From: Myxococcales bacterium
GTDB taxonomy: Bacteria; Myxococcota_A; SURF-8
DNA: 64,000 nt
Assembly (NCBI GenBank): GCA_003598065.1
Contig: QZKR01000108.1
Location: 1-64,000 of the forward strand
Direction: 5' to 3'
Shown: in pieces, positions 1 to 64,000 of the stretch
How positions within the stretch are numbered: position 1 is the stretch's first letter
How the letters are laid out: each line of letters starts with the position of its first letter
Position numbers and translations under genes: made by a program
Notes under the pieces: generated by a model
Told to the model about the DNA's origin: nothing
The model's database searches: none
What the model saw: only the letters and a program-made list of their open reading frames with translations

Positions 1-16
1 TATTTTATTCTGGGTG

Positions 17-208
17 TTAGCATTTCTTATTACAGCGGGCTCTGCTATTTACCAAAGAGTAGGCGTAGCCTTTGGCATAGATGCCGGGCATGACCGGCAC
101 CTGCTTGAATTCGACCTTCGGAGTGCCTGAGCAGCCGACAAGCGTCCACGCGCAACATATGGCGGCGACGACTCCCGACCACGCGAGAACCGTTCTCCAC
201 GTCCTCAT
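17..208 (-). CDS. Small putative lipoprotein (63 aa)
   Basis: ORF begins MRTWRTVLAWSGVVAAICCAWTLVGCSG: hydrophobic signal with lipobox LVGC; no recognisable family. Confidence 0.5.
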   Translation of the reverse strand: MRTWRTVLAWSGVVAAICCAWTLVGCSGTPKVEFKQVPVMPGIYAKGYAYSLVNSRARCNKKC

Positions 209-380
209 GTCGCCCTCTCTTTCGCGAATTATGTCAAGGATTTACGGAAACCGTTCACGACTGAGATATTTATACCGCGATCGAATAACGGTGTCAACAC
301 ACAGGCCGGCGGCAAAACGTATCGAGGGCCGAACGGTCGGATGGCGGCTCAGAATCTTTTTTCGAGCTTCGTGTCGCCGG

Positions 381-1505
381 CTATTCCGAGGCCGAGGGCG
401 GGCTTTCCGCCAGTTTGGCCAGCGCCATGCGGCACTGCTCCGCTTCGCGGATGCGGTTCTGCTCGGGATAGATGCAAAGCAGCGTTTCAAGCAGTTCCTT
501 CGCCACCGCTTCGTTCCACCCTTCGAGGAAAAAGGCGTTCTCCATCTCGGCGAGCGCCGCCGCGAAGAGCTGGCGCTGTTCGAGAAGCTTGGCGAAGGCG
601 ATGCGGTCCTTCCAGTTGGCGGGATCGTGCTCGCGGAAGAAATCGATCTTGGGATGCGCCAGCAGATGATCGGGCGGCGGCGTCTCGGCGTTGTAGATGA
701 ATTCGAGCGCCTCCACCTCCGACACTTCGGGGACCATCAGGTCGCCGGCGTCCCAGAGGTAATGATAGCCGTTGGCGAACATCGGTCCGCCGAGATGCCG
801 GAAGTAGGCTTCGTGGGCGCGTCGCGTCGCGCCCCGCATCGCCAGAAGCCGCGCCTGCCAGAGCGAGGCCGCGCCGAAGGTGGGCATCGACCGCTCGGCG
901 GCTTCGAACTGCGCCAGCGTCGCATCGAAGCCCTGCGCCGCGAAGGTCCTGAGCGCCTGCAGCGAAAGGGAGAATCCCCCCGCCGGATCGATTTTGAGAA
1001 TCTCGCTGTGCCAGGCCAGGTCGGAAGCGGGCGGCGTGAGGATCAGGTCCGTTTCCTCCAGGCCCACCGCGCCCTGGAACAGCTCGAGGATGCGGCGCAT
1101 CTCCGGCCAGTCGTCGCCGCCCAGGGAGTCGAGCACCTGGCGGCCGAGCCACCAGACGAGGAAGGCGCGCATGTCGTAGGAGAACGGCAGGAAGTGGCCG
1201 GTCTCGTGCATCCAGACGCCGTAAGGGACGCGGCCGTCCCCGTCGCGCCAGGGAATGTAGAAGCAGTAGTAGTCGCCGTCGCGGTCCTCGCCGAAGGGCA
1301 CGAGTCCCGGCATCATGAACGGCGGCCGCCGCTCCTCCGAGAGAACTTCCTCCATCGGGTAGAAACCCAGAAAGCGGATGAACTCGCCCGGAAGGCTTTC
1401 GTGGAGGTCCAACAGCGCCTCCGGAGCCGGCGCTCCGAAGCGCAATTGAAACTCCTCTCGCAGCGCCTCGTCGATTTTGTGGGTCCAGAGAAAGAGTTGC
1501 GCCAT
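381..1505 (-). CDS. Hypothetical protein, N-terminal half resembling SMI1/KNR4 (SUKH), C-terminal helical/TPR-like part
   Basis: Within ORF 381..1586; likely start MAQLFLWTHK. Motifs LPGEFIRFLGFYP...LVPFGEDRDGDYYCFYIPW...VWMHETGHFLPFSYDMRAFLVWW look SUKH-like. Confidence 0.6.
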   Translation of the reverse strand: MAQLFLWTHKIDEALREEFQLRFGAPAPEALLDLHESLPGEFIRFLGFYPMEEVLSEERRPPFMMPGLVPFGEDRDGDYYCFYIPWRDGDGRVPYGVWMHETGHFLPFSYDMRAFLVWWLGRQVLDSLGGDDWPEMRRILELFQGAVGLEETDLILTPPASDLAWHSEILKIDPAGGFSLSLQALRTFAAQGFDATLAQFEAAERSMPTFGAASLWQARLLAMRGATRRAHEAYFRHLGGPMFANGYHYLWDAGDLMVPEVSEVEALEFIYNAETPPPDHLLAHPKIDFFREHDPANWKDRIAFAKLLEQRQLFAAALAEMENAFFLEGWNEAVAKELLETLLCIYPEQNRIREAEQCRMALAKLAESPPSASE

Positions 1506-1709
1506 CGTATGCGAACCCCGAACAGTCGAAGAGAAAGCGTCCCACTCGGTTGCCGGATAACTGGGCGGCACTCTACCGCAAAACACAAAGGCTGTCTATC
1601 GGGAATTCTTCGCCGCTCAAAGCGGCGATCGCCGCGCTTGGCCGGCGCGCCGCGCCGCCGTATAATGCAGTCGCGGCCGCTGAATCGACCATCCACCAGC
1701 GAGGACCCG

Positions 1710-2102
1710 ATGCCTCCGAAGCGCCCTTTGCCCGCTCCGTCGCCGAGCTTCGCGCTCGAAGCCGATCTCTTGCGCGCCCTCGCGCATCCGTTGCGCCTGC
1801 ATCTGCTGGCGGCGCTTTCCCTGCGTCCGGCGTCGGTGTCGGAATTGTGCGCGGCGCTCGGCAAAGCCCAGGCGGCCGTTTCCCAGCAGCTTGCGCTGCT
1901 GCGCGGCCGGGGGATCGTCGCCGCCCGGCGCGAAGGGACGCGCGTCGTCTACCGCCTCGACCATCCCCTGGCCGAGGCGCTCTTGCGCGTTCTCGCCAAA
2001 AGCCGCGCGCGGCTGGCGCCGAGCGCGCCCGCCAGAACCGCCGCATCGCCCGCCGCCGCGGCGTCGTCTCCTTCCGCGGACCGGGCGGGAAGAAATCGTT
2101 GA
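1710..2102 (+). CDS. ArsR-family winged-helix transcriptional regulator
   Basis: MPPKRP...LLRALAHPLRLHLLAALSLRPASVSELCAALGKAQAAVSQQLALLRGRGIVAARREGTRVVYRL: typical ArsR wHTH. Start chosen inside longer ORF 81..2102. Confidence 0.8.
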   Translation: MPPKRPLPAPSPSFALEADLLRALAHPLRLHLLAALSLRPASVSELCAALGKAQAAVSQQLALLRGRGIVAARREGTRVVYRLDHPLAEALLRVLAKSRARLAPSAPARTAASPAAAASSPSADRAGRNR

Positions 2103-2189
2103 CCCCTCTCTTCGGGCAGTTACAATGAGGCTCGACGCAGCACAGAGGATCGGGGACCGACATCCCGCCGCCGGCGGCAAGGAGGACGG

Positions 2190-3761
2190 ATGGCCCATGC
2201 GGAACGCGGCTTATGGAAGAGCAAGCTAGGTTTCATCCTGGCCTGCGCCGGCTCGGCGATCGGGCTGGGGAACATCGTTTTCTTCCCGGCCAACGCCTAC
2301 AAGTTCGGCGCGGGCGCGTTTTATATTCCCTACCTGGTGGCGCTGGTCTTCGTCGGCCTGCCCCTGATGATTCTCGAATTCGGCCTCGGGCACCACACGC
2401 GCCGCGCCTTCCCCCAATCGCTGCACCACGCCGCCGGGCGGCCGGGGGAATTCGTCGGCTGGTGGGCCATCCTCAACGCCAGCTTCATCACGATGTACTA
2501 CATCACGATTTTGGGCTGGGTGCTGGGGATGCTCATCGCCTCCTTCGGACCGCTGTTCGATTCGCCGTCCACCGCGCTTGCCGCCTTTCCGGCGATCGGC
2601 GAGATGGCCAACCCCGCCGGTTATTTTTTCGGCATGCTGACGTCCTGGTGGCCGGTGATTTTCGTCGTCGTCGTCTGGGCTCTCAACGTGCTGGCGGTTT
2701 CCAAGGGCACCTCGACCATCGAGCCGTTCCTCCGCTTCTCCGTACCCATGATGTGGATAATGATGCTGGCGCTCATCGTTCGCGGCGTGACGCTCGACGG
2801 CGGCGCCGAGGGCGTCCTGCTTCTGTTCACGCCGAAGCCGGAGATCTTGGCCGACGCGTCCGTCTGGAAGGGGGCCTTCTCGCAGATGTTCTTTACGCTC
2901 TCTTTGGGCTTCGGCATCATGACCGCCTACGCGTCCTATCTGCCGAAAAAGTCCGACCACGTCGCCAACTCGATGATGGTTTCCTGCATGAACTGCGCCT
3001 TCGAGTACGTGGCCGGGCTCGCCGTTTTCTCGCTTTTGTTCGTCTTCGTCATCCAGCCCAAGGCCTCGACGCTGTCGATGATGTTCTTCATCGTCCCGCA
3101 GGGCATCGCCCAGTTTCCGGCGGGCGTGAAGCTGTTCGGCGTTCTCTTCTTCGCGCTGCTCCTGATCGCCGGCCTGACGTCCTCCATTTCGCTGGTCGAG
3201 GCGCTGGTTTCGGCGATGATCGACAAGTTCCAGGTTCCACGCAAAAAGATCCTCGCCGTCTTCGCCGCCGTGGGGCTCCTGGGTTCGATCGCCTTCGCCT
3301 GGCCGAAAGTCGTCGATCCGACGCTCGATTCCAACGGCACCCTGGGCCTGTCGTTGCTGGACCTCATGGACCACTGGACTTTTTCCTACGGCCTGATGGC
3401 GGTGGGCCTCGCCGAGTGCCTGATCGTCGGCTGGTTTTTCCCGGCCCGCCGGCTGCGTGAAGAAATCAACAAAATAGCCCGCTTCAAACTCTCGCCGATC
3501 TGGGACTGGGTGATCAAGCTCGTCATGCCGATCATGCTGACCCTTATTTTAGGCTATGCCATCGCGGGCGAATTCACGGCAGGCCCCTACGGTCACGACA
3601 TGAACACCGGGTCCATCCGCAAACTGCATCTCCTCTCCCTGGCGGTCTGGCTCTCGATGACATTCGGCGGGGCGCTTCTGTTCACGCTTCTGCCGACGCG
3701 CGCCGACACCGCCAAGGAAGAACGGCAGGAAGGAGCGGCTCATGCGCATCGCTTCGATTGA
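2190..3761 (+). CDS. Sodium-dependent transporter, neurotransmitter:sodium symporter (NSS/SNF) family
   Basis: N-terminus WKSKLGFILACAGSAIGLGNIVFFPANAYKFGAGAFYIPYLVALVFVGLPLMILEFGLGH matches NSS TM1-TM2 signature; about 12 hydrophobic segments. Confidence 0.9.
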   Translation: MAHAERGLWKSKLGFILACAGSAIGLGNIVFFPANAYKFGAGAFYIPYLVALVFVGLPLMILEFGLGHHTRRAFPQSLHHAAGRPGEFVGWWAILNASFITMYYITILGWVLGMLIASFGPLFDSPSTALAAFPAIGEMANPAGYFFGMLTSWWPVIFVVVVWALNVLAVSKGTSTIEPFLRFSVPMMWIMMLALIVRGVTLDGGAEGVLLLFTPKPEILADASVWKGAFSQMFFTLSLGFGIMTAYASYLPKKSDHVANSMMVSCMNCAFEYVAGLAVFSLLFVFVIQPKASTLSMMFFIVPQGIAQFPAGVKLFGVLFFALLLIAGLTSSISLVEALVSAMIDKFQVPRKKILAVFAAVGLLGSIAFAWPKVVDPTLDSNGTLGLSLLDLMDHWTFSYGLMAVGLAECLIVGWFFPARRLREEINKIARFKLSPIWDWVIKLVMPIMLTLILGYAIAGEFTAGPYGHDMNTGSIRKLHLLSLAVWLSMTFGGALLFTLLPTRADTAKEERQEGAAHAHRFD

Positions 3762-4227
3762 GTTCGCCTTCGCGTTCGTCGCGCTGGCCGCCGCGCTGCT
3801 CGCGAGCGGCCCGGTCGCGGCCGAGGGCCCGGCCTTGAAGATCGATAAGCACATTCCCGGCGGCAGCGCCAGCACGCTGACGATCGACGCCGGCGACCGC
3901 GCCCTCGTCAACGGCACGATCGCCGTCACCTACCGGCCGGGCAGTCTCGTCGAGCGGACGCGCCTGCTGCCCATGCGCGCGCTCGCCGCCGGCGGAAGCG
4001 AATCGCTTTCCTTCACGCCCGAGGAGCCGGGGATCGTCCGGCTGCGCTACGCCGCCGAATACGCCGACGCCCGGCCGAACGAGAAGCCCGCCGAAACGCA
4101 GACCCTCATCGGCGTGACCTTCGCCGAAACGCCGGTTCTGGGGGTGCTCGTCATGTTCCTCGCGGCGACGATTCTTTTCGGCGGCTGCGTCTTCGCCTTC
4201 CGCCTGCTGACGACGGCGGAGGAATGA
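3742..4227 (+). CDS. Exported/membrane hypothetical protein (161 aa), overlaps the transporter 3' end
   Basis: ORF with N-terminal signal and C-terminal TM segment (VLGVLVMFLAATILFGGCVFAF). Confidence 0.55.
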   Translation: MRIASIEFAFAFVALAAALLASGPVAAEGPALKIDKHIPGGSASTLTIDAGDRALVNGTIAVTYRPGSLVERTRLLPMRALAAGGSESLSFTPEEPGIVRLRYAAEYADARPNEKPAETQTLIGVTFAETPVLGVLVMFLAATILFGGCVFAFRLLTTAEE

Positions 4228-4254
4228 CCCGCTTCGGAGGATATTTTCCGTCGT

Positions 4255-4770
4255 TCAGCGCAAAAGGAAGATATCGCCGCGCCGCGGCGCCAGGCGCTGG
4301 TCGAGGCGGTAGAGACAGCTCACGACGAAGGGACCGATGATCCCCGTAGCCGCCGCCGCCCACAAGGCGAGGGCGAACGCCTCGGAACTGGGCATGAGCC
4401 GGCCGGGCAAGGCGATGCGCAACGACGTGTAGAGCAGAAGCTGCAGACCCAGTTCGCAGACGACCAGGAAAACGCCGATCAGCACGGGATGGACGAGATT
4501 CAGGATTTTCATCGTCGCCCGCACGCCGAGGTAAAGCGCCGTCGCCAGCAGGCCGAAAATCGCCAGATTGGGCGCGTGGTACGCGGCGAAAAGAACGGCC
4601 AGGGCGAGCGACAGCGCCAGGCCGGCGAGCGGCTGGCGCGTGCGCGCGACGTAGAAAACGAAGACGGCCAGCAGATCGGGCCTGAAGGAGTCGAATCCGG
4701 CCAGGTAGAAGACGGTCGAGGCGAAGGTGAAGACGAGAAAAGCCGCGGCGAGGACCGCCAGGTGCCTCAT
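4255..4770 (-). CDS. mreD: Rod shape-determining protein MreD-like membrane protein
   Basis: Hydrophobic 171-aa protein (MRHLAVLAAAFLVFTFASTVFYL...) overlapping the 3' end of mreC by 4 bp; family call rests largely on gene order. Confidence 0.7.
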   Translation of the reverse strand: MRHLAVLAAAFLVFTFASTVFYLAGFDSFRPDLLAVFVFYVARTRQPLAGLALSLALAVLFAAYHAPNLAIFGLLATALYLGVRATMKILNLVHPVLIGVFLVVCELGLQLLLYTSLRIALPGRLMPSSEAFALALWAAAATGIIGPFVVSCLYRLDQRLAPRRGDIFLLR

Positions 4771-5744
4771 GGCGCGCCTCCGCCGGCTCCGCCGGGCGCG
4801 ATCACCAGCACTTCGCGCAGCGACGCGAAATCGACGGCCGGCGCGACGCGCGCTTCCTGAAAGATCCCGTAATCGCCCTTGGAGACCTGCGTCACCCGCC
4901 CCAGCGTCAGTCCCGGCGGGAACATCTGGTCCAGGCCGCTGGTCACCACGACGTCGCCTTCCTTCACCTCCTCGGTGCGCAAGGAAAAGGCGAACTGGCA
5001 GGCGAGATCGTAGCGGGCGTTCGTTCCCTGGATGATGCCCTGCGCGCCCGTGCGCCGCACGACGGCGTCGATCGAGCTGTTGGGATCGATCATCAGCATC
5101 ACCTTCGAGGTCCAGCCGTAGGTTTCGACGATGCGGCCGATGACGCCGGCGTCGCTCACCACCGGCAGGCCGGACCGTGCGCCGTCGTCCGCGCCGAGGT
5201 TGATCGTCACCTGATGAAACTGGCCCAGAATGTCGGTGGCCACGATGCGCGCCGGCAGATAGCGGTTGGGAACGCGCGTCTTGAATTCCAGAAGCCGCCG
5301 CAGCCGGGCGTTCTCTTCCTCCAGCGGCACGAGTTCGGCGAGCTTCTGCGCCAGCAGACTGTTGATGGTGCGCAGGTCGTCGGCCTCTTCGTGAGCGTCG
5401 ATGAGCGCCACGTAGCTTGTCCAAAGCGAAGTCGCGCCGTCGAAGACGTAGACGGTCGCCTTCTGGAAGGGACTCGCGGCCCAGGCGATCAGCCGGCCGA
5501 CGGGACCGGTGGGCCCTGTCGGCGCGTACAGCGAGGCGACGCAGACCGTCGCCACGGCGACGGCGAGGAAGCTGATGACGTGTTTGCGGAAAAAAGCGAT
5601 CACTCGGCGCTCGCGGTTCCCGCCGCCCAGGCGCCCTTGCGCGGCGGCTAGCATCGGAGCACGGGGAACCGCGCTCCGCAATCGGGTTGAAAGACGCGCA
5701 ACGGGGGTCGGCCGCGCGGCGATCCGAAATCGCGGATGCGACAA
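4767..5744 (-). CDS. mreC: Rod shape-determining protein MreC
   Basis: TM + coiled coil + LPARIVATDILGQFHQVTINLGADDGARSGLPVVSDAGVIGRIVETYGWTSKVMLMIDPNSSIDAVVRRTGAQGI...GDVVVTSGLDQMFPPGLTLGRV; true start probably internal (VIAFFRKH...). Confidence 0.9.
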   Translation of the reverse strand: MSHPRFRIAARPTPVARLSTRLRSAVPRAPMLAAAQGRLGGGNRERRVIAFFRKHVISFLAVAVATVCVASLYAPTGPTGPVGRLIAWAASPFQKATVYVFDGATSLWTSYVALIDAHEEADDLRTINSLLAQKLAELVPLEEENARLRRLLEFKTRVPNRYLPARIVATDILGQFHQVTINLGADDGARSGLPVVSDAGVIGRIVETYGWTSKVMLMIDPNSSIDAVVRRTGAQGIIQGTNARYDLACQFAFSLRTEEVKEGDVVVTSGLDQMFPPGLTLGRVTQVSKGDYGIFQEARVAPAVDFASLREVLVIAPGGAGGGAP

Positions 5745-5763
5745 CCGTCGCGACGACGACAGG

Positions 5764-6819
<1,056 letters not shown>

Positions 6820-6868
6820 TTAATCTTCCGCCTGTGCGACTGCGCACCGGGGGCGTCGTTTGGTCCCA

Positions 6869-6897
6869 TTTCTAGCAGAAGAATTCCCGCGATGCAA
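6869..6897 (-). promoter_or_regulatory. Candidate sigma70-type promoter upstream of mreB
   Basis: Minus strand TTGCAT - 17 bp - TAGAAA; by eye only. Confidence 0.3.
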
Positions 6898-6963
6898 GCG
6901 GGAAAAGCGTCGCGAAAAATGAAAATTCCTGGTTTTTAAGCCGAGTTAGCCCGAACCGCCGGC

Positions 6964-6993
6964 TTGACGCGCCGCGCGCCGGTCTGATAAGAT
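6964..6993 (+). promoter_or_regulatory. Candidate sigma70-type promoter upstream of the 7049 gene
   Basis: TTGACG - 18 bp - TAAGAT in the divergent intergenic region; by eye only. Confidence 0.3.
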
Positions 6994-7048
6994 CGGTCGC
7001 TATCCAAAAGGCATACGACCGCTTTCTTCTTTCACAAAGGAGAGATCC

Positions 7049-7870
7049 ATGCCGCGCTTGACGTTTTTCCTGATAATCCTGGCTGGCGCCCTTGCGGCTC
7101 TCCCGGCCCTGGCTCAGGAGCCGCCGTCCGCCGCGCCGCAAGCCGAACCTCAGGCCGCGCCGCCGCCGGCGCCGGCGGCGGCCGATCCCGCCGCGCTGTT
7201 CGCCGAATCCGATCGGGCGTGGGAGACGCGCCATATCGCCGGCGACACCGAAAAATCGATCCGGCTCGCGGAAGAGGCGCTGGCCAAGGGCGGCGACGAA
7301 TTCGAGTCCAAGTGGCGCGTGGCGCGCGGCTGCTTCTGGGTGGCGGAGCAGAGCCCGAAGGACGACGTGAAGATCGCCTACGGCGAAAAAGGCTGGAAGG
7401 CCGGCGAACGGGCCGCCGAATTGAAGCCGGCCCGCGTCGAGGGCTGGTTCTGGGGCGTGGTGGCGCTCGGGCAGTATTCCACCGGCGTCGGCATCGGCAA
7501 GGCGTTCTTCAAAGGCCTGGGCGGCAAATTCGAAAAGATGAACGGCAAAGCCATCGCCATCGACCCGAGATACTCCGACGGCGGGCCGACGCGCTCCCTG
7601 GGCCGTTACTGGTACAAAGTGCCGGCGATCAAGCGCGATCTGGAGGAATCGGAAAAGCTCTTGAAGCAATCGCTCGCCGTCGCGCCGAAGAAGCTGCGCA
7701 CCCACTTCTATCTGGCCGAAACCTATCTGGCCGACGACCAGAAAGACAAGGCCAAGGCGGAAATCGACCTTTGCCTGTCGCTGGATCCGAAGGACGAGGA
7801 GTATCCCGACGGGATCGTCTTCAAGAAGGAATGCGAGAAGCTCAAAAAGGAGGCGTTCGGCCAGCAGTAA
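7049..7870 (+). CDS. Exported TPR-type protein resembling the TRAP transporter TAtT component family
   Basis: Signal peptide (LIILAGALAALPALAQ), Pro/Ala linker, then GEKGWKAGERAAELKPARVEGWFWGVVALGQYSTGVGIGKAFFKGLGGKFEKMNGKAIAIDPRYSDGGPTRSLGRYWYKVP. Confidence 0.7.
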   Translation: MPRLTFFLIILAGALAALPALAQEPPSAAPQAEPQAAPPPAPAAADPAALFAESDRAWETRHIAGDTEKSIRLAEEALAKGGDEFESKWRVARGCFWVAEQSPKDDVKIAYGEKGWKAGERAAELKPARVEGWFWGVVALGQYSTGVGIGKAFFKGLGGKFEKMNGKAIAIDPRYSDGGPTRSLGRYWYKVPAIKRDLEESEKLLKQSLAVAPKKLRTHFYLAETYLADDQKDKAKAEIDLCLSLDPKDEEYPDGIVFKKECEKLKKEAFGQQ

Positions 7871-7873
7871 CCC

Positions 7874-8605
7874 ATGCGCACGGCGATCATCTCCGATATT
7901 CATGCGAACTACGAAGCGCTGAGCGCCGTCCTGGAGATCGTGGAGCGGCTGAAGACGGACCGGTGCGTCTGCCTGGGCGACCTCGTCGGCTACGGCGCCA
8001 GCCCGAACGAATCGGTGCAGGCGGTGCGGGAGCGGGCCGAGTTTTCGATTTTGGGCAACCACGATGCGGCCATCGTCGGCCGGATGAGCCTCGACTTCTA
8101 TTACGACACGGCGCGCGAAGCGCTGGAGTGGACGGCGCAGAGCCTGACCCCGGAGAACGACGCCTATCTGCGCTCCCTGCCCTATGTGCGCGAGGAACGG
8201 GACATCTGCTGGGTGCACGGCGAACCGGAGCGGCCGGAGGCGTTCAATTACGTCTACACCCTGCCGCAGGCGCGCCGCCTCGCCGGCGCTTACGAGCGTC
8301 TCAAGCCGGTGACCTTCGTCGGCCATTCGCATCTGCGCCGCGTGTTCGTCGTCGAACCCAACGGCGCGCTGGAGTTGCCGACGGATAATCTCACGTTGAA
8401 TGCGGAGCGGAAATACGTGGTCGCCGTGGGGTCGGTGGGACAGCCCCGCGACAACGATCCGCGCGCGGCCTTCGCGATTTTCGACGAGCAGACGCGCCGC
8501 GTGGAGTTCTACCGCGTCGATTACGACGTCGATCGGGCGGCGGAGAAGATTCTGAAGGCCGGGCTGCCGCAGTTCTTCGCCCACCGCCTTTACAGCGGGG
8601 CCTAG
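7874..8605 (+). CDS. Metallophosphoesterase (YfcE/MJ0936-like)
   Basis: MRTAIISDIHANYEALSAVLE...CLGDLVGYGASPNE...SILGNHDAAIVG...WVHGEP...FVGHSHLRRVF metallophosphoesterase motifs. Confidence 0.9.
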   Translation: MRTAIISDIHANYEALSAVLEIVERLKTDRCVCLGDLVGYGASPNESVQAVRERAEFSILGNHDAAIVGRMSLDFYYDTAREALEWTAQSLTPENDAYLRSLPYVREERDICWVHGEPERPEAFNYVYTLPQARRLAGAYERLKPVTFVGHSHLRRVFVVEPNGALELPTDNLTLNAERKYVVAVGSVGQPRDNDPRAAFAIFDEQTRRVEFYRVDYDVDRAAEKILKAGLPQFFAHRLYSGA

Positions 8606-9300
8606 TGCGAACGACGATCGGCTGGCGGTTTCTGGGAGAGGCGCCCTATCGGCCCGCGTGGGACTTGCAGCGCGCGCTGGCGCGGGCCGTGGAGCAAGAC
8701 GAAACGACGGCGGGCTTTCTGGTTCTGCTGACGCACCCGCCGACGTTCACCACCGGCCGGCGCGACTCGGGCCGCTTTTTCAACGCCGACCGGGAAACGC
8801 TTGAAAAAATGGGCTTCGCCGTCGTCGCTACGGATCGCGGCGGATTCGTGACCTATCACGGTCCCGGGCAGCTGGTCGGCTATCCGATTCTGGCCCTGTC
8901 GCGGCTGGGCGTGGCCGGCGTGGCGGATTACGTCGATCGGCTGCAGCGGCTGATGATCGGCGTCTGCGCCTCCTACGGCGTGACGGCTCAAGCGCGAGAG
9001 GAGTTCCCCGGCGTCTGGGCGGGCGAGGATAAAATCGGCGCGATCGGGATTCGCATCGCGCACGGCGTGGCCACGCACGGCTTCGCGCTCAACGTCGCGC
9101 CGCGCCTGGAGGATTATCGCTTCATCACCGCCTGCGGGCTTTCCGGGCGCGGCGTAACTTCGCTGGCCCGGCTCGGCGTCGAAACGACCGTCGAGGAAGC
9201 GGCCCGGCGCGTCGTATCGCAGGCGGAAACGGTTTTCGACGCGGCGTTTGTCGAGCGCGACCTGCGCGCCGCCGCCGCGCCGCATGTGGAGGCGCCATGA
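8605..9300 (+). CDS. lipB: Lipoyl(octanoyl) transferase LipB, GTG start
   Basis: LTHPPTFTTGRR...GGFVTYHGPGQLVGYPIL...VWAGEDKIGAIGIRIAHGVATHGFALNV...CGLSGRGVTSL; GTG overlaps the TAG of the preceding gene. Confidence 0.93.
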   Translation: MRTTIGWRFLGEAPYRPAWDLQRALARAVEQDETTAGFLVLLTHPPTFTTGRRDSGRFFNADRETLEKMGFAVVATDRGGFVTYHGPGQLVGYPILALSRLGVAGVADYVDRLQRLMIGVCASYGVTAQAREEFPGVWAGEDKIGAIGIRIAHGVATHGFALNVAPRLEDYRFITACGLSGRGVTSLARLGVETTVEEAARRVVSQAETVFDAAFVERDLRAAAAPHVEAP

Positions 9301-9956
9301 CTCGCGTTGCCTGTTTCTCGCTGACGCTGTTTTTCGCGTCGCTGCTCGCCCTCGGCGGCTGCCGTTCGGCCGCGCCGGACCCCGATTACGTGGGCGAGGA
9401 CGCCCACGCCGTCGCCCCGAAGCCGGCCTCGCCGCCTGCGGCGGCGGATCCGCCGCGCGGTTTCGGCGGCTCGCGCTCGACGCACGAATTCATGCCGCTC
9501 AACCTGGGCAACACGTGGGAATACAAGAAAACCTTCCTGGGCGAAACGGGGACGCTCCGGGTGACGGTCGAGCGGAAGGACGAGGAGGGTTTCTTCATCG
9601 ACAGCCAGGGCGGCAAGCTCAAGCACACCTCGATGGGTCTGCGCGACGAAAACCGTTTCCTGCTTCTGGAGCCGGTGGAGACGGGCCGCAAATGGTCGGC
9701 GCGCGTCGCCGTCACGGTGGTCGAGCACTTCGAAGTGGTGGAGGACAACGCGACGATCGAGACGCCGGCCGGCGCGTTCGAGCATTGCGCCGTCGTGCGC
9801 TCCACGACGGCCTTGACGCCCGAGGCGCGGATGATCAACGAAGTCGCCTATGCGCCGGGAGTCGGCATGGTCCGGACCCGGACGAGCATCGAAAACAACA
9901 AGAAGCGCCAGAAGGATCAGGCGACGTTGGAGTTGGTTTCCTACACGCTGCCCTAG
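9297..9956 (+). CDS. Putative lipoprotein
   Basis: MTRVACFSLTLFFASLLALGGCRSAA lipobox; FMPLNLGNTWEYKKTFLGETGTLRVTVE... resembles secreted DUF3108-type domains. Confidence 0.7.
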   Translation: MTRVACFSLTLFFASLLALGGCRSAAPDPDYVGEDAHAVAPKPASPPAAADPPRGFGGSRSTHEFMPLNLGNTWEYKKTFLGETGTLRVTVERKDEEGFFIDSQGGKLKHTSMGLRDENRFLLLEPVETGRKWSARVAVTVVEHFEVVEDNATIETPAGAFEHCAVVRSTTALTPEARMINEVAYAPGVGMVRTRTSIENNKKRQKDQATLELVSYTLP

Positions 9957-9962
9957 ACGGCC

Positions 9963-12542
9963 ATGAGCGACACGGTCAAAGGCAAGAACCTTCAGGAGGC
10001 GGTCGAGGCGCTGCAGGCGGAAAACGAGCGCCTCAAAAGCCTCATCAAGGCGACGCTGGGCGAGCAGGGCGAGGCGCTCGGCTCCGCCGCCGCCGCCGTC
10101 GCTCCCAAAGCGGGAACGACGCTGTTCACCGTCCTTGCCGACGAAACGACGAGCGAAGCCGCCGCCGACCGCACGCTCACCCTGGGCAGCGCGCCCGCGC
10201 CGGAGGAAAAAGCCGAGCCGCTGGCGCTCTCCGAGGCGGCGAAGGTGGCCCTGGCGCTCGGGCTCACCGTCGGCGAGGAGCTCGGGCGCGGCGGCATGGG
10301 CCGCGTGCTTCTGGCCGACGATCTGGGCGTCGGCCGGCAGGTGGCGCTCAAGGTGCTCACCGGCGGGCTCTCCGCCTCGGAGGAGGGCGTGCGCAAGCTC
10401 GTCCACGAGGCGCAGATCACCGGCCAGCTCGAACACCCGAACATCGTCCCCATTTATCAGATGGGACGGATGGAGGACGGCCAGCTTTATTTCACGATGA
10501 AACGCGTCCAGGGCCGGACGCTCAAGGATGTCATTCAAAAACTGGCCCGCGACGATCCGGAGACGACGCGCGAATTCACGCCCCTGCGGCTCTTGACGCT
10601 GTTTATGCAGGTCTGCCTCGCCGTCGAGTTCGCCCACTCGCGCGGCGTGATTCATCGCGACCTCAAACCCGACAACATCATGCTCGGCCGCTACGGCGAA
10701 GCGCTGGTCGTCGATTGGGGGCTGGCGATGCTCGTCCCCGGCATGGCGGAGCCGGCCTGCGAACTGAAGCTGCGTTACGAGACGCCGCGCATAGACGGCT
10801 ACGTTCTCGGCACGCCGGCCTACATGCCGCCCGAGCAGGCGCAGGGCTATATCCGCCAGCTCGATCGGCGCGCCGACGTCTACGCGCTGGGTTCGGTCCT
10901 TTACGAACTGCTGACGCTCACGCCGCCCGTGCAGGCGCGCGGCGTCGCCGACGCCCTGCGCGCGGCGATCGCCGGCGATTTCGAGCCGCCTTCCGCCCGC
11001 GCCCCCGAGCGCGCCATCGCGCCCGAACTCGACGACATCTGCCTGCGCGCTCTCGCCACGCGCAAGGAAGAGCGTTACCCCAGCGCCCGCGCGCTGCACG
11101 GCGACGTGGAGGCGTACTTCGAGGGAACGCTCGCCTCGGAACGACGGCGGCGCGAGGCGGCGGAACGGCTGACCGAAGGCGAGCGGCTGAAAGGCGGCTA
11201 CGACGAAACGCGGCGGCGGCGCGACCGGGCGGCCGCCGAGCTGTCGGCGCTGCGGGCCACGCTGACGGGCGCGGCCAACCTGGAAACGCGGCGCGCGCTG
11301 TGGACCCTGGAGGACGGCGTCGATGCGGCCGAACGCGACGTGGCGCACGCCTTCTCGCAGGCCTTGAATCGCCTGCTCATGGCCGAAACGCTGGAGCCGC
11401 AAAACCGCGAGGCGCGCCGCGCCTTGGGCGAACTCTATTGGGACCGCTACCTCGACGCCGAGGCCAAGCGCGACCAGCCGGCGATGATCACCTGGACCGA
11501 CCTTCTGGCCCGCGTCAACGACGGCGCTTTCGACGCGCGGCTGCGCGGCGAAGGGACGCTGGCGATCCAGACCGACCCGCCGGGCGCGTCGGCGGCGCTG
11601 TACGTCTACCGCGAAAGAAACCGTCTTCTCGTCCCGGAGTTCGTTCGCGAACTGGGGCCGACGCCGATCGCCGACCTTGTTCTGCCGAGGGGCGGCTATC
11701 GGCTGCTGATCCGCAACAAGGGATACGCCGACCTGTTCGCGCCGGTGTCCGTCGAGCGCATGAAGGAATCACGCGTCGCCGTGCGGCTCGTAACGTCGGA
11801 AGCGCTGGGGGAAGGCTTCTGTTACATCGCTTCCGGGGCCGCGCCGATCGGCGGCGAAACCGACACTTTAGGCTCGCTCGACGCGGCGATCGCCGATCCT
11901 CCCGCCTTCGCGCTGGCCCGCTTCCCCGTGACCGTCGGCGAGTACCTCGAATTTTTGAACGACCGGGGCTGGCACGACGCCGAAAAGGCAAAGATTCATG
12001 CGTCGCGCGTTTACGGCACGGGCGAAATCTACCTCCGGCTGCTGCCCGACGACTCGTTCGCCATCCCGCTGAAAGACGCCGAAGGCGACGAATGGCTCAT
12101 GGACTGGCCGATTCTCGGCGTCAGCCACGAAGACGCCCTGGCCTACATCGCCTGGCGTTCGGCGCGGGACGGCGCCCGCTACCGGTTGCCGACCGACGAG
12201 GAATGGGAAAAGGCGGCGCGCGGCGCGGATCGTCGCCGCTATCCCTGGGGCGACAACTTCGATCCGTCCTTCTGCAACATGCGCGACACCCACGCCGGCC
12301 GGCCCCGGCTTTTGCCCGTCGGCGTCTGCGCGGCCGACGAATCGCCCTACGGCGTGCGGGACATGGCCGGCAACATGCGCGACTGGACCCAGAGCCGCGC
12401 CGACCGGGTGACGGGCAATCTCTCCATCCGCGGCGGGGCCTGGACGACCTTCGAGACGTTCTGCCGCGCCGCCTGCCGCGCCGGCGCGACGCCGGCGATG
12501 ACCGCCGTCAACATCGGCTTCCGTCTGGCGAAAGACTTATAA
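9963..12542 (+). CDS. Serine/threonine protein kinase with PEGA-like and C-terminal FGE-sulfatase (SUMF1)-like domains (Pkn1-type architecture)
   Basis: Kinase motifs GRGGMGRV, VALKVL, HRDLKPDNIML, VDWGLA, MPPEQA; PEGA-like TLAIQTDPPGASAALYVY...LPRGGYRLLIRNKGY; SUMF1-like YRLPTDEEWEKAARGADRRRYPWGD...VRDMAGNMRDWTQSR...IRGGAWTTFETFCRAACRAG...NIGFRLAKDL. Confidence 0.93.
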   Translation: MSDTVKGKNLQEAVEALQAENERLKSLIKATLGEQGEALGSAAAAVAPKAGTTLFTVLADETTSEAAADRTLTLGSAPAPEEKAEPLALSEAAKVALALGLTVGEELGRGGMGRVLLADDLGVGRQVALKVLTGGLSASEEGVRKLVHEAQITGQLEHPNIVPIYQMGRMEDGQLYFTMKRVQGRTLKDVIQKLARDDPETTREFTPLRLLTLFMQVCLAVEFAHSRGVIHRDLKPDNIMLGRYGEALVVDWGLAMLVPGMAEPACELKLRYETPRIDGYVLGTPAYMPPEQAQGYIRQLDRRADVYALGSVLYELLTLTPPVQARGVADALRAAIAGDFEPPSARAPERAIAPELDDICLRALATRKEERYPSARALHGDVEAYFEGTLASERRRREAAERLTEGERLKGGYDETRRRRDRAAAELSALRATLTGAANLETRRALWTLEDGVDAAERDVAHAFSQALNRLLMAETLEPQNREARRALGELYWDRYLDAEAKRDQPAMITWTDLLARVNDGAFDARLRGEGTLAIQTDPPGASAALYVYRERNRLLVPEFVRELGPTPIADLVLPRGGYRLLIRNKGYADLFAPVSVERMKESRVAVRLVTSEALGEGFCYIASGAAPIGGETDTLGSLDAAIADPPAFALARFPVTVGEYLEFLNDRGWHDAEKAKIHASRVYGTGEIYLRLLPDDSFAIPLKDAEGDEWLMDWPILGVSHEDALAYIAWRSARDGARYRLPTDEEWEKAARGADRRRYPWGDNFDPSFCNMRDTHAGRPRLLPVGVCAADESPYGVRDMAGNMRDWTQSRADRVTGNLSIRGGAWTTFETFCRAACRAGATPAMTAVNIGFRLAKDL

Positions 12543-12573
12543 AGCCTTTAACCTTTTTAGACACACTTAGAAT

Positions 12574-12697
12574 CTATCCCAGTAGACCGAAAAGTTGTCA
12601 CCCCCACGAAAGCGGGGGTCCAGAACTCATTGATACCAGACTGGATTCCCGCCTTCGCGGGAATGACAAACATCGGCTCCTTCATCTACTGGGATAG
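12574..12697. repeat. 124-bp nested inverted-repeat element (REP/MITE-like)
   Basis: Perfect 13-bp terminal inverted repeat CTATCCCAGTAGA (12574-12586) / TCTACTGGGATAG (12685-12697) enclosing an imperfect 27-bp inverted pair GTCACCCCCACGAAAGCGGGGGTCCAG (12597-12623) / CTGGATTCCCGCCTTCGCGGGAATGAC (12641-12667), each half itself palindromic. Confidence 0.8.
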
Positions 12698-12824
12698 GCG
12701 CTTAACTGGTCGGGCGCCACTGGCGAAGCGAAACGAAGTGAAGCTTGCCAGTGCATGAAACACGGGCAAGCCTGCGGCTTCGCCACCCTCCTCGAAAGTA
12801 GTCAATTAATCTGTAGCCGAATAA

Positions 12825-14339
12825 TTACGGCCAGTCGCGGCCGGGATTGAGGATGTCTACGGCGTCGAGCGCGCCCTCCGCCTCGTTGAAGCCGCCGGCG
12901 ATCAAGAGCGTGCCGTCCGGCAGGCGGATCGCGTCGTGCCCCGTTCGCGCGCGCGTCATGGGCAGGGCGACGACGAATCGCGCCTCGTCGCCGCGATCCT
13001 CGAGGACTTCGCAATCGGCGAGCGCCGAACCCTCCGGACCTTCTCCACCGCAGGCGACGAGCGTTTTCGACGTAACGGCGGTGAGCGTGTGGCCCGAGCG
13101 CGGCGTCGTGAGGCAGGCGTGGGGTTTCCCAAACGCGTCGCAGGAGCCGTCGGCGCAGAGCGAATCGAAAATCCAGCATCGATCGGTCGGCGCGCCGCCG
13201 AACCGCCCGCCGGCGATCAGGACGCGGCCGTCGTCGAGCGCCACGGCGGCATGGCCGACGAGCGCCGGCGCGGCCTCAACGTCCAGAGGGATGCTCGCGC
13301 CGTCGTCGCCGGAGCGCCATTCGGCGAAGGGAGCGTCGGCCGTCTGCTGTCCGCCGGCGACGAGCACGCCGACGGGATTGAGGTCGTCGTCGAAAAGGGC
13401 CGTCTGCGTGTGGCCGGCGCGCGGCGCGATCAGAGGCTCGGCGCGCGTCAGCTTGCGTGCGCCGGCGTCGATGCGCACGCAGTCGTCAAGCGCCTGGTTC
13501 CGCTCGTCCTCGCCGCCGCAGACGAGCACGGCCAGCGCCTCTCCGAGCGATACGGCCTGATGCCCCACGCGCGGCGTAAACGCGACGCCGAGCTCGACCG
13601 CCGTGACGATTTCCTCGTCGGCGGAGGAAAGGACGAGCGGCGTTTTCTGCCAGGTCGTCTGTTCGCCCGAACGCGCGTAGCCGCCCACGGCGAGGACCGA
13701 CTGACTGTCGAGCACGGCGGCGGCGCAGCCGACAAGCCCCGCCCCGACCACCACCGTATCCTCGCCGCGCTTCAACAGGTCCATGGTGAGTGTCGGAGGC
13801 GAAAGGTAGCCGACGGCCGGCACGGTGTCGTGAGGCGCGCCGTCCTTGTCGCGGGCCTCGCCGCCGACGATGACCACATCCGCCTCGTTCGGCATGGCCA
13901 GCCGCAGGCCGGCCCGGGGCCGGTCGAGGGCGAACGGCGGGCGGGCGATCGTCGCCGGACGGCTGAACCAGACGGCGAAGGACGCCCCGTCGTAGAGGCT
14001 CGCCGTGATCCGCGGCGTACGGCCGCAGGCGACGGTTTCGCCCTCGACGCCGAGCCCCTTGGCCTCGGCGACGAACTCGGCGTAGTAGTCGAGGTCGAGC
14101 GAGACGTCGAGAGAACTGAAGCCCTCGCTCGGGTTGTATTCCAGAACGTCCTGGCTCTCGGCGTCGTTCGCGTCGGCGACGGTGAAGACGAGTTTCGACA
14201 AGCCCTGGAAGGGGTCCTGATCCACGGGGGAAACCAATTCCATGCCGATGGCGTAATCGTTTCCCTCGTCGCAGGCGGCGGCGAGCAGGATCGCGGCCGC
14301 CGCCAGGACGCCGAACAGGCCCCGATGCATCGCGCTCAT
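12825..14339 (-). CDS. Kelch-repeat-type lipoprotein
   Basis: Lipobox ...AAAILLAAACDEG; repeated blade motifs: AVLVCGGEDERNQ..., GVLVAGGQQTAD, GRVLIAGGRFGG, TLVACGGEG, GTLLIAGGFNEAEGALDAVDILN; RxGHxA/T motifs. Confidence 0.8.
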   Translation of the reverse strand: MSAMHRGLFGVLAAAAILLAAACDEGNDYAIGMELVSPVDQDPFQGLSKLVFTVADANDAESQDVLEYNPSEGFSSLDVSLDLDYYAEFVAEAKGLGVEGETVACGRTPRITASLYDGASFAVWFSRPATIARPPFALDRPRAGLRLAMPNEADVVIVGGEARDKDGAPHDTVPAVGYLSPPTLTMDLLKRGEDTVVVGAGLVGCAAAVLDSQSVLAVGGYARSGEQTTWQKTPLVLSSADEEIVTAVELGVAFTPRVGHQAVSLGEALAVLVCGGEDERNQALDDCVRIDAGARKLTRAEPLIAPRAGHTQTALFDDDLNPVGVLVAGGQQTADAPFAEWRSGDDGASIPLDVEAAPALVGHAAVALDDGRVLIAGGRFGGAPTDRCWIFDSLCADGSCDAFGKPHACLTTPRSGHTLTAVTSKTLVACGGEGPEGSALADCEVLEDRGDEARFVVALPMTRARTGHDAIRLPDGTLLIAGGFNEAEGALDAVDILNPGRDWP

Positions 14340-14899
14340 GGATTTCGCCTCGTCACTTCAAGCTGCAGCGAGTCGGAACGATCGACGCCGTAGCGCACGC
14401 CGACGACGACGCCGACGGCGGCGGCGAGACCGATCGCCGTCCAGAAGGCCCAGTGCTTGTACCAGGGCGTCGCGCCCGACTCCGCCACGACCGGTTCGCC
14501 GGTGGGGGCGTAGTCGAGTTCGAAGCGGTCGTCGGCATGGCGTTTGCCGGCGTCGCCCAAAAACGGCAGATCGAGAAGTTTGCCGTCGTCGGTCTTTTTC
14601 TTCTCGCCGGCTTTCTTCTCCGCATCCGTCTTGCCGGCGTCGTTTTTCGCGGCCTCGGCCGGCTTGGCCGGGGCGGGTTCCGTCGCCGGCGGAGCCGCCG
14701 GGGATGGCGCGGCCGGTTGAGCGGCAGGCGGCTGGGCGGGCGGTGCGGAAATTGGAGCAGCCTCGCTCGGCGCGTTGGCCGGCGAAGCGGCTTCCGGCTG
14801 CGCCGGCGGATCGGCCCAGACGGAGGGCGCCTGAACGAGGCCCAAGCCGAAGAGAAGCAGCACGGCCCGCGCCGTCGAACGCATCATAAAATCGCGCAC
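14336..14899 (-). CDS. Exported Pro/Ala-rich protein with C-terminal TM segment
   Basis: Signal peptide, low-complexity P/A-rich region, then HWAFWTAIGLAAAVGVVVGVRYGVD; ATGA overlap with the kelch lipoprotein suggests translational coupling. Confidence 0.6.
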   Translation of the reverse strand: MRDFMMRSTARAVLLLFGLGLVQAPSVWADPPAQPEAASPANAPSEAAPISAPPAQPPAAQPAAPSPAAPPATEPAPAKPAEAAKNDAGKTDAEKKAGEKKKTDDGKLLDLPFLGDAGKRHADDRFELDYAPTGEPVVAESGATPWYKHWAFWTAIGLAAAVGVVVGVRYGVDRSDSLQLEVTRRNP

Positions 14900-15036
14900 G
14901 ATGCCTCCTTGGTCAGCGCGCTCATTGTAGGGCCTGACCGCCGGACCGTCAACCTGGCATATGGCTTCGCATTTGACCGTGCTTCATGACGCATGATAGA
15001 TTCAAAGTGCGCCTGCAGGCCAACAGGGGATCGAAG

Positions 15037-16491
15037 ATGCGTTTTTCCTCCATTATGGCGAGCGTGAGCGTCGCCTTTGCGTGCTTTTTTTTCGCGGTGG
15101 ACGTCCGTGCGCAAGACGTCCCGCCGGAAACGGCGGAGCAACGGACGCTCGTCGTTCTTCCCCTGGCCGCCAGCGGCGTCGAAGAAAGCGTCGCCCGCAG
15201 CCTCGACGACCTGCTCGTCCTGGAGATCGAGCGCGCCGGGCTTTTCGCCGTCGTCGCCCGCCGCGATCTGGAAGCGATACTTTCGCAGGTCGAGCTTAAG
15301 CAACTCTTAGGCGTCGAGGAGGACGGCGAACTGGCCAAAGTCGGCGAGCGCCTGCAAGCCGACTATCTGTTGCGCGGCCAGATCGGCAAGGTGGGCGCAA
15401 CGTACCTTTTGACGCTGACGCTCCTGGATGTGAAGCAGGCGACCGCCGTGCGGCGCGTTCAGCAGACCCTCACCGGCGACGCCGACGGTCTGGTCGGCTC
15501 GCTGCATGCCGCCGTCGTCGCACTGGCCCTGGAGGAAGAAGGCGTCGCGCCGAGCCTCACGGCCGAACTCATCGAAGGGATGACGATCGCCCGCAAACCG
15601 AAGACGTTTTTCCTGCGGCTCGGCCTGGGCTGGGAAGCGCCCGTCGGCCCGACCTTCAACGACTCCAGCCTCGCCTATCTCACGCCGAATATGGCCACGG
15701 TCAACGTCTCCGCCGCCTGGCAGGCGCTGCCCTGGCTGCAACTCGTCGGCGAATCGGGCATAGGCTTCTCCATCGCCGAATCGCTGTCGATGCAAAACAA
15801 GCGGATTTTCGTGCGCAAACCGACCAACGCCGACAGCGCCGCCCTGTGGAACTTGGAAACTCAGGTCAGCACGACGGATTTGGATTTCAGCGCCTTGCGC
15901 GTGCCGCTCTTGGCGATGGTTCGTTTTCAGCCGCCCGAGGGGCGGCTCCTGCCCTGGGCGATGACCGGCATCGGCGTCTCCTGGCAGCGCTATTCCATCG
16001 GCGACGAGCGCATTCAGCTTCTGGATGACTCGAAATACACCGGCGACGACGCCTACCCCTGTCTCGCCCCTTACGCTCCTCAAAATAAAGACGGAAAGAC
16101 CTATTGCGTTTACGAGGCCAAACTCCGGCCCGGCCGGGTTTCGATCGACGCCAACGAGGTCGATTTTTCGCCGTCGAGCACGGTCTCTTACCTCAACCTG
16201 CAGTTTCCGCTCGCCGCCGGCGTGGATTATCTGATCTCGCAGCATTTCGGCGTCGGCATTGAAGCCCGTTACACGCTGACTTACGCGCTGACGAAAAACG
16301 CCCGCGAATTGACGGTGGATTTCCATCGCGAGCTTGAACCCTACGACCGCGATCAAATCACGTACACGCATGGCGGCGACACCTACACGGCGGCCGGCGG
16401 CGAGACGCGCGAGATCGTCATGGACGCCGTCCCCATCCGCCGCCTGCATCACGGCATCGCCGTCGCGGTGGGCGTGTTCTATTACTACTGA
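15037..16491 (+). CDS. Secreted protein: FlgO/TolB-like N-domain followed by predicted outer-membrane beta-barrel
   Basis: Signal peptide; TLVVLPLAASGVEESVARSLDDLLVLEIERAGLFAVVARRDLEAILSQVELKQLLGVEEDGELAKVGERLQADYLLRGQIG; C-terminal alternating amphipathic strands ending GIAVAVGVFYYY. Confidence 0.65.
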   Translation: MRFSSIMASVSVAFACFFFAVDVRAQDVPPETAEQRTLVVLPLAASGVEESVARSLDDLLVLEIERAGLFAVVARRDLEAILSQVELKQLLGVEEDGELAKVGERLQADYLLRGQIGKVGATYLLTLTLLDVKQATAVRRVQQTLTGDADGLVGSLHAAVVALALEEEGVAPSLTAELIEGMTIARKPKTFFLRLGLGWEAPVGPTFNDSSLAYLTPNMATVNVSAAWQALPWLQLVGESGIGFSIAESLSMQNKRIFVRKPTNADSAALWNLETQVSTTDLDFSALRVPLLAMVRFQPPEGRLLPWAMTGIGVSWQRYSIGDERIQLLDDSKYTGDDAYPCLAPYAPQNKDGKTYCVYEAKLRPGRVSIDANEVDFSPSSTVSYLNLQFPLAAGVDYLISQHFGVGIEARYTLTYALTKNARELTVDFHRELEPYDRDQITYTHGGDTYTAAGGETREIVMDAVPIRRLHHGIAVAVGVFYYY

Positions 16492-16498
16492 GGGACGC

Positions 16499-17728
16499 TT
16501 GGCGACTCCAACCGCAAAGACTTCCTCGCGCCGCAAAATTATCCTGTGGTTTTTTTTCGTCCTGTTCTCCCTGCTGGCGACGGCCGAAATCGCCTTGTCC
16601 GCGATCGGCGAGGCGCGCATCCGCGCCTTGGAGGATCAGCAGGTCGAAGGCGGCTCGGCCGGCCGCATCCTGTGCGCGGGAGATTCCTTCACGTACGGCG
16701 TCGGCGACGAAACGGACGGAAGCTGGCCTCAGTATCTGCGCGAATGGCTCGGACCCGGCTTCGCCGTCGTCAACGTCGGCTGGCCGGGGGCCAATTCCTC
16801 GCTTGTCGCCGCCAATCTGCCGCGCTGGATCGAGAAACACCGCCCCGACCTCGTCCTCGTCATGATCGGCATGAACAACCGCCACAATTCGATGGGCGTC
16901 AATCGGGCGCTTTTGCGGGAGGATGAAGGAACGGATCTTCTGACCGGAGAAAACATCTGGGGCGCCGTCGATTCCATATTGTGGCGGTTCGCTCTCTACC
17001 GGCTCTGGCGCTGGAGTTCGGTCGCCGACGACTTCAAGGCCTTGATGCGGGAATACGATCCGGGCCCCCCCGCCGCCTACGAGTATTTTCGCCGCCTCCC
17101 GGCGACGGTTCAGGAAATGCGGGATGGTCCCGCGACGGACGAGCCGACCCGGCAATCGCGAGAACGTCTATGGGCGGCCATGAAGCAGGGCGACGCGGAC
17201 GCCGCCGTCGCCGAACTGATTCTGCTTTTCTCCCAGGTCAAAAGCCGCGACGACTTCTCCGAGGAGAAAATCAACTGGCTGCGCTGGCTCAAGGAGAACG
17301 GCCGGCCGGAGCAGCTGGAGAAAGTCAAGGCCGTCTTGCGCGCCAATCTATCGCCGGAGGATTATCAGATCTGCGCCGAAGACCCCTTCCTCCTGCAACG
17401 CTCGGAAGCGGCGGCGGCGCGCGTGCTCTGGTTCGACCTGGAGCAGATCCGCAAAATCTGCGAAGCCCGCGGCGTGCGGCTCGCGATTCTGACCTATCCC
17501 TACCCGATCTTCGAGACGACGTATTATTCTTTCGCCAACGTCTACCGCCTGCCGCTGATCGACAACATTTCCGATGCTTACCTGAGCGAAGACCTCCGCC
17601 GCCACATGCATTTGAACGCACGCGGCTACCGGCGGCTGGCCGAGAATCTTTACCGGGAGGGACGGAAATTCGGCCTGTGGCCGTCGGGCGACGCCGCGAC
17701 GACGCCATCGGCCAAGGAGGAACCATGA
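16499..17728 (+). CDS. Membrane-anchored SGNH/GDSL hydrolase (probable TTG start)
   Basis: N-terminal TM (IILWFFFVLFSLLATAEIALSAIG); block I ILCAGDSFTYGVGDETDGSWPQYL; NVGWPGANSS; MIGMNNRHNS; HMHLNARGYRRLAENLY. Confidence 0.85.
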   Translation: MATPTAKTSSRRKIILWFFFVLFSLLATAEIALSAIGEARIRALEDQQVEGGSAGRILCAGDSFTYGVGDETDGSWPQYLREWLGPGFAVVNVGWPGANSSLVAANLPRWIEKHRPDLVLVMIGMNNRHNSMGVNRALLREDEGTDLLTGENIWGAVDSILWRFALYRLWRWSSVADDFKALMREYDPGPPAAYEYFRRLPATVQEMRDGPATDEPTRQSRERLWAAMKQGDADAAVAELILLFSQVKSRDDFSEEKINWLRWLKENGRPEQLEKVKAVLRANLSPEDYQICAEDPFLLQRSEAAAARVLWFDLEQIRKICEARGVRLAILTYPYPIFETTYYSFANVYRLPLIDNISDAYLSEDLRRHMHLNARGYRRLAENLYREGRKFGLWPSGDAATTPSAKEEP

Positions 17729-18342
17729 CCCGCCAGGCGGCACCGCGCAGCGATGGATCCGATGCGGCGTCCATTCGCTACGTAGAACTCTCTCCCGAAG
17801 GCTGGGCCGGCGTGGAGCGACTTTTCGGGGAAAAGGGCGCTTGCGGCGGCTGCTGGTGCATGTGGTGGCGCGTGGAGCGGGGCGGCCGGCTCTGGGAGGA
17901 GACCAAAGGCGATCGGGCGCGCCATCGCCTGCAGGAACTGGTGACCTCGGGGAAGGCGCAGGGCATTCTCGCCTATGCCGGCGACACGCCCGTCGGCTGG
18001 TGCGCCTTCGGGCCGCGGTCCGATTTTCCGCGCCTGGAAACCGTCAAAGCCTACCATCGCGACGATGCGGCGAACGTCTGGAGCATCCCCTGTTTCTACA
18101 TCGACCGCCGCTGGCGCGGGCGCGGCCTGGCGCGCGGCCTCTTGCAGGCGGCGCTCGCCGCGATGCGCGCCCGCGGCGCGACCCTCGTCGAGGCTTATCC
18201 CGTCACGGCGACGAAAGAAGGGGCGCGCCTCGCCGCCGCCTTCTCCTGGACCGGCCCTTTGAATATCTTCCGGGACGTCGGCTTCGAGGAGGTGCAGCGG
18301 TCCTCGCCGACCAAGCCGCTCGTGCGGCTGCGGCTGGGCTGA
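17725..18342 (+). CDS. GNAT-family N-acetyltransferase
   Basis: GVERLFGEKGACGGCWCMWWR...VWSIPCFYIDRRWRGRGLARGLLQAALAAMRARGATLVEAYPV...FRDVGFEEV. Confidence 0.9.
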   Translation: MTRQAAPRSDGSDAASIRYVELSPEGWAGVERLFGEKGACGGCWCMWWRVERGGRLWEETKGDRARHRLQELVTSGKAQGILAYAGDTPVGWCAFGPRSDFPRLETVKAYHRDDAANVWSIPCFYIDRRWRGRGLARGLLQAALAAMRARGATLVEAYPVTATKEGARLAAAFSWTGPLNIFRDVGFEEVQRSSPTKPLVRLRLG

Positions 18343-18349
18343 AACCGGC

Positions 18350-20614
<2,265 letters not shown>

Positions 20615-20874
20615 TTCCCGCCGGACGGCGGCGGCGGATCGGCGTCGTCCGTCCGCGCCGCAAAACCCGAAAACACACCGAGGCGCCGCTGCTTGCTTCG
20701 GCCCAGCAGCGCCTGTCCTTTTACCGACTTGAAAGCGGGTCAGCCAATCCAGGCTATCGGACGGAAACGGGAATTGTTTAGCGGATTGAACAAGCGCAAA
20801 GGCGGAAATCGTCCTCCAAGCTTCTTCTCACCGGGGATGGAGGAAACGCAACACCCCGCCGCGCCTTGGGAAAC

Positions 20875-22563
20875 CTAACCGCCAGCCCGCTTTCGCTTTT
20901 GCCGTCCCAAAGCCAGAAGACCGACAAACGCCGCCATCAGCAGGGCGGTCGAACCGCCGACGGCGGAACAACCGCTCGAAGCGCCTTTGGCGCAGCCTTT
21001 CGCCGCATCGCAACTCAACCCTTGAGAGGCGCAATCGAGAGAGATCCAGCCCGAACCCGCCGAATTGCAACTATTAAGGATGTCCCCCTCGCAGGCCGCT
21101 TCGCCGGGCGCGCACAGCGTTCCGTCGGGCATATCGCCGTCCCCGGGAACATCGCCATCGGCCGGCGAGTCGCCATCGGCGGGGGCGTCGCCATCCGCAA
21201 CGTCGCCGTCGGCAGGGGCGTCGCCGTCCGCCGGCAAATCGCCGTCGGCGGGCGCATCGCCGTCCGTGGGCGCATCGCCATCCGGCGCATCGCCGTCCGC
21301 CGCCGCAGGCTCGCAGGACCCGTCAACGCAGATCATGTCCAGGGAACATTCTTCCAGAATCCGCCAGCGTTCGTCGCGGCAAATCTGGGCCACGGCGAAT
21401 CCCAGGCAGCGCTGTTCGCCGTTCGTGCATTCCGGGCCCGCGCCGCAGCCGGGCTCGGGCTCGCCCGGGCAGCCGGCCGTGCCTATGCCGCAGCCGTCGA
21501 GCGTCGTATCGAAGGAACCGCGGTTGTCGGTGGACCAATCGTAGAAGGATTCCCAGCGGGCGCGGTAGTTGTCCACCGCCTGGACCTGCTGCGGCGCAGG
21601 CGGCTGGCCTTGCGGGTGGACGAGGATGAAGGCCGCCTTCCAGTGGCAGACGTCAAGCGCCGGGTTGCGAGGGCCTTCCTGGCGGACGATGTCCTCGATG
21701 GCCACGTCCACGCGGGTCCCCGTCTCTTCGCCGCTGGACCCGTGCCCCATGGGGATCGACGCCGAGCCCTGGACGTCTCCCACATCGACGACGAACATCG
21801 GCTCGACTTCCTCGGCGGTCCGCAACCCCATCAGATACTGGTCGAGCTGGCTGTATTTGACCGTTCCCAAGGGGTAGCTGAAGCGGAAATTGCCGCCGCC
21901 CAAATCCTCGATGCAGCTCCCGTACATCAGCGAGCAGGAATTGAAATAGTATGACCAGTGCTGATTGAAGCCGTTCGAACCGTAACCGTTGCAGGTGTCG
22001 CCGCCGGCGCTCCCGTCCCCGCCGGTCGGTTCGTAACCGCGCAACAGACACTGCATCCCCTGGCCGTCGTTTTTATCGAAATTGACGGCGGACAGCCAAT
22101 GGTGGCCGAACTCGTGGGCCTGCAGTTCGATGCCGGTAAGCGGGTAGAAGGGTACGATCGGCGCATTCAAGTCGGGATTGGACGGCAGGGTGTTGATGTT
22201 GCCCATGTTGACGGTGATGCGCAGGCGGCCCGTCGCGGAGCACGCCTGCTGCGTCCAGTCGAAGAGCGGCCTGCCTATCCCCTCGTTGGTGTTCTGCCAC
22301 GACCAGCCCTGCTGGATGTTGGTCACCGACGTGTTGAAGATGAAAAGGCCGTCGTAGTTGTCCTCGTGCGTGCGATAGAAGGCGCAGGCGACGTTGCCCA
22401 GGAAAACGTTGGGCATGGAGGCCCCGGGGAAGGCGAGGATCGAGCCGTCAAGATCTTCGATGACGGCGACTTCGCCCACATCCTCCGTGCGGGGATAGGC
22501 GGAAGGCGCGCAGAGGGCGAACGTGGCGGCGGCAACCCAGGCGGCGAGCGCAAAACGAGTCAT
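20875..22563 (-). CDS. Secreted putative zinc metalloprotease with DGD-repeat linker and C-terminal sorting-tag-like tail
   Basis: Signal peptide; ELQAHEFGHHWLSAVNF (HExxH); Cys-rich region; (DGDAPA)n linker; tail GASSGCSAVGGSTALLMAAFVGLLALGRQKRKRAGG (Cys motif + TM + basic cluster). Confidence 0.7.
   Translation of the reverse strand: MTRFALAAWVAAATFALCAPSAYPRTEDVGEVAVIEDLDGSILAFPGASMPNVFLGNVACAFYRTHEDNYDGLFIFNTSVTNIQQGWSWQNTNEGIGRPLFDWTQQACSATGRLRITVNMGNINTLPSNPDLNAPIVPFYPLTGIELQAHEFGHHWLSAVNFDKNDGQGMQCLLRGYEPTGGDGSAGGDTCNGYGSNGFNQHWSYYFNSCSLMYGSCIEDLGGGNFRFSYPLGTVKYSQLDQYLMGLRTAEEVEPMFVVDVGDVQGSASIPMGHGSSGEETGTRVDVAIEDIVRQEGPRNPALDVCHWKAAFILVHPQGQPPAPQQVQAVDNYRARWESFYDWSTDNRGSFDTTLDGCGIGTAGCPGEPEPGCGAGPECTNGEQRCLGFAVAQICRDERWRILEECSLDMICVDGSCEPAAADGDAPDGDAPTDGDAPADGDLPADGDAPADGDVADGDAPADGDSPADGDVPGDGDMPDGTLCAPGEAACEGDILNSCNSAGSGWISLDCASQGLSCDAAKGCAKGASSGCSAVGGSTALLMAAFVGLLALGRQKRKRAGG
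21121..21303 (-). repeat. Imperfect tandem repeat encoding (Asp-Gly-Asp-x-Pro-Ala)n
   Basis: Protein DGDAPDGDAPTDGDAPADGDLPADGDAPADGDVADGDAPADGDSPADGDVPGDGD; about 18-bp period visible in DNA. Confidence 0.85.
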
Positions 22564-22686
22564 CTCCCGAACTCCTTGAATACGTCATGGAAGCGCATCG
22601 TGGCGGCGGTCCGACGAAGAAGTATATCACGACTCTCCCGGTTTGGCATACGGCGATCGGGAAAGCTAAAACGAGGCATAAAAGCA

Positions 22687-22716
22687 CGTCGGGCGTCCCC
22701 AAGGGGACGCCCGGCG
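22687..22716 (-). terminator. Rho-independent-type terminator downstream of the giant ORF
   Basis: Hairpin CGTCGGGCGTCCCC-AA-GGGGACGCCCGGCG (14-bp stem, one G-U-type pair); followed on the minus strand by TGCTTTTATG. Confidence 0.7.
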
Positions 22717-22738
22717 CGTTTAGAAAACCGCTTTAGCG

Positions 22739-25700
22739 CTAGGGATCTTCCGGCGCCTGTTTGGCGCAGCGGAAACCGATGTCGCTGAGTCCGAACTGCG
22801 GCTTCACCAGCTGGCGGTATTGCACGCGCGTTTCGCTCTGGCTGCTGGCGTAGGAGCCGCCGCGCACCGTTTTGTATTCGCAGGTGCTCCGGCAGGCCGT
22901 ATCGCCTTCGCACCGCGTGTAGCACTCGCCGTTGCTCACCAGCGCCGGCGGGTACTGGCCCGTACCGGGCAGATTGTTCCACGCCTGGCCGGTCATGTAG
23001 GGGCCGTACCAATCCAGCACCCACTCGGCCACGTTGCCCGACATGTCGCAAAGCCATTCGGCCTCAAGCGTGCTCCAGTCCGTCATCCGGCCGTCGTCGG
23101 TGTAGATCAGGCCGAAGTCGGACGTCGTGTGGCCGCCCGCCGCGCCGTCGTAGAAGCAGGCCGATACGCCGCTCGCGCCGATGTCGGCCGGCGTCGTGTC
23201 GCGCAACGCCTGACCGGCGGCGTTCGTCGAACCGGCATAGTTCAATGGCTTCGGCGTCAACGTGTCCGGCGCAAAGCCGCTGCTCCACGGCCAGCGGTTG
23301 GTGTTCTCCACCGGCAACGGCTCGTCGAGGTTCTCGGCGCAGAGTTTCTGTCCGCCCGCGAACGTAAGACAGCTCGTGCCCGACGCCGCGCAGTCGGCCG
23401 GTCCGGCGCACGATTGGTAGCGGTAGCCTTTGGCGGCCGTTTCCCATTCATGCTCGGTCGGCAGACGGCCCTCTTTGTAGAGGCAGTACTGCTGCGCCGC
23501 GTACCAGGTCACGGACAACACCGGGTACTTGCCGTAGAGGGAGAGATTGTCGAAGTAGCGCGCCCGCAACTCCGAGCCGTAATCCGCCGGGTTGGACGTC
23601 ACGTTCTCGCAGCCGGTGGCGCATTTGCTCGCCGAGGGCGAGCAGTACTCGTTGGCGTTGGCGTTGCACTTCTGCGGCGAGGACGCGCTGACGCACTCCA
23701 TCGTGTTCGTGTTCCAGGTCCATCCCGAATCCTTCCGCCTCACGCAGTCGTCGAGGCTGTAGCCGGGCTCGCAGGTCACGCCGGTGGTCGTGTAGTTGTC
23801 CTTGCAGGCCTTGAACTCGGCGTTCGTCACTTCGTGCGTGCCGATGTAGAAAGCCGGCACGCGGGCGTAATGGTCCGCCTCGTCCACGAAGCTGCTCGTC
23901 GAGGAGCCAATCACGATCAGGCCGTTCGGCACCTTGGTCATGCCCTCCGGCGCGATGTCGATCTTGATCGCGTAGTGCGACACCGAGCCCCAGTCTTTGT
24001 AGGCCTGGTGCGTCTGAGTGGTCGAGTCGTAGCGTTTCGTGTTGCTGTGGGCCCGGACGTGCAGGTACCAGACGCCGTTGTCCACGTCCTCGTAATCGAG
24101 ACGCTTGTAATAGGTGCCGGCGGCCGGATTCCACAGGCCGTCGGGCGTCATCTCGCTCTTCGCCGGGCAGGCGTCGATGCAGGCCTGGTTCGCCCCGCAG
24201 GCTTCGCAGTCGAAGCCGGCTTCGGGTTTCTGCTGGTTGAATTTCCAGGAGTAGCCGAGGATGCGCCCGGCGCCCCACGCGTCCGACCCGGTGTCCTTGG
24301 CGATGAAGCGGAGCATCGGGTTGCGGCAGGTCATCTGAGCATCCTTGTAGTCGCACCAGTCGGCCGTGTAGCCGTTGGTCGCGCTGCCCACGGAATGGGT
24401 GGTCGAGCCGACGTCGGCGTCGAGGACCGCCGGGGCCGTGACGTCGAGGCGCAGCTTCCAGAACGCCGGAGTGGACCAGGTCGCGCCGCCCGTGCAGGAC
24501 AGGGCTTGCACGACGAAGCAGTATTCGCCGTCGGCCGCCGGAACCGTGTATTCCTTGGTGGCCGGGTTGTTGGTGCAGCTGTTGGCGATCTCCGTCCACG
24601 TTTCGGCCGCGGGATTGAAATTCAGGTCGCAGGCCGCGCCCGGCGCGACGGAGGCCAGATTCTGGCGGACGCGGAATTTCTGGATGCCCGAAGCGGCGTT
24701 GCCGCGGAAACGGAACACCGGGTTCTTTTTCGCCGGCGGATCGGCGCTGTTATAGGCGTACCAGATGCTTTCCACGGGATAGTTGTCCACGCTGTCGATC
24801 TGGATAGCGACGGGGGTCGCATCGACGACGATGTGGTAGCGCACCACCGACGACCACACGCCGTCGGACGTATGCGCGCTGTTCTTGGCGTTGTTGCGCG
24901 CCTTGAGGTTGAGCCAGTAGTGCCCGTTCTCGTTGCCCGGATAGAGCGTCGAGAGGGCGTAGCTCTTGGTGCGCGTGCTGGGGTTCGCGATCAGGTAGGC
25001 CGCGTTCGCCGTGTCGCAGTCGCCCTTGTTGGCGTCCAAGTAAGGATCTTGAGCCGCCGGCACCTTATGGAGATTGACGCACCACGAACCGACGCCGCTC
25101 TCGTTGTCCACGCCGTCCCAGTTGAAAACCGGCGTGGCGTTCGCCCGCGCCTGATGTTCCGGATGCGTGGGCGAAACGATCGTCAGATCGGCCGGCGTCG
25201 TGGTGTCGATTCTCAGGTCGAACACGCCGTTCAGGCTGGCCAGGCCGGACTGGCTGACCAGCTTCACGGCGAACGTCCATTCGCCGTCCGCCGGAGCATA
25301 GGCGGCGGAGGTGAGATCGAGATTGGTGATCGAGCCGCCGCCCGACGGGAAGGGCAAGGCCCATTCCAGGTTGGGGTTGAAGCCCGGGTTCTTGGCGATC
25401 ACCACGAACTGCTCGTCCCCGACGGGCGCGCCGCAGTTCGTCGTGCATTCGCGGTAGGCGTGCTTTTCGATGTAGGCCGGCAAGCCCGCGTACTGCGCAA
25501 AATACGGGTCGAGCGGGTCCGCCCCTTTCTGCCAGGCCAGGGAAAGCGTCGAATGACGGTACCAGTTGGCCGACATCGGGTGCGTGCTGGAGGAGATCGT
25601 CGGCGCGGCCGGGTTGGTGTAATCCACCAGGATCCGGGCGTGCGTGTAGGCGCTCCACTTGCCGCTGGTCGGATCGGCCGGGTTGGAAAGCGAGTTGTTG

Positions 25701-28700
25701 CGCGCAAGAACGTGGAACCAGAACACGCCGTCGTTGAGGTTGGTCGGGTGCGTGTAGCTGCCGATCGTCGTCATGTAGCTGTCCGCGTGATTGAGGCAGA
25801 AGTCGGCGTTCTGCCAGTAACCCGAATTCAAGGGGCTGTTCGGATCGATCTGATCGATGACGGCGCAGTATTCAACGACGCTGGAGAGGTCCTCGTTCGC
25901 GTGGAACAGGAACGTGGGCTTGCGCAGGTTGGTCCAGACGTTCGGGTCGTGCGAGGCGTAATCGACCACCGGACCCGTGCCCGGCGACGAGCCGTAGGGC
26001 GCCGTCGTATCGATGCGGACGGTGAACTTGTCCTGTCCGCCCCAGCCGCCGGCGCCGTTGCGGGCCCGCACGTAGAACTCGTTCGCCCGGCTGGACATCG
26101 TCGTGTTGAGGTACGGATCGGACGTCTCGCAGGTGTAGCCGGCGTCGTTGTTGGCCGGATTGACCCGGTAGCTGTAGCAGTAGATGCCGGAAACGTCGGT
26201 CAGGTACGGCCAGCGCAGCCAGACGCTGCTTGATTGATACCAGGTGCTCTCGTTCGGGTGCGTGTCGGAGTAGATGTTCGGCGCGCCCGGACCGCTCGTG
26301 TCGGACTTGAGATCCAGCGAATAGGTGGGGCTCCAGTTTCCGGCCATGCTTCTGGCGCGGATGGTGAACTTCCACAGACCCTGGAGCTGGGAAAGGGAAA
26401 CCAGGGCCGTGGTCACCGAGCCGCCCACCGAACTCGTCGGCAAATTCTCGCCGTTGGGCTTGGTGAGCCAGTATTCGTAACGATCCACGCCGGAATAGGC
26501 GGAGAACGACCAGTAAATCTGCGGCTGATCGTCGCGATACCAGCCGAGCGGACCGGCCGGAACCGCCCAGACGGCGGAGAGCTGCACCAGCGCCGGCGGC
26601 AACCCGTCAACGTGGACCGCGCGCGGCGAGCAGCCGTTCGCCGGGCTGTTGCAATCGCCGATCCACTCGGTTTCGCTCTCGTTGTCCTTGGTCAGCACCT
26701 TCCAGAAGTACGTGCCGGGTTTCAGATTGCCGGCCGGCGGCTGCCAGCTCGGCGTGGAAAGCCAGCCCGAGGTCCAGGCGCGCGGATAGTTCGGATGGCT
26801 CGGATTGGGATCCGTTTCGGCGTCGGTCCCCGCCGCCACCATGAATTTATAGAGTTCGGTATCCGCCGCGTTCGGATCGACGACGGCGCCCGCCTGGAAC
26901 GTCGGCCGGTCGGTGTTGATCCAGTCGCTCGAACCGGTCGGCGGCGACGGCGGACTGGGAGGATAGATCAGGCCCGTCTCCGCGATGCGCAGGTTGGAAT
27001 TGAACTGGCAGCGCGCCGGAGCCGTGGCGCCGCAAATGGCCGTGTTCGACGGGTTGGACCAGTCGCTCTCGACCGTATAGTCGGCGACCTTGACGAACAG
27101 CTTGTTTTGCTGAATGTCGCCGTAGCCGTCCAAAAGCGCCCACCAGAAATGGAAGTCCCAGGCGGTTCCGTCGCCGGCCACCGCGGTGACGGCGCTCTTG
27201 GACTGGGAAATCTGGACTTTGTCGTTGTTGAAACTCGCACCGGACTCGCTGAACACGTAGCGGGCCTGCGCCGGGTCCCATTCGGCCATGAACAGGCCGC
27301 GCGTCGTCACCCATGGCGAGGAGCCCTGGACGGCCACGGCGAGGAAGACGCGCCGGATGTTTTCGCGGCCGTTGAAGTCGGTGATGCGGACGACCGCTTC
27401 CTGCAACGCGTTGGCGTAGAGGTGGACGTCCTGGGAATTGACGGCTACTTTCGCCACCGGGTAGGTCCGCGCCACGGAAGCGACCTCGCTGGGCTTGTTG
27501 ATCTGGACGCGGTAGGTGGACTTGGTGCTGTAGAGCCCCAGGCCGTTCTTGGCGATGACATGGAGATACCACACGCCCGGCGGCTTGTTGGCCGGCGAGG
27601 CCGTCCCTTTGTAGGCCGGCGCGCCGCTGAAATCGATGTCCGGAGGCGGCGCCGGATCGGCGGCGGCCGCCGATTCCGAACAGGTCGCGCAGCCTTCGGT
27701 GGGCGTGAAGCTCGCGTTGTCGGCGTAGGCCCAGATGAATTTCGTCACGCCGGAGTACGCGGCCGACCAGAATTTGAAGACCGGCGGCGAACCCAGGTTG
27801 CCTTCCGGATACCAGTCGGTCTGCACGGGATACCAGTCGGAGCGGATGGTCGGGTTGAGCGGGCCGCTGTCCACCTGGATCTTGTAGTTCGTCGCGTCGC
27901 CCCACGCCGGGCCGCTCAGGCCGGCCACGACCGTTGCGCTGTTCTTGGCGCGGACGTTGAAGTACCACACGCCGTTGGCCAGAGGCGTCGTCTGGCTGTA
28001 AGTCGTTCCCGGACCCTTGCGGTTGGCCTCCGGATCGGCGATCGGATCGGGAGCGTTGGGCGTGATCGTGTAGGCGTAATCCGAGATGCCGGAGAACGGG
28101 CTGGCGACCAGCCAGGAGAAGTCGGGCGTCGAATCGTTCTGCCAGCCGATCGGGTTGCCGTTGCCGTCCTGCGGATGCGTCGGACAGGAAACGATCGGCT
28201 TCTGCGGCTCGATATCGACGCGGATGCGCCGGTGCACGGGCGGACTGGTCCATGCGCCGGAGGCGGACTGGGCGCTGATGTGGAACCACCACTCGCCGTC
28301 GTCGGTCGGCAGATTCGGCGTGAAGTCGAATCGGTGCGACAGCGTTTCGGGGCCGACTTCGTATTGGAATGCACTGTAGTTGTTGTCGTTCTCGGTGCGC
28401 GTCAGATCGAAGCGGTATTTCTGGATGCCGCCCTCGGTCGCTCCCAACCACGTCACGTCGGCGTAGGCCGTCGAGTACCACTTGGCCGGATCGGCCTGCG
28501 GCGCGACGGAGACGGTGATGGCCGGCGGGTTCTTGTCGATGAGCACGCGGTAGTGCTTCGCCGGACCCCACTGACCCGCCTTCGACTTCGCCTTGACATG
28601 GAAGTACCACGTACCGTCCGCCTTGTCGGAGAAGAGCGCCTGCCACGGCGGGCCGTAAATCAGGGGCAGCAGGGCGTCCGGGTCGTTCGGGTTCTCGGGA

Positions 28701-31700
28701 TCGACCCATTCCGCCGGCGCCGTATTGTCGAACTCGTAATAGAAGCCGAGAACGCCGCACGCCGAAGCCGGGTCCACGCCCCAGGTGAACTGCGGCGAGT
28801 TGTTGGCAAGCCACCTGTCGTTCTGATCGTTGTAGTCGTTCAGGTAGTCGTGAGTCGGGGAGGTCAAGAACACGACCTGCGGTTCGTAGGTATCGACGTT
28901 GACCTTGAGCGTGGTCCAGGCGCTCCAGAGCAGGGAGCCGTTCTGGCTGCGGACGTGGACGTACCACGTTCCGTCTCCCGTCACGTTCCAGCTTGCCTGG
29001 AACGGGCCCGCGCCCTGCTCGCTCAGGTCGTCGGCGACGATCGCCGGGTTGGTGTCGATGGGATCGGTCAGAATCTGATCCACGATCCACTGATGGTTGA
29101 CGATGCCCGAGGTGTCGGAGGCGCTCCACTGGAAATCGACCGCGCGCGAGGCGTAGCACTCCGTCGGGTTCGGATGCGAATCCGAGGAAAGCGCCGGCGC
29201 CTGCGGCCGCGAGGCGTCGGGCGTCGTGGCGGTAGTGATGGTCGAGGAATCGGAGACGTTGCCGTTGGCGTCGACCGCATCGACGCGCAGATACCACGTC
29301 TGACTGTCGCCCACCGTCAGCGTGTGCTGGACGACCGCCGGGTCGGGGAGCGGATTGGGCTGCAGGATCGGGGCCTCGTTCAGGCGGTTTGAGTAGGCCT
29401 CGACCTCGATGATCGCCGCCGTGCTGTTATCATTGGCGGTGCTGATCCCGTCTTCGCCAACGGGGCGGATAAATTCCACGGTGACATTGGTCGCGTCGTA
29501 GCCCGGCGTGGACACGGGCGAACCGCCGACGGTGCGCCACTCGTTCGGGACCTCGATCCCCATCTGGCCGTAGTCGGCCCTGAAGCCGCGCGACGAATAG
29601 AAGGTCAGCTCGCCGGTCGGCGGGTTGTAGCGCGTCAACGCGACACGTTGGTTTTTGAAGACGCGGTGGCTCGTATCCAGGAAATGGACGCGGAGTTTGG
29701 AGATGATGCGGTGCGAGACCGCGAATTTCCAGGCCACCGTGGCGGAGCTGACGGAGGCCATGCTCCAGTAGGACGACGGATTGGATGTGCTATGGCTGCC
29801 GTCGACAGCCAGGGCGCAAGTCGAACCGGGGTCGCCGTCCGTGCAGCCCGCGGCCACCAGCAGGTTGCCGACGTCGCTCTGGGTGGTCGAGCCGTACACG
29901 TTGTAGTGGTGCGCGTCGGAGACCACGTTCCATTTCACCGTGACGTAGCCCTGGCCCTGTTCGCCGTAATTCACCGGCGAACCGGCCGCCACCGTCGTCT
30001 GGACGTTCGCCGGCACGGCCGGCGGCCGGAAGTCCTGCCCGAGGATTCCCGCCTCCGTGTACCACGAAGACAACGTGCCGAGCACGTCGGAGCAACGATA
30101 CCGGAAGTGGTAGGTTTCCCCCGGCGTCATGCCGTCGTTCATCTCGTTGAGATCGCCGTTGTCGGCGAAGTAATACTTCTGGCGCGGTCCGGTGGCGGAC
30201 TGGGCGAGGATCGGCGCAAAGCAGGCGTCGCAGGCCGATCCCTGGCAGGAGCCGAGGCAGGCGTCGCCCACCGCCACTTCCAGGAACACCTGATTGGCGC
30301 CCTGGCCGCCGGCGTCGGAAATCGGGTCCCACCTGACCACCACGCCGTAGCCCGACTCCTCGTAGTCGAAATAGAGCGGGCCGTCGCAGTCGGGCGGCGA
30401 GAAGTCGAGGTTGATGCATTTGACCACGGGCGGATACAGGACGTTGCCGCCCGCATCGGCGAAGACGGTCTGGACGCAACGGAGGCCGTCGGAGATGTCG
30501 CCGAGGCCCGTGTTGAGGTTCCACGGCTTCGTGAACGCGCCCGACGGGCCGAGGCTCTCGAAATTGAGGAATTCCTCGCGCGACAAGGGGGTCGAACTGC
30601 GGCTGTTCAAGATCGACACGTAAATCGGCGTCCAGGCGTCGCTGGCCGTACCCTTCAAGGTGACGTCCGGCGCATTGGCCCACGCGGGCATCTCCTCGTC
30701 GCCCACCCAGATGGAGAAGGTGGCGGCGGGAGCCGTGGTGTCGATCGTCACCTGCGCCGGGGCCGACGCCTGGCTGACGTTGCCGACCGCGTCGTAGGCG
30801 TACGCGCGCACCCACCAGACGCCGTCGGGGATCAGTTCGCCGGAAGCGCCGTCGGAGGCCGTATTCGGATGAACCCGCGTGACGAGCCAGTACGCGCCCA
30901 TGTCTTCGACGAAGTCGGCGTCAACGCGCTTTTCCTTGCGCTTGGGCGAATTGAACTGGCTGGTCGCGTCCCATTCCAGTTTATACGTGCCGTCCAGGCC
31001 GGCGGGCATCAACCCCGAACCGGCGCCGGTATCCGCGCCCGGATCGGCAGGTCGATGCCAGTTCCAGGTGGGCGTCGTCGAGGCGCTCGGATTTTCCGTG
31101 GACGCCACGTCCGTCGGCGCGTTCGGCGACGTTTTATCCAAAAGGATCGACGCCGAAAGCGGACCGGACTGGTTGCAGGCCAGGTCGCGCAGCCAGACGT
31201 AGACGGTGCGATTGCCGTCGGCGCCGGCGGCCAGCGTGTAGTTCATGCTGGGTTGCCACGTCGTCCATTGGCTCATCTGGCACGTCGGCGGCGTGCTGGA
31301 GTCGCTGATGCGAATGTAATCGCATGCCGCGCCCGTTTTGGCGATCCGCACCGAAACGACGGAACTGTTGGTGGCCGCCGCGCCGTTGTTGATCGTGACG
31401 CCGGTGAGCGAGCAGCCGGCCGTATCGACGATGAGGCTCGCCTGCGGCGACTGCGCGGACTCGTTGCCGGCTTTGTCGTAGGCGTACACCCAGAAATACC
31501 ACTGGCCCACGTCCAAGGGCGTGGAATGGGTATAGGTCGGGGAGCCGGTGACGTAGTCGATGATGTCGTCAAGCGGCTCGGACGGATGCCAGGTCCGGCT
31601 CCAGACGACCTTGTAGGTCTTATCCTCGGTCCTCAGGCCCGAGATCTGATCCGCAGGCGCCGTCCAGGTCCAGGTCGGCGTCGTGTCGCCGGTCGGGTTG

Positions 31701-34700
31701 CGATCGGTCGTCGGCAGACCCGGCGTCCCCGGCTTGATGAGGTCGATCCAGAACGGACCGATGGTGGCCGTATCGGCTTCCGCCGCCCAGCTGCCCTGCG
31801 CATCCACCGGCCGGATGCGGAGGTAATTCGAGGCGCTGGTGCCGAACGGACACGTCAAACGCGTCTGGGTCGGACCGGAGGCGATCATCGGGTTGACGAC
31901 GCAGTCCGGCGCGGTGCAGCAGGCGAAGGCGTAGCCGCCCAAACCCGACAAAAGCGTCGCCGAGGCGCTACGCCGGACGCGCAGATTGTCGATGAGAATT
32001 TCCTGGCGTTCCTCGGCCTGGGCATGCTCGCGCATCGTGAAGGCGTAACCGCGGTTGGCCACGCCGTCCGTCTGCACCATCGCCCGGAAGCGGCCGACCT
32101 CGCCGTCGGCGCAGGTGAAGTTGGCCATGTCGCGATCGACGAGGGCGCTTGAGGAGGGATCGGCCGACTTGCCCGCCGAGCGCAAGGTCGAACTCGGGCT
32201 CTGCCCGCTCATGTCGGCGAAGGCGAGGTTCCAGCCGTGCGCCCCCGTTCCGTCGGCGCACTTGTAATCGAACTCGAAGAGGAAGGCCGTATTGACGACG
32301 GAAAGCGCCGCGACGCTCTGGTCGAGGATGATCGTCTGCTGGCCGTCGCCGGCGAGGCTGGCGGCGCGCCAGACGTAATTGGACGCGCCCGTGAAGTTCA
32401 CGCCGCTGTTTTCGCGGTAGTAGCAGTCCTGACCGGTGCAGTCGCCGTGATCCTCCGTCCAGCCGAAGGCGTCCCACAGATTGGCTGCGCCTTCGGGGCG
32501 CTCGAAGGAGCCGTTGGCGAAGCCGTGATTGGCGTTGCCGTCGGGATCGAGGACGTCCTGCACAAAGGAATACGTGGTGGGGCGGTCCTGAGCCGCGGTC
32601 CAGACGACGTCCACGTTCGGATTTTTGCTCCAAACCTCCACTTGATGGTTGTCGGGATCGGCCGGATCCAGCGCGAGATTGGTTACGGCCTGCGGCGGCG
32701 TGATGTCGCGCGCGCCGTTGTCGATCAGGTAATTCGTCGGCTCCAGAGGCGCGATGTCGAGGTTGTCGGCCTGCATCCGCGGGTTGTTGCTGCCAGAGAA
32801 AATACCGGCCTTACCGGCGGGCAGCGGGTCTTCGTCGAGGTAATCGATCGCCATGTAATCGCCGAGGTAGCACTGGATGCGCCCGCCCCGCGCGACGACG
32901 CGCAGGTGGCGCCAGGCGTTGGCGGCGATCGGCATCGGGTTGTCCGCCAGCACTTCGCCGCCCACGCCGGGGCTGCCGGGCGCGTTGAGCCTTTTCAGCA
33001 GCACGAAGCTCTGCGTTTCCGGTCTCAGGGCGAAGATGTAGTAGTCGGAGGCCGAGGAATACCGGAAGATCAGACCCATCAGGTCGTCGTCGCTGTTGTA
33101 GACGTCGGCTTCGACGGACACGTCCGCCGTCGGATCGCCGTTGTAGACGAGACCCGTGTTGACGTTGATGTCGCCGGAAGCCAGCCGGCCGTTGGCCACG
33201 GTCCAGCCGCCGCCGCCCGGCGCGGTGAAGACTTCGCTGTACTTCGACGACCGCTGATCCGCGCCGAAGTCGTCGAACCAGCCGTTGGCCGCGGTGTAAG
33301 GTCCCGTGCCGCCGTCGGAACGGGAGACGACGTTCACCCAGATCGGCCAGCCGGCGAGGCCGGTTTCCAGGCCGCCCGCCTGCGTGTCGAAATAGGCCGC
33401 GGCGGGACTGTCGGTGACGATGAGGTCGCCCTTGCTGCGCGAGGCGAGCTTCAGGTGGCCCGGATAGCCGGAGCCCGGAGCGCCGGCCACCACGCCGGAG
33501 GCCACGATCGCGCCCGTCGCGTCGTAGACGCTGTAAGCGCCGCCCTTGTGCCGGAGCGCCAGCGCCACATAGCTGGCGTTCGCCGGAAGCATGAAGGCGT
33601 TGGAGAGGAAACGCTTGGGCAGAAGCGGCTCGGCTTCTCCGCCGTTGCTCGGCGTGCCGTCGTCGTCGATGCCGACCGCCGCCAGCGGCTTGTTGGAGGA
33701 AATCCGCAGCGCCGGACCCGCGCCGGCGGCGGAGGTGGCGAGCATCTTCATGTCGCCCAGGTTGCAGGTCTGCGCCCACGTCGCGCCGTCGGATTTGTAG
33801 GCGGTGAAGGAGGTGCCGTTTTCCACGCAGGCCACGTAGAGCGTTGAAGAAGGCACGCCGTACAGCTCGGTGTCCAGCGGCGTCAAGCGGTAGTAGTCGT
33901 CGCCGCCCACATTGCCGGTGTTCACCGTGGCCAGAATCTCGCGGCTCGCTTCGACGCGCAGCACCGCGTTTTTGCTGATCGAAACGTTGAAGCGATAGTG
34001 GCCGTAACGGTTGAGCGCGGCCGTCGCCGTCTGGCCGGGCAGGGGCGCGCCGGAAGAGCCTTGGTAGAGAGCGACCGCCGTGCCGTCGTGCAGGGCGAGG
34101 ACATCGACGATCACGTTGGCGCCGCCGCGCGTAATCACGGTGGCGAAACGGTCGGAGGCATAGGTGCGCGGCGTCAGCATCGCGCCGATGGCGCCGCCGT
34201 CGGCCTTGGCCGTGAACGGACCGGTTCCGACGATCTTCGTCGCCGGCGTAAGCTGCGCCGGCGGGAATACATGACCCTGGCCGCGGTTGAGCGCGACCAG
34301 CGAGGCTCCGGCCGTGATCTTGTTGTTATCGACGAGGCTTACGACCTCGACGCCGGCGGCGGCGATCTCCTCGCTCACCACGTATTGCGCGTAGCCCGGA
34401 TCGAGCGGCGGGTTTTCCTGGGAGAGCGCCTTCCACCCGAAAGTCCAGGCGAACGCCGTGTTCGACCCGTTGGGGGCGGCCGTCGGCGTGAGCGCGCCGC
34501 CGACCGTGCCGACCCGGTCGCCCATGACGAACGGCTCGACCGGACCGAGCGGCGATTCGTAGCCCACCGTGCTCGCCTTCGCCCGGAAGGCGTAGACCTG
34601 GCCGTGCTCGATGCCGTCGGAGAACCCTTTGATGACGACGCCGCCTTCGGTCCCGTCCCACTGGGCCTTGGTCTGCCAGATGGAGGGATCGGATTCGAGA

Positions 34701-37700
34701 CCGGCGATCGCGCCGTCGGGCTTGACGTATTTGCCGCTGATCGCCTCGTAGATGGCGTATTCGGTGCCGGGATGGTTCTCGGGATCGACGCGCAGCGTGA
34801 TTTTCGCCGCGCCTTTCACGCCTTCCATCGGCCGGTCGCCCAGCGCCGTGACCACCGGCGCTTCGGGCTCCGTGACGACGTTGATCTCGACCTGGCCCAG
34901 AGTTTCCGTGGAGAAATTGCCGGCGGCGTCCTGGGCCCTGACTTTCATCGTCCAAAGCCCTTTGGCCAGCGGAATCTCGTGCGTGAACGCGCAGTTTACG
35001 CCCGTGCAGATCTCGGAATAGCTTTTGTACGTGGGCGTCGTGTAATCGCCGCTGCCGCGTTTCCATTGCAGTTCGAAGGTCTGGGTCGGATGCGGCCCCG
35101 ACTGGCCGATGGCGTCGTTCTGCGCCTCGCCGGCCCACGTCCAGGTCCAGGTCGGACGGGTGTTGCCGGTGACCGGCGGCCCCGGCGAGAGGTTGGCGAT
35201 CGGCGGCGGCGCGAGGATGTCGAGGACGATGGTGTCGAAGGCGTTGGAGACGTTGTTCGCTTCGTCCATGAACCAGACGTAGATCGTCTTGACGCCGCCC
35301 GACAAGGGGTTGCGCAACTCGACCGGCGGCAGCGTAGGCGTCGCGGTGTGGCTCCCCGTGAAGCTCCCCAGCGGCGGTTGGATCGGCTCGTAGGAGACGG
35401 CCACGACGACCGGCTCATTGGCGGTCAGATAGAGCGTAACGATCGCGTTGTTGGTGTAGGCCGGACCCGGCGCGGTGTCGCCGCTGATGACCACCGTGCC
35501 CGTCGGCGGATGCGCATCGACGCGCATCGTGACTTCCGCCGAGACGACCGAGTTGCGCGCCTTGTCGAAGCCCTCCACCTTCACGCTGTAAGTTCCGTCG
35601 GCCAAAGCCGTTTCCCAAGTGTAGGAGGTCGTCTGGCTGAACTTCGGCGTCCACGTGGATTCGGAACTCAGTTTGTACCAGACCTGGTAGGGATCCACCG
35701 TCGCCACGCCGGAGAGCGCGTCGCTTAGCGGATTCCAAGTGCAGGTCGGCTTGTCGTTGCTGGTCAGCGTCGGACAGGTCAGTCCCGTCAAAGGCAGCGG
35801 GCGGGTCTTGTCGAGGCGTACGTTGTCCCGAACGACCGCCGACAGGTTTCCCGCCCGGTCGCGGTAAATGGCGCGCACCGTTTGCTCGGTCGATTCGACG
35901 TCGTTGAGGGTGATGCTGGACCACCGCGTCGGGCGCACATTATAGAGCAACCAGCCGCCCGCCGCCGGATTCGGATCGGCATTGGCGGCAAAGAGGAACA
36001 CAACGACGTCGGGATCGGCGAAGAAATCGGCCGAGACGACGTTGGTCTTCACCCAGCCGGGGGTGGGCGGCGCGGTTCCCTCGTTGTCCACGATAACGAC
36101 GCTGCCGTTCGGCGGCGAGTTGTCGATCGTGATCGTGTATTCGTCCGAGTACGGCGACACACTGCCCGCTTTGTCGCGCGCCCGGACTTTGACCTTGTAG
36201 ACGCCCTCGGCGAGCGCGTCCTCCGGAGGAATCGTGAACTGCACGTCGTCCACCTGCCCGCAAAGATAATCCGACGCGCTCGCCGGTTTGAAGCAGAAAT
36301 CGTAGCCGCCGGTGGTGGCGATGCCGGAGGCCTCGGCCGGACCCGCGCCGTCCGGGTCCACGTCCTGCGCCGGCGTCCATTGGAAGGTCGGCGTGCTGTC
36401 CGTCGTATAGCCGTCGCTGGAAGGGACCGCGATGGGCGTCCCCGGCTTATTGGGAGGTCTGGTGTCGAGGAAGATCGTGTCCGTGTACGGGCCGACGTCG
36501 TGAATGTCGTCGGAACACCAGACGTAGACCGTATGGAGGCCGTCGTAGTTCATCGGATTGTTGCTGTTGAGATTCCACCCCGTCCGATCGTAGGGCACGT
36601 AGGGCAGATTTTCCCATGCGGGTGGATTCGAGTGCGGATCGACGTTGGACAAAAGGAACTTCGACGGCGGCGGGTTGTCGGTGCTGCCGATCGTCGCCGT
36701 GGCGACTATGGAGTTGGTGTAGAGCAAGCCGTTGTTCAGGATGATCTCGCACACCGGCAGGCCCGTATCGAGGATGACTTCGTCGTACCACTGCTCGGTG
36801 ACGCCCGACGACATGTGGCCGCCGCCGTCGCGGAAGCGGACGTAAACCCGTTTCGGGCCGTCGTTGGCGGACAACGACCAGTCGGCCTTGGTCGTGGAAT
36901 TTATATACTTGCACCACTGCCCGTTCTGATCCGCCGGAAGCAACGTCGGGCAGGAGGCGGGCGGCTGCCAGGCGCAGGTCGCCGGATTGTCGTTGCAGAG
37001 CTGGAAGCCGATATCCAGCCAGCCGTCGGCGGCGTTTACCGTGACTTCCAGATCGCGAGTCATGACGTAGTAGCCGTCTGGGCCGATTTGCTTGTAACTC
37101 GGGTCGATCGTAACCGCCTTGGGGGAGCCCGGCGTCGGGCCCTGGCTGTCGTAGATGATCGTCGCCCTGATCGTCCGCGTCTGGAGGTTGCCGCCCCCGT
37201 CCTTGATCTGCAGGTAGACTTCGTTGACGCCTTCCGTCCCGGCGATCTGCCAGTTCTGGAAGCCTTTCATCGGCGGATTGGTCGGCGGATTGACCGGCGG
37301 AATACCGTAATGGTCGACGACTTCCCGCCACGCATCCCAGTTCGTCCCATCGTTGGAGAAGCGGACGGACACCGGCGTCCAATCTTCGTACACGGCGGTT
37401 GCGTTCATAACCCTTAGGTAGAGGTCCACCGTCTTATTGCCGGTGCGGAGGCCCGGCGCGCCATCGGCGATGTAAGTGTCGTCGGGCCAGATTTCGAATT
37501 TATCCACATCCGGCGGACGCGTATCGTACATGATTGAATCGGATTTCTTCGCCCCGCCCAGGTTGCTGCCGGGGTTGTCGGGGTTGTTGCCGCCGTCCCA
37601 GCACTTTACCCAAACGGTTTTCTGTATCCTCTGACCTGGACCGCTGGTCCCCAGTAGATTCCACATCGTGCGCAAGGGCATGGTGAACAGCGTCGCCGTG

Positions 37701-40700
37701 GCGACCGTGCCCAGGCCGGCTTCCGTATTGGCCAGCGTGCATTTGAGCTGGTTGTTAGCGAAGGTCCAGTCATCGTAGCATTCCGCCTCGACCGCGATGT
37801 TGTCGAGGGTGTTGGTAAATCCTGCCCCGTTCGCCAGGATAAAATTGCTGCAGTTCGGGCCGGTGATGTCGTAGGTGATCGTATCGGAGAGCTTGCAGGA
37901 ATGGATGTCGCCGGCGCCGCCTTCCTTGCCGTCCTTGAAGTCCACCCACCACGTCTGCGGCGCGCCCTCGACGGCGTTGATCGTGCGCACCAGGGTCAGG
38001 GGCGGGTCCGCCTGCCAGGCCGACCAGCCGCTCGTCCCGGCCGGGTCGTTCGTGGTGCGGATCGACACCGGCGTCCACAGATCGGTGTAGCTGATGTTGA
38101 GCGAAACGCTCGTCGAAATCGTGAAGAGGTCGCCGTTGTTGATGGCGAATGTTTTCTGCGGACACTGGTTGTCCCAGTAGATGGAATCCGTCGCATCGGA
38201 GGGAGAGACGTTGCCGAGCGCGTCCATGAACCGGGCATAGACGGTGAACTGGCCGTTCTGCGTCGCCGTCCCGGGCAGCGTCCATAGTTTGGAAGGCATG
38301 TACGGTTCGAACGCGTACTTGGAGAGCCACGTCTCGCCCTGCGCGAAATTGGGCGGCGTAATCGACGAATTGGACAGATACATCTTGTCCGCGTCGGTGA
38401 CGTCGATGACGATCGTCACTTTCCGGTCCGGGGCGTCGGTGAAGTCGCCGTGCGAGGCGTCGCCCGGGTTTTCTATGTTCGGCCCGATGCCGTCGAAGTA
38501 GAAAAGATTCACGATAGGAGCCGTGGTATCGACGCGGAAGCCGCCGACATGGAGGATGTCGCCGAGGTTGCCGGCGGCGTCCACGGCCTGGAGGTGCAGG
38601 TACCACGTGCCGTCTCCCAGGGCCGCCCCGCTCGCGGACGTCGTCGTCGTGTCGATGTGATTCGGATCGGGGTTGACGAGGTCGTCCGGCGTCTGCGACC
38701 ACCAGGTTTCGTAGCCGGCGACGCCGGAGGTCATCGTGTCGGCGCGCACTTCAAGCAGTTTGAAGTCGTCGCCGTGCCACTCGGAACCGCTGCCCGACGG
38801 CAGGGACGCTTCGACCATCAGGTAGCGTTTGCCGCTCGGCGCCGTGAAGCCCTTGGAGATCTCGGCCCACGACGTGGAGGTGGTGACGAGCGGAGCGGGG
38901 TTGCTGCTGGCGTCCACGAACAGCGGGAGCCACGGGCCGGTCGGACTGTTGGTCGAGGCGTAAACCTGAAGCTGAAGCTGCGAACCGTTGAGCGAACGCA
39001 ACTTCGCGCTCACGAAATACCGTTGCGAGGCGGCGTAGCTCGGCCGATCGTAAACCTGATAGACGAGGCCCGCGGTCTTCCACACCTGGAACGCTTTCCC
39101 CTCGTAAGGCGCGCCGAGAGCCGTCGTTCCCTTCACGACGCCGTTCTGCGAACCGGTGATGATCCAGGCCGGAGACGCGGCCGTCGGCTGGCGTTCGAAA
39201 CCGCCGTCGGCGAGCAGGTTCTCGCTGTTGCCTTCCAGGTCGTGCAATTCGGGGTAGTAGTTGTAGGTGGTGCCGTTGTCGGCGGCGGCGTTCCACTGCA
39301 CGGAAAGCTCTCCCGGCAGCGTCGGGGCCACCGGGTCCGGTCCCGGCGGCAGAGTCGGCGTGGTCTGCGCCACCGTCGGCCGGTCCGGCGCGGCCAGATC
39401 GACGGCCTGCGCATCGACGAAGCCGCCTTCGCCGATCAGCGGCGCGACCTTGAAGTTGTCGAAGTGGGCCGGCGGGTTGTTGTTGATCGACATGAAGCCC
39501 GCTTTGCCCATGCGCTTGCCGACGACCGACGAATGCGTGTCGCGATAGTTGAACACCATCACGTCGTCGATAAAGAAGCGCATTTCCGCCCCGCGCAGCA
39601 CGGCCTTCAGGTGGTACCACTTGTTCGCCGCCGTGGCGAGACTGGCCGTCAGCACCGGGTTCGACAGGTTGTCGGCGTTGCGGGTGAGATAGACTTTGCC
39701 GTCCGCCGGCCGCAAGAGGAACGCATAATGCGCCGGGGCGCCGGTGCGATGCACCATCAGGCCGAAGGCGTCCGTATCGCGGTTGAGGGCGTCGGCCTCG
39801 ACCACGGCGTTGGCGTAGTCGGCGTCGTAAACGATCGCCGTGCTGGAATCGACGGCGTCGTCGTGCGCCGACCCCGGATAGGGGTCGCCCGCGCTGGAGA
39901 TGGACCATGTTTCGCCCGCCCAGGCGTTCTGCCAGCCGGCGCCCAGCGAGGTCCGGCCAAAGTCGTCGAACACGCCTCCGCCCGGCAAGAACGGCCCCGC
40001 AAGGCCGGTCGCGCTGCGATAGACCGTTTCGTATTTGCCGTGATGGCGTCCGAGATTCAAGAGATCGGCGTCGGCGGTCAGCCGCGTCGGGCTGACGAAC
40101 ACCGCATCGACATTCGCCTGCTCCGGCGCGCCGGAAGTCATCTTCGTCGAGAGCCGGATGGTGTGGTAGCCGGTCGTGAGGCCGGCGAACCCCGTGCCCG
40201 CGCCGGCCGTCCAACCCCAGCGGCCGATCCCGCCCGGCGGGTTGATGGTGTAGATGAGCGCGCCGCTGCCGTCGATCTGATAACGGATCTCGTTGTGCAG
40301 GTTGCTGGTGAACATGCCGCGAACGTGCAGGAAGTAGTCGCCGGCCTGCTTCACGTAAAACTTGTGTTCGATGTACTGATTGTCGGCGGAGGGCTGCCGG
40401 TACGCGGCGCCGGAGGCGCTGGCGTCTTTCTGGAAGGGCATGCCGGAAACGGTCGGGAAATCCTCCGCCTCGATCAGCAGGCCGCCGTGATTGTAGCCGA
40501 CGACCATCGCCGAGACCGTCGCATCGTAAGCCCCGCCGAAGGCGGCGGTCGTCTCGGGTTTGCTGCGGTCCTCGGTCGCGCCCACGCCGAGGTCGCCCGG
40601 ATCGGCGCTGGGCAGGCCGGGGAAGCGGGCCTTGACCCGGAAGCCGTAAGTGGTGTTGTCGATCAGCGGCTTGACCGCGAAGCCCGTCGTTGCGCCGTAC

Positions 40701-43700
40701 AAGGCCTCGATGATCGCGCCCTGCGCGTCGCCCCACTGGGCGAAGGTGCGCCAGGCGACGTCCGGATCGCTTTCCAGCGCGCCCAGCGTGTTGTCGATGA
40801 GCGGGTTGGCGGAGGCTCGCACCCAGCTCTGGGTGACGGTCTCTTCATAGATCGCGTATTCGACGCCCGAGGCGTTGCCCGAGGGATTGATGACGATTTT
40901 CAAACCGCCCGATCCGGAAATCAGCGGATACTCGATGCGGGGCGTGATCGCGGGCGCAAGCAGGCTGACCAACGTCTGGACCTTGACGATGCCGAAGTCG
41001 GACCACGGACTTTCGTTTCCGACCTTGTCCCACGCTCTGACGTAGGCGTACGTCTTCTGGTTGCCGCCCGGCAGCTTCTCCGCGTCGGTCAGTTGGTACT
41101 CGGCCGCCGTCGGCAAGGGCGGATTCGGCCTGCAACCGCCTTTGCTGCTCGACCAGCACAACTCATAATGATCGATGCCCGAATGCGCGTCGCTCGGCGC
41201 GCCCCACGTATAGAGCGGCGTGTCGTCCGCCGTCACCTGGATGTTGGCGTTCTCCGCGGCGTCCCATTCCCAGGGCGCGTCGGGGACGGTCGGCGCGGTG
41301 ACCGGCTTGCCCGGCGGCAACACGTCCATTTTCAGCCGGAAGAACACCGTCGGCGACGAACCGCCCGTGTCCTTGTTGGCGACGCGGAAGTAATAGACGC
41401 CGGAGTTCGCCGCGTAGGGGTTGCCGGAATTGAAGTCCATGTTCAAGGCGACGCTGGCGTCCTCGTCCGAACGGCCGCCCGCGACCGGATCGCAGGCGTT
41501 GAGTTGATCGACGCACCAGTAGAAATGACCCGGATCGGGACCGGTGGTCTGCTCCCAGGAGCAGGTCGTTTGCAGCGTCTTCCGCCAGTCGCTGTCCCAG
41601 CCGCCCACCATCGGCGCGCCGACGAAACCGGTGCAGGCGATCGAGGTGATCTCGCCCGCCGGCGTGCTGTCCACCTTGAAAATGAACGGCACGGCGTCGG
41701 TGTCGCCGCCCTTGTCGTGCGCTTTCACATGGAGGTAGCTGGCGCCTTCGTCGAGCCGCGTGGGACCGGCGAAGCTGCGCTGGCGGTCGCTGTTGGGACC
41801 GATGTAGGTCGCGCAGGTGGAGGCGTTGTTGTAACAGTTCGACCACGAGCCCGGCGACGGACCGGTCGTGTCGTTCCAGGAACAGTAGGCCTCGAAGCGA
41901 TTGGTCCACTCGCCGCTGACGAAGGGGACGTCGCTCGCGTCCTCGCAGGCGATCGCCGGCGCGGCGGGCGGCTGATTGTCGATGCGGAACGGCCCATAGT
42001 CCTGGGCCGCGCCCCAGTTGCCGGCCCCGTCGCGGCCCAGGACGTGCAGATACCACACGTCGCTCCACTGGCCCGACGGCGCCTGCGCCGCTTGCAGCGT
42101 GTAAGTGTTGCCCAGCGTCGTCATATCGACGGGCGGATTCTGCGGGTCCGCGACGTAAGCGGCGGCGTGGTCCCATCTGACGAAATAGGCCGCCATCGGC
42201 GTGGTCACCGTCGCCTGCGTGCGCTCGCGGATCGACAGGTTGTCGATCGCCATTTCCAGGGAGGCGTCGGCCGCCGTTTTGCTCCACACCGTGAACCAGT
42301 AGGTTTTTCCCGCCGCTCCCTGGCCCGCCGTCGAGATCGAGGCCACGACGCGGCCGCGCTCGGAGGCGTTGCAGGTGAAGGCGCTCATGTCGCGCGCGAC
42401 GGCCGCGCCGTCCGCGAGATAGGCTTTGGCCGCCGCGTCGAAGAGGTCGCCGGAGCTGCCCGCCGGCCGGAATTTCATCTCCCAGCCCTGCGCCGAAACG
42501 CCCGTCGCGCTCGGGCAGAAATAATCGAATTCGAGAATGAAGTTCTTGTCGTTCTGGCTGAGCACCGGCGCCTTGACGGCCAGCAGTTTGGACTGCGTGG
42601 CCGGCTTGGACTTCATGAACCACGACCAGCCGGAGACGCCGCCGTGCGTGCGCATCGCGCAGGCGTCGTCCGCGCCGCAGGCATCGTCGTATTTCGGCGC
42701 GCCCGTCGCATCCATGAAAACGTTGTAGGCCATCGGGCCCGAACCGCCCTCGAAGCCGGGGTTGGCGAAACCGGCGGAGAAATTGTGCGCCCCGTCCAGG
42801 GCGGCGGCCAGGAAATTGTAGGCCGTGCCGTTGGACGCCGGCTCCAGCCAGCGCACGGTGATCGAATTGGCGTTGTACCAGTCGTCGGACCAGTCCGCGC
42901 CGGGATTCGCTCCCGGCGGCGTCGAGGAACCGCTGGCGTGGGCCGTGTTTTTCGCGGGCGCGTCCGGCGCGGCCTTGTCGCCGGCGTCCGCCGCCGCGAC
43001 CGTCCAGATGCCGGCCGTCTGCTGGCCCGACACCGGAGTCCAGCGGAAATTGTCGAAGCGGGCGCCGTTGGACGCCCAACCGGAAATGGTGTCGCTGGCG
43101 TAGAGGCCGGTCTTGACCTGGCCGGTCGGGTAAGCGGGCAGCGAGGCGGTCCGCACCAGTTCCGCGCCGTCCACGTAGCAGGCGAGACTGCGGTCGGTTA
43201 CGACGAGGCGCATGCCGTACCACTCGTCCGCCACGAAAGCCATGTCGTCGCGGTAGGCCACCCAGTCGAAGCCGCCCGAGCGCTGCTTGAGAATGCCGGC
43301 GCGCTTCGGCTGGCCGGCGGCGTCGGGCTGAATGACGCAGGCGTAGGCGTTGTCCGCATTCACGTAGCCGGCGATCAGACCGGCATGCACGGCTTTCGGT
43401 CCGCCTTTCACGTCGGCTTCGACGACGAAGTAGCGCCAGCTGCTCGACATGCTGGTGGCCAGCATCGAATAGGAGCCGGGAGCGGACAGGGCCACGCTTC
43501 CCGCGCCCTGCTGCCACGAGCCGCGCCCCTGCGTCCAGCCGCCGAGCGCCGCGTCGAAACGATCGGCGACGCCGCCCGTGGGCCGATAGCGGCCGCGCGG
43601 ATCGCCGGCGTCGCTCACGGCCGTCAGCACGGCGTAGCTGTTGACCAGCGCATGGCCGAAGAGGATGTCGTCCGCGCCCTGTCCGAGTTCGTGGGCGTAA

Positions 43701-46700
43701 AGGTAGCGGCCGTCGGAGAAGAGCGTGCCGATATTGGCGCTGGATGACGAATGGAGCTGGAACGACGCCATCGCGGTCTCGTTCCAGACGCCCGCGCCAT
43801 CCGGCCAGTCGGCCGTGCGATAAACCGTCACCCGGCGGTTGACTTCGCCGTTGCCGCCGACATAGAGCAGTCCATTGTAAACCGCGATCCCTTTAGAGGA
43901 ATCGGAGGCGGCCGTGGCGAACGAACCTTTCGCCGCGACCGTCGCCGGGCTTTGGCCCGGCGTGCCGCCGCTCGCCTGGAAACGATAGACGGTATATGGG
44001 TGAGGGTCTGTCCAACTGGTGAGGCAGTAAACGTAATTGCCATCGGTGGCGAGGTCCGCGCAGCTTTGCGCGCCCGAGGTGAGCGTCACCGGACTTATCG
44101 GCGCGGTGGCTCGCCTCCATGAAAGCCCGTTGTCCAAGACGTGCCAACGGAGCCAATTGCCGTTGGTCTCCCCCGTATCGCTGCTCACCGAATAGAAAAC
44201 GTTGCGGCTCCAGTCGTAGGCGATGCCGGAAACGATGCCGTCGTAATTCGCGTCCGGCGGCGTGGCGCTCGACGTCCAGGCGAGAAGGCCCGTTTCCTTG
44301 TTGCTCGCCGCGTCGTCGAACCAGGCCATGGCGCGCGCGCTGGTGACGATCACGTCGCCCGCGCTCAGGCCGGTGAGGCGGACGTAGCCGGGATAGCCGG
44401 AGCCGCCCGAGCCGCCGAAAGTTCCGGCGGTCGTGCCGCCGGCCTTGCGCTGGATCGTGTAGCTAGCGCCCTGCTGCTCGGCCGCGAGCGCGACGTAGCC
44501 GGGGGCTTCCGCCACGCCGAAGGTCGTGCCGAGGAAGTCCTTCGGCGTCAGCGGCTCCGCCTCGCTGGCCGTGCCGTCGTTCACGCCCACCGCCGCGATC
44601 GGCTTGTTGGCGACAAGGCGATAGGCCGGGCCGTTGCCGCCGGCGGAGGTCGCCTGCGTCTGGATTTCGCCCGCGTCGCAGGCGAAGGTCCACTGCACGC
44701 CGTCGGATTTGTAGCCGGTCACCACCGTATTGTCTTCCACGCAGGCGACGTAGACGGCGGCGGAGGGAACGCCGAAGAGTTCTTTTTTAACCGGCGGCAG
44801 CGGATAGTAGTCGTTGCCCGCCGCGCCGTTGTTGTTGTAATAGGCGAGAATCGGCTTGTCGGCCTCGACGCGCACGATCGCCTGCGCGCCGACATCGACC
44901 GTGAAGCGATAGGCGCTGTTGGCGGCGGCGAGGTTCTGGACGGCCAGCGGCGTCGCGCCGGCGTCTTTATAGACTTTGACCGTGGTCGAGGAATCCAGGG
45001 ACAGAACGTCCACGACCACCTGGCCGAAGCCGCGCGTCACGACCGTGGCGAAGCGCAAATCGGCGTACGCCGAGGGGACGAGCATGCCGCCCAGGGCCGA
45101 ACTGTTGGGCTTGGCCGTGAAGGGCCCTAAACCGACGACCGCCGTCGCCGGCGTCAGGCCGGCCGCCGATACCGTCACCGTGTCGCCGCGATTGGCGAGC
45201 GTGTAGGTGTTCGCGCCGATTTTTATTTCGTTGGCGTTGACGTAGGTCACCAGCTTGAGGCCGGCCGAGGCCAAAGCCGGGCTGACGACGTACTGTTTCG
45301 AAGCCGTATCGTAGGCGCCGCCGCCGCTCTGCCAGGTCCAGCCGGCGTCGAAGCGGGCGACGCTTCTATCCATGACGGAAACGAAAAGATCCTGATCGAA
45401 GCCCGTCCCCCGGCGCGGCGCGAAATCGATGCCCCTCCGCAGCGGCGCGTTGCCGCGGCTGATCGGCGAGACTTCGGCGTTGGCGTAGTAGCGGTCGGCT
45501 TCGCCGTCCAGCGGGAATCCGGCGACGTTCTTGTTGGAGAGGGCGATCGACACGCGATTGTTGGCCGTGTCCGCCGTCGGCGTGGCCGTCGGTTCGAGAA
45601 TCGGCGTGCGGTCGTAAGTGCGCGCGGCGGCTTCAGGCGATTGCGCCTCGACGCCGCCGCTGAAGGCGGCGGTGACGACGAAGCGATGCGCTTTGCCGTC
45701 CGCCAGCCCCTGGACGCGCAGGCCCGCCGCGCCGCCCCATGCCGCGTAGGAGCCCCATTGCGGCAGGGCGGAGGAAAGCTGCGCCGTCGCCAGATCCACC
45801 CACAGTCCGGTGCTCAATTCCCGGACGGCGTAATCGACGGAGGGAGGATTGTTGTTGGGATTGATAGCCAATTTGACCGAGGCCGCTTCCTGCTCCAGAG
45901 GATCGCTTTCCGTCGGATAGAGGAAGGCGACGCCGGGCTGACTGACATCGACGACGTCGAGCGCGCCCGGTTCGGACCATACGGAAACGTTGCCGGCACG
46001 GTCGTAGGAGCGGACCGAGAAGCACCAGCTGCCGGCGCCCAGCGTCGTGGCGCCTTCATGGTCGTATTGAGTCGCGTCGATAAGCGCGGAGTAGCGGCCG
46101 GCCGCCGAGCAGTCGGCGCCCGCGTCGGAGGCGACGCAGGGAAGAGCGAGAGGATTCGGGTTCTTCCACCAGCAGGCCTGGTAGACGCCCGCCTCGCGCA
46201 GACCCGAGCCGGCGCCGGACGGCGCCTGCGGATAACCGGGATCGCCCGGATTTCCCGGGTTCCACTCCACGTAACCCGGGTCGGTGGTCTCGCCCGGCGT
46301 CCACGGCCAGCGCCAGGACGGCGTGCCGCTCGTGGTCGAGGCGAAAGCCTGGCCCGTGCCGGAATCGAAGGCCTCCGGTTTGTGCGGCGTCACGGGGCGG
46401 TCGTCGTCGAAGAAGTACCACGTCTTCACGTAGCCCGCTTCGCTGGCGTTGAGGCCGCCGTCCCTGTACCACACGTACACCCAGCGCAGGCCGTCCGTGG
46501 GGCCGGACACCAGCGTGTTGTAGGTGTAGTTCGAGACGAAGTTCACCCAGGCGCTGGTCGAGGGCGGAGTCGTGGCGCTGAGGCTGCTGGCGATCTTGAA
46601 GTTGTACGGCGTCCAGTCGGTCCACGTCGGCGAGCCGTCGTTGGCCGCGAGCTGCGCGCTCACGATCAGATCGTTGGTGAAGTGGTCGGCGAGGGCCGCC

Positions 46701-49700
46701 GAGACCGTCCCCGTCGGCGCCCAGACATCATAAAGGATGTTGTCGCAAACAACCGCGGTCTCGTTGTTCGCCGAATCCTTGTATTGAGCGCACTTGCCGG
46801 CCTTGCCCTTCGGAGCGGTGATGCCGCTGACGTTGAGCGTGACATTCTTCGCGCCGACGTAAGTTTCCCAGGCCGGCGGCGCGCCCGGCAGCGGCGGCGG
46901 GTTTTCCGGATCGTCGCAGACGCAATCCCAGAGGCGCATTTGCGTCGTTCCGGGCTCCGACCTCAGAATCGCGCGCACCGTGCCGGTGTTGGTGAACGTC
47001 GCGCCGTTGGCGCAGGTTTCGCACACCAGCGTGATGTCCACGTCGGTCGGCGCCGTGGTGTCGTAGACGTACGTGCCCACCAGCGATTTGGCCGATCGCT
47101 GGCAATACTTGTCGTAGGCGTAAACATAGGCGTACCAAGTGCCGGGAGAAGGCAATGGATTGGAGAGCGTATACTGCGTGCTGCTCAGCGGGACGGGAAT
47201 GTACTCTCCCTCCGACCACCCTTCCTTGCCGTAGTAAAGCTTGTAGGGCTGGCCGTCGCAGCCGTCTCCGGCCGTAGCCAGACCGATGCCGTAGAACAAG
47301 CAGGCGCCGTAGGCGTCGAACAGACCGCAATCCTCGGAGGCCTGCCATTTCCAGGTCGGCGTCGGATTCGAACTCGGGGCCGTATCTTCGGGGACCGCGC
47401 CGGCGTATGGTTTCCCGGGCGCGGAGGGGCCCTGGCGATCGACGATGATCGTGTCGCTGTAAGGTCCGGACGAATTGAGCAGCTTGTCGCGGAAATAGGC
47501 GCAGACTTTGACTTCCCTGGTCGTTCCGTCGGCGATGCCGGTCATGTTGAACGTGGGAACGCAGGCGACGTAACTCTGCCAGACCGCCGAGGCCGACGGA
47601 GCGACGCAATCGCCCCACTCGTTCACGGAATCCGAAAGGACCATTTCGATCGGCGTCGCGTCGTCGGCGACGTTCAGGTGCACGCTGGCGCTGGGCAGAT
47701 TGGTGTAGGCCGGCTCGTTGGTCGAGCCGCAGTTGGCGGTTTCGCGCAGCACGATCGCCCGGTTCGCCCCCGGCGGCTTCGGACCGACGGTGTCGATGCG
47801 GATCTGGCTGGTCTGCGACCAGGCCGTCCAGTTCTCCGCCCGATCCCGGCCGCGCACGCGAATGTGCCATAGCCCGTCGGCCAGGCTGAGGAGCATATGC
47901 GAACTCTCGTTCGGCCAGAGCTGGTCGGCGGCGTCGGAATAGGCGGCCGGCGTGCAGTCGCCCGTGGCGAAACAGTCCGCGTCCTGGGTCCATTGAATTT
48001 CATAGGCCGACGAGCCGAGACCGGAGCCCAAGGGCGGCGCGCAGAAATTGTCCGTGCACGCCGAGCCGAAGGGACAATCCGTGGCGGCTTCGGCGCATTC
48101 GCCGTTGATGTCGCGCACGGAAGGCCAGAAGACCGTCGGCGAGTTGCTGCTGGTTTCCAGCGGGTAGGGCGGCTGGCCGTTTGTCGAGGGCAAATGCGGC
48201 TTGTCCGACGGATCCAGCGGCTTCACGGTGTCGTAGAAGATGTCGTCGGTCCAGGTCCCGCCGATGCGGCCCTGGGCGTCTTTGCACCACAGGTAAACGC
48301 GCTTCGGGCCCTGCGTCGGGTTGGTCAGCGGATTGGAGCCGCATTCGAGCCCGTGGTTCAGGCTGAACTGCTGGACGCCGTTGCCGCCCGAGGTCAGCCA
48401 GGGGGTCCACGTGGCGCACGGCGCATCGTCGTTCTTCAGGCAGTAAAAAGCGGCGTCGTTGGTGCGGCGGCTGCCGTCGTATTTCAGGTCGGTGAGATAC
48501 ACCTGCTCCACGCAACTGGGGCTGCGCGAGTAGGGCGGATCGTCCAGCCCGCCGATGACCACGTCGCAGCTGGGGTCGAATTTGTCGAAGAGAATGGACG
48601 CCTGGTCCGCCGGCGAACGCTCGTTTCCGCCGCGGTCGCGCAGGAACAGGACCACCGTCTTTTCGCCTTCGGTTCCGTCGTCGAGCGTGTAGCTGAAGCT
48701 GCGAGAGTAATGGTTGGCGCTGACGTGCTGCAGCGAACCCCAGCCGGTCGGCCCGTTCGGCTGGCAGTTGTCGTAGCTTCCGCCGCCGCCAAGCTGACAG
48801 ACGCGGTACTCCACCGGCAGGGCGGACGTCGCCCAGTCGTCGTAGGCGTCCACCGTCAGCGTCACGTCGGGGGTGATCGTCCAGCCGATCGGTTCGATCG
48901 ACGCCTCGGCGATGGTCACGGTTCCCGTCGGGCCCTGATCGTCGTAGATGATCGAATCGTCGCAGGGGTCGTCCGGGGGCGAGGGGTTGTTCAGATTGTC
49001 GGTGAACAGCACGTAGACCCAGCGCGCGCCCTGCACGGCGCCGCCGCCCCAGAAGAGGTCGTGATATTGCGCGGCTTCCCAGGGAGGCCAGGGGAAGGAA
49101 TAGGGCGGCGTGGGACCGGGAACGGCGTAAGGCTGCGTCCAGTTCTGGGCGTCGATCGACCACTTGAAATCCTTCGCGCCGGAACTGTCGATCGGGTTGA
49201 GGCTCAGCCGGACCGCTTTCACGGCGGTCCGCTCGACGTTGTCCTGGTCGAATTTGTCCTTGCCGACGATCTGGATGCTCGACGGCGGACACTCGGGGCC
49301 GACCATGTCCAGAACGACGTAGTTGTCGGCGTCCGGACCGGAGACGTTGCCGCCGCCGTCCTGCGCCCAGATGTCGATCCACACCTTGTCGCTGGTGAAC
49401 GTGGCGGGGATGACGAAACTCCAGGTGTTTTCTCCCTCGTCGGCCCAGAGCCAATCGGGGGTGTCGTTGCCGACGATCGTGTCGCAGCCCGGCGTGGCGC
49501 CGGGGTTCTGGCCGTCGGAGCGCGCTTCGATGCAGACCTTCAGGGTTCCCTGACCGCCGTCATAGAACCAGTTCTGCACGTCGTCCAGCGTCGCCTGGAC
49601 GTCGATCTGGCGGTTGTTGGTGCTCTGGCCGTTGCCGCCGGGAATGCCGGCGTTGCTGATGGCGGGGCCCGTCTGATCGAGGGTGATCGTGTCGGAAATG

Positions 49701-52700
49701 GCCGACGTCGTCACGTGGCCGCCCGCGTCCTTGAAATAGGCGTAAACGGTTTTTATGCCGTCCGCCTGGTTGGCGAAAGCCGCCCATTTGCCGTTGTAAT
49801 CGGCGGAGCCGATGGTGTGCTCGCTATCATCGCCCACTTCCACCCACTCCGGCGCGGTGGCCTGCGGCGCGGTCGCCGGCGCGGCGTTGTACAGCGCCAC
49901 GGAAAGCGGCGACCACTTGTCGTCCATGTCAACGACGACGGTGGGATAATCCTGGTTGGTATGGGATTCGCCGCCGGCGATGTTGATCGTGCCGCTCACC
50001 GGCGCGCGGCGGTCGAGGATGATCGAGGCGCGCGGCAGGTTGGCGTAATCCGTCCCGAGCACGTTGCCGACGGCGTCGCGGAAATAGGCGTACACGTACT
50101 TCGTGCCGTCGCCGCTGGAATCGGCCGTCCCGCCGTTCAAGGTCCAGGCCTTGGCGGTGTCGTAGGCGATCCAGTCGTCGCTCTGGTTCGCCTGGGGATA
50201 GAAGAACACCTGGACGTTGTCGAGATAGATCTCGCCCGAGGCGAGGCTGTCGTTTTTCCGCGGGTAGAAATAGACGCGCGTCGCATCCAGCGGGTTGCTG
50301 CCGCCGAAGGCCAGCGTGAACGGCTGGCTCTCGGCGAAATCGGAGCCGTTCGCCGCGCAGGTGAAATTGGCCAGGTTGGCGGGACCGACGCTCACCGCCG
50401 TGCCCGGCGCGGCGCGCAGCAGTTCGAAGCGCAAGCCCGGGCTGCCGACCGCCAGCGTCGCGCCGCAGGCCCAGTTGAAGGCGATCTTGTAGTATTTGAA
50501 ATAGTTCGTCCCGCCCACGTTGCGGTAGACCGGCAGGGAGGTCTGCAACGGGTTGTTCTCGTGGAACATCACGTCGCGCATCATCCGGTTGTTGTCGCCG
50601 GTTCCCGACGCCAGGGCCTTGTAATACATGGCCGGGCCGCCCAGCGCGCCGCTCAAGCTCCGCCGGGAGAAGCCGACGTTGCCGTTGGCCGCGGCGGCGT
50701 ATTCGTCCCACCACGACGCGTTCGCTTCGTCCCCCGACAGGTCGATCACGTCCGCCGTCGGGTTGGTGACGTAGTTGTTGGTGACGGCCATCTTCAGCAT
50801 GCTGAGGCCGGCGTCCTGGACGCAGAGCTTGAGGAAAACGCTGGTCGTGTCGGTGAACTGATCGCCGGCGGCGTTGCAGTCGCCGCAGCCGGAGTTGCGG
50901 CAGATGACCAGCTTGCCGTCCGTCGGCGGGCTGGCGTCGTAGAAGATGCGGATCGACGGCGTGGCCGGGTTGGTGTCGGGATCGTACAAAGTGCAGTTGC
51001 CGCCGCCGTCGCGGAAGAACGCCCAGTACTGGATCTCCATGTTCGGCTGCAGGTTCGAGAGGGTCATGTCGTACGAGCCGTAGGAGGGTCCGGCGCCCTC
51101 GGGAATGATCGTCCCGGTGGGCGTCACGAAGTTGGCGCAGGTGCGCTGCTGCGTGGCCAGCCAGTACTCGACCGGCTTGTATTCGTCGCCGGCGGAAAGC
51201 CGCAGGACGGGCGAGGAGGTCGCCACGAAGTAGCGGTTGCCCTCGAAGGGCGCGTTGGGCACGATCGCGCCGAGCGTGTTGGGGGGAGAGAGATCGACGC
51301 GGATCGAACCTATCACCTGGCCGGTGGGCGTCGCCGGGTTGCCGGTGGTCTGGTTGAGGGTGTTGTAGGCCCAGAGATTGACGGTGTAGAGGCCTTCCGG
51401 CAGATCCACCGGCGTCGTCCAGATGCACCGGCCCGTGCCGCCCGAGCAGAAGGTGGCGTGGTCAACCGTGTATTCGCGCGTGGTGATCGGCCCTTCGGCG
51501 GGACCGATGATGCGGATCAGGTAGTGGCTTATCCCCGAATGGGGATCGGCCGATTTGGTCCACTGCCAGATGGGGCGCTTGAGCGGCGTGAAGGCGTCGG
51601 CGGTGAGGTTGCGATAGCCGGCATAGGGAACGCCGGGCAAGGACGGCGGCGAGGCGTCCACCCTGATCGCGCCCATCACCGTATAGGGACCCCAGGCGTC
51701 CGCCTCGGTGTCGGCCCCCCAGACGGTGAGCGAATTGCGGGCCCGGAATTTCAGGGTTTCGCCGGCCGGCGGCGTATCGGTGACGGCGACGACGCGATTG
51801 GAAAGGCAGAGGTTCTCGCCGCACAGCTCTCCGCCCGAGGGGGTGTACTGGTTGCAGACCGAGGCCTGACAATACTCCCATTTGGTGACCGGCGAGACGT
51901 CGTCGGCGTTCATCGTCAGCGCCAGCGTGTTCTTCGTCCACCAGCCGCTGTTCCAGCCGCTTTCCAGGGCCACGCCGGTCAGCGGCGGGCCGTCGATGTC
52001 GCGCTTGTAGGTGTAGTACGCCTGCGTGAGGTTGCGGGCCGTATCCCAGGCCTTGCAATAGAGCGTCTTGAGGCCGTCGCCGCCGCCGTAGGGAACCGTC
52101 TTGCTCGACTGATAGTCGAAACTGAGAGACGCCACGTCGGCCGGCCACGAGCCCCACTGGCAGGCGAGGTGGCCGACGCGCGCGTCGCTCATCGAGACCG
52201 AGATGTTGGTGTTGTTCTCGAACCAGCACGAATCGGCGCCGCCGCTGCAGGCGCAGCCGCCGCCGACGTTCGGGTCGCAGACGCAGGTTCCGGTCGAGCA
52301 CGGCGAGGCCAGGGTCATGACCGGCTTGGTGTTGTCGGCGGCGAACCACCCGTAGCCCTTCGCGGGGCCCGACGTGGGGTACCAAGTAGACGGGTTGTGC
52401 TGCGAGGGATCGGATGTGCAGCTCCCGCCGCAGGGTTGGTCGGACGCCGAGAAACTGAACGGGGTGGTGTTGAGCGCTTTGTCCGACGCACGGACGCAGA
52501 CGTAAGTCTTCCGCCCTTCCTGAATCGGTATCGTCAGCTCGGTCGAGGAGTTCCAGACGTTCCAGGCGCTGAAATTCGGATTGCCGCCGCTTCGCGGACA
52601 GGTATCGCTGTCGTAGCTCCACCAGTATCTCAGCTCCAGAAAACCGGAACCGGACGATTCGGTGGCCCGATAGGTGACGGACGTTCCCTGGGCGTAATTG

Positions 52701-54085
52701 CTGGGCGGCGGACCTCGGAACTGGAACGTCGGCGCCGTTTTGTCGAGGTAGAAGGTGTTGTAGTTGTTGCCGCTGGGGTAGGCCAGGTTCCCCGCCTTGT
52801 CCTGGGCGTTGTAGTACCACGTCGTCGCGCCCTCGACGGAGATCGTCCGGGTTTGCTGATTGTCCTCGCAGTTGGAGCCGTTGCAGATGTTCCAGCCGGG
52901 ATCCGAGTCGGTATAGAGCTTAAACCTCCAAATGCCGCTGCCAACCGCGTTGGGGGTGCAGCCATTGAAGGCGGACCCGCCAATGTCGCTTGCCTGAAAG
53001 GTGATCGTGGTGTCGGCGTTGTAATAGCCGCCGCTGCCGGGCACCGTCGCCGGAATGGACAACGGACCAACGCAGGGAATTTTATCGTCGAAGTTCAGCG
53101 TCCATTGGTGATGGAAGCGGCGGTACAGATAGGCGGCGCCGTTAGTCGTCCCGCTGCGATAGTCGTCCCAGCCCCAGCCGTAGATATGAAAATAGTTGGC
53201 GCCCAAACTTCGGCTGGCGATGTTGACCGTTTCGTTCAAAGTCAGAACGGAAGGGCTTCCTGGCGGAGCCACCGTGGTGTCGCCGGCGGCGCCCCAATAG
53301 GAATCGATGTAATTGGAGCTGGTCCACTCGACGTTGGTCCTCGTGCCTTCGATGGCGCTGCAGGCGGGACTCGCCGGGGAGCTGGCGTTCGAGCCGAACC
53401 AACGCCGGCCGGTGATGTCCTTCTGGTGGATCACGACGTTGAAATTGCCGTTGTACCAATTTTCTATGCCGCTGGGGAAGCTCTGCACGTCGATATAGCC
53501 GCCGTTGCCCCATGTCGTATAATTCAGCCAGGCGGAGTCCCAGCGGATCTTGAACGACACGTCGCGGGGGATCGCGTTCGGATTGGCGACGTGGATGTAA
53601 TGCGCTCGGCGGGAACCCGGGTTCATCGGGCAGGCGCCCGTCGTCATGCCGTTGCCGTGATTGGCGTAGACGTTGTAGATGGCGTATGTTTTGTCGCTTC
53701 CGCCGCCGGACGGCGCGCCGCCGGTGCAGGTATGGGTCTGAGACCATTCGGAGCCGTCGGTGAGATACAATCTGCCTTTGGCGCCGCTTTCGCAGTTGTG
53801 GAGCACGATGCGCGCTCCATTTTCCGGAAAGAAGTAATACTCGTAATAAGCGCCCGAGGGCAGCGAGCCGTAGGTTATCGTCGAGAAATACGCCGGCCCA
53901 TCGTAGTTGGCGCCGTTGCCGGCGCCGATTTGGTTGTTGCCGCTGTAGGCGCCGCCTTGGATCCAGTAGCCGTCGTTGTTGGCCATTCCGTAGCCGGCCG
54001 CGGGCGCCGCCAGGCACAAAACAGCCGCCGCTATCGACAACAACAGCGGAGCGGATCGCTTCCATCTTGCATAAGACCGGTTCAT
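22739..54085 (-). CDS. Giant secreted modular protein (~10,448 aa): Ig/FN3-like modules, LamG/ConA-like, galactose-binding-like and discoidin-like domains, C-terminal FGE/SUMF1-like domain
   Basis: Uninterrupted ORF 22739..54217; likely start MNRSYARWKRSAPLLLSIAAAVLCLAAPAAGYG (signal peptide) at 54085. Repeated DxxxPxGxV Ig-like modules and SxTHPxxxxWY FN3-like modules; C-terminus MTKVPNGLIVIGSSTSSFVDEADHYARVPAFYIGTHEVTNAEFKAC...RLPTEHEWETAAKGY...CDMSGNVAEWVLDWYG...GFRCAKQ. Confidence 0.93.
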   Translation of the reverse strand: MNRSYARWKRSAPLLLSIAAAVLCLAAPAAGYGMANNDGYWIQGGAYSGNNQIGAGNGANYDGPAYFSTITYGSLPSGAYYEYYFFPENGARIVLHNCESGAKGRLYLTDGSEWSQTHTCTGGAPSGGGSDKTYAIYNVYANHGNGMTTGACPMNPGSRRAHYIHVANPNAIPRDVSFKIRWDSAWLNYTTWGNGGYIDVQSFPSGIENWYNGNFNVVIHQKDITGRRWFGSNASSPASPACSAIEGTRTNVEWTSSNYIDSYWGAAGDTTVAPPGSPSVLTLNETVNIASRSLGANYFHIYGWGWDDYRSGTTNGAAYLYRRFHHQWTLNFDDKIPCVGPLSIPATVPGSGGYYNADTTITFQASDIGGSAFNGCTPNAVGSGIWRFKLYTDSDPGWNICNGSNCEDNQQTRTISVEGATTWYYNAQDKAGNLAYPSGNNYNTFYLDKTAPTFQFRGPPPSNYAQGTSVTYRATESSGSGFLELRYWWSYDSDTCPRSGGNPNFSAWNVWNSSTELTIPIQEGRKTYVCVRASDKALNTTPFSFSASDQPCGGSCTSDPSQHNPSTWYPTSGPAKGYGWFAADNTKPVMTLASPCSTGTCVCDPNVGGGCACSGGADSCWFENNTNISVSMSDARVGHLACQWGSWPADVASLSFDYQSSKTVPYGGGDGLKTLYCKAWDTARNLTQAYYTYKRDIDGPPLTGVALESGWNSGWWTKNTLALTMNADDVSPVTKWEYCQASVCNQYTPSGGELCGENLCLSNRVVAVTDTPPAGETLKFRARNSLTVWGADTEADAWGPYTVMGAIRVDASPPSLPGVPYAGYRNLTADAFTPLKRPIWQWTKSADPHSGISHYLIRIIGPAEGPITTREYTVDHATFCSGGTGRCIWTTPVDLPEGLYTVNLWAYNTLNQTTGNPATPTGQVIGSIRVDLSPPNTLGAIVPNAPFEGNRYFVATSSPVLRLSAGDEYKPVEYWLATQQRTCANFVTPTGTIIPEGAGPSYGSYDMTLSNLQPNMEIQYWAFFRDGGGNCTLYDPDTNPATPSIRIFYDASPPTDGKLVICRNSGCGDCNAAGDQFTDTTSVFLKLCVQDAGLSMLKMAVTNNYVTNPTADVIDLSGDEANASWWDEYAAAANGNVGFSRRSLSGALGGPAMYYKALASGTGDNNRMMRDVMFHENNPLQTSLPVYRNVGGTNYFKYYKIAFNWACGATLAVGSPGLRFELLRAAPGTAVSVGPANLANFTCAANGSDFAESQPFTLAFGGSNPLDATRVYFYPRKNDSLASGEIYLDNVQVFFYPQANQSDDWIAYDTAKAWTLNGGTADSSGDGTKYVYAYFRDAVGNVLGTDYANLPRASIILDRRAPVSGTINIAGGESHTNQDYPTVVVDMDDKWSPLSVALYNAAPATAPQATAPEWVEVGDDSEHTIGSADYNGKWAAFANQADGIKTVYAYFKDAGGHVTTSAISDTITLDQTGPAISNAGIPGGNGQSTNNRQIDVQATLDDVQNWFYDGGQGTLKVCIEARSDGQNPGATPGCDTIVGNDTPDWLWADEGENTWSFVIPATFTSDKVWIDIWAQDGGGNVSGPDADNYVVLDMVGPECPPSSIQIVGKDKFDQDNVERTAVKAVRLSLNPIDSSGAKDFKWSIDAQNWTQPYAVPGPTPPYSFPWPPWEAAQYHDLFWGGGAVQGARWVYVLFTDNLNNPSPPDDPCDDSIIYDDQGPTGTVTIAEASIEPIGWTITPDVTLTVDAYDDWATSALPVEYRVCQLGGGGSYDNCQPNGPTGWGSLQHVSANHYSRSFSYTLDDGTEGEKTVVLFLRDRGGNERSPADQASILFDKFDPSCDVVIGGLDDPPYSRSPSCVEQVYLTDLKYDGSRRTNDAAFYCLKNDDAPCATWTPWLTSGGNGVQQFSLNHGLECGSNPLTNPTQGPKRVYLWCKDAQGRIGGTWTDDIFYDTVKPLDPSDKPHLPSTNGQPPYPLETSSNSPTVFWPSVRDINGECAEAATDCPFGSACTDNFCAPPLGSGLGSSAYEIQWTQDADCFATGDCTPAAYSDAADQLWPNESSHMLLSLADGLWHIRVRGRDRAENWTAWSQTSQIRIDTVGPKPPGANRAIVLRETANCGSTNEPAYTNLPSASVHLNVADDATPIEMVLSDSVNEWGDCVAPSASAVWQSYVACVPTFNMTGIADGTTREVKVCAYFRDKLLNSSGPYSDTIIVDRQGPSAPGKPYAGAVPEDTAPSSNPTPTWKWQASEDCGLFDAYGACLFYGIGLATAGDGCDGQPYKLYYGKEGWSEGEYIPVPLSSTQYTLSNPLPSPGTWYAYVYAYDKYCQRSAKSLVGTYVYDTTAPTDVDITLVCETCANGATFTNTGTVRAILRSEPGTTQMRLWDCVCDDPENPPPLPGAPPAWETYVGAKNVTLNVSGITAPKGKAGKCAQYKDSANNETAVVCDNILYDVWAPTGTVSAALADHFTNDLIVSAQLAANDGSPTWTDWTPYNFKIASSLSATTPPSTSAWVNFVSNYTYNTLVSGPTDGLRWVYVWYRDGGLNASEAGYVKTWYFFDDDRPVTPHKPEAFDSGTGQAFASTTSGTPSWRWPWTPGETTDPGYVEWNPGNPGDPGYPQAPSGAGSGLREAGVYQACWWKNPNPLALPCVASDAGADCSAAGRYSALIDATQYDHEGATTLGAGSWCFSVRSYDRAGNVSVWSEPGALDVVDVSQPGVAFLYPTESDPLEQEAASVKLAINPNNNPPSVDYAVRELSTGLWVDLATAQLSSALPQWGSYAAWGGAAGLRVQGLADGKAHRFVVTAAFSGGVEAQSPEAAARTYDRTPILEPTATPTADTANNRVSIALSNKNVAGFPLDGEADRYYANAEVSPISRGNAPLRRGIDFAPRRGTGFDQDLFVSVMDRSVARFDAGWTWQSGGGAYDTASKQYVVSPALASAGLKLVTYVNANEIKIGANTYTLANRGDTVTVSAAGLTPATAVVGLGPFTAKPNSSALGGMLVPSAYADLRFATVVTRGFGQVVVDVLSLDSSTTVKVYKDAGATPLAVQNLAAANSAYRFTVDVGAQAIVRVEADKPILAYYNNNGAAGNDYYPLPPVKKELFGVPSAAVYVACVEDNTVVTGYKSDGVQWTFACDAGEIQTQATSAGGNGPAYRLVANKPIAAVGVNDGTASEAEPLTPKDFLGTTFGVAEAPGYVALAAEQQGASYTIQRKAGGTTAGTFGGSGGSGYPGYVRLTGLSAGDVIVTSARAMAWFDDAASNKETGLLAWTSSATPPDANYDGIVSGIAYDWSRNVFYSVSSDTGETNGNWLRWHVLDNGLSWRRATAPISPVTLTSGAQSCADLATDGNYVYCLTSWTDPHPYTVYRFQASGGTPGQSPATVAAKGSFATAASDSSKGIAVYNGLLYVGGNGEVNRRVTVYRTADWPDGAGVWNETAMASFQLHSSSSANIGTLFSDGRYLYAHELGQGADDILFGHALVNSYAVLTAVSDAGDPRGRYRPTGGVADRFDAALGGWTQGRGSWQQGAGSVALSAPGSYSMLATSMSSSWRYFVVEADVKGGPKAVHAGLIAGYVNADNAYACVIQPDAAGQPKRAGILKQRSGGFDWVAYRDDMAFVADEWYGMRLVVTDRSLACYVDGAELVRTASLPAYPTGQVKTGLYASDTISGWASNGARFDNFRWTPVSGQQTAGIWTVAAADAGDKAAPDAPAKNTAHASGSSTPPGANPGADWSDDWYNANSITVRWLEPASNGTAYNFLAAALDGAHNFSAGFANPGFEGGSGPMAYNVFMDATGAPKYDDACGADDACAMRTHGGVSGWSWFMKSKPATQSKLLAVKAPVLSQNDKNFILEFDYFCPSATGVSAQGWEMKFRPAGSSGDLFDAAAKAYLADGAAVARDMSAFTCNASERGRVVASISTAGQGAAGKTYWFTVWSKTAADASLEMAIDNLSIRERTQATVTTPMAAYFVRWDHAAAYVADPQNPPVDMTTLGNTYTLQAAQAPSGQWSDVWYLHVLGRDGAGNWGAAQDYGPFRIDNQPPAAPAIACEDASDVPFVSGEWTNRFEAYCSWNDTTGPSPGSWSNCYNNASTCATYIGPNSDRQRSFAGPTRLDEGASYLHVKAHDKGGDTDAVPFIFKVDSTPAGEITSIACTGFVGAPMVGGWDSDWRKTLQTTCSWEQTTGPDPGHFYWCVDQLNACDPVAGGRSDEDASVALNMDFNSGNPYAANSGVYYFRVANKDTGGSSPTVFFRLKMDVLPPGKPVTAPTVPDAPWEWDAAENANIQVTADDTPLYTWGAPSDAHSGIDHYELCWSSSKGGCRPNPPLPTAAEYQLTDAEKLPGGNQKTYAYVRAWDKVGNESPWSDFGIVKVQTLVSLLAPAITPRIEYPLISGSGGLKIVINPSGNASGVEYAIYEETVTQSWVRASANPLIDNTLGALESDPDVAWRTFAQWGDAQGAIIEALYGATTGFAVKPLIDNTTYGFRVKARFPGLPSADPGDLGVGATEDRSKPETTAAFGGAYDATVSAMVVGYNHGGLLIEAEDFPTVSGMPFQKDASASGAAYRQPSADNQYIEHKFYVKQAGDYFLHVRGMFTSNLHNEIRYQIDGSGALIYTINPPGGIGRWGWTAGAGTGFAGLTTGYHTIRLSTKMTSGAPEQANVDAVFVSPTRLTADADLLNLGRHHGKYETVYRSATGLAGPFLPGGGVFDDFGRTSLGAGWQNAWAGETWSISSAGDPYPGSAHDDAVDSSTAIVYDADYANAVVEADALNRDTDAFGLMVHRTGAPAHYAFLLRPADGKVYLTRNADNLSNPVLTASLATAANKWYHLKAVLRGAEMRFFIDDVMVFNYRDTHSSVVGKRMGKAGFMSINNNPPAHFDNFKVAPLIGEGGFVDAQAVDLAAPDRPTVAQTTPTLPPGPDPVAPTLPGELSVQWNAAADNGTTYNYYPELHDLEGNSENLLADGGFERQPTAASPAWIITGSQNGVVKGTTALGAPYEGKAFQVWKTAGLVYQVYDRPSYAASQRYFVSAKLRSLNGSQLQLQVYASTNSPTGPWLPLFVDASSNPAPLVTTSTSWAEISKGFTAPSGKRYLMVEASLPSGSGSEWHGDDFKLLEVRADTMTSGVAGYETWWSQTPDDLVNPDPNHIDTTTTSASGAALGDGTWYLHLQAVDAAGNLGDILHVGGFRVDTTAPIVNLFYFDGIGPNIENPGDASHGDFTDAPDRKVTIVIDVTDADKMYLSNSSITPPNFAQGETWLSKYAFEPYMPSKLWTLPGTATQNGQFTVYARFMDALGNVSPSDATDSIYWDNQCPQKTFAINNGDLFTISTSVSLNISYTDLWTPVSIRTTNDPAGTSGWSAWQADPPLTLVRTINAVEGAPQTWWVDFKDGKEGGAGDIHSCKLSDTITYDITGPNCSNFILANGAGFTNTLDNIAVEAECYDDWTFANNQLKCTLANTEAGLGTVATATLFTMPLRTMWNLLGTSGPGQRIQKTVWVKCWDGGNNPDNPGSNLGGAKKSDSIMYDTRPPDVDKFEIWPDDTYIADGAPGLRTGNKTVDLYLRVMNATAVYEDWTPVSVRFSNDGTNWDAWREVVDHYGIPPVNPPTNPPMKGFQNWQIAGTEGVNEVYLQIKDGGGNLQTRTIRATIIYDSQGPTPGSPKAVTIDPSYKQIGPDGYYVMTRDLEVTVNAADGWLDIGFQLCNDNPATCAWQPPASCPTLLPADQNGQWCKYINSTTKADWSLSANDGPKRVYVRFRDGGGHMSSGVTEQWYDEVILDTGLPVCEIILNNGLLYTNSIVATATIGSTDNPPPSKFLLSNVDPHSNPPAWENLPYVPYDRTGWNLNSNNPMNYDGLHTVYVWCSDDIHDVGPYTDTIFLDTRPPNKPGTPIAVPSSDGYTTDSTPTFQWTPAQDVDPDGAGPAEASGIATTGGYDFCFKPASASDYLCGQVDDVQFTIPPEDALAEGVYKVKVRARDKAGSVSPYSDEYTITIDNSPPNGSVVIVDNEGTAPPTPGWVKTNVVSADFFADPDVVVFLFAANADPNPAAGGWLLYNVRPTRWSSITLNDVESTEQTVRAIYRDRAGNLSAVVRDNVRLDKTRPLPLTGLTCPTLTSNDKPTCTWNPLSDALSGVATVDPYQVWYKLSSESTWTPKFSQTTSYTWETALADGTYSVKVEGFDKARNSVVSAEVTMRVDAHPPTGTVVISGDTAPGPAYTNNAIVTLYLTANEPVVVAVSYEPIQPPLGSFTGSHTATPTLPPVELRNPLSGGVKTIYVWFMDEANNVSNAFDTIVLDILAPPPIANLSPGPPVTGNTRPTWTWTWAGEAQNDAIGQSGPHPTQTFELQWKRGSGDYTTPTYKSYSEICTGVNCAFTHEIPLAKGLWTMKVRAQDAAGNFSTETLGQVEINVVTEPEAPVVTALGDRPMEGVKGAAKITLRVDPENHPGTEYAIYEAISGKYVKPDGAIAGLESDPSIWQTKAQWDGTEGGVVIKGFSDGIEHGQVYAFRAKASTVGYESPLGPVEPFVMGDRVGTVGGALTPTAAPNGSNTAFAWTFGWKALSQENPPLDPGYAQYVVSEEIAAAGVEVVSLVDNNKITAGASLVALNRGQGHVFPPAQLTPATKIVGTGPFTAKADGGAIGAMLTPRTYASDRFATVITRGGANVIVDVLALHDGTAVALYQGSSGAPLPGQTATAALNRYGHYRFNVSISKNAVLRVEASREILATVNTGNVGGDDYYRLTPLDTELYGVPSSTLYVACVENGTSFTAYKSDGATWAQTCNLGDMKMLATSAAGAGPALRISSNKPLAAVGIDDDGTPSNGGEAEPLLPKRFLSNAFMLPANASYVALALRHKGGAYSVYDATGAIVASGVVAGAPGSGYPGHLKLASRSKGDLIVTDSPAAAYFDTQAGGLETGLAGWPIWVNVVSRSDGGTGPYTAANGWFDDFGADQRSSKYSEVFTAPGGGGWTVANGRLASGDINVNTGLVYNGDPTADVSVEADVYNSDDDLMGLIFRYSSASDYYIFALRPETQSFVLLKRLNAPGSPGVGGEVLADNPMPIAANAWRHLRVVARGGRIQCYLGDYMAIDYLDEDPLPAGKAGIFSGSNNPRMQADNLDIAPLEPTNYLIDNGARDITPPQAVTNLALDPADPDNHQVEVWSKNPNVDVVWTAAQDRPTTYSFVQDVLDPDGNANHGFANGSFERPEGAANLWDAFGWTEDHGDCTGQDCYYRENSGVNFTGASNYVWRAASLAGDGQQTIILDQSVAALSVVNTAFLFEFDYKCADGTGAHGWNLAFADMSGQSPSSTLRSAGKSADPSSSALVDRDMANFTCADGEVGRFRAMVQTDGVANRGYAFTMREHAQAEERQEILIDNLRVRRSASATLLSGLGGYAFACCTAPDCVVNPMIASGPTQTRLTCPFGTSASNYLRIRPVDAQGSWAAEADTATIGPFWIDLIKPGTPGLPTTDRNPTGDTTPTWTWTAPADQISGLRTEDKTYKVVWSRTWHPSEPLDDIIDYVTGSPTYTHSTPLDVGQWYFWVYAYDKAGNESAQSPQASLIVDTAGCSLTGVTINNGAAATNSSVVSVRIAKTGAACDYIRISDSSTPPTCQMSQWTTWQPSMNYTLAAGADGNRTVYVWLRDLACNQSGPLSASILLDKTSPNAPTDVASTENPSASTTPTWNWHRPADPGADTGAGSGLMPAGLDGTYKLEWDATSQFNSPKRKEKRVDADFVEDMGAYWLVTRVHPNTASDGASGELIPDGVWWVRAYAYDAVGNVSQASAPAQVTIDTTAPAATFSIWVGDEEMPAWANAPDVTLKGTASDAWTPIYVSILNSRSSTPLSREEFLNFESLGPSGAFTKPWNLNTGLGDISDGLRCVQTVFADAGGNVLYPPVVKCINLDFSPPDCDGPLYFDYEESGYGVVVRWDPISDAGGQGANQVFLEVAVGDACLGSCQGSACDACFAPILAQSATGPRQKYYFADNGDLNEMNDGMTPGETYHFRYRCSDVLGTLSSWYTEAGILGQDFRPPAVPANVQTTVAAGSPVNYGEQGQGYVTVKWNVVSDAHHYNVYGSTTQSDVGNLLVAAGCTDGDPGSTCALAVDGSHSTSNPSSYWSMASVSSATVAWKFAVSHRIISKLRVHFLDTSHRVFKNQRVALTRYNPPTGELTFYSSRGFRADYGQMGIEVPNEWRTVGGSPVSTPGYDATNVTVEFIRPVGEDGISTANDNSTAAIIEVEAYSNRLNEAPILQPNPLPDPAVVQHTLTVGDSQTWYLRVDAVDANGNVSDSSTITTATTPDASRPQAPALSSDSHPNPTECYASRAVDFQWSASDTSGIVNHQWIVDQILTDPIDTNPAIVADDLSEQGAGPFQASWNVTGDGTWYVHVRSQNGSLLWSAWTTLKVNVDTYEPQVVFLTSPTHDYLNDYNDQNDRWLANNSPQFTWGVDPASACGVLGFYYEFDNTAPAEWVDPENPNDPDALLPLIYGPPWQALFSDKADGTWYFHVKAKSKAGQWGPAKHYRVLIDKNPPAITVSVAPQADPAKWYSTAYADVTWLGATEGGIQKYRFDLTRTENDNNYSAFQYEVGPETLSHRFDFTPNLPTDDGEWWFHISAQSASGAWTSPPVHRRIRVDIEPQKPIVSCPTHPQDGNGNPIGWQNDSTPDFSWLVASPFSGISDYAYTITPNAPDPIADPEANRKGPGTTYSQTTPLANGVWYFNVRAKNSATVVAGLSGPAWGDATNYKIQVDSGPLNPTIRSDWYPVQTDWYPEGNLGSPPVFKFWSAAYSGVTKFIWAYADNASFTPTEGCATCSESAAAADPAPPPDIDFSGAPAYKGTASPANKPPGVWYLHVIAKNGLGLYSTKSTYRVQINKPSEVASVARTYPVAKVAVNSQDVHLYANALQEAVVRITDFNGRENIRRVFLAVAVQGSSPWVTTRGLFMAEWDPAQARYVFSESGASFNNDKVQISQSKSAVTAVAGDGTAWDFHFWWALLDGYGDIQQNKLFVKVADYTVESDWSNPSNTAICGATAPARCQFNSNLRIAETGLIYPPSPPSPPTGSSDWINTDRPTFQAGAVVDPNAADTELYKFMVAAGTDAETDPNPSHPNYPRAWTSGWLSTPSWQPPAGNLKPGTYFWKVLTKDNESETEWIGDCNSPANGCSPRAVHVDGLPPALVQLSAVWAVPAGPLGWYRDDQPQIYWSFSAYSGVDRYEYWLTKPNGENLPTSSVGGSVTTALVSLSQLQGLWKFTIRARSMAGNWSPTYSLDLKSDTSGPGAPNIYSDTHPNESTWYQSSSVWLRWPYLTDVSGIYCYSYRVNPANNDAGYTCETSDPYLNTTMSSRANEFYVRARNGAGGWGGQDKFTVRIDTTAPYGSSPGTGPVVDYASHDPNVWTNLRKPTFLFHANEDLSSVVEYCAVIDQIDPNSPLNSGYWQNADFCLNHADSYMTTIGSYTHPTNLNDGVFWFHVLARNNSLSNPADPTSGKWSAYTHARILVDYTNPAAPTISSSTHPMSANWYRHSTLSLAWQKGADPLDPYFAQYAGLPAYIEKHAYRECTTNCGAPVGDEQFVVIAKNPGFNPNLEWALPFPSGGGSITNLDLTSAAYAPADGEWTFAVKLVSQSGLASLNGVFDLRIDTTTPADLTIVSPTHPEHQARANATPVFNWDGVDNESGVGSWCVNLHKVPAAQDPYLDANKGDCDTANAAYLIANPSTRTKSYALSTLYPGNENGHYWLNLKARNNAKNSAHTSDGVWSSVVRYHIVVDATPVAIQIDSVDNYPVESIWYAYNSADPPAKKNPVFRFRGNAASGIQKFRVRQNLASVAPGAACDLNFNPAAETWTEIANSCTNNPATKEYTVPAADGEYCFVVQALSCTGGATWSTPAFWKLRLDVTAPAVLDADVGSTTHSVGSATNGYTADWCDYKDAQMTCRNPMLRFIAKDTGSDAWGAGRILGYSWKFNQQKPEAGFDCEACGANQACIDACPAKSEMTPDGLWNPAAGTYYKRLDYEDVDNGVWYLHVRAHSNTKRYDSTTQTHQAYKDWGSVSHYAIKIDIAPEGMTKVPNGLIVIGSSTSSFVDEADHYARVPAFYIGTHEVTNAEFKACKDNYTTTGVTCEPGYSLDDCVRRKDSGWTWNTNTMECVSASSPQKCNANANEYCSPSASKCATGCENVTSNPADYGSELRARYFDNLSLYGKYPVLSVTWYAAQQYCLYKEGRLPTEHEWETAAKGYRYQSCAGPADCAASGTSCLTFAGGQKLCAENLDEPLPVENTNRWPWSSGFAPDTLTPKPLNYAGSTNAAGQALRDTTPADIGASGVSACFYDGAAGGHTTSDFGLIYTDDGRMTDWSTLEAEWLCDMSGNVAEWVLDWYGPYMTGQAWNNLPGTGQYPPALVSNGECYTRCEGDTACRSTCEYKTVRGGSYASSQSETRVQYRQLVKPQFGLSDIGFRCAKQAPEDP

Positions 54086-54180
54086 GGCGGCCTCCGAAGG
54101 GATACGAATTCCCCAAGTCGCGGCGTCAAGGCGGGTCGTCTTCGTTTTCATCGTTCTGCTCGTTCTCGTCCTTGTCCCGT

Positions 54181-57138
54181 TCAGCGCGCCGGCGCGCAAC
54201 GGCCCTTGTTGCTGCACGTCTGCCCCGTGGGACAGGGGAAGTTGAAAGCCGGGTCAGGATCTATCCAGCAATCGACGCGGCAGATCTTGCCGCCGCAGTC
54301 GGCGACGCCGCTGTCCCAGCAATACGCGCCGACCCCGCAGTTCGCGTCCGTCTGGCACGTCGGATAAGGCTTGATGGGATTGCAGGGCGCTCCGGGAATC
54401 GGGTCGTCGCAGCCGCCGCGTCCGTTGCAGATTTCGCCGGTGTAGCACTGCGAGTCGAGCATGCAGTCCTGCGGCTGGCAAACGCCCTCCGGCAGCCTGC
54501 ACGACATATGATAGGGGCATTCCTGGCCGTCGGGAGTTTCGCAGGGCGTGAAGATGCCGTGATAATCGACGTCGGACTCGGCGTCCGGTTCGGGCTCGTC
54601 GTCCGCATCGCCGTCGGCGGGCGGGGCGCACCTGCCGCGCGTCGTGCATTCCTCGCCGCCCGCGCAGCCCTGGGCGGGCGGCATGCAGTCGTTCTGACAG
54701 ACGCCGGCGTTGCACCACGCATACAGCGGACAGTCGGCGTCCACGCCGCAGCTCGGGTAGGTGAGATACGTCGGGCTCGGGACGAAGTCCGGCGCGACGC
54801 AGTCGCGACGCTCCGAACAGACGTTCCCCCCCGCGCAGCCGCTCCCGTCGTAGCAGCCGGCCATGCCCAGACAGGTGAACGAGTACGCATCGCAAAACTG
54901 GCCCTTCGGGCATTCGGGATGGCCCGCGCAATTTTGGTAGGCCATCTGGCAGGTGCCTATACTTGTGCATACGTAACCCGGATGCCCCTGCAAACTGCAA
55001 TCCTCGTCGGTCTGGCAGTCGAAGGCGCAGGTATTGCTCGGACCGCAGTACTGGCCGGGCGGGCAATCGGCGGTGCCGACGCACTGGCCGTCGTTGTCCG
55101 CCTCGTCGATCTCCGGCAGCTCGATCTCGATGCAGTCGTCGTCGATGTCGCCGCCGCAGAACGGAATCAGTTCGCAGCGGCCGCGTTCGTTGCAGCGCGT
55201 CTGGGGCACGGTGCAGGGATTCGTCGGACTGCAATCGGAGACGCACACGTTGTGCGGGAACTGGCAGAAATGGTAGAGCGGGCACTGATCGTCCTGCGTG
55301 CAGACGACGGTCTGGTCCTCTTCCGTTTCGTCGCCGTCCGCTTCGGGCAGGATGTCCTCGCAGCGGCCGCGCTCCGTGCAATAGGCGTCCACGCCGCCGT
55401 TGCAGTCCGCGTCCGCCGTGCAGTCGAAGGTGCAGAGATTGTTCGGAACGTCGCAGTACTGTCCCGCGGGGCAGTTGGAATCCATTTCGCAGAAGTAGCC
55501 CGCGAACTCGTCGGCGTCCTCGTCGCCGTCGGATTGCAGGAATTCGCATTTGCCGACGGCGTTGCAGCCCATCGTGTCCGGGCAGTCCTCGTTCGTCTGG
55601 CAGACCTGGTCGCAGATGTTGAACTCGTTGCAGAAATGGCCGGCCGGACAGTCGCCGTCGGTCGCGCAGCCTTCCTCGACGCAACGGCCGCGCTCGTTGC
55701 AGTAATAGGCCGCGCCGAAACGATCGATGCACTCCTGGGTCGTCTGGCAATCCTGGCAGCAGTAGGTATTGCCGTAGCAGCAGCTCCAGCCGTAGCCGCA
55801 TTGCTCGTCCGTGGAGCAGGGGCGCAGTTCCTGGTCGCCGTCGGCCTGCGCCGTGCAGCGGCCGTGGACGCACTCCTCGCCGATCGCCTGATTGCACTCG
55901 GCGGGCGAACAGCAGCCCGCCGCGCATCGCAAGGCGCTCTCGTCGCAGTACTCGCAGGGATCGTTGCAATCCGTGTCCTGCCCGCAGGTCTGGCCCGTCG
56001 GATCGCAGCGGCCGCGCGCCGTGTTGCAGGCGTACCCTTGGGCGCAATCGGCGTTGGTCGCGCACTCCCTGAAGCAGAAATTTTCGAGCGGGTTGGGCAT
56101 GACGAAGCAGTACATTCCCGGCGGGCAGACGGCCGCTTCGGTCGCCGGCGTGCAGGCGCCTCCGTCGTCATCGACGTCGCCGTCGGCGTCGGGGATGCAG
56201 AAGCCGTGCGCGTCGCAATGGTAGCCGATGCCGCAGCCGGCGTCGTTCGTGCAGCCGCGAACGCAGATGAGCTGCACGGGATCGCAGTAGTGCCGGAACG
56301 GGCACTGATCGTCGAAGGTGCAGAAGTCCTCCGGCTCCAGGTCGCCGGGTTCCCAATCGCCGTCGGGGGGGGGGTCGTCGTCCGTCTGGTCCCCGTCGGA
56401 AGGTTCGTCCTCATCCGGCTCCTTGTCGCCATCCGTCGCCGCGTCGTCGGTGTCGGCGTCGCCGTCGGGCTCCAGGTCGTCGTCCGCCTCGTCCGCGCCG
56501 TCCGCGTCATCGCCGTCCGGCGGCGCGCAGAAGGCTTCTTCGAAATTGTAAAGGTAGGGGGCGCAATAGAGCTTCACGACGTCTTCGACGGCGTCGTAAC
56601 TCAGCACGCAGCCAAGCGCCGGAACCTCCGCCGTGCCGTTCGCTTTGCATTCCAGATCGCCGTCGAAAACGTTCTGCTGGGCCGTGAAGACCTGAAGGCG
56701 GATCGACTCCGGCCGCGCCGCCTCGGCGGCGACGACGACTCTGGCGTAACCGGAAGGATTCTGCAGCAGCGGGTCGATGCAGAACGCGCCGGAAACGAAA
56801 CGGCAGAGGCCGGGTTTCTCCACGTCGCCATCGGATCCATCGCCGTCGGCCGGCGGCTCGCCGTCCGGTTCGCCATCTCCGTCCGCAAGCGGTTCGTCGT
56901 CATCGGCGGGAGCGTCGCCGTCCAGGGGATCGCGGTCGCCGTCCTCGTCCGATTTGACGCAGGTGTCGCCCTGCGGCCTGTAGCCTCTGTCGCAGACGCA
57001 TTGCCCGTCGATGAATTCGCCGTGGCCGCCGCAAGGTTGAACGGCCTGGTCGCCGTCCTGATCGTCCGCCTGTTCGGAGGACGAACCCGAGCAGGCCGCC
57101 AGGACAAGGAACGCCGCCGCGGTGAAGAAAATCCGCAT
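54181..57138 (-). CDS. Cys-rich lipoprotein with ~12 tandem disulfide-type modules and DGD-rich linkers
   Basis: Lipobox MRIFFTAAAFLVLAACSG (ORF extends to 57189); modules of form CxxDxxCPxxxxCxxxxxxCxxxCxxxxxCxxxxxCxxxGRC; acidic DGD tracts near 56341-56535 and 56815-56965. Confidence 0.85.
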   Translation of the reverse strand: MRIFFTAAAFLVLAACSGSSSEQADDQDGDQAVQPCGGHGEFIDGQCVCDRGYRPQGDTCVKSDEDGDRDPLDGDAPADDDEPLADGDGEPDGEPPADGDGSDGDVEKPGLCRFVSGAFCIDPLLQNPSGYARVVVAAEAARPESIRLQVFTAQQNVFDGDLECKANGTAEVPALGCVLSYDAVEDVVKLYCAPYLYNFEEAFCAPPDGDDADGADEADDDLEPDGDADTDDAATDGDKEPDEDEPSDGDQTDDDPPPDGDWEPGDLEPEDFCTFDDQCPFRHYCDPVQLICVRGCTNDAGCGIGYHCDAHGFCIPDADGDVDDDGGACTPATEAAVCPPGMYCFVMPNPLENFCFRECATNADCAQGYACNTARGRCDPTGQTCGQDTDCNDPCEYCDESALRCAAGCCSPAECNQAIGEECVHGRCTAQADGDQELRPCSTDEQCGYGWSCCYGNTYCCQDCQTTQECIDRFGAAYYCNERGRCVEEGCATDGDCPAGHFCNEFNICDQVCQTNEDCPDTMGCNAVGKCEFLQSDGDEDADEFAGYFCEMDSNCPAGQYCDVPNNLCTFDCTADADCNGGVDAYCTERGRCEDILPEADGDETEEDQTVVCTQDDQCPLYHFCQFPHNVCVSDCSPTNPCTVPQTRCNERGRCELIPFCGGDIDDDCIEIELPEIDEADNDGQCVGTADCPPGQYCGPSNTCAFDCQTDEDCSLQGHPGYVCTSIGTCQMAYQNCAGHPECPKGQFCDAYSFTCLGMAGCYDGSGCAGGNVCSERRDCVAPDFVPSPTYLTYPSCGVDADCPLYAWCNAGVCQNDCMPPAQGCAGGEECTTRGRCAPPADGDADDEPEPDAESDVDYHGIFTPCETPDGQECPYHMSCRLPEGVCQPQDCMLDSQCYTGEICNGRGGCDDPIPGAPCNPIKPYPTCQTDANCGVGAYCWDSGVADCGGKICRVDCWIDPDPAFNFPCPTGQTCSNKGRCAPAR

Positions 57139-57300
57139 CGCCTCCCCTGCCGCCGCTTTTCTCCGCTCTTTCATCATCGTGCTATCCATCCGCTTACCGA
57201 AAGCGCCTTATTTGTGGAACCGAACGCATCCTATGGCGCAAATCTCGACACGAACGACCGCCTGCAAACCGTTGCCGGTTGGAATCCGCCGCTTGCCTGC

Positions 57301-57750
57301 CTATGGCAGCGCATCCTTTTGCGGCACCTCCGTCTTTTTCATTTTTTCCGCCTGCAATTTTTTGACTTCCGTAAGTTTTTCTTCCGGCAGGACCGTCAGC
57401 GATCGGGCCACGAATTCGCCGCGCCCGTTCAAGACCCGCAGGATGGAAACCGCCCGCCCCGGCAACAGATCCCTGGCCGAGTGGCGGGAAATCTGGAGTT
57501 CTCCAGAATTGTTGAATTTCGTCGCCTCGGTGATGCGGATCGTCACCGGCCATTCCACCAGGATCAAGAGCAGATCGCCCTCGAACGGTGCCACGTTCTT
57601 CACCTCTCCGGTGATTTCCGTTCCGGAAAGGCGCGCCAGTCCCGATTGCGGCTTCGTCTGCGCGGCGACAAGGGCGGGAACGGCCAGCAAAAGCAGCCAA
57701 AACCCGACGCCCGCCAGCGCTTTGCACCCAAACGATACGCGTTGCGTCAT
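57301..57750 (-). CDS. Small exported hypothetical protein, adjacent to pilY1-like gene
   Basis: Likely start MTQRVSFGCKALAGVGFWLLLLAVPALVAAQ with GGAG upstream (ORF extends to 57780); single small beta-type domain. Confidence 0.6.
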   Translation of the reverse strand: MTQRVSFGCKALAGVGFWLLLLAVPALVAAQTKPQSGLARLSGTEITGEVKNVAPFEGDLLLILVEWPVTIRITEATKFNNSGELQISRHSARDLLPGRAVSILRVLNGRGEFVARSLTVLPEEKLTEVKKLQAEKMKKTEVPQKDALP

Positions 57751-57793
57751 GACCGTCGCTCCATCATTAATAAGTTCCATCGCTTACCTCGCG

Positions 57794-60700
57794 TCAGCGA
57801 ATGCGGAAAAAGGTCGTCTTCGCTCCCTGCATCGGCGGCAGACCGGCGATCTGAATCCGCAGCACGCCCTGGTCGGCGCCCGTCTTCACGTACAACGAGT
57901 TGGTGTAAGGATCGACCTCGACGCGCGACAGGATCGAGCCGGCGAATTTCTGCCCGGCGTAGCCTTTGCCGCTGTTTTTATCGCTGGCGTTCAGAACCAA
58001 GTCGCCATCGATGTCCTGGATGGCGAAATTGGGCGCCTGACCGTCCTGGGCCCGGATCGACATGACGTAGCCGCCGCCTTTGCCGGCTTCGTTGACGGCG
58101 CGGATGTCGCAGGTGCCCTGCATGTTCGGCGTGAAGGTCGTGAAGAAGGCGATCCACTCGTTCGCCTGGCGGTTCTCCGCCTCCGTATCCGGGTCGGCCT
58201 GCTCCATGATCACCGGTTCGGTCACGACCTTTTCGCCGCGGTTGATCTCCAGCGTGGAATTGAACGCCAGCTTCCAGCCGCGCCAGCCGGTCTCGGGGTT
58301 GTTGCCCATGCGGTCGATGAGCCGCACCGGACGATCGCCGACTTCCAGGCTGGATCCGCCGGCGGTGGTGTCCTGCACCTGGCTGGACATCAGCTCGGCC
58401 CACTTCACGCGCGAGGCCTCCGAAGCGGTCGGATAGTTCCAGTCGATCACGCCGATGAACTGCTGCTGGTCGATGGTGCAGCCGGAATACGGCCACGTCA
58501 GACAAGCCGCGGCGTTCGGCTGACGCTTGAATTCGTCGAAGCTGTCGTGAAACGCGTCGTACTTGCCCGTCCCGACGAAGACCATCGTGCGGTCGAAATT
58601 GTCCACCTCGCCCAGAAAGGTTTTATCCGTCTGGCCCTCGTCGTTCGGGTTGGTGTCGGTGCGCCAGACCACCGGCCGCACGCTGATCGGCCGGGGATAT
58701 TTGTAGAACTCGTAGTAGGTGCTGGCGTCGTCCTCGCCGAGCAGCTGCTGGAGGCGGGTGTTCGCGACGCGCTGTTTGTAGTTGTACAGTTCGTCCGGCG
58801 TCTCCAGAACGCGGAAGGTGTTGAACAGCACCTGGCCTTCCAGGTGGAAGTTATGGCTGCCGGCGGTGTCGGGAATCACGGCGAACCGCAGCAGGTGCCC
58901 CGCCAGATCGCCGATGTAGACGGCGTCCTCGTATCCGTCCTGCTCGGTCGTCCAGGCGGCGTTGCGGAACTGGCCGTTGTCCATCACCGTCCCCGACGAC
59001 AGAACGTTGTTGCGGACGAACGTTTCGTCGTCGCCCAGGCCGGCGATGGCGATGTTGTAGGGCGGGTCATCGCCGGAATTCTTGGAGATGCGCACCTTGG
59101 CGACGAGCGTCGGCGTTTTCTGGCCGGAAGCCGGAAACATCTTGACGGCGTAGAAGTAGCCTTCCTTCTGGATCTGGGCGGCCGAGTGCGGCGCATACCC
59201 GGAACCGAAAAACGCCATCCACTCCGAATCCGTATCGTCGGGGTCCTTCGTCGTGCGGAAGCGGCCGGACGTCGGAACGGAATAGGTCAGGCCGAGGTCC
59301 GGATCGGTGAAATACCAGAGAAACTCCGCCCGGTCCGGGTCCGACTGGGTCGGCGTCAGATGCCCGTACGGCGGCGTGATGTCGAGCGCCCAGTAGTGGT
59401 CGCCGCCGCCGCGGCTGCCGACCAGCAGCACCGAACGCCATTCGTTCGTCGTTTTGTTGAACGCGTCGTGAACCACGGGACGCAGGTCCATCGCCGGCGA
59501 ACGAAGCTGCTCGTAAACCGGCCGGGCGATCTCCCGAAGCTTGGGCAGGATGTCCCAGGGGACGAAAGCCCAGAGTTCGACGCCGCTCTCGCCGTCGAAG
59601 CAGTGCAGCATGCCGTCGTTGGCGGCGACCAGCAGCGTCGGGCGGCGGCGCTGATAATCTTTGGCGTTGAAGAACTTGCTGTAGAGCACCGGCCCGACGT
59701 CCGCCCAGGAGTTGGACGGCTTCGAGCCGAGATAGATCGGATCGGCGTGGGCGATGTCGCCCAACAGCCAGCTGTCGTTGTAAATTTCGTCGTAGCGCTC
59801 GCGCAGCAGTTCGATCGTCACCGGCGTCGCCAGGGCGAGAGCGTCGGGATTGAGCGGCCGGTGCAGATCGTAGAGCGTCGAGGCGTTCGACGGGATGACT
59901 TTGCGCGACTGCAGAGGGTTGCCGGCGTCCGAGTTCTCGTTGAGAACGCCGGTCGTCCAGCTGATGAGGTCCGCCGCCTCGGCGGCGCTGTCGAAACCGA
60001 ACTGCGCATTGAGCGCATCGGCGTTGGAGGCCTCGAACCAGAGGCGCGCGCCGGAGGTGTTGAAGGTGAAAATTTTCCGGCCGCTGGCGGGAGCGAGGTA
60101 ATTGTCGATATTTTCGGTTTTCCACTTGCGGGTGACGCAGAAACCGAAAAGGTTGCCCTTGCCCGAGGAGCAGCCTACGGACGGGGTGTAGTAATCCACG
60201 GCGCAGTAATGCGGGCATTTGTCGGCCACCGGCGGTCCTTTGCATTCCGGCGCCGGCAGGCAGCGGTCGTCGTCCGTGCAGTCGGAATTGGTTTTGCAGG
60301 CCGTCGGCAGCCGGTAGCCGTAGATCGCGCCGCGCCAGTAGCGCGGATTGAAGTTGACGTCGTAGAGCGAGGGAGTGACCTTCACTTTGTCGCCGACTTC
60401 GTCGAGGTATTCGACGTCGTTGGAGGCGACCGAAAACAAAGAACGCACCGAACCGTAGGTCGATTGGAGAATCGGGTCGTCCAAGGTCCAACGGGCCGAG
60501 ACGTAGATCGGCCGCACGCCCAGGGTCAGATTGTCCCACTCCTGGGCGATGGCGTTGTCGTCGAGCCTGGTGAGCGCGACGCCGGCGGTGAGCGCGTCGG
60601 GGCCGAGCGGGTTGGACCAGGTGAAGGTGGGCAGGTCGTCGCGCTTCGTTTTGTCGAACACCGCCGCCCACCAGCCTTCGTACTGCTTGGCCGAGGGATG

Positions 60701-61597
60701 CATGGCCAAGGTGCCCTGGAAGAACGACGCGCCGCCGGTGCCGCCGGAAATCTTCGCCACGTCGCAGAGATAGCCGTAGCCGAAGTCGTTGCCGGCCGTA
60801 TAGGTGTCCACGACGTGCCAGAATTTCGCGCGCCGATAGAGCGTCGCGTTTTCCTTCTGCGTCTCCATCTTCCAGGTGATGTCGAAATACGGTTTGCCCG
60901 GCGGCTGATAGACGGACTGGGTGATGATGACGATGTCGTCCGTTTCCGGATCGCCGGTATCCAGCACGGCCATGTGGCGGGTGTCGATCCGGCTCCCCGT
61001 CGGCGACTGGGCGTGCAGTTGCATCGCGTCGCCGATGGTGTCGGGGAAAAGAATGCCCACCAGATCCTTATCGACGTCGGTCACCGCCTCGAGCCCGCCT
61101 TCCGGCAGGAGGGGACCGGCGTACTGCGTGCTCCACCGGCGCACGCAATCGCAATCGCCCGTCGGGTTGGCGCAGAGGCAAAGCGCGATCAACGTGTTGG
61201 TGAGACCGGGAAAGGCCTGGCCCGTACGATCGACGATGGTGTAGGTCTGCACCTCGCGCGCGCAGGAGCAGCTCCGACCGTCGTCGAAAGTGGGCTGAAT
61301 CGAACCGGCCATGACGATGTTTTTGTCGTTGGTGATGAACTGGCTGACGCCGATTTCGCCCGAACTGCTGACGCAGGAGCCCGGCGTCTCCTCGTCGCCG
61401 CAGGAGGTGTCCCCGGCGGCGTCGTAACAGCACTCGCCGTTCAAGCCGTCCAGGCCGTCCACCTTGTAAAAGAAGTCGGCGTTCAGGACTTTGTCGGTTT
61501 GCTGGGCGTTGACGGACGCGGACGCCATCAGCGCCAGAACGCTCAGGCCGAAAAGAAGGCTCAGTGTCTTGGACCTCATCGCCGGGTCTCCCGTCAT
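57794..61597 (-). CDS. pilY1: PilY1/PilC-like type IV pilus tip-associated protein
   Basis: Canonical C-terminal propeller motifs LLVAANDGMLHCFDGESGVELWAFVPWDILPKL, LLVGSRGGGDHYWALDITPP, DAVYIGDLAGHLLRF; signal peptide; start overlaps the upstream stop (TAATG). Confidence 0.88.
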   Translation of the reverse strand: MTGDPAMRSKTLSLLFGLSVLALMASASVNAQQTDKVLNADFFYKVDGLDGLNGECCYDAAGDTSCGDEETPGSCVSSSGEIGVSQFITNDKNIVMAGSIQPTFDDGRSCSCAREVQTYTIVDRTGQAFPGLTNTLIALCLCANPTGDCDCVRRWSTQYAGPLLPEGGLEAVTDVDKDLVGILFPDTIGDAMQLHAQSPTGSRIDTRHMAVLDTGDPETDDIVIITQSVYQPPGKPYFDITWKMETQKENATLYRRAKFWHVVDTYTAGNDFGYGYLCDVAKISGGTGGASFFQGTLAMHPSAKQYEGWWAAVFDKTKRDDLPTFTWSNPLGPDALTAGVALTRLDDNAIAQEWDNLTLGVRPIYVSARWTLDDPILQSTYGSVRSLFSVASNDVEYLDEVGDKVKVTPSLYDVNFNPRYWRGAIYGYRLPTACKTNSDCTDDDRCLPAPECKGPPVADKCPHYCAVDYYTPSVGCSSGKGNLFGFCVTRKWKTENIDNYLAPASGRKIFTFNTSGARLWFEASNADALNAQFGFDSAAEAADLISWTTGVLNENSDAGNPLQSRKVIPSNASTLYDLHRPLNPDALALATPVTIELLRERYDEIYNDSWLLGDIAHADPIYLGSKPSNSWADVGPVLYSKFFNAKDYQRRRPTLLVAANDGMLHCFDGESGVELWAFVPWDILPKLREIARPVYEQLRSPAMDLRPVVHDAFNKTTNEWRSVLLVGSRGGGDHYWALDITPPYGHLTPTQSDPDRAEFLWYFTDPDLGLTYSVPTSGRFRTTKDPDDTDSEWMAFFGSGYAPHSAAQIQKEGYFYAVKMFPASGQKTPTLVAKVRISKNSGDDPPYNIAIAGLGDDETFVRNNVLSSGTVMDNGQFRNAAWTTEQDGYEDAVYIGDLAGHLLRFAVIPDTAGSHNFHLEGQVLFNTFRVLETPDELYNYKQRVANTRLQQLLGEDDASTYYEFYKYPRPISVRPVVWRTDTNPNDEGQTDKTFLGEVDNFDRTMVFVGTGKYDAFHDSFDEFKRQPNAAACLTWPYSGCTIDQQQFIGVIDWNYPTASEASRVKWAELMSSQVQDTTAGGSSLEVGDRPVRLIDRMGNNPETGWRGWKLAFNSTLEINRGEKVVTEPVIMEQADPDTEAENRQANEWIAFFTTFTPNMQGTCDIRAVNEAGKGGGYVMSIRAQDGQAPNFAIQDIDGDLVLNASDKNSGKGYAGQKFAGSILSRVEVDPYTNSLYVKTGADQGVLRIQIAGLPPMQGAKTTFFRIR

Positions 61598-62118
61598 TAG
61601 GTGGACGCGAGCGTCTGCTGTTCGATGGTCTGCACCTGCCGCACGTTGATGCCCGCGTTGTCGGGCCGGACCACGCAGGAGTCAACCTTGTAGTGGTATG
61701 TCTTCAGCACGCGCGGCGATTCCTGGCCGCTCGTGCGGTTGTTGCGGTTGTCGGCGCTGATCTCGACCTTCACGTATTCGATGCAGTACTTCACGCGCCG
61801 GTCGAGGCTGTTCGGGTACCAGTGCTCCACCTCGGGGTTCGAGCCTTCGCAGGAGCAGTTGTAGCCCGGCACTTCGGGGTTGCTGGAGGTGAGAATCACC
61901 TGCCGCGCCGCTTCCACGCCGGCCTCGCCCCAGGACATGGCGATGACGTTGCTTTCGAAATTGCGGGCGATCTTCGTCTCGTTGATGGCGACGTTCACCG
62001 CCGTCGCGCCGATCAGCGACATCATCACCAGCAGGATCAGCGACACCACGAGCGTGTAGCCCCGCTTCCCCGCCATGATTGGCGTCCTCGCCGTCATTTG
62101 TGCCTCGTTTCTCATCAT
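61597..62118 (-). CDS. pilX: PilX-like minor pilin/assembly protein
   Basis: KRGYTLVVSLILLVMMSLIGATAVNVAINETKIARNFESNVIAMSWGEAGVEAARQ; ATGA overlap with the pilW-like gene; position between PilW- and PilY1-like genes. Confidence 0.75.
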   Translation of the reverse strand: MMRNEAQMTARTPIMAGKRGYTLVVSLILLVMMSLIGATAVNVAINETKIARNFESNVIAMSWGEAGVEAARQVILTSSNPEVPGYNCSCEGSNPEVEHWYPNSLDRRVKYCIEYVKVEISADNRNNRTSGQESPRVLKTYHYKVDSCVVRPDNAGINVRQVQTIEQQTLAST

Positions 62119-63245
62119 ATCTCCGCGCGGTAGGCGAACATGTTCGGCATGTAAACGATCGTGCTCATCAGCACGTGGTCTTTGCGGCATTCCTGCGTGT
62201 CCGACACGACGTAACCCACGGGATGATCGCCGAGGTAATACGTTTTCTTGATCCGGTCGGCGTTGCAGTCGGCCGCGCTGATCGTCGGATCGATGCCTTC
62301 GGTCTGTACGAGAATCTCGATTTTCACCGCCTTGATGCGCGTCAGCACGTTGGCGACGCTCGTGAAGTCGGGCCGGCAGTTCGGCGTCGGCACGAAGCTC
62401 GCCTCCGTAAGATCGGAGCAGCCGAAGAGCGTCTGCAACTCGGCCAGCGGCATGTCCAGCAGATACGAAAACTGCAGATCCTTCACGCCTTCCGCGATGT
62501 AGTAAAACGTGTCCGGGTCCGGATCGGCCTCGGTGCGCGGATTGTTCAGGAAATTCACGTCGCAGCCCCGCGCGCCGCCATCGACGTCCTTGCGCGTGCA
62601 GCGCGCGAGCCGGTCTCCCCAGTTCTGGTACGTGACGTACATCGGCTTCTGGATGAGGAGCGCGCCCTCATCGACGAAATCGGACGCCTGATATTCGGGA
62701 TCGGTGGACCAGATGCTGACGACCGCCGCCGAATCCGTGACGGCGCCGAGCTTGCCCGCGCCGACCCGCCGCCGGGAAAGATCGAAGATGGCGACGTCCA
62801 TGTTGGCGCGCAGCATGTCGCGGCCGGTGGACGGCTTCAGCGCGACCGAGGCGTTGCCGTTGCTGAGCGTGACCAGCGACACATCGGAAGCGACCAGCGC
62901 CATCGCGCCGCCGGAAGATTTGAATTGGATCGCGTCGGAAGCGTTGCTGTCGAAGCCGGCGTTGACGGTGCCGGTGGTGAAGCCCGTCTCGCGCCCGGGA
63001 TTGGCGGCGTCGGTGACGCGATTCTGCGCGATCGTGCCGAAGCCGGCCATCTTGATTTCGGCGGCCATCAGGTCCAGCGCGGCCCGGGCCGTCTGCTGGA
63101 TGCGGCTGACCTGCCCGCTGGAGGTATATACCCGGTTCGACGTGACGAAGAGCGCGAAGCCCGCCCCGATGACGATGGCGGACAGAGCCAAGGCCACCAT
63201 CAGTTCGATCAGCGTAAACCCGCGCGCCGTGCGAAGCGTCGTCAT
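62115..63245 (-). CDS. pilW: PilW-like minor pilin
   Basis: Type III signal ARG|FTLIELMVALALSAIVIGAGFALFVTSNRVY; SRIQQTARAALDLMAAEIKMAGFG. Confidence 0.82.
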   Translation of the reverse strand: MTTLRTARGFTLIELMVALALSAIVIGAGFALFVTSNRVYTSSGQVSRIQQTARAALDLMAAEIKMAGFGTIAQNRVTDAANPGRETGFTTGTVNAGFDSNASDAIQFKSSGGAMALVASDVSLVTLSNGNASVALKPSTGRDMLRANMDVAIFDLSRRRVGAGKLGAVTDSAAVVSIWSTDPEYQASDFVDEGALLIQKPMYVTYQNWGDRLARCTRKDVDGGARGCDVNFLNNPRTEADPDPDTFYYIAEGVKDLQFSYLLDMPLAELQTLFGCSDLTEASFVPTPNCRPDFTSVANVLTRIKAVKIEILVQTEGIDPTISAADCNADRIKKTYYLGDHPVGYVVSDTQECRKDHVLMSTIVYMPNMFAYRAEI

Positions 63246-63257
63246 GGCGTCACCCTC

Positions 63258-63857
63258 TCACGAACCGGCCAGCCGCCGCTCGGATACTTCGACGAAGCGC
63301 GGCAGGATCGGAATGTTGTTTATTTCCATCGAAATCCACGGAACGCTTTTTTCCCCTTCGCGGCTCGAATAGGTCACACGGACCCAGATGCGCTTGAAAG
63401 AACCGACGAGGTTCGTCTGATGCTCGGTGCAGGCCAGGTTGGAGCAGTCGTCGATCTGCCACTGCAGCGTGTAGTTGAAATTCTCCCGGTCGAGTTCGCC
63501 GGCGCCGGGGTGGCGCGCCGCCACCTGCTGGGCGGTGAAGCCGGCGGCGTTGACGCTGACCGCCGGCGCGAAGGAGCCGCCGGTCGAGAGAAGGCGGGGA
63601 TCGACGTCGATTTCGCCGCTGTTCGGGTCTTGAATGTAGCGCAGGCCGGCCAGCTCGTTGACCTTCGCGGTGAGAACGGCGGCGGCGTTGGAGCGGTCCT
63701 CGCCGCCGGCGTTGCCTCGCAGGCCCAGAATCTGCATCGCCGCCAGGGCGAAAAGCCCGATGGAAAGGAGAAATACGCTCATCATGACTTCGAGAATGGT
63801 GAACCCGCGTCTGGCGTCGTCCGTCATCCCCGTTCCGTGCGCCATTGTCGCCTGCAT
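63258..63857 (-). CDS. pilV: PilV-like minor pilin
   Basis: RRG|FTILEVMMSVFLLSIGLFALAAMQILGLRGN type IV prepilin signal; WQIDDCSNLACTEHQTNLVGSFKRIWVRVTYSS. Confidence 0.82.
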   Translation of the reverse strand: MQATMAHGTGMTDDARRGFTILEVMMSVFLLSIGLFALAAMQILGLRGNAGGEDRSNAAAVLTAKVNELAGLRYIQDPNSGEIDVDPRLLSTGGSFAPAVSVNAAGFTAQQVAARHPGAGELDRENFNYTLQWQIDDCSNLACTEHQTNLVGSFKRIWVRVTYSSREGEKSVPWISMEINNIPILPRFVEVSERRLAGS

Positions 63858-63866
63858 GCGTCGCTC

Positions 63867-64000
63867 CTATTCCGTGTATTCGCCGTAATCGACCGCCGGC
63901 AGGCCCACGTAATTGGCCGTCACCCGCGAAAACGCCTGACCCGCTTCGCAGCCGCCGCCGGCCGGCTTCGGCGTGCAAAGCATGATCGAAACCGACGCCT
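63867..64000 (-). CDS. C-terminal fragment of a probable FimT/GspH-like pseudopilin, truncated by window edge
   Basis: In-frame ...ASVSIMLCTPKPAGGGCEAGQAFSRVTANYVGLPAVDYGEYTE*; 9 bp upstream of the pilV-like gene; identity mainly from gene order. Confidence 0.45.
   Translation of the reverse strand, partial: ASVSIMLCTPKPAGGGCEAGQAFSRVTANYVGLPAVDYGEYTE

Follow-up and report, generated by a model that had tools for sequence, protein, structure and literature searches.

What kind of protein is a large, cysteine-rich lipoprotein encoded between a set of pilus-tip genes and an enormous open reading frame, and does it serve the pilus? The question is raised by a stretch of 64,000 nucleotides (contig QZKR01000108.1 of a Myxococcales bacterium; hereafter the window), in which the original prediction had described twelve tandem disulfide modules joined by DGD linkers, had called them EGF/Dickkopf-like, and had suggested a surface stalk stabilised by Ca2+ or disulfides, or a partner for the giant protein. 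The observation is confirmed by our analysis and the interpretation is partly supported: the gene encodes a lipid-anchored disulfide array within a pilus-tip operon, and this array probably acts as a surface stalk or adhesin.

The coordinates first given for the gene, 54181-57138, are correct, to which we add that it lies on the minus strand, as do all features of the window described below. It reads from an ATG at 57138, with a GGGGAGG stretch upstream, to a stop codon at 54181-54183, and its product of 985 aa contains 115 Cys. As predicted, the product is a lipoprotein: both by eye and by pattern, MRIFFTAAAFLVLAAC (57091-57138) has the mark of one, a signal peptide with a lipobox Cys at its end, here LAAC with Cys16 and a Ser at +2. 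The whole protein gave nothing in Pfam or NCBIfam scans, and its segments were then scanned separately. Behind the lipobox lies a single EGF-like domain (residues 36-60; 56959-57033), which, scanned alone, matches Pfam EGF_Teneurin at 2.8e-7 (30.9 bits against a cut-off of 24.3). It is followed by a first acidic DGD tract (residues 61-111, 41% D+E; 56806-56958), a Cys-containing domain without a Pfam match (residues 112-206; 56521-56805) and a second DGD tract (residues 207-272, about 50% D+E; 56323-56520), after which the twelve modules run to the C-terminus. For the N-terminal domain (residues 108-206) no convincing homologue was found in the 189 genomes searched. A MYXO-CTERM sorting tail is absent from the lipoprotein, which ends in GRCAPAR. 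A Bacteroidetes-type lipoprotein export signal (LES) was considered and rejected on position, as it is not found at +2 to +6. The lipoprotein may be exposed on the outer face, and the likeness of its acidic tether to an LES should be taken as an analogy only.

Counting and aligning the modules gave twelve, as stated originally, of 41-54 aa each and with eight Cys invariant in all twelve; the two quoted as examples are exactly modules 1 and 6. From the N-terminal side, they are module 1 (residues 273-314; 56197-56322), module 2 (329-378; 56005-56154), module 3 (385-428, 10 Cys; 55855-55986), module 4 (441-486, 10 Cys; 55681-55818), module 5 (491-531; 55546-55668), module 6 (550-593; 55360-55491), module 7 (613-655; 55174-55302), module 8 (686-730; 54949-55083), module 9 (737-780; 54799-54930), module 10 (797-837; 54628-54750), module 11 (866-910; 54409-54543) and module 12 (928-981, 9 Cys; 54196-54357). 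Linkers of 4-6 residues at three joints bring modules 2-3, 4-5 and 8-9 into close pairs. Nearly all modules had been described as ending GRC-like; GRC itself closes seven of the twelve. Each module consists of two similar halves with four Cys apiece, and the regularity of the spacing is far outside chance expectation: of the 103 intervals from one Cys to the next between residues 270 and 985, 52 measure exactly 6 residues, while 5,000 shuffles gave a mean of 6.9 and a maximum of 18, and the strict 8-Cys pattern is matched 8 times where shuffled sequences average 0.0005. Besides the Cys, one nearly invariant Gly and few other positions are conserved across the alignment, scarce conservation that fits what would be expected of a scaffold.

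The prediction of disulfide modules is further borne out by structure prediction of a single module. Module 6, modelled by AlphaFold2 with the other eleven modules as alignment, reached a mean pLDDT of 90.8. A model of two modules was poor (pLDDT 61.9), which does not support a rigid rod. No match reached E 0.001 when the module model was compared with the PDB by Foldseek. The best local superpositions were on squash trypsin inhibitors of the EETI-II type (0.6-0.7 A over 23 residues, with 39-43% identity), and E-values were lowest for the Ascaris carboxypeptidase inhibitor and for the Cys-rich domain of Draxin, which superposed poorly as a whole. A profile built from the modules also matched scytovirin weakly (E 0.014); in scytovirin, the C-x5-C-x5-C-x5-C unit has the disulfides Cys20-Cys32 and Cys26-Cys38, that is C1-C3 and C2-C4 (PMC3407925). 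Min-23 is the two-disulfide cystine-stabilised beta-sheet (CSB) core of EETI-II (PMC6259850), and both the Cys spacing and the local fold of the predicted module agree with such a core. Each module thus looks like two Min-23/CSB-type, knottin-core units, and the disulfides within each half-module would pair C1-C3 and C2-C4. A complete knottin or inhibitor cystine knot, with three disulfides, was rejected because the standard half-module has only four Cys. Squash trypsin inhibitors carry an inhibitory loop; this loop and the third disulfide are absent from the modules, so protease inhibition is not predicted. As for the EGF/Dickkopf-like label, the EGF part holds for residues 36-60 only, none of the twelve modules matching EGF, and membership of Dickkopf_N (PF04706) was rejected, with a best score of 19.4 bits (module 6) against a cut-off of 25. 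Dickkopf_N does exceed its cut-off at four other places in the genome, and in 0 of 14 control genomes. Our search of the Myxococcota literature for modules of Dickkopf or knottin type found nothing relevant. In place of the vague label, a small domain can now be proposed in a form open to test: two CSB units in each module.

The DGD tracts call for a reading of their own. The lipoprotein contains 18 DGD tripeptides, and the description of DGD linkers joining the modules applies to five of the eleven inter-module linkers, whereas 12 of the 18 tripeptides precede the array. Across the genome, a DGDxxDGD coding pattern (a 15-base unit) has 383 matches and the reversed control pattern has 0; some of these tracts exceed ten units. 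Among 23 distinct DGD-tract ORFs sampled, 22 carry a membrane anchor (20 lipobox-like, 2 a MYXO-CTERM-like tail), with the proviso that anchors were called by simple patterns and single cases may be wrong; one of these ORFs (L058) has an NCBIfam MYXO-CTERM match just under cut-off. A regular-expression search of the lipoprotein found no EF-hand or TSP3 loop, and whole-protein Pfam was also empty. Since DGD tracts across the genome sit beside membrane anchors in the sampled ORFs, and no Ca2+ loop is present in the lipoprotein, they read, as far as their sequence goes, as acidic membrane tethers and not as Ca2+ sites, and the long ones are probably disordered. The linkers, a genome-wide membrane tether, can in this way be told apart from the beads.

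The modules too reach well beyond this locus. The module profile has 62 matches in its own genome, spread over many ORFs and 12 of them in the lipoprotein, and at least one match in 171 of 237 genomes sampled from the phylum, apparently Myxococcota, yet no Pfam model reaches its cut-off in this array. A search of genome contigs with the lipoprotein found no relatives. In another family, one ORF (L121, G077:C158) has 31 modules and 293 Cys. The modules and their acidic linkers are a stock kit of the lineage for many putative surface proteins, and the lipoprotein is not a new kind of protein. The original prediction had named a match to a well-known bacterial family of unrelated function as evidence against it; the modules do match a widespread, lineage-specific kind, but one without known function. 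It had also proposed looking for disulfide oxidases, and these are present: the genome encodes a number of DsbA domains, with three in a single ORF (G000:C126:4371-6056), a VKOR-DsbA fusion in an ORF of 394 aa (G000:C2:4877-5980) and a second VKOR.

Upstream of the lipoprotein gene lie genes for a PilW-like minor pilin (62115-63245; N_methyl 3.2e-8, with PilW at 7.7e-5, under cut-off), a PilX-like minor pilin (61597-62190; PilX_N 2.2e-7), the type IV pilus tip protein PilY1 (57794-61597; Pfam T4P_PilY1 5e-10) and a small secreted protein in the PilY2 position (57301-57780), which has a homologous ORF in the sister genus (G001:C407). Downstream is the gene for the giant secreted protein of 10,448 aa (22739-54085), with Big_13 Ig-like repeats and a C-terminal FGE-sulfatase-like domain. 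The lipoprotein gene does have the pilus-tip genes on one side and the giant ORF on the other, but not directly, as the small gene separates it from PilY1. The gaps between successive genes, from PilY1 through to the giant gene, are about 14, 162 and 96 bases, and no terminator-like site was found on the minus strand within them.

The order PilY1, small gene, lipoprotein is kept in the one other family genome compared (G001), where PilY1 is 50% identical and the contig stops near residue 113 of the lipoprotein, ahead of any module. Conservation of gene order thus refers to two genomes only, and places the lipoprotein within a PilY1 operon in both genera. G001 (79% complete, fragmented) gave no match to the giant protein's N-terminus; adjacency makes the lipoprotein at most a candidate partner of the giant protein. 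Outside the family, none of 16 PilY1 loci has a Cys array directly beside PilY1, which makes a pilus link at best family-specific, and unrelated small lipoproteins often adjoin PilY1 at these loci. Apart from three distant MAGs, a PilY1 search named just the sister MAG (JAKQSH01, Deltaproteobacteria bacterium USMO_metabat.105_sub), filed as Myxococcota in the NCBI taxonomy.

Several other proteins have related features. PilY1 of both genera carries a Cys-rich, half-module-like insertion (CKTNSDCTDDDRCLPAPEC in the window, where it counts four Cys; CSDNHTCGSGKYCIFDYC in G001, L010), and the giant ORF contains concanavalin-like segments as well as two isolated Cys stretches that resemble half-modules. 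The product of 20875-22563, encoded immediately downstream of the giant, combines a metallopeptidase-like HEFGHHW (HExxH) motif with a DGD tract and a Cys stretch, and has a tail of MYXO-CTERM-like type (GCSAVGGS...RQKRKR); neither Pfam nor NCBIfam gave a match. Another locus (L033, G028:C99) has two near-identical tandem PilY1 ORFs of about 1,600 aa with 48-50 Cys each.

Based on this analysis we can present a rough proposal. The N-terminal lipid would fix the lipoprotein to the membrane of the outer envelope and the acidic DGD tracts would serve as tethers, with twelve compact disulfide-braced beads, each made of two small cystine-stabilised beta-sheet units of Min-23 type bonded C1-C3 and C2-C4 per half, forming an extended stalk or adhesive arm that resists proteases. 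Because it is encoded in a PilY1 minor-pilin cluster, the lipoprotein would most likely take part in contacts made through the pilus, whether at the cell surface or within the periplasm. We give about even chances to a cystine-stabilised, tethered envelope lipoprotein of this sort, serving the pilus-tip operon as a stalk or adhesive arm. The abundance of module matches over many ORFs of the same genome and in most of the phylum genomes, as well as the lack of a Cys array at the 16 outside PilY1 loci, would also suit a Cys-rich lipoprotein interchangeable with many others of the lineage, standing in the operon by chance and with no special link to the pilus. We consider this possible though unlikely, given the order shared with the sister genus and the close spacing of same-strand genes with no intervening terminator-like site.

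A precedent for a different role comes from Myxococcus xanthus, where the cluster_1 minor-pilin/PilY1 operon includes an additional gene, tfcP, whose periplasmic product stabilises PilY1.1 (PMC8833165), so that extra genes in such operons can matter. The lipoprotein could likewise be a periplasmic helper stabilising PilY1 or the giant protein; PilY1 here carries the same half-module, and small lipoproteins often come next after PilY1 elsewhere. However, a cytochrome c domain was not found in the lipoprotein, and the length of its tether and the use of the kit on many lipoproteins genome-wide suit a surface role better, which leaves the helper rather improbable. The scytovirin match, with its identical Cys spacing, could instead hint at a multivalent carbohydrate-binding lectin for prey or matrix, but the E-value is weak and nothing beyond the Cys and one Gly is conserved across the twelve modules. 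Moreover, the binding residues of scytovirin lie mostly outside the matched unit, and we regard a lectin as quite improbable. Least probable of all, and very much so, is a stalk stiffened by Ca2+ bound to the DGD tracts, as originally suggested: the number of DGD tripeptides and the high acidity of the linkers speak for it, while the lack of EF-hand and TSP3 loops and the genome-wide, anchor-side position of such tracts speak against Ca2+ binding. The stalk or adhesive arm has a bolder version, to which we assign a low probability, much like that of the helper: the half-module may be a natural Min-23-like binding scaffold, multiplied and diversified in Myxococcota over proteins with a lipid anchor or a MYXO-CTERM-like tail, and the array a multivalent recognition arm that, with the pilus tip and the giant Ig-like protein, contacts prey or neighbouring cells.

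Among known systems, squash inhibitors and the Min-23 CSB core share with the lipoprotein the C-x5-C-x5-C-x5/6-C spacing and the predicted local fold, but its half-modules, in contrast to the squash inhibitors, would have two disulfides only, lack the inhibitory loop, and are tandem and membrane-anchored. The cyanobacterial lectin scytovirin shares, through its weak match, the tandem four-Cys unit. Dickkopf_N and the Draxin Cys-rich domain share a Cys-rich pattern, with weak profile and fold matches, although every module of the lipoprotein scores under the Pfam cut-off for Dickkopf_N. Cys-rich repeats are found as well in TraA, a surface protein of M. xanthus (PMC13184517). TraA differs in its variable recognition domain and its MYXO-CTERM; the lipoprotein is anchored through a lipobox instead, and no variable domain was recognised in it. 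Other Cys-rich lipoproteins and MYXO-CTERM-like proteins of Myxococcota (for example G000:C5, C18 and C50; G077:C158) have the same 8-Cys modules or half-modules and a lipobox or C-terminal anchor, and, in the lipoprotein's own genome, DGD tethers as well; compared with these, the lipoprotein has the largest array among the loci examined from its own genome and sits in a PilY1 operon.
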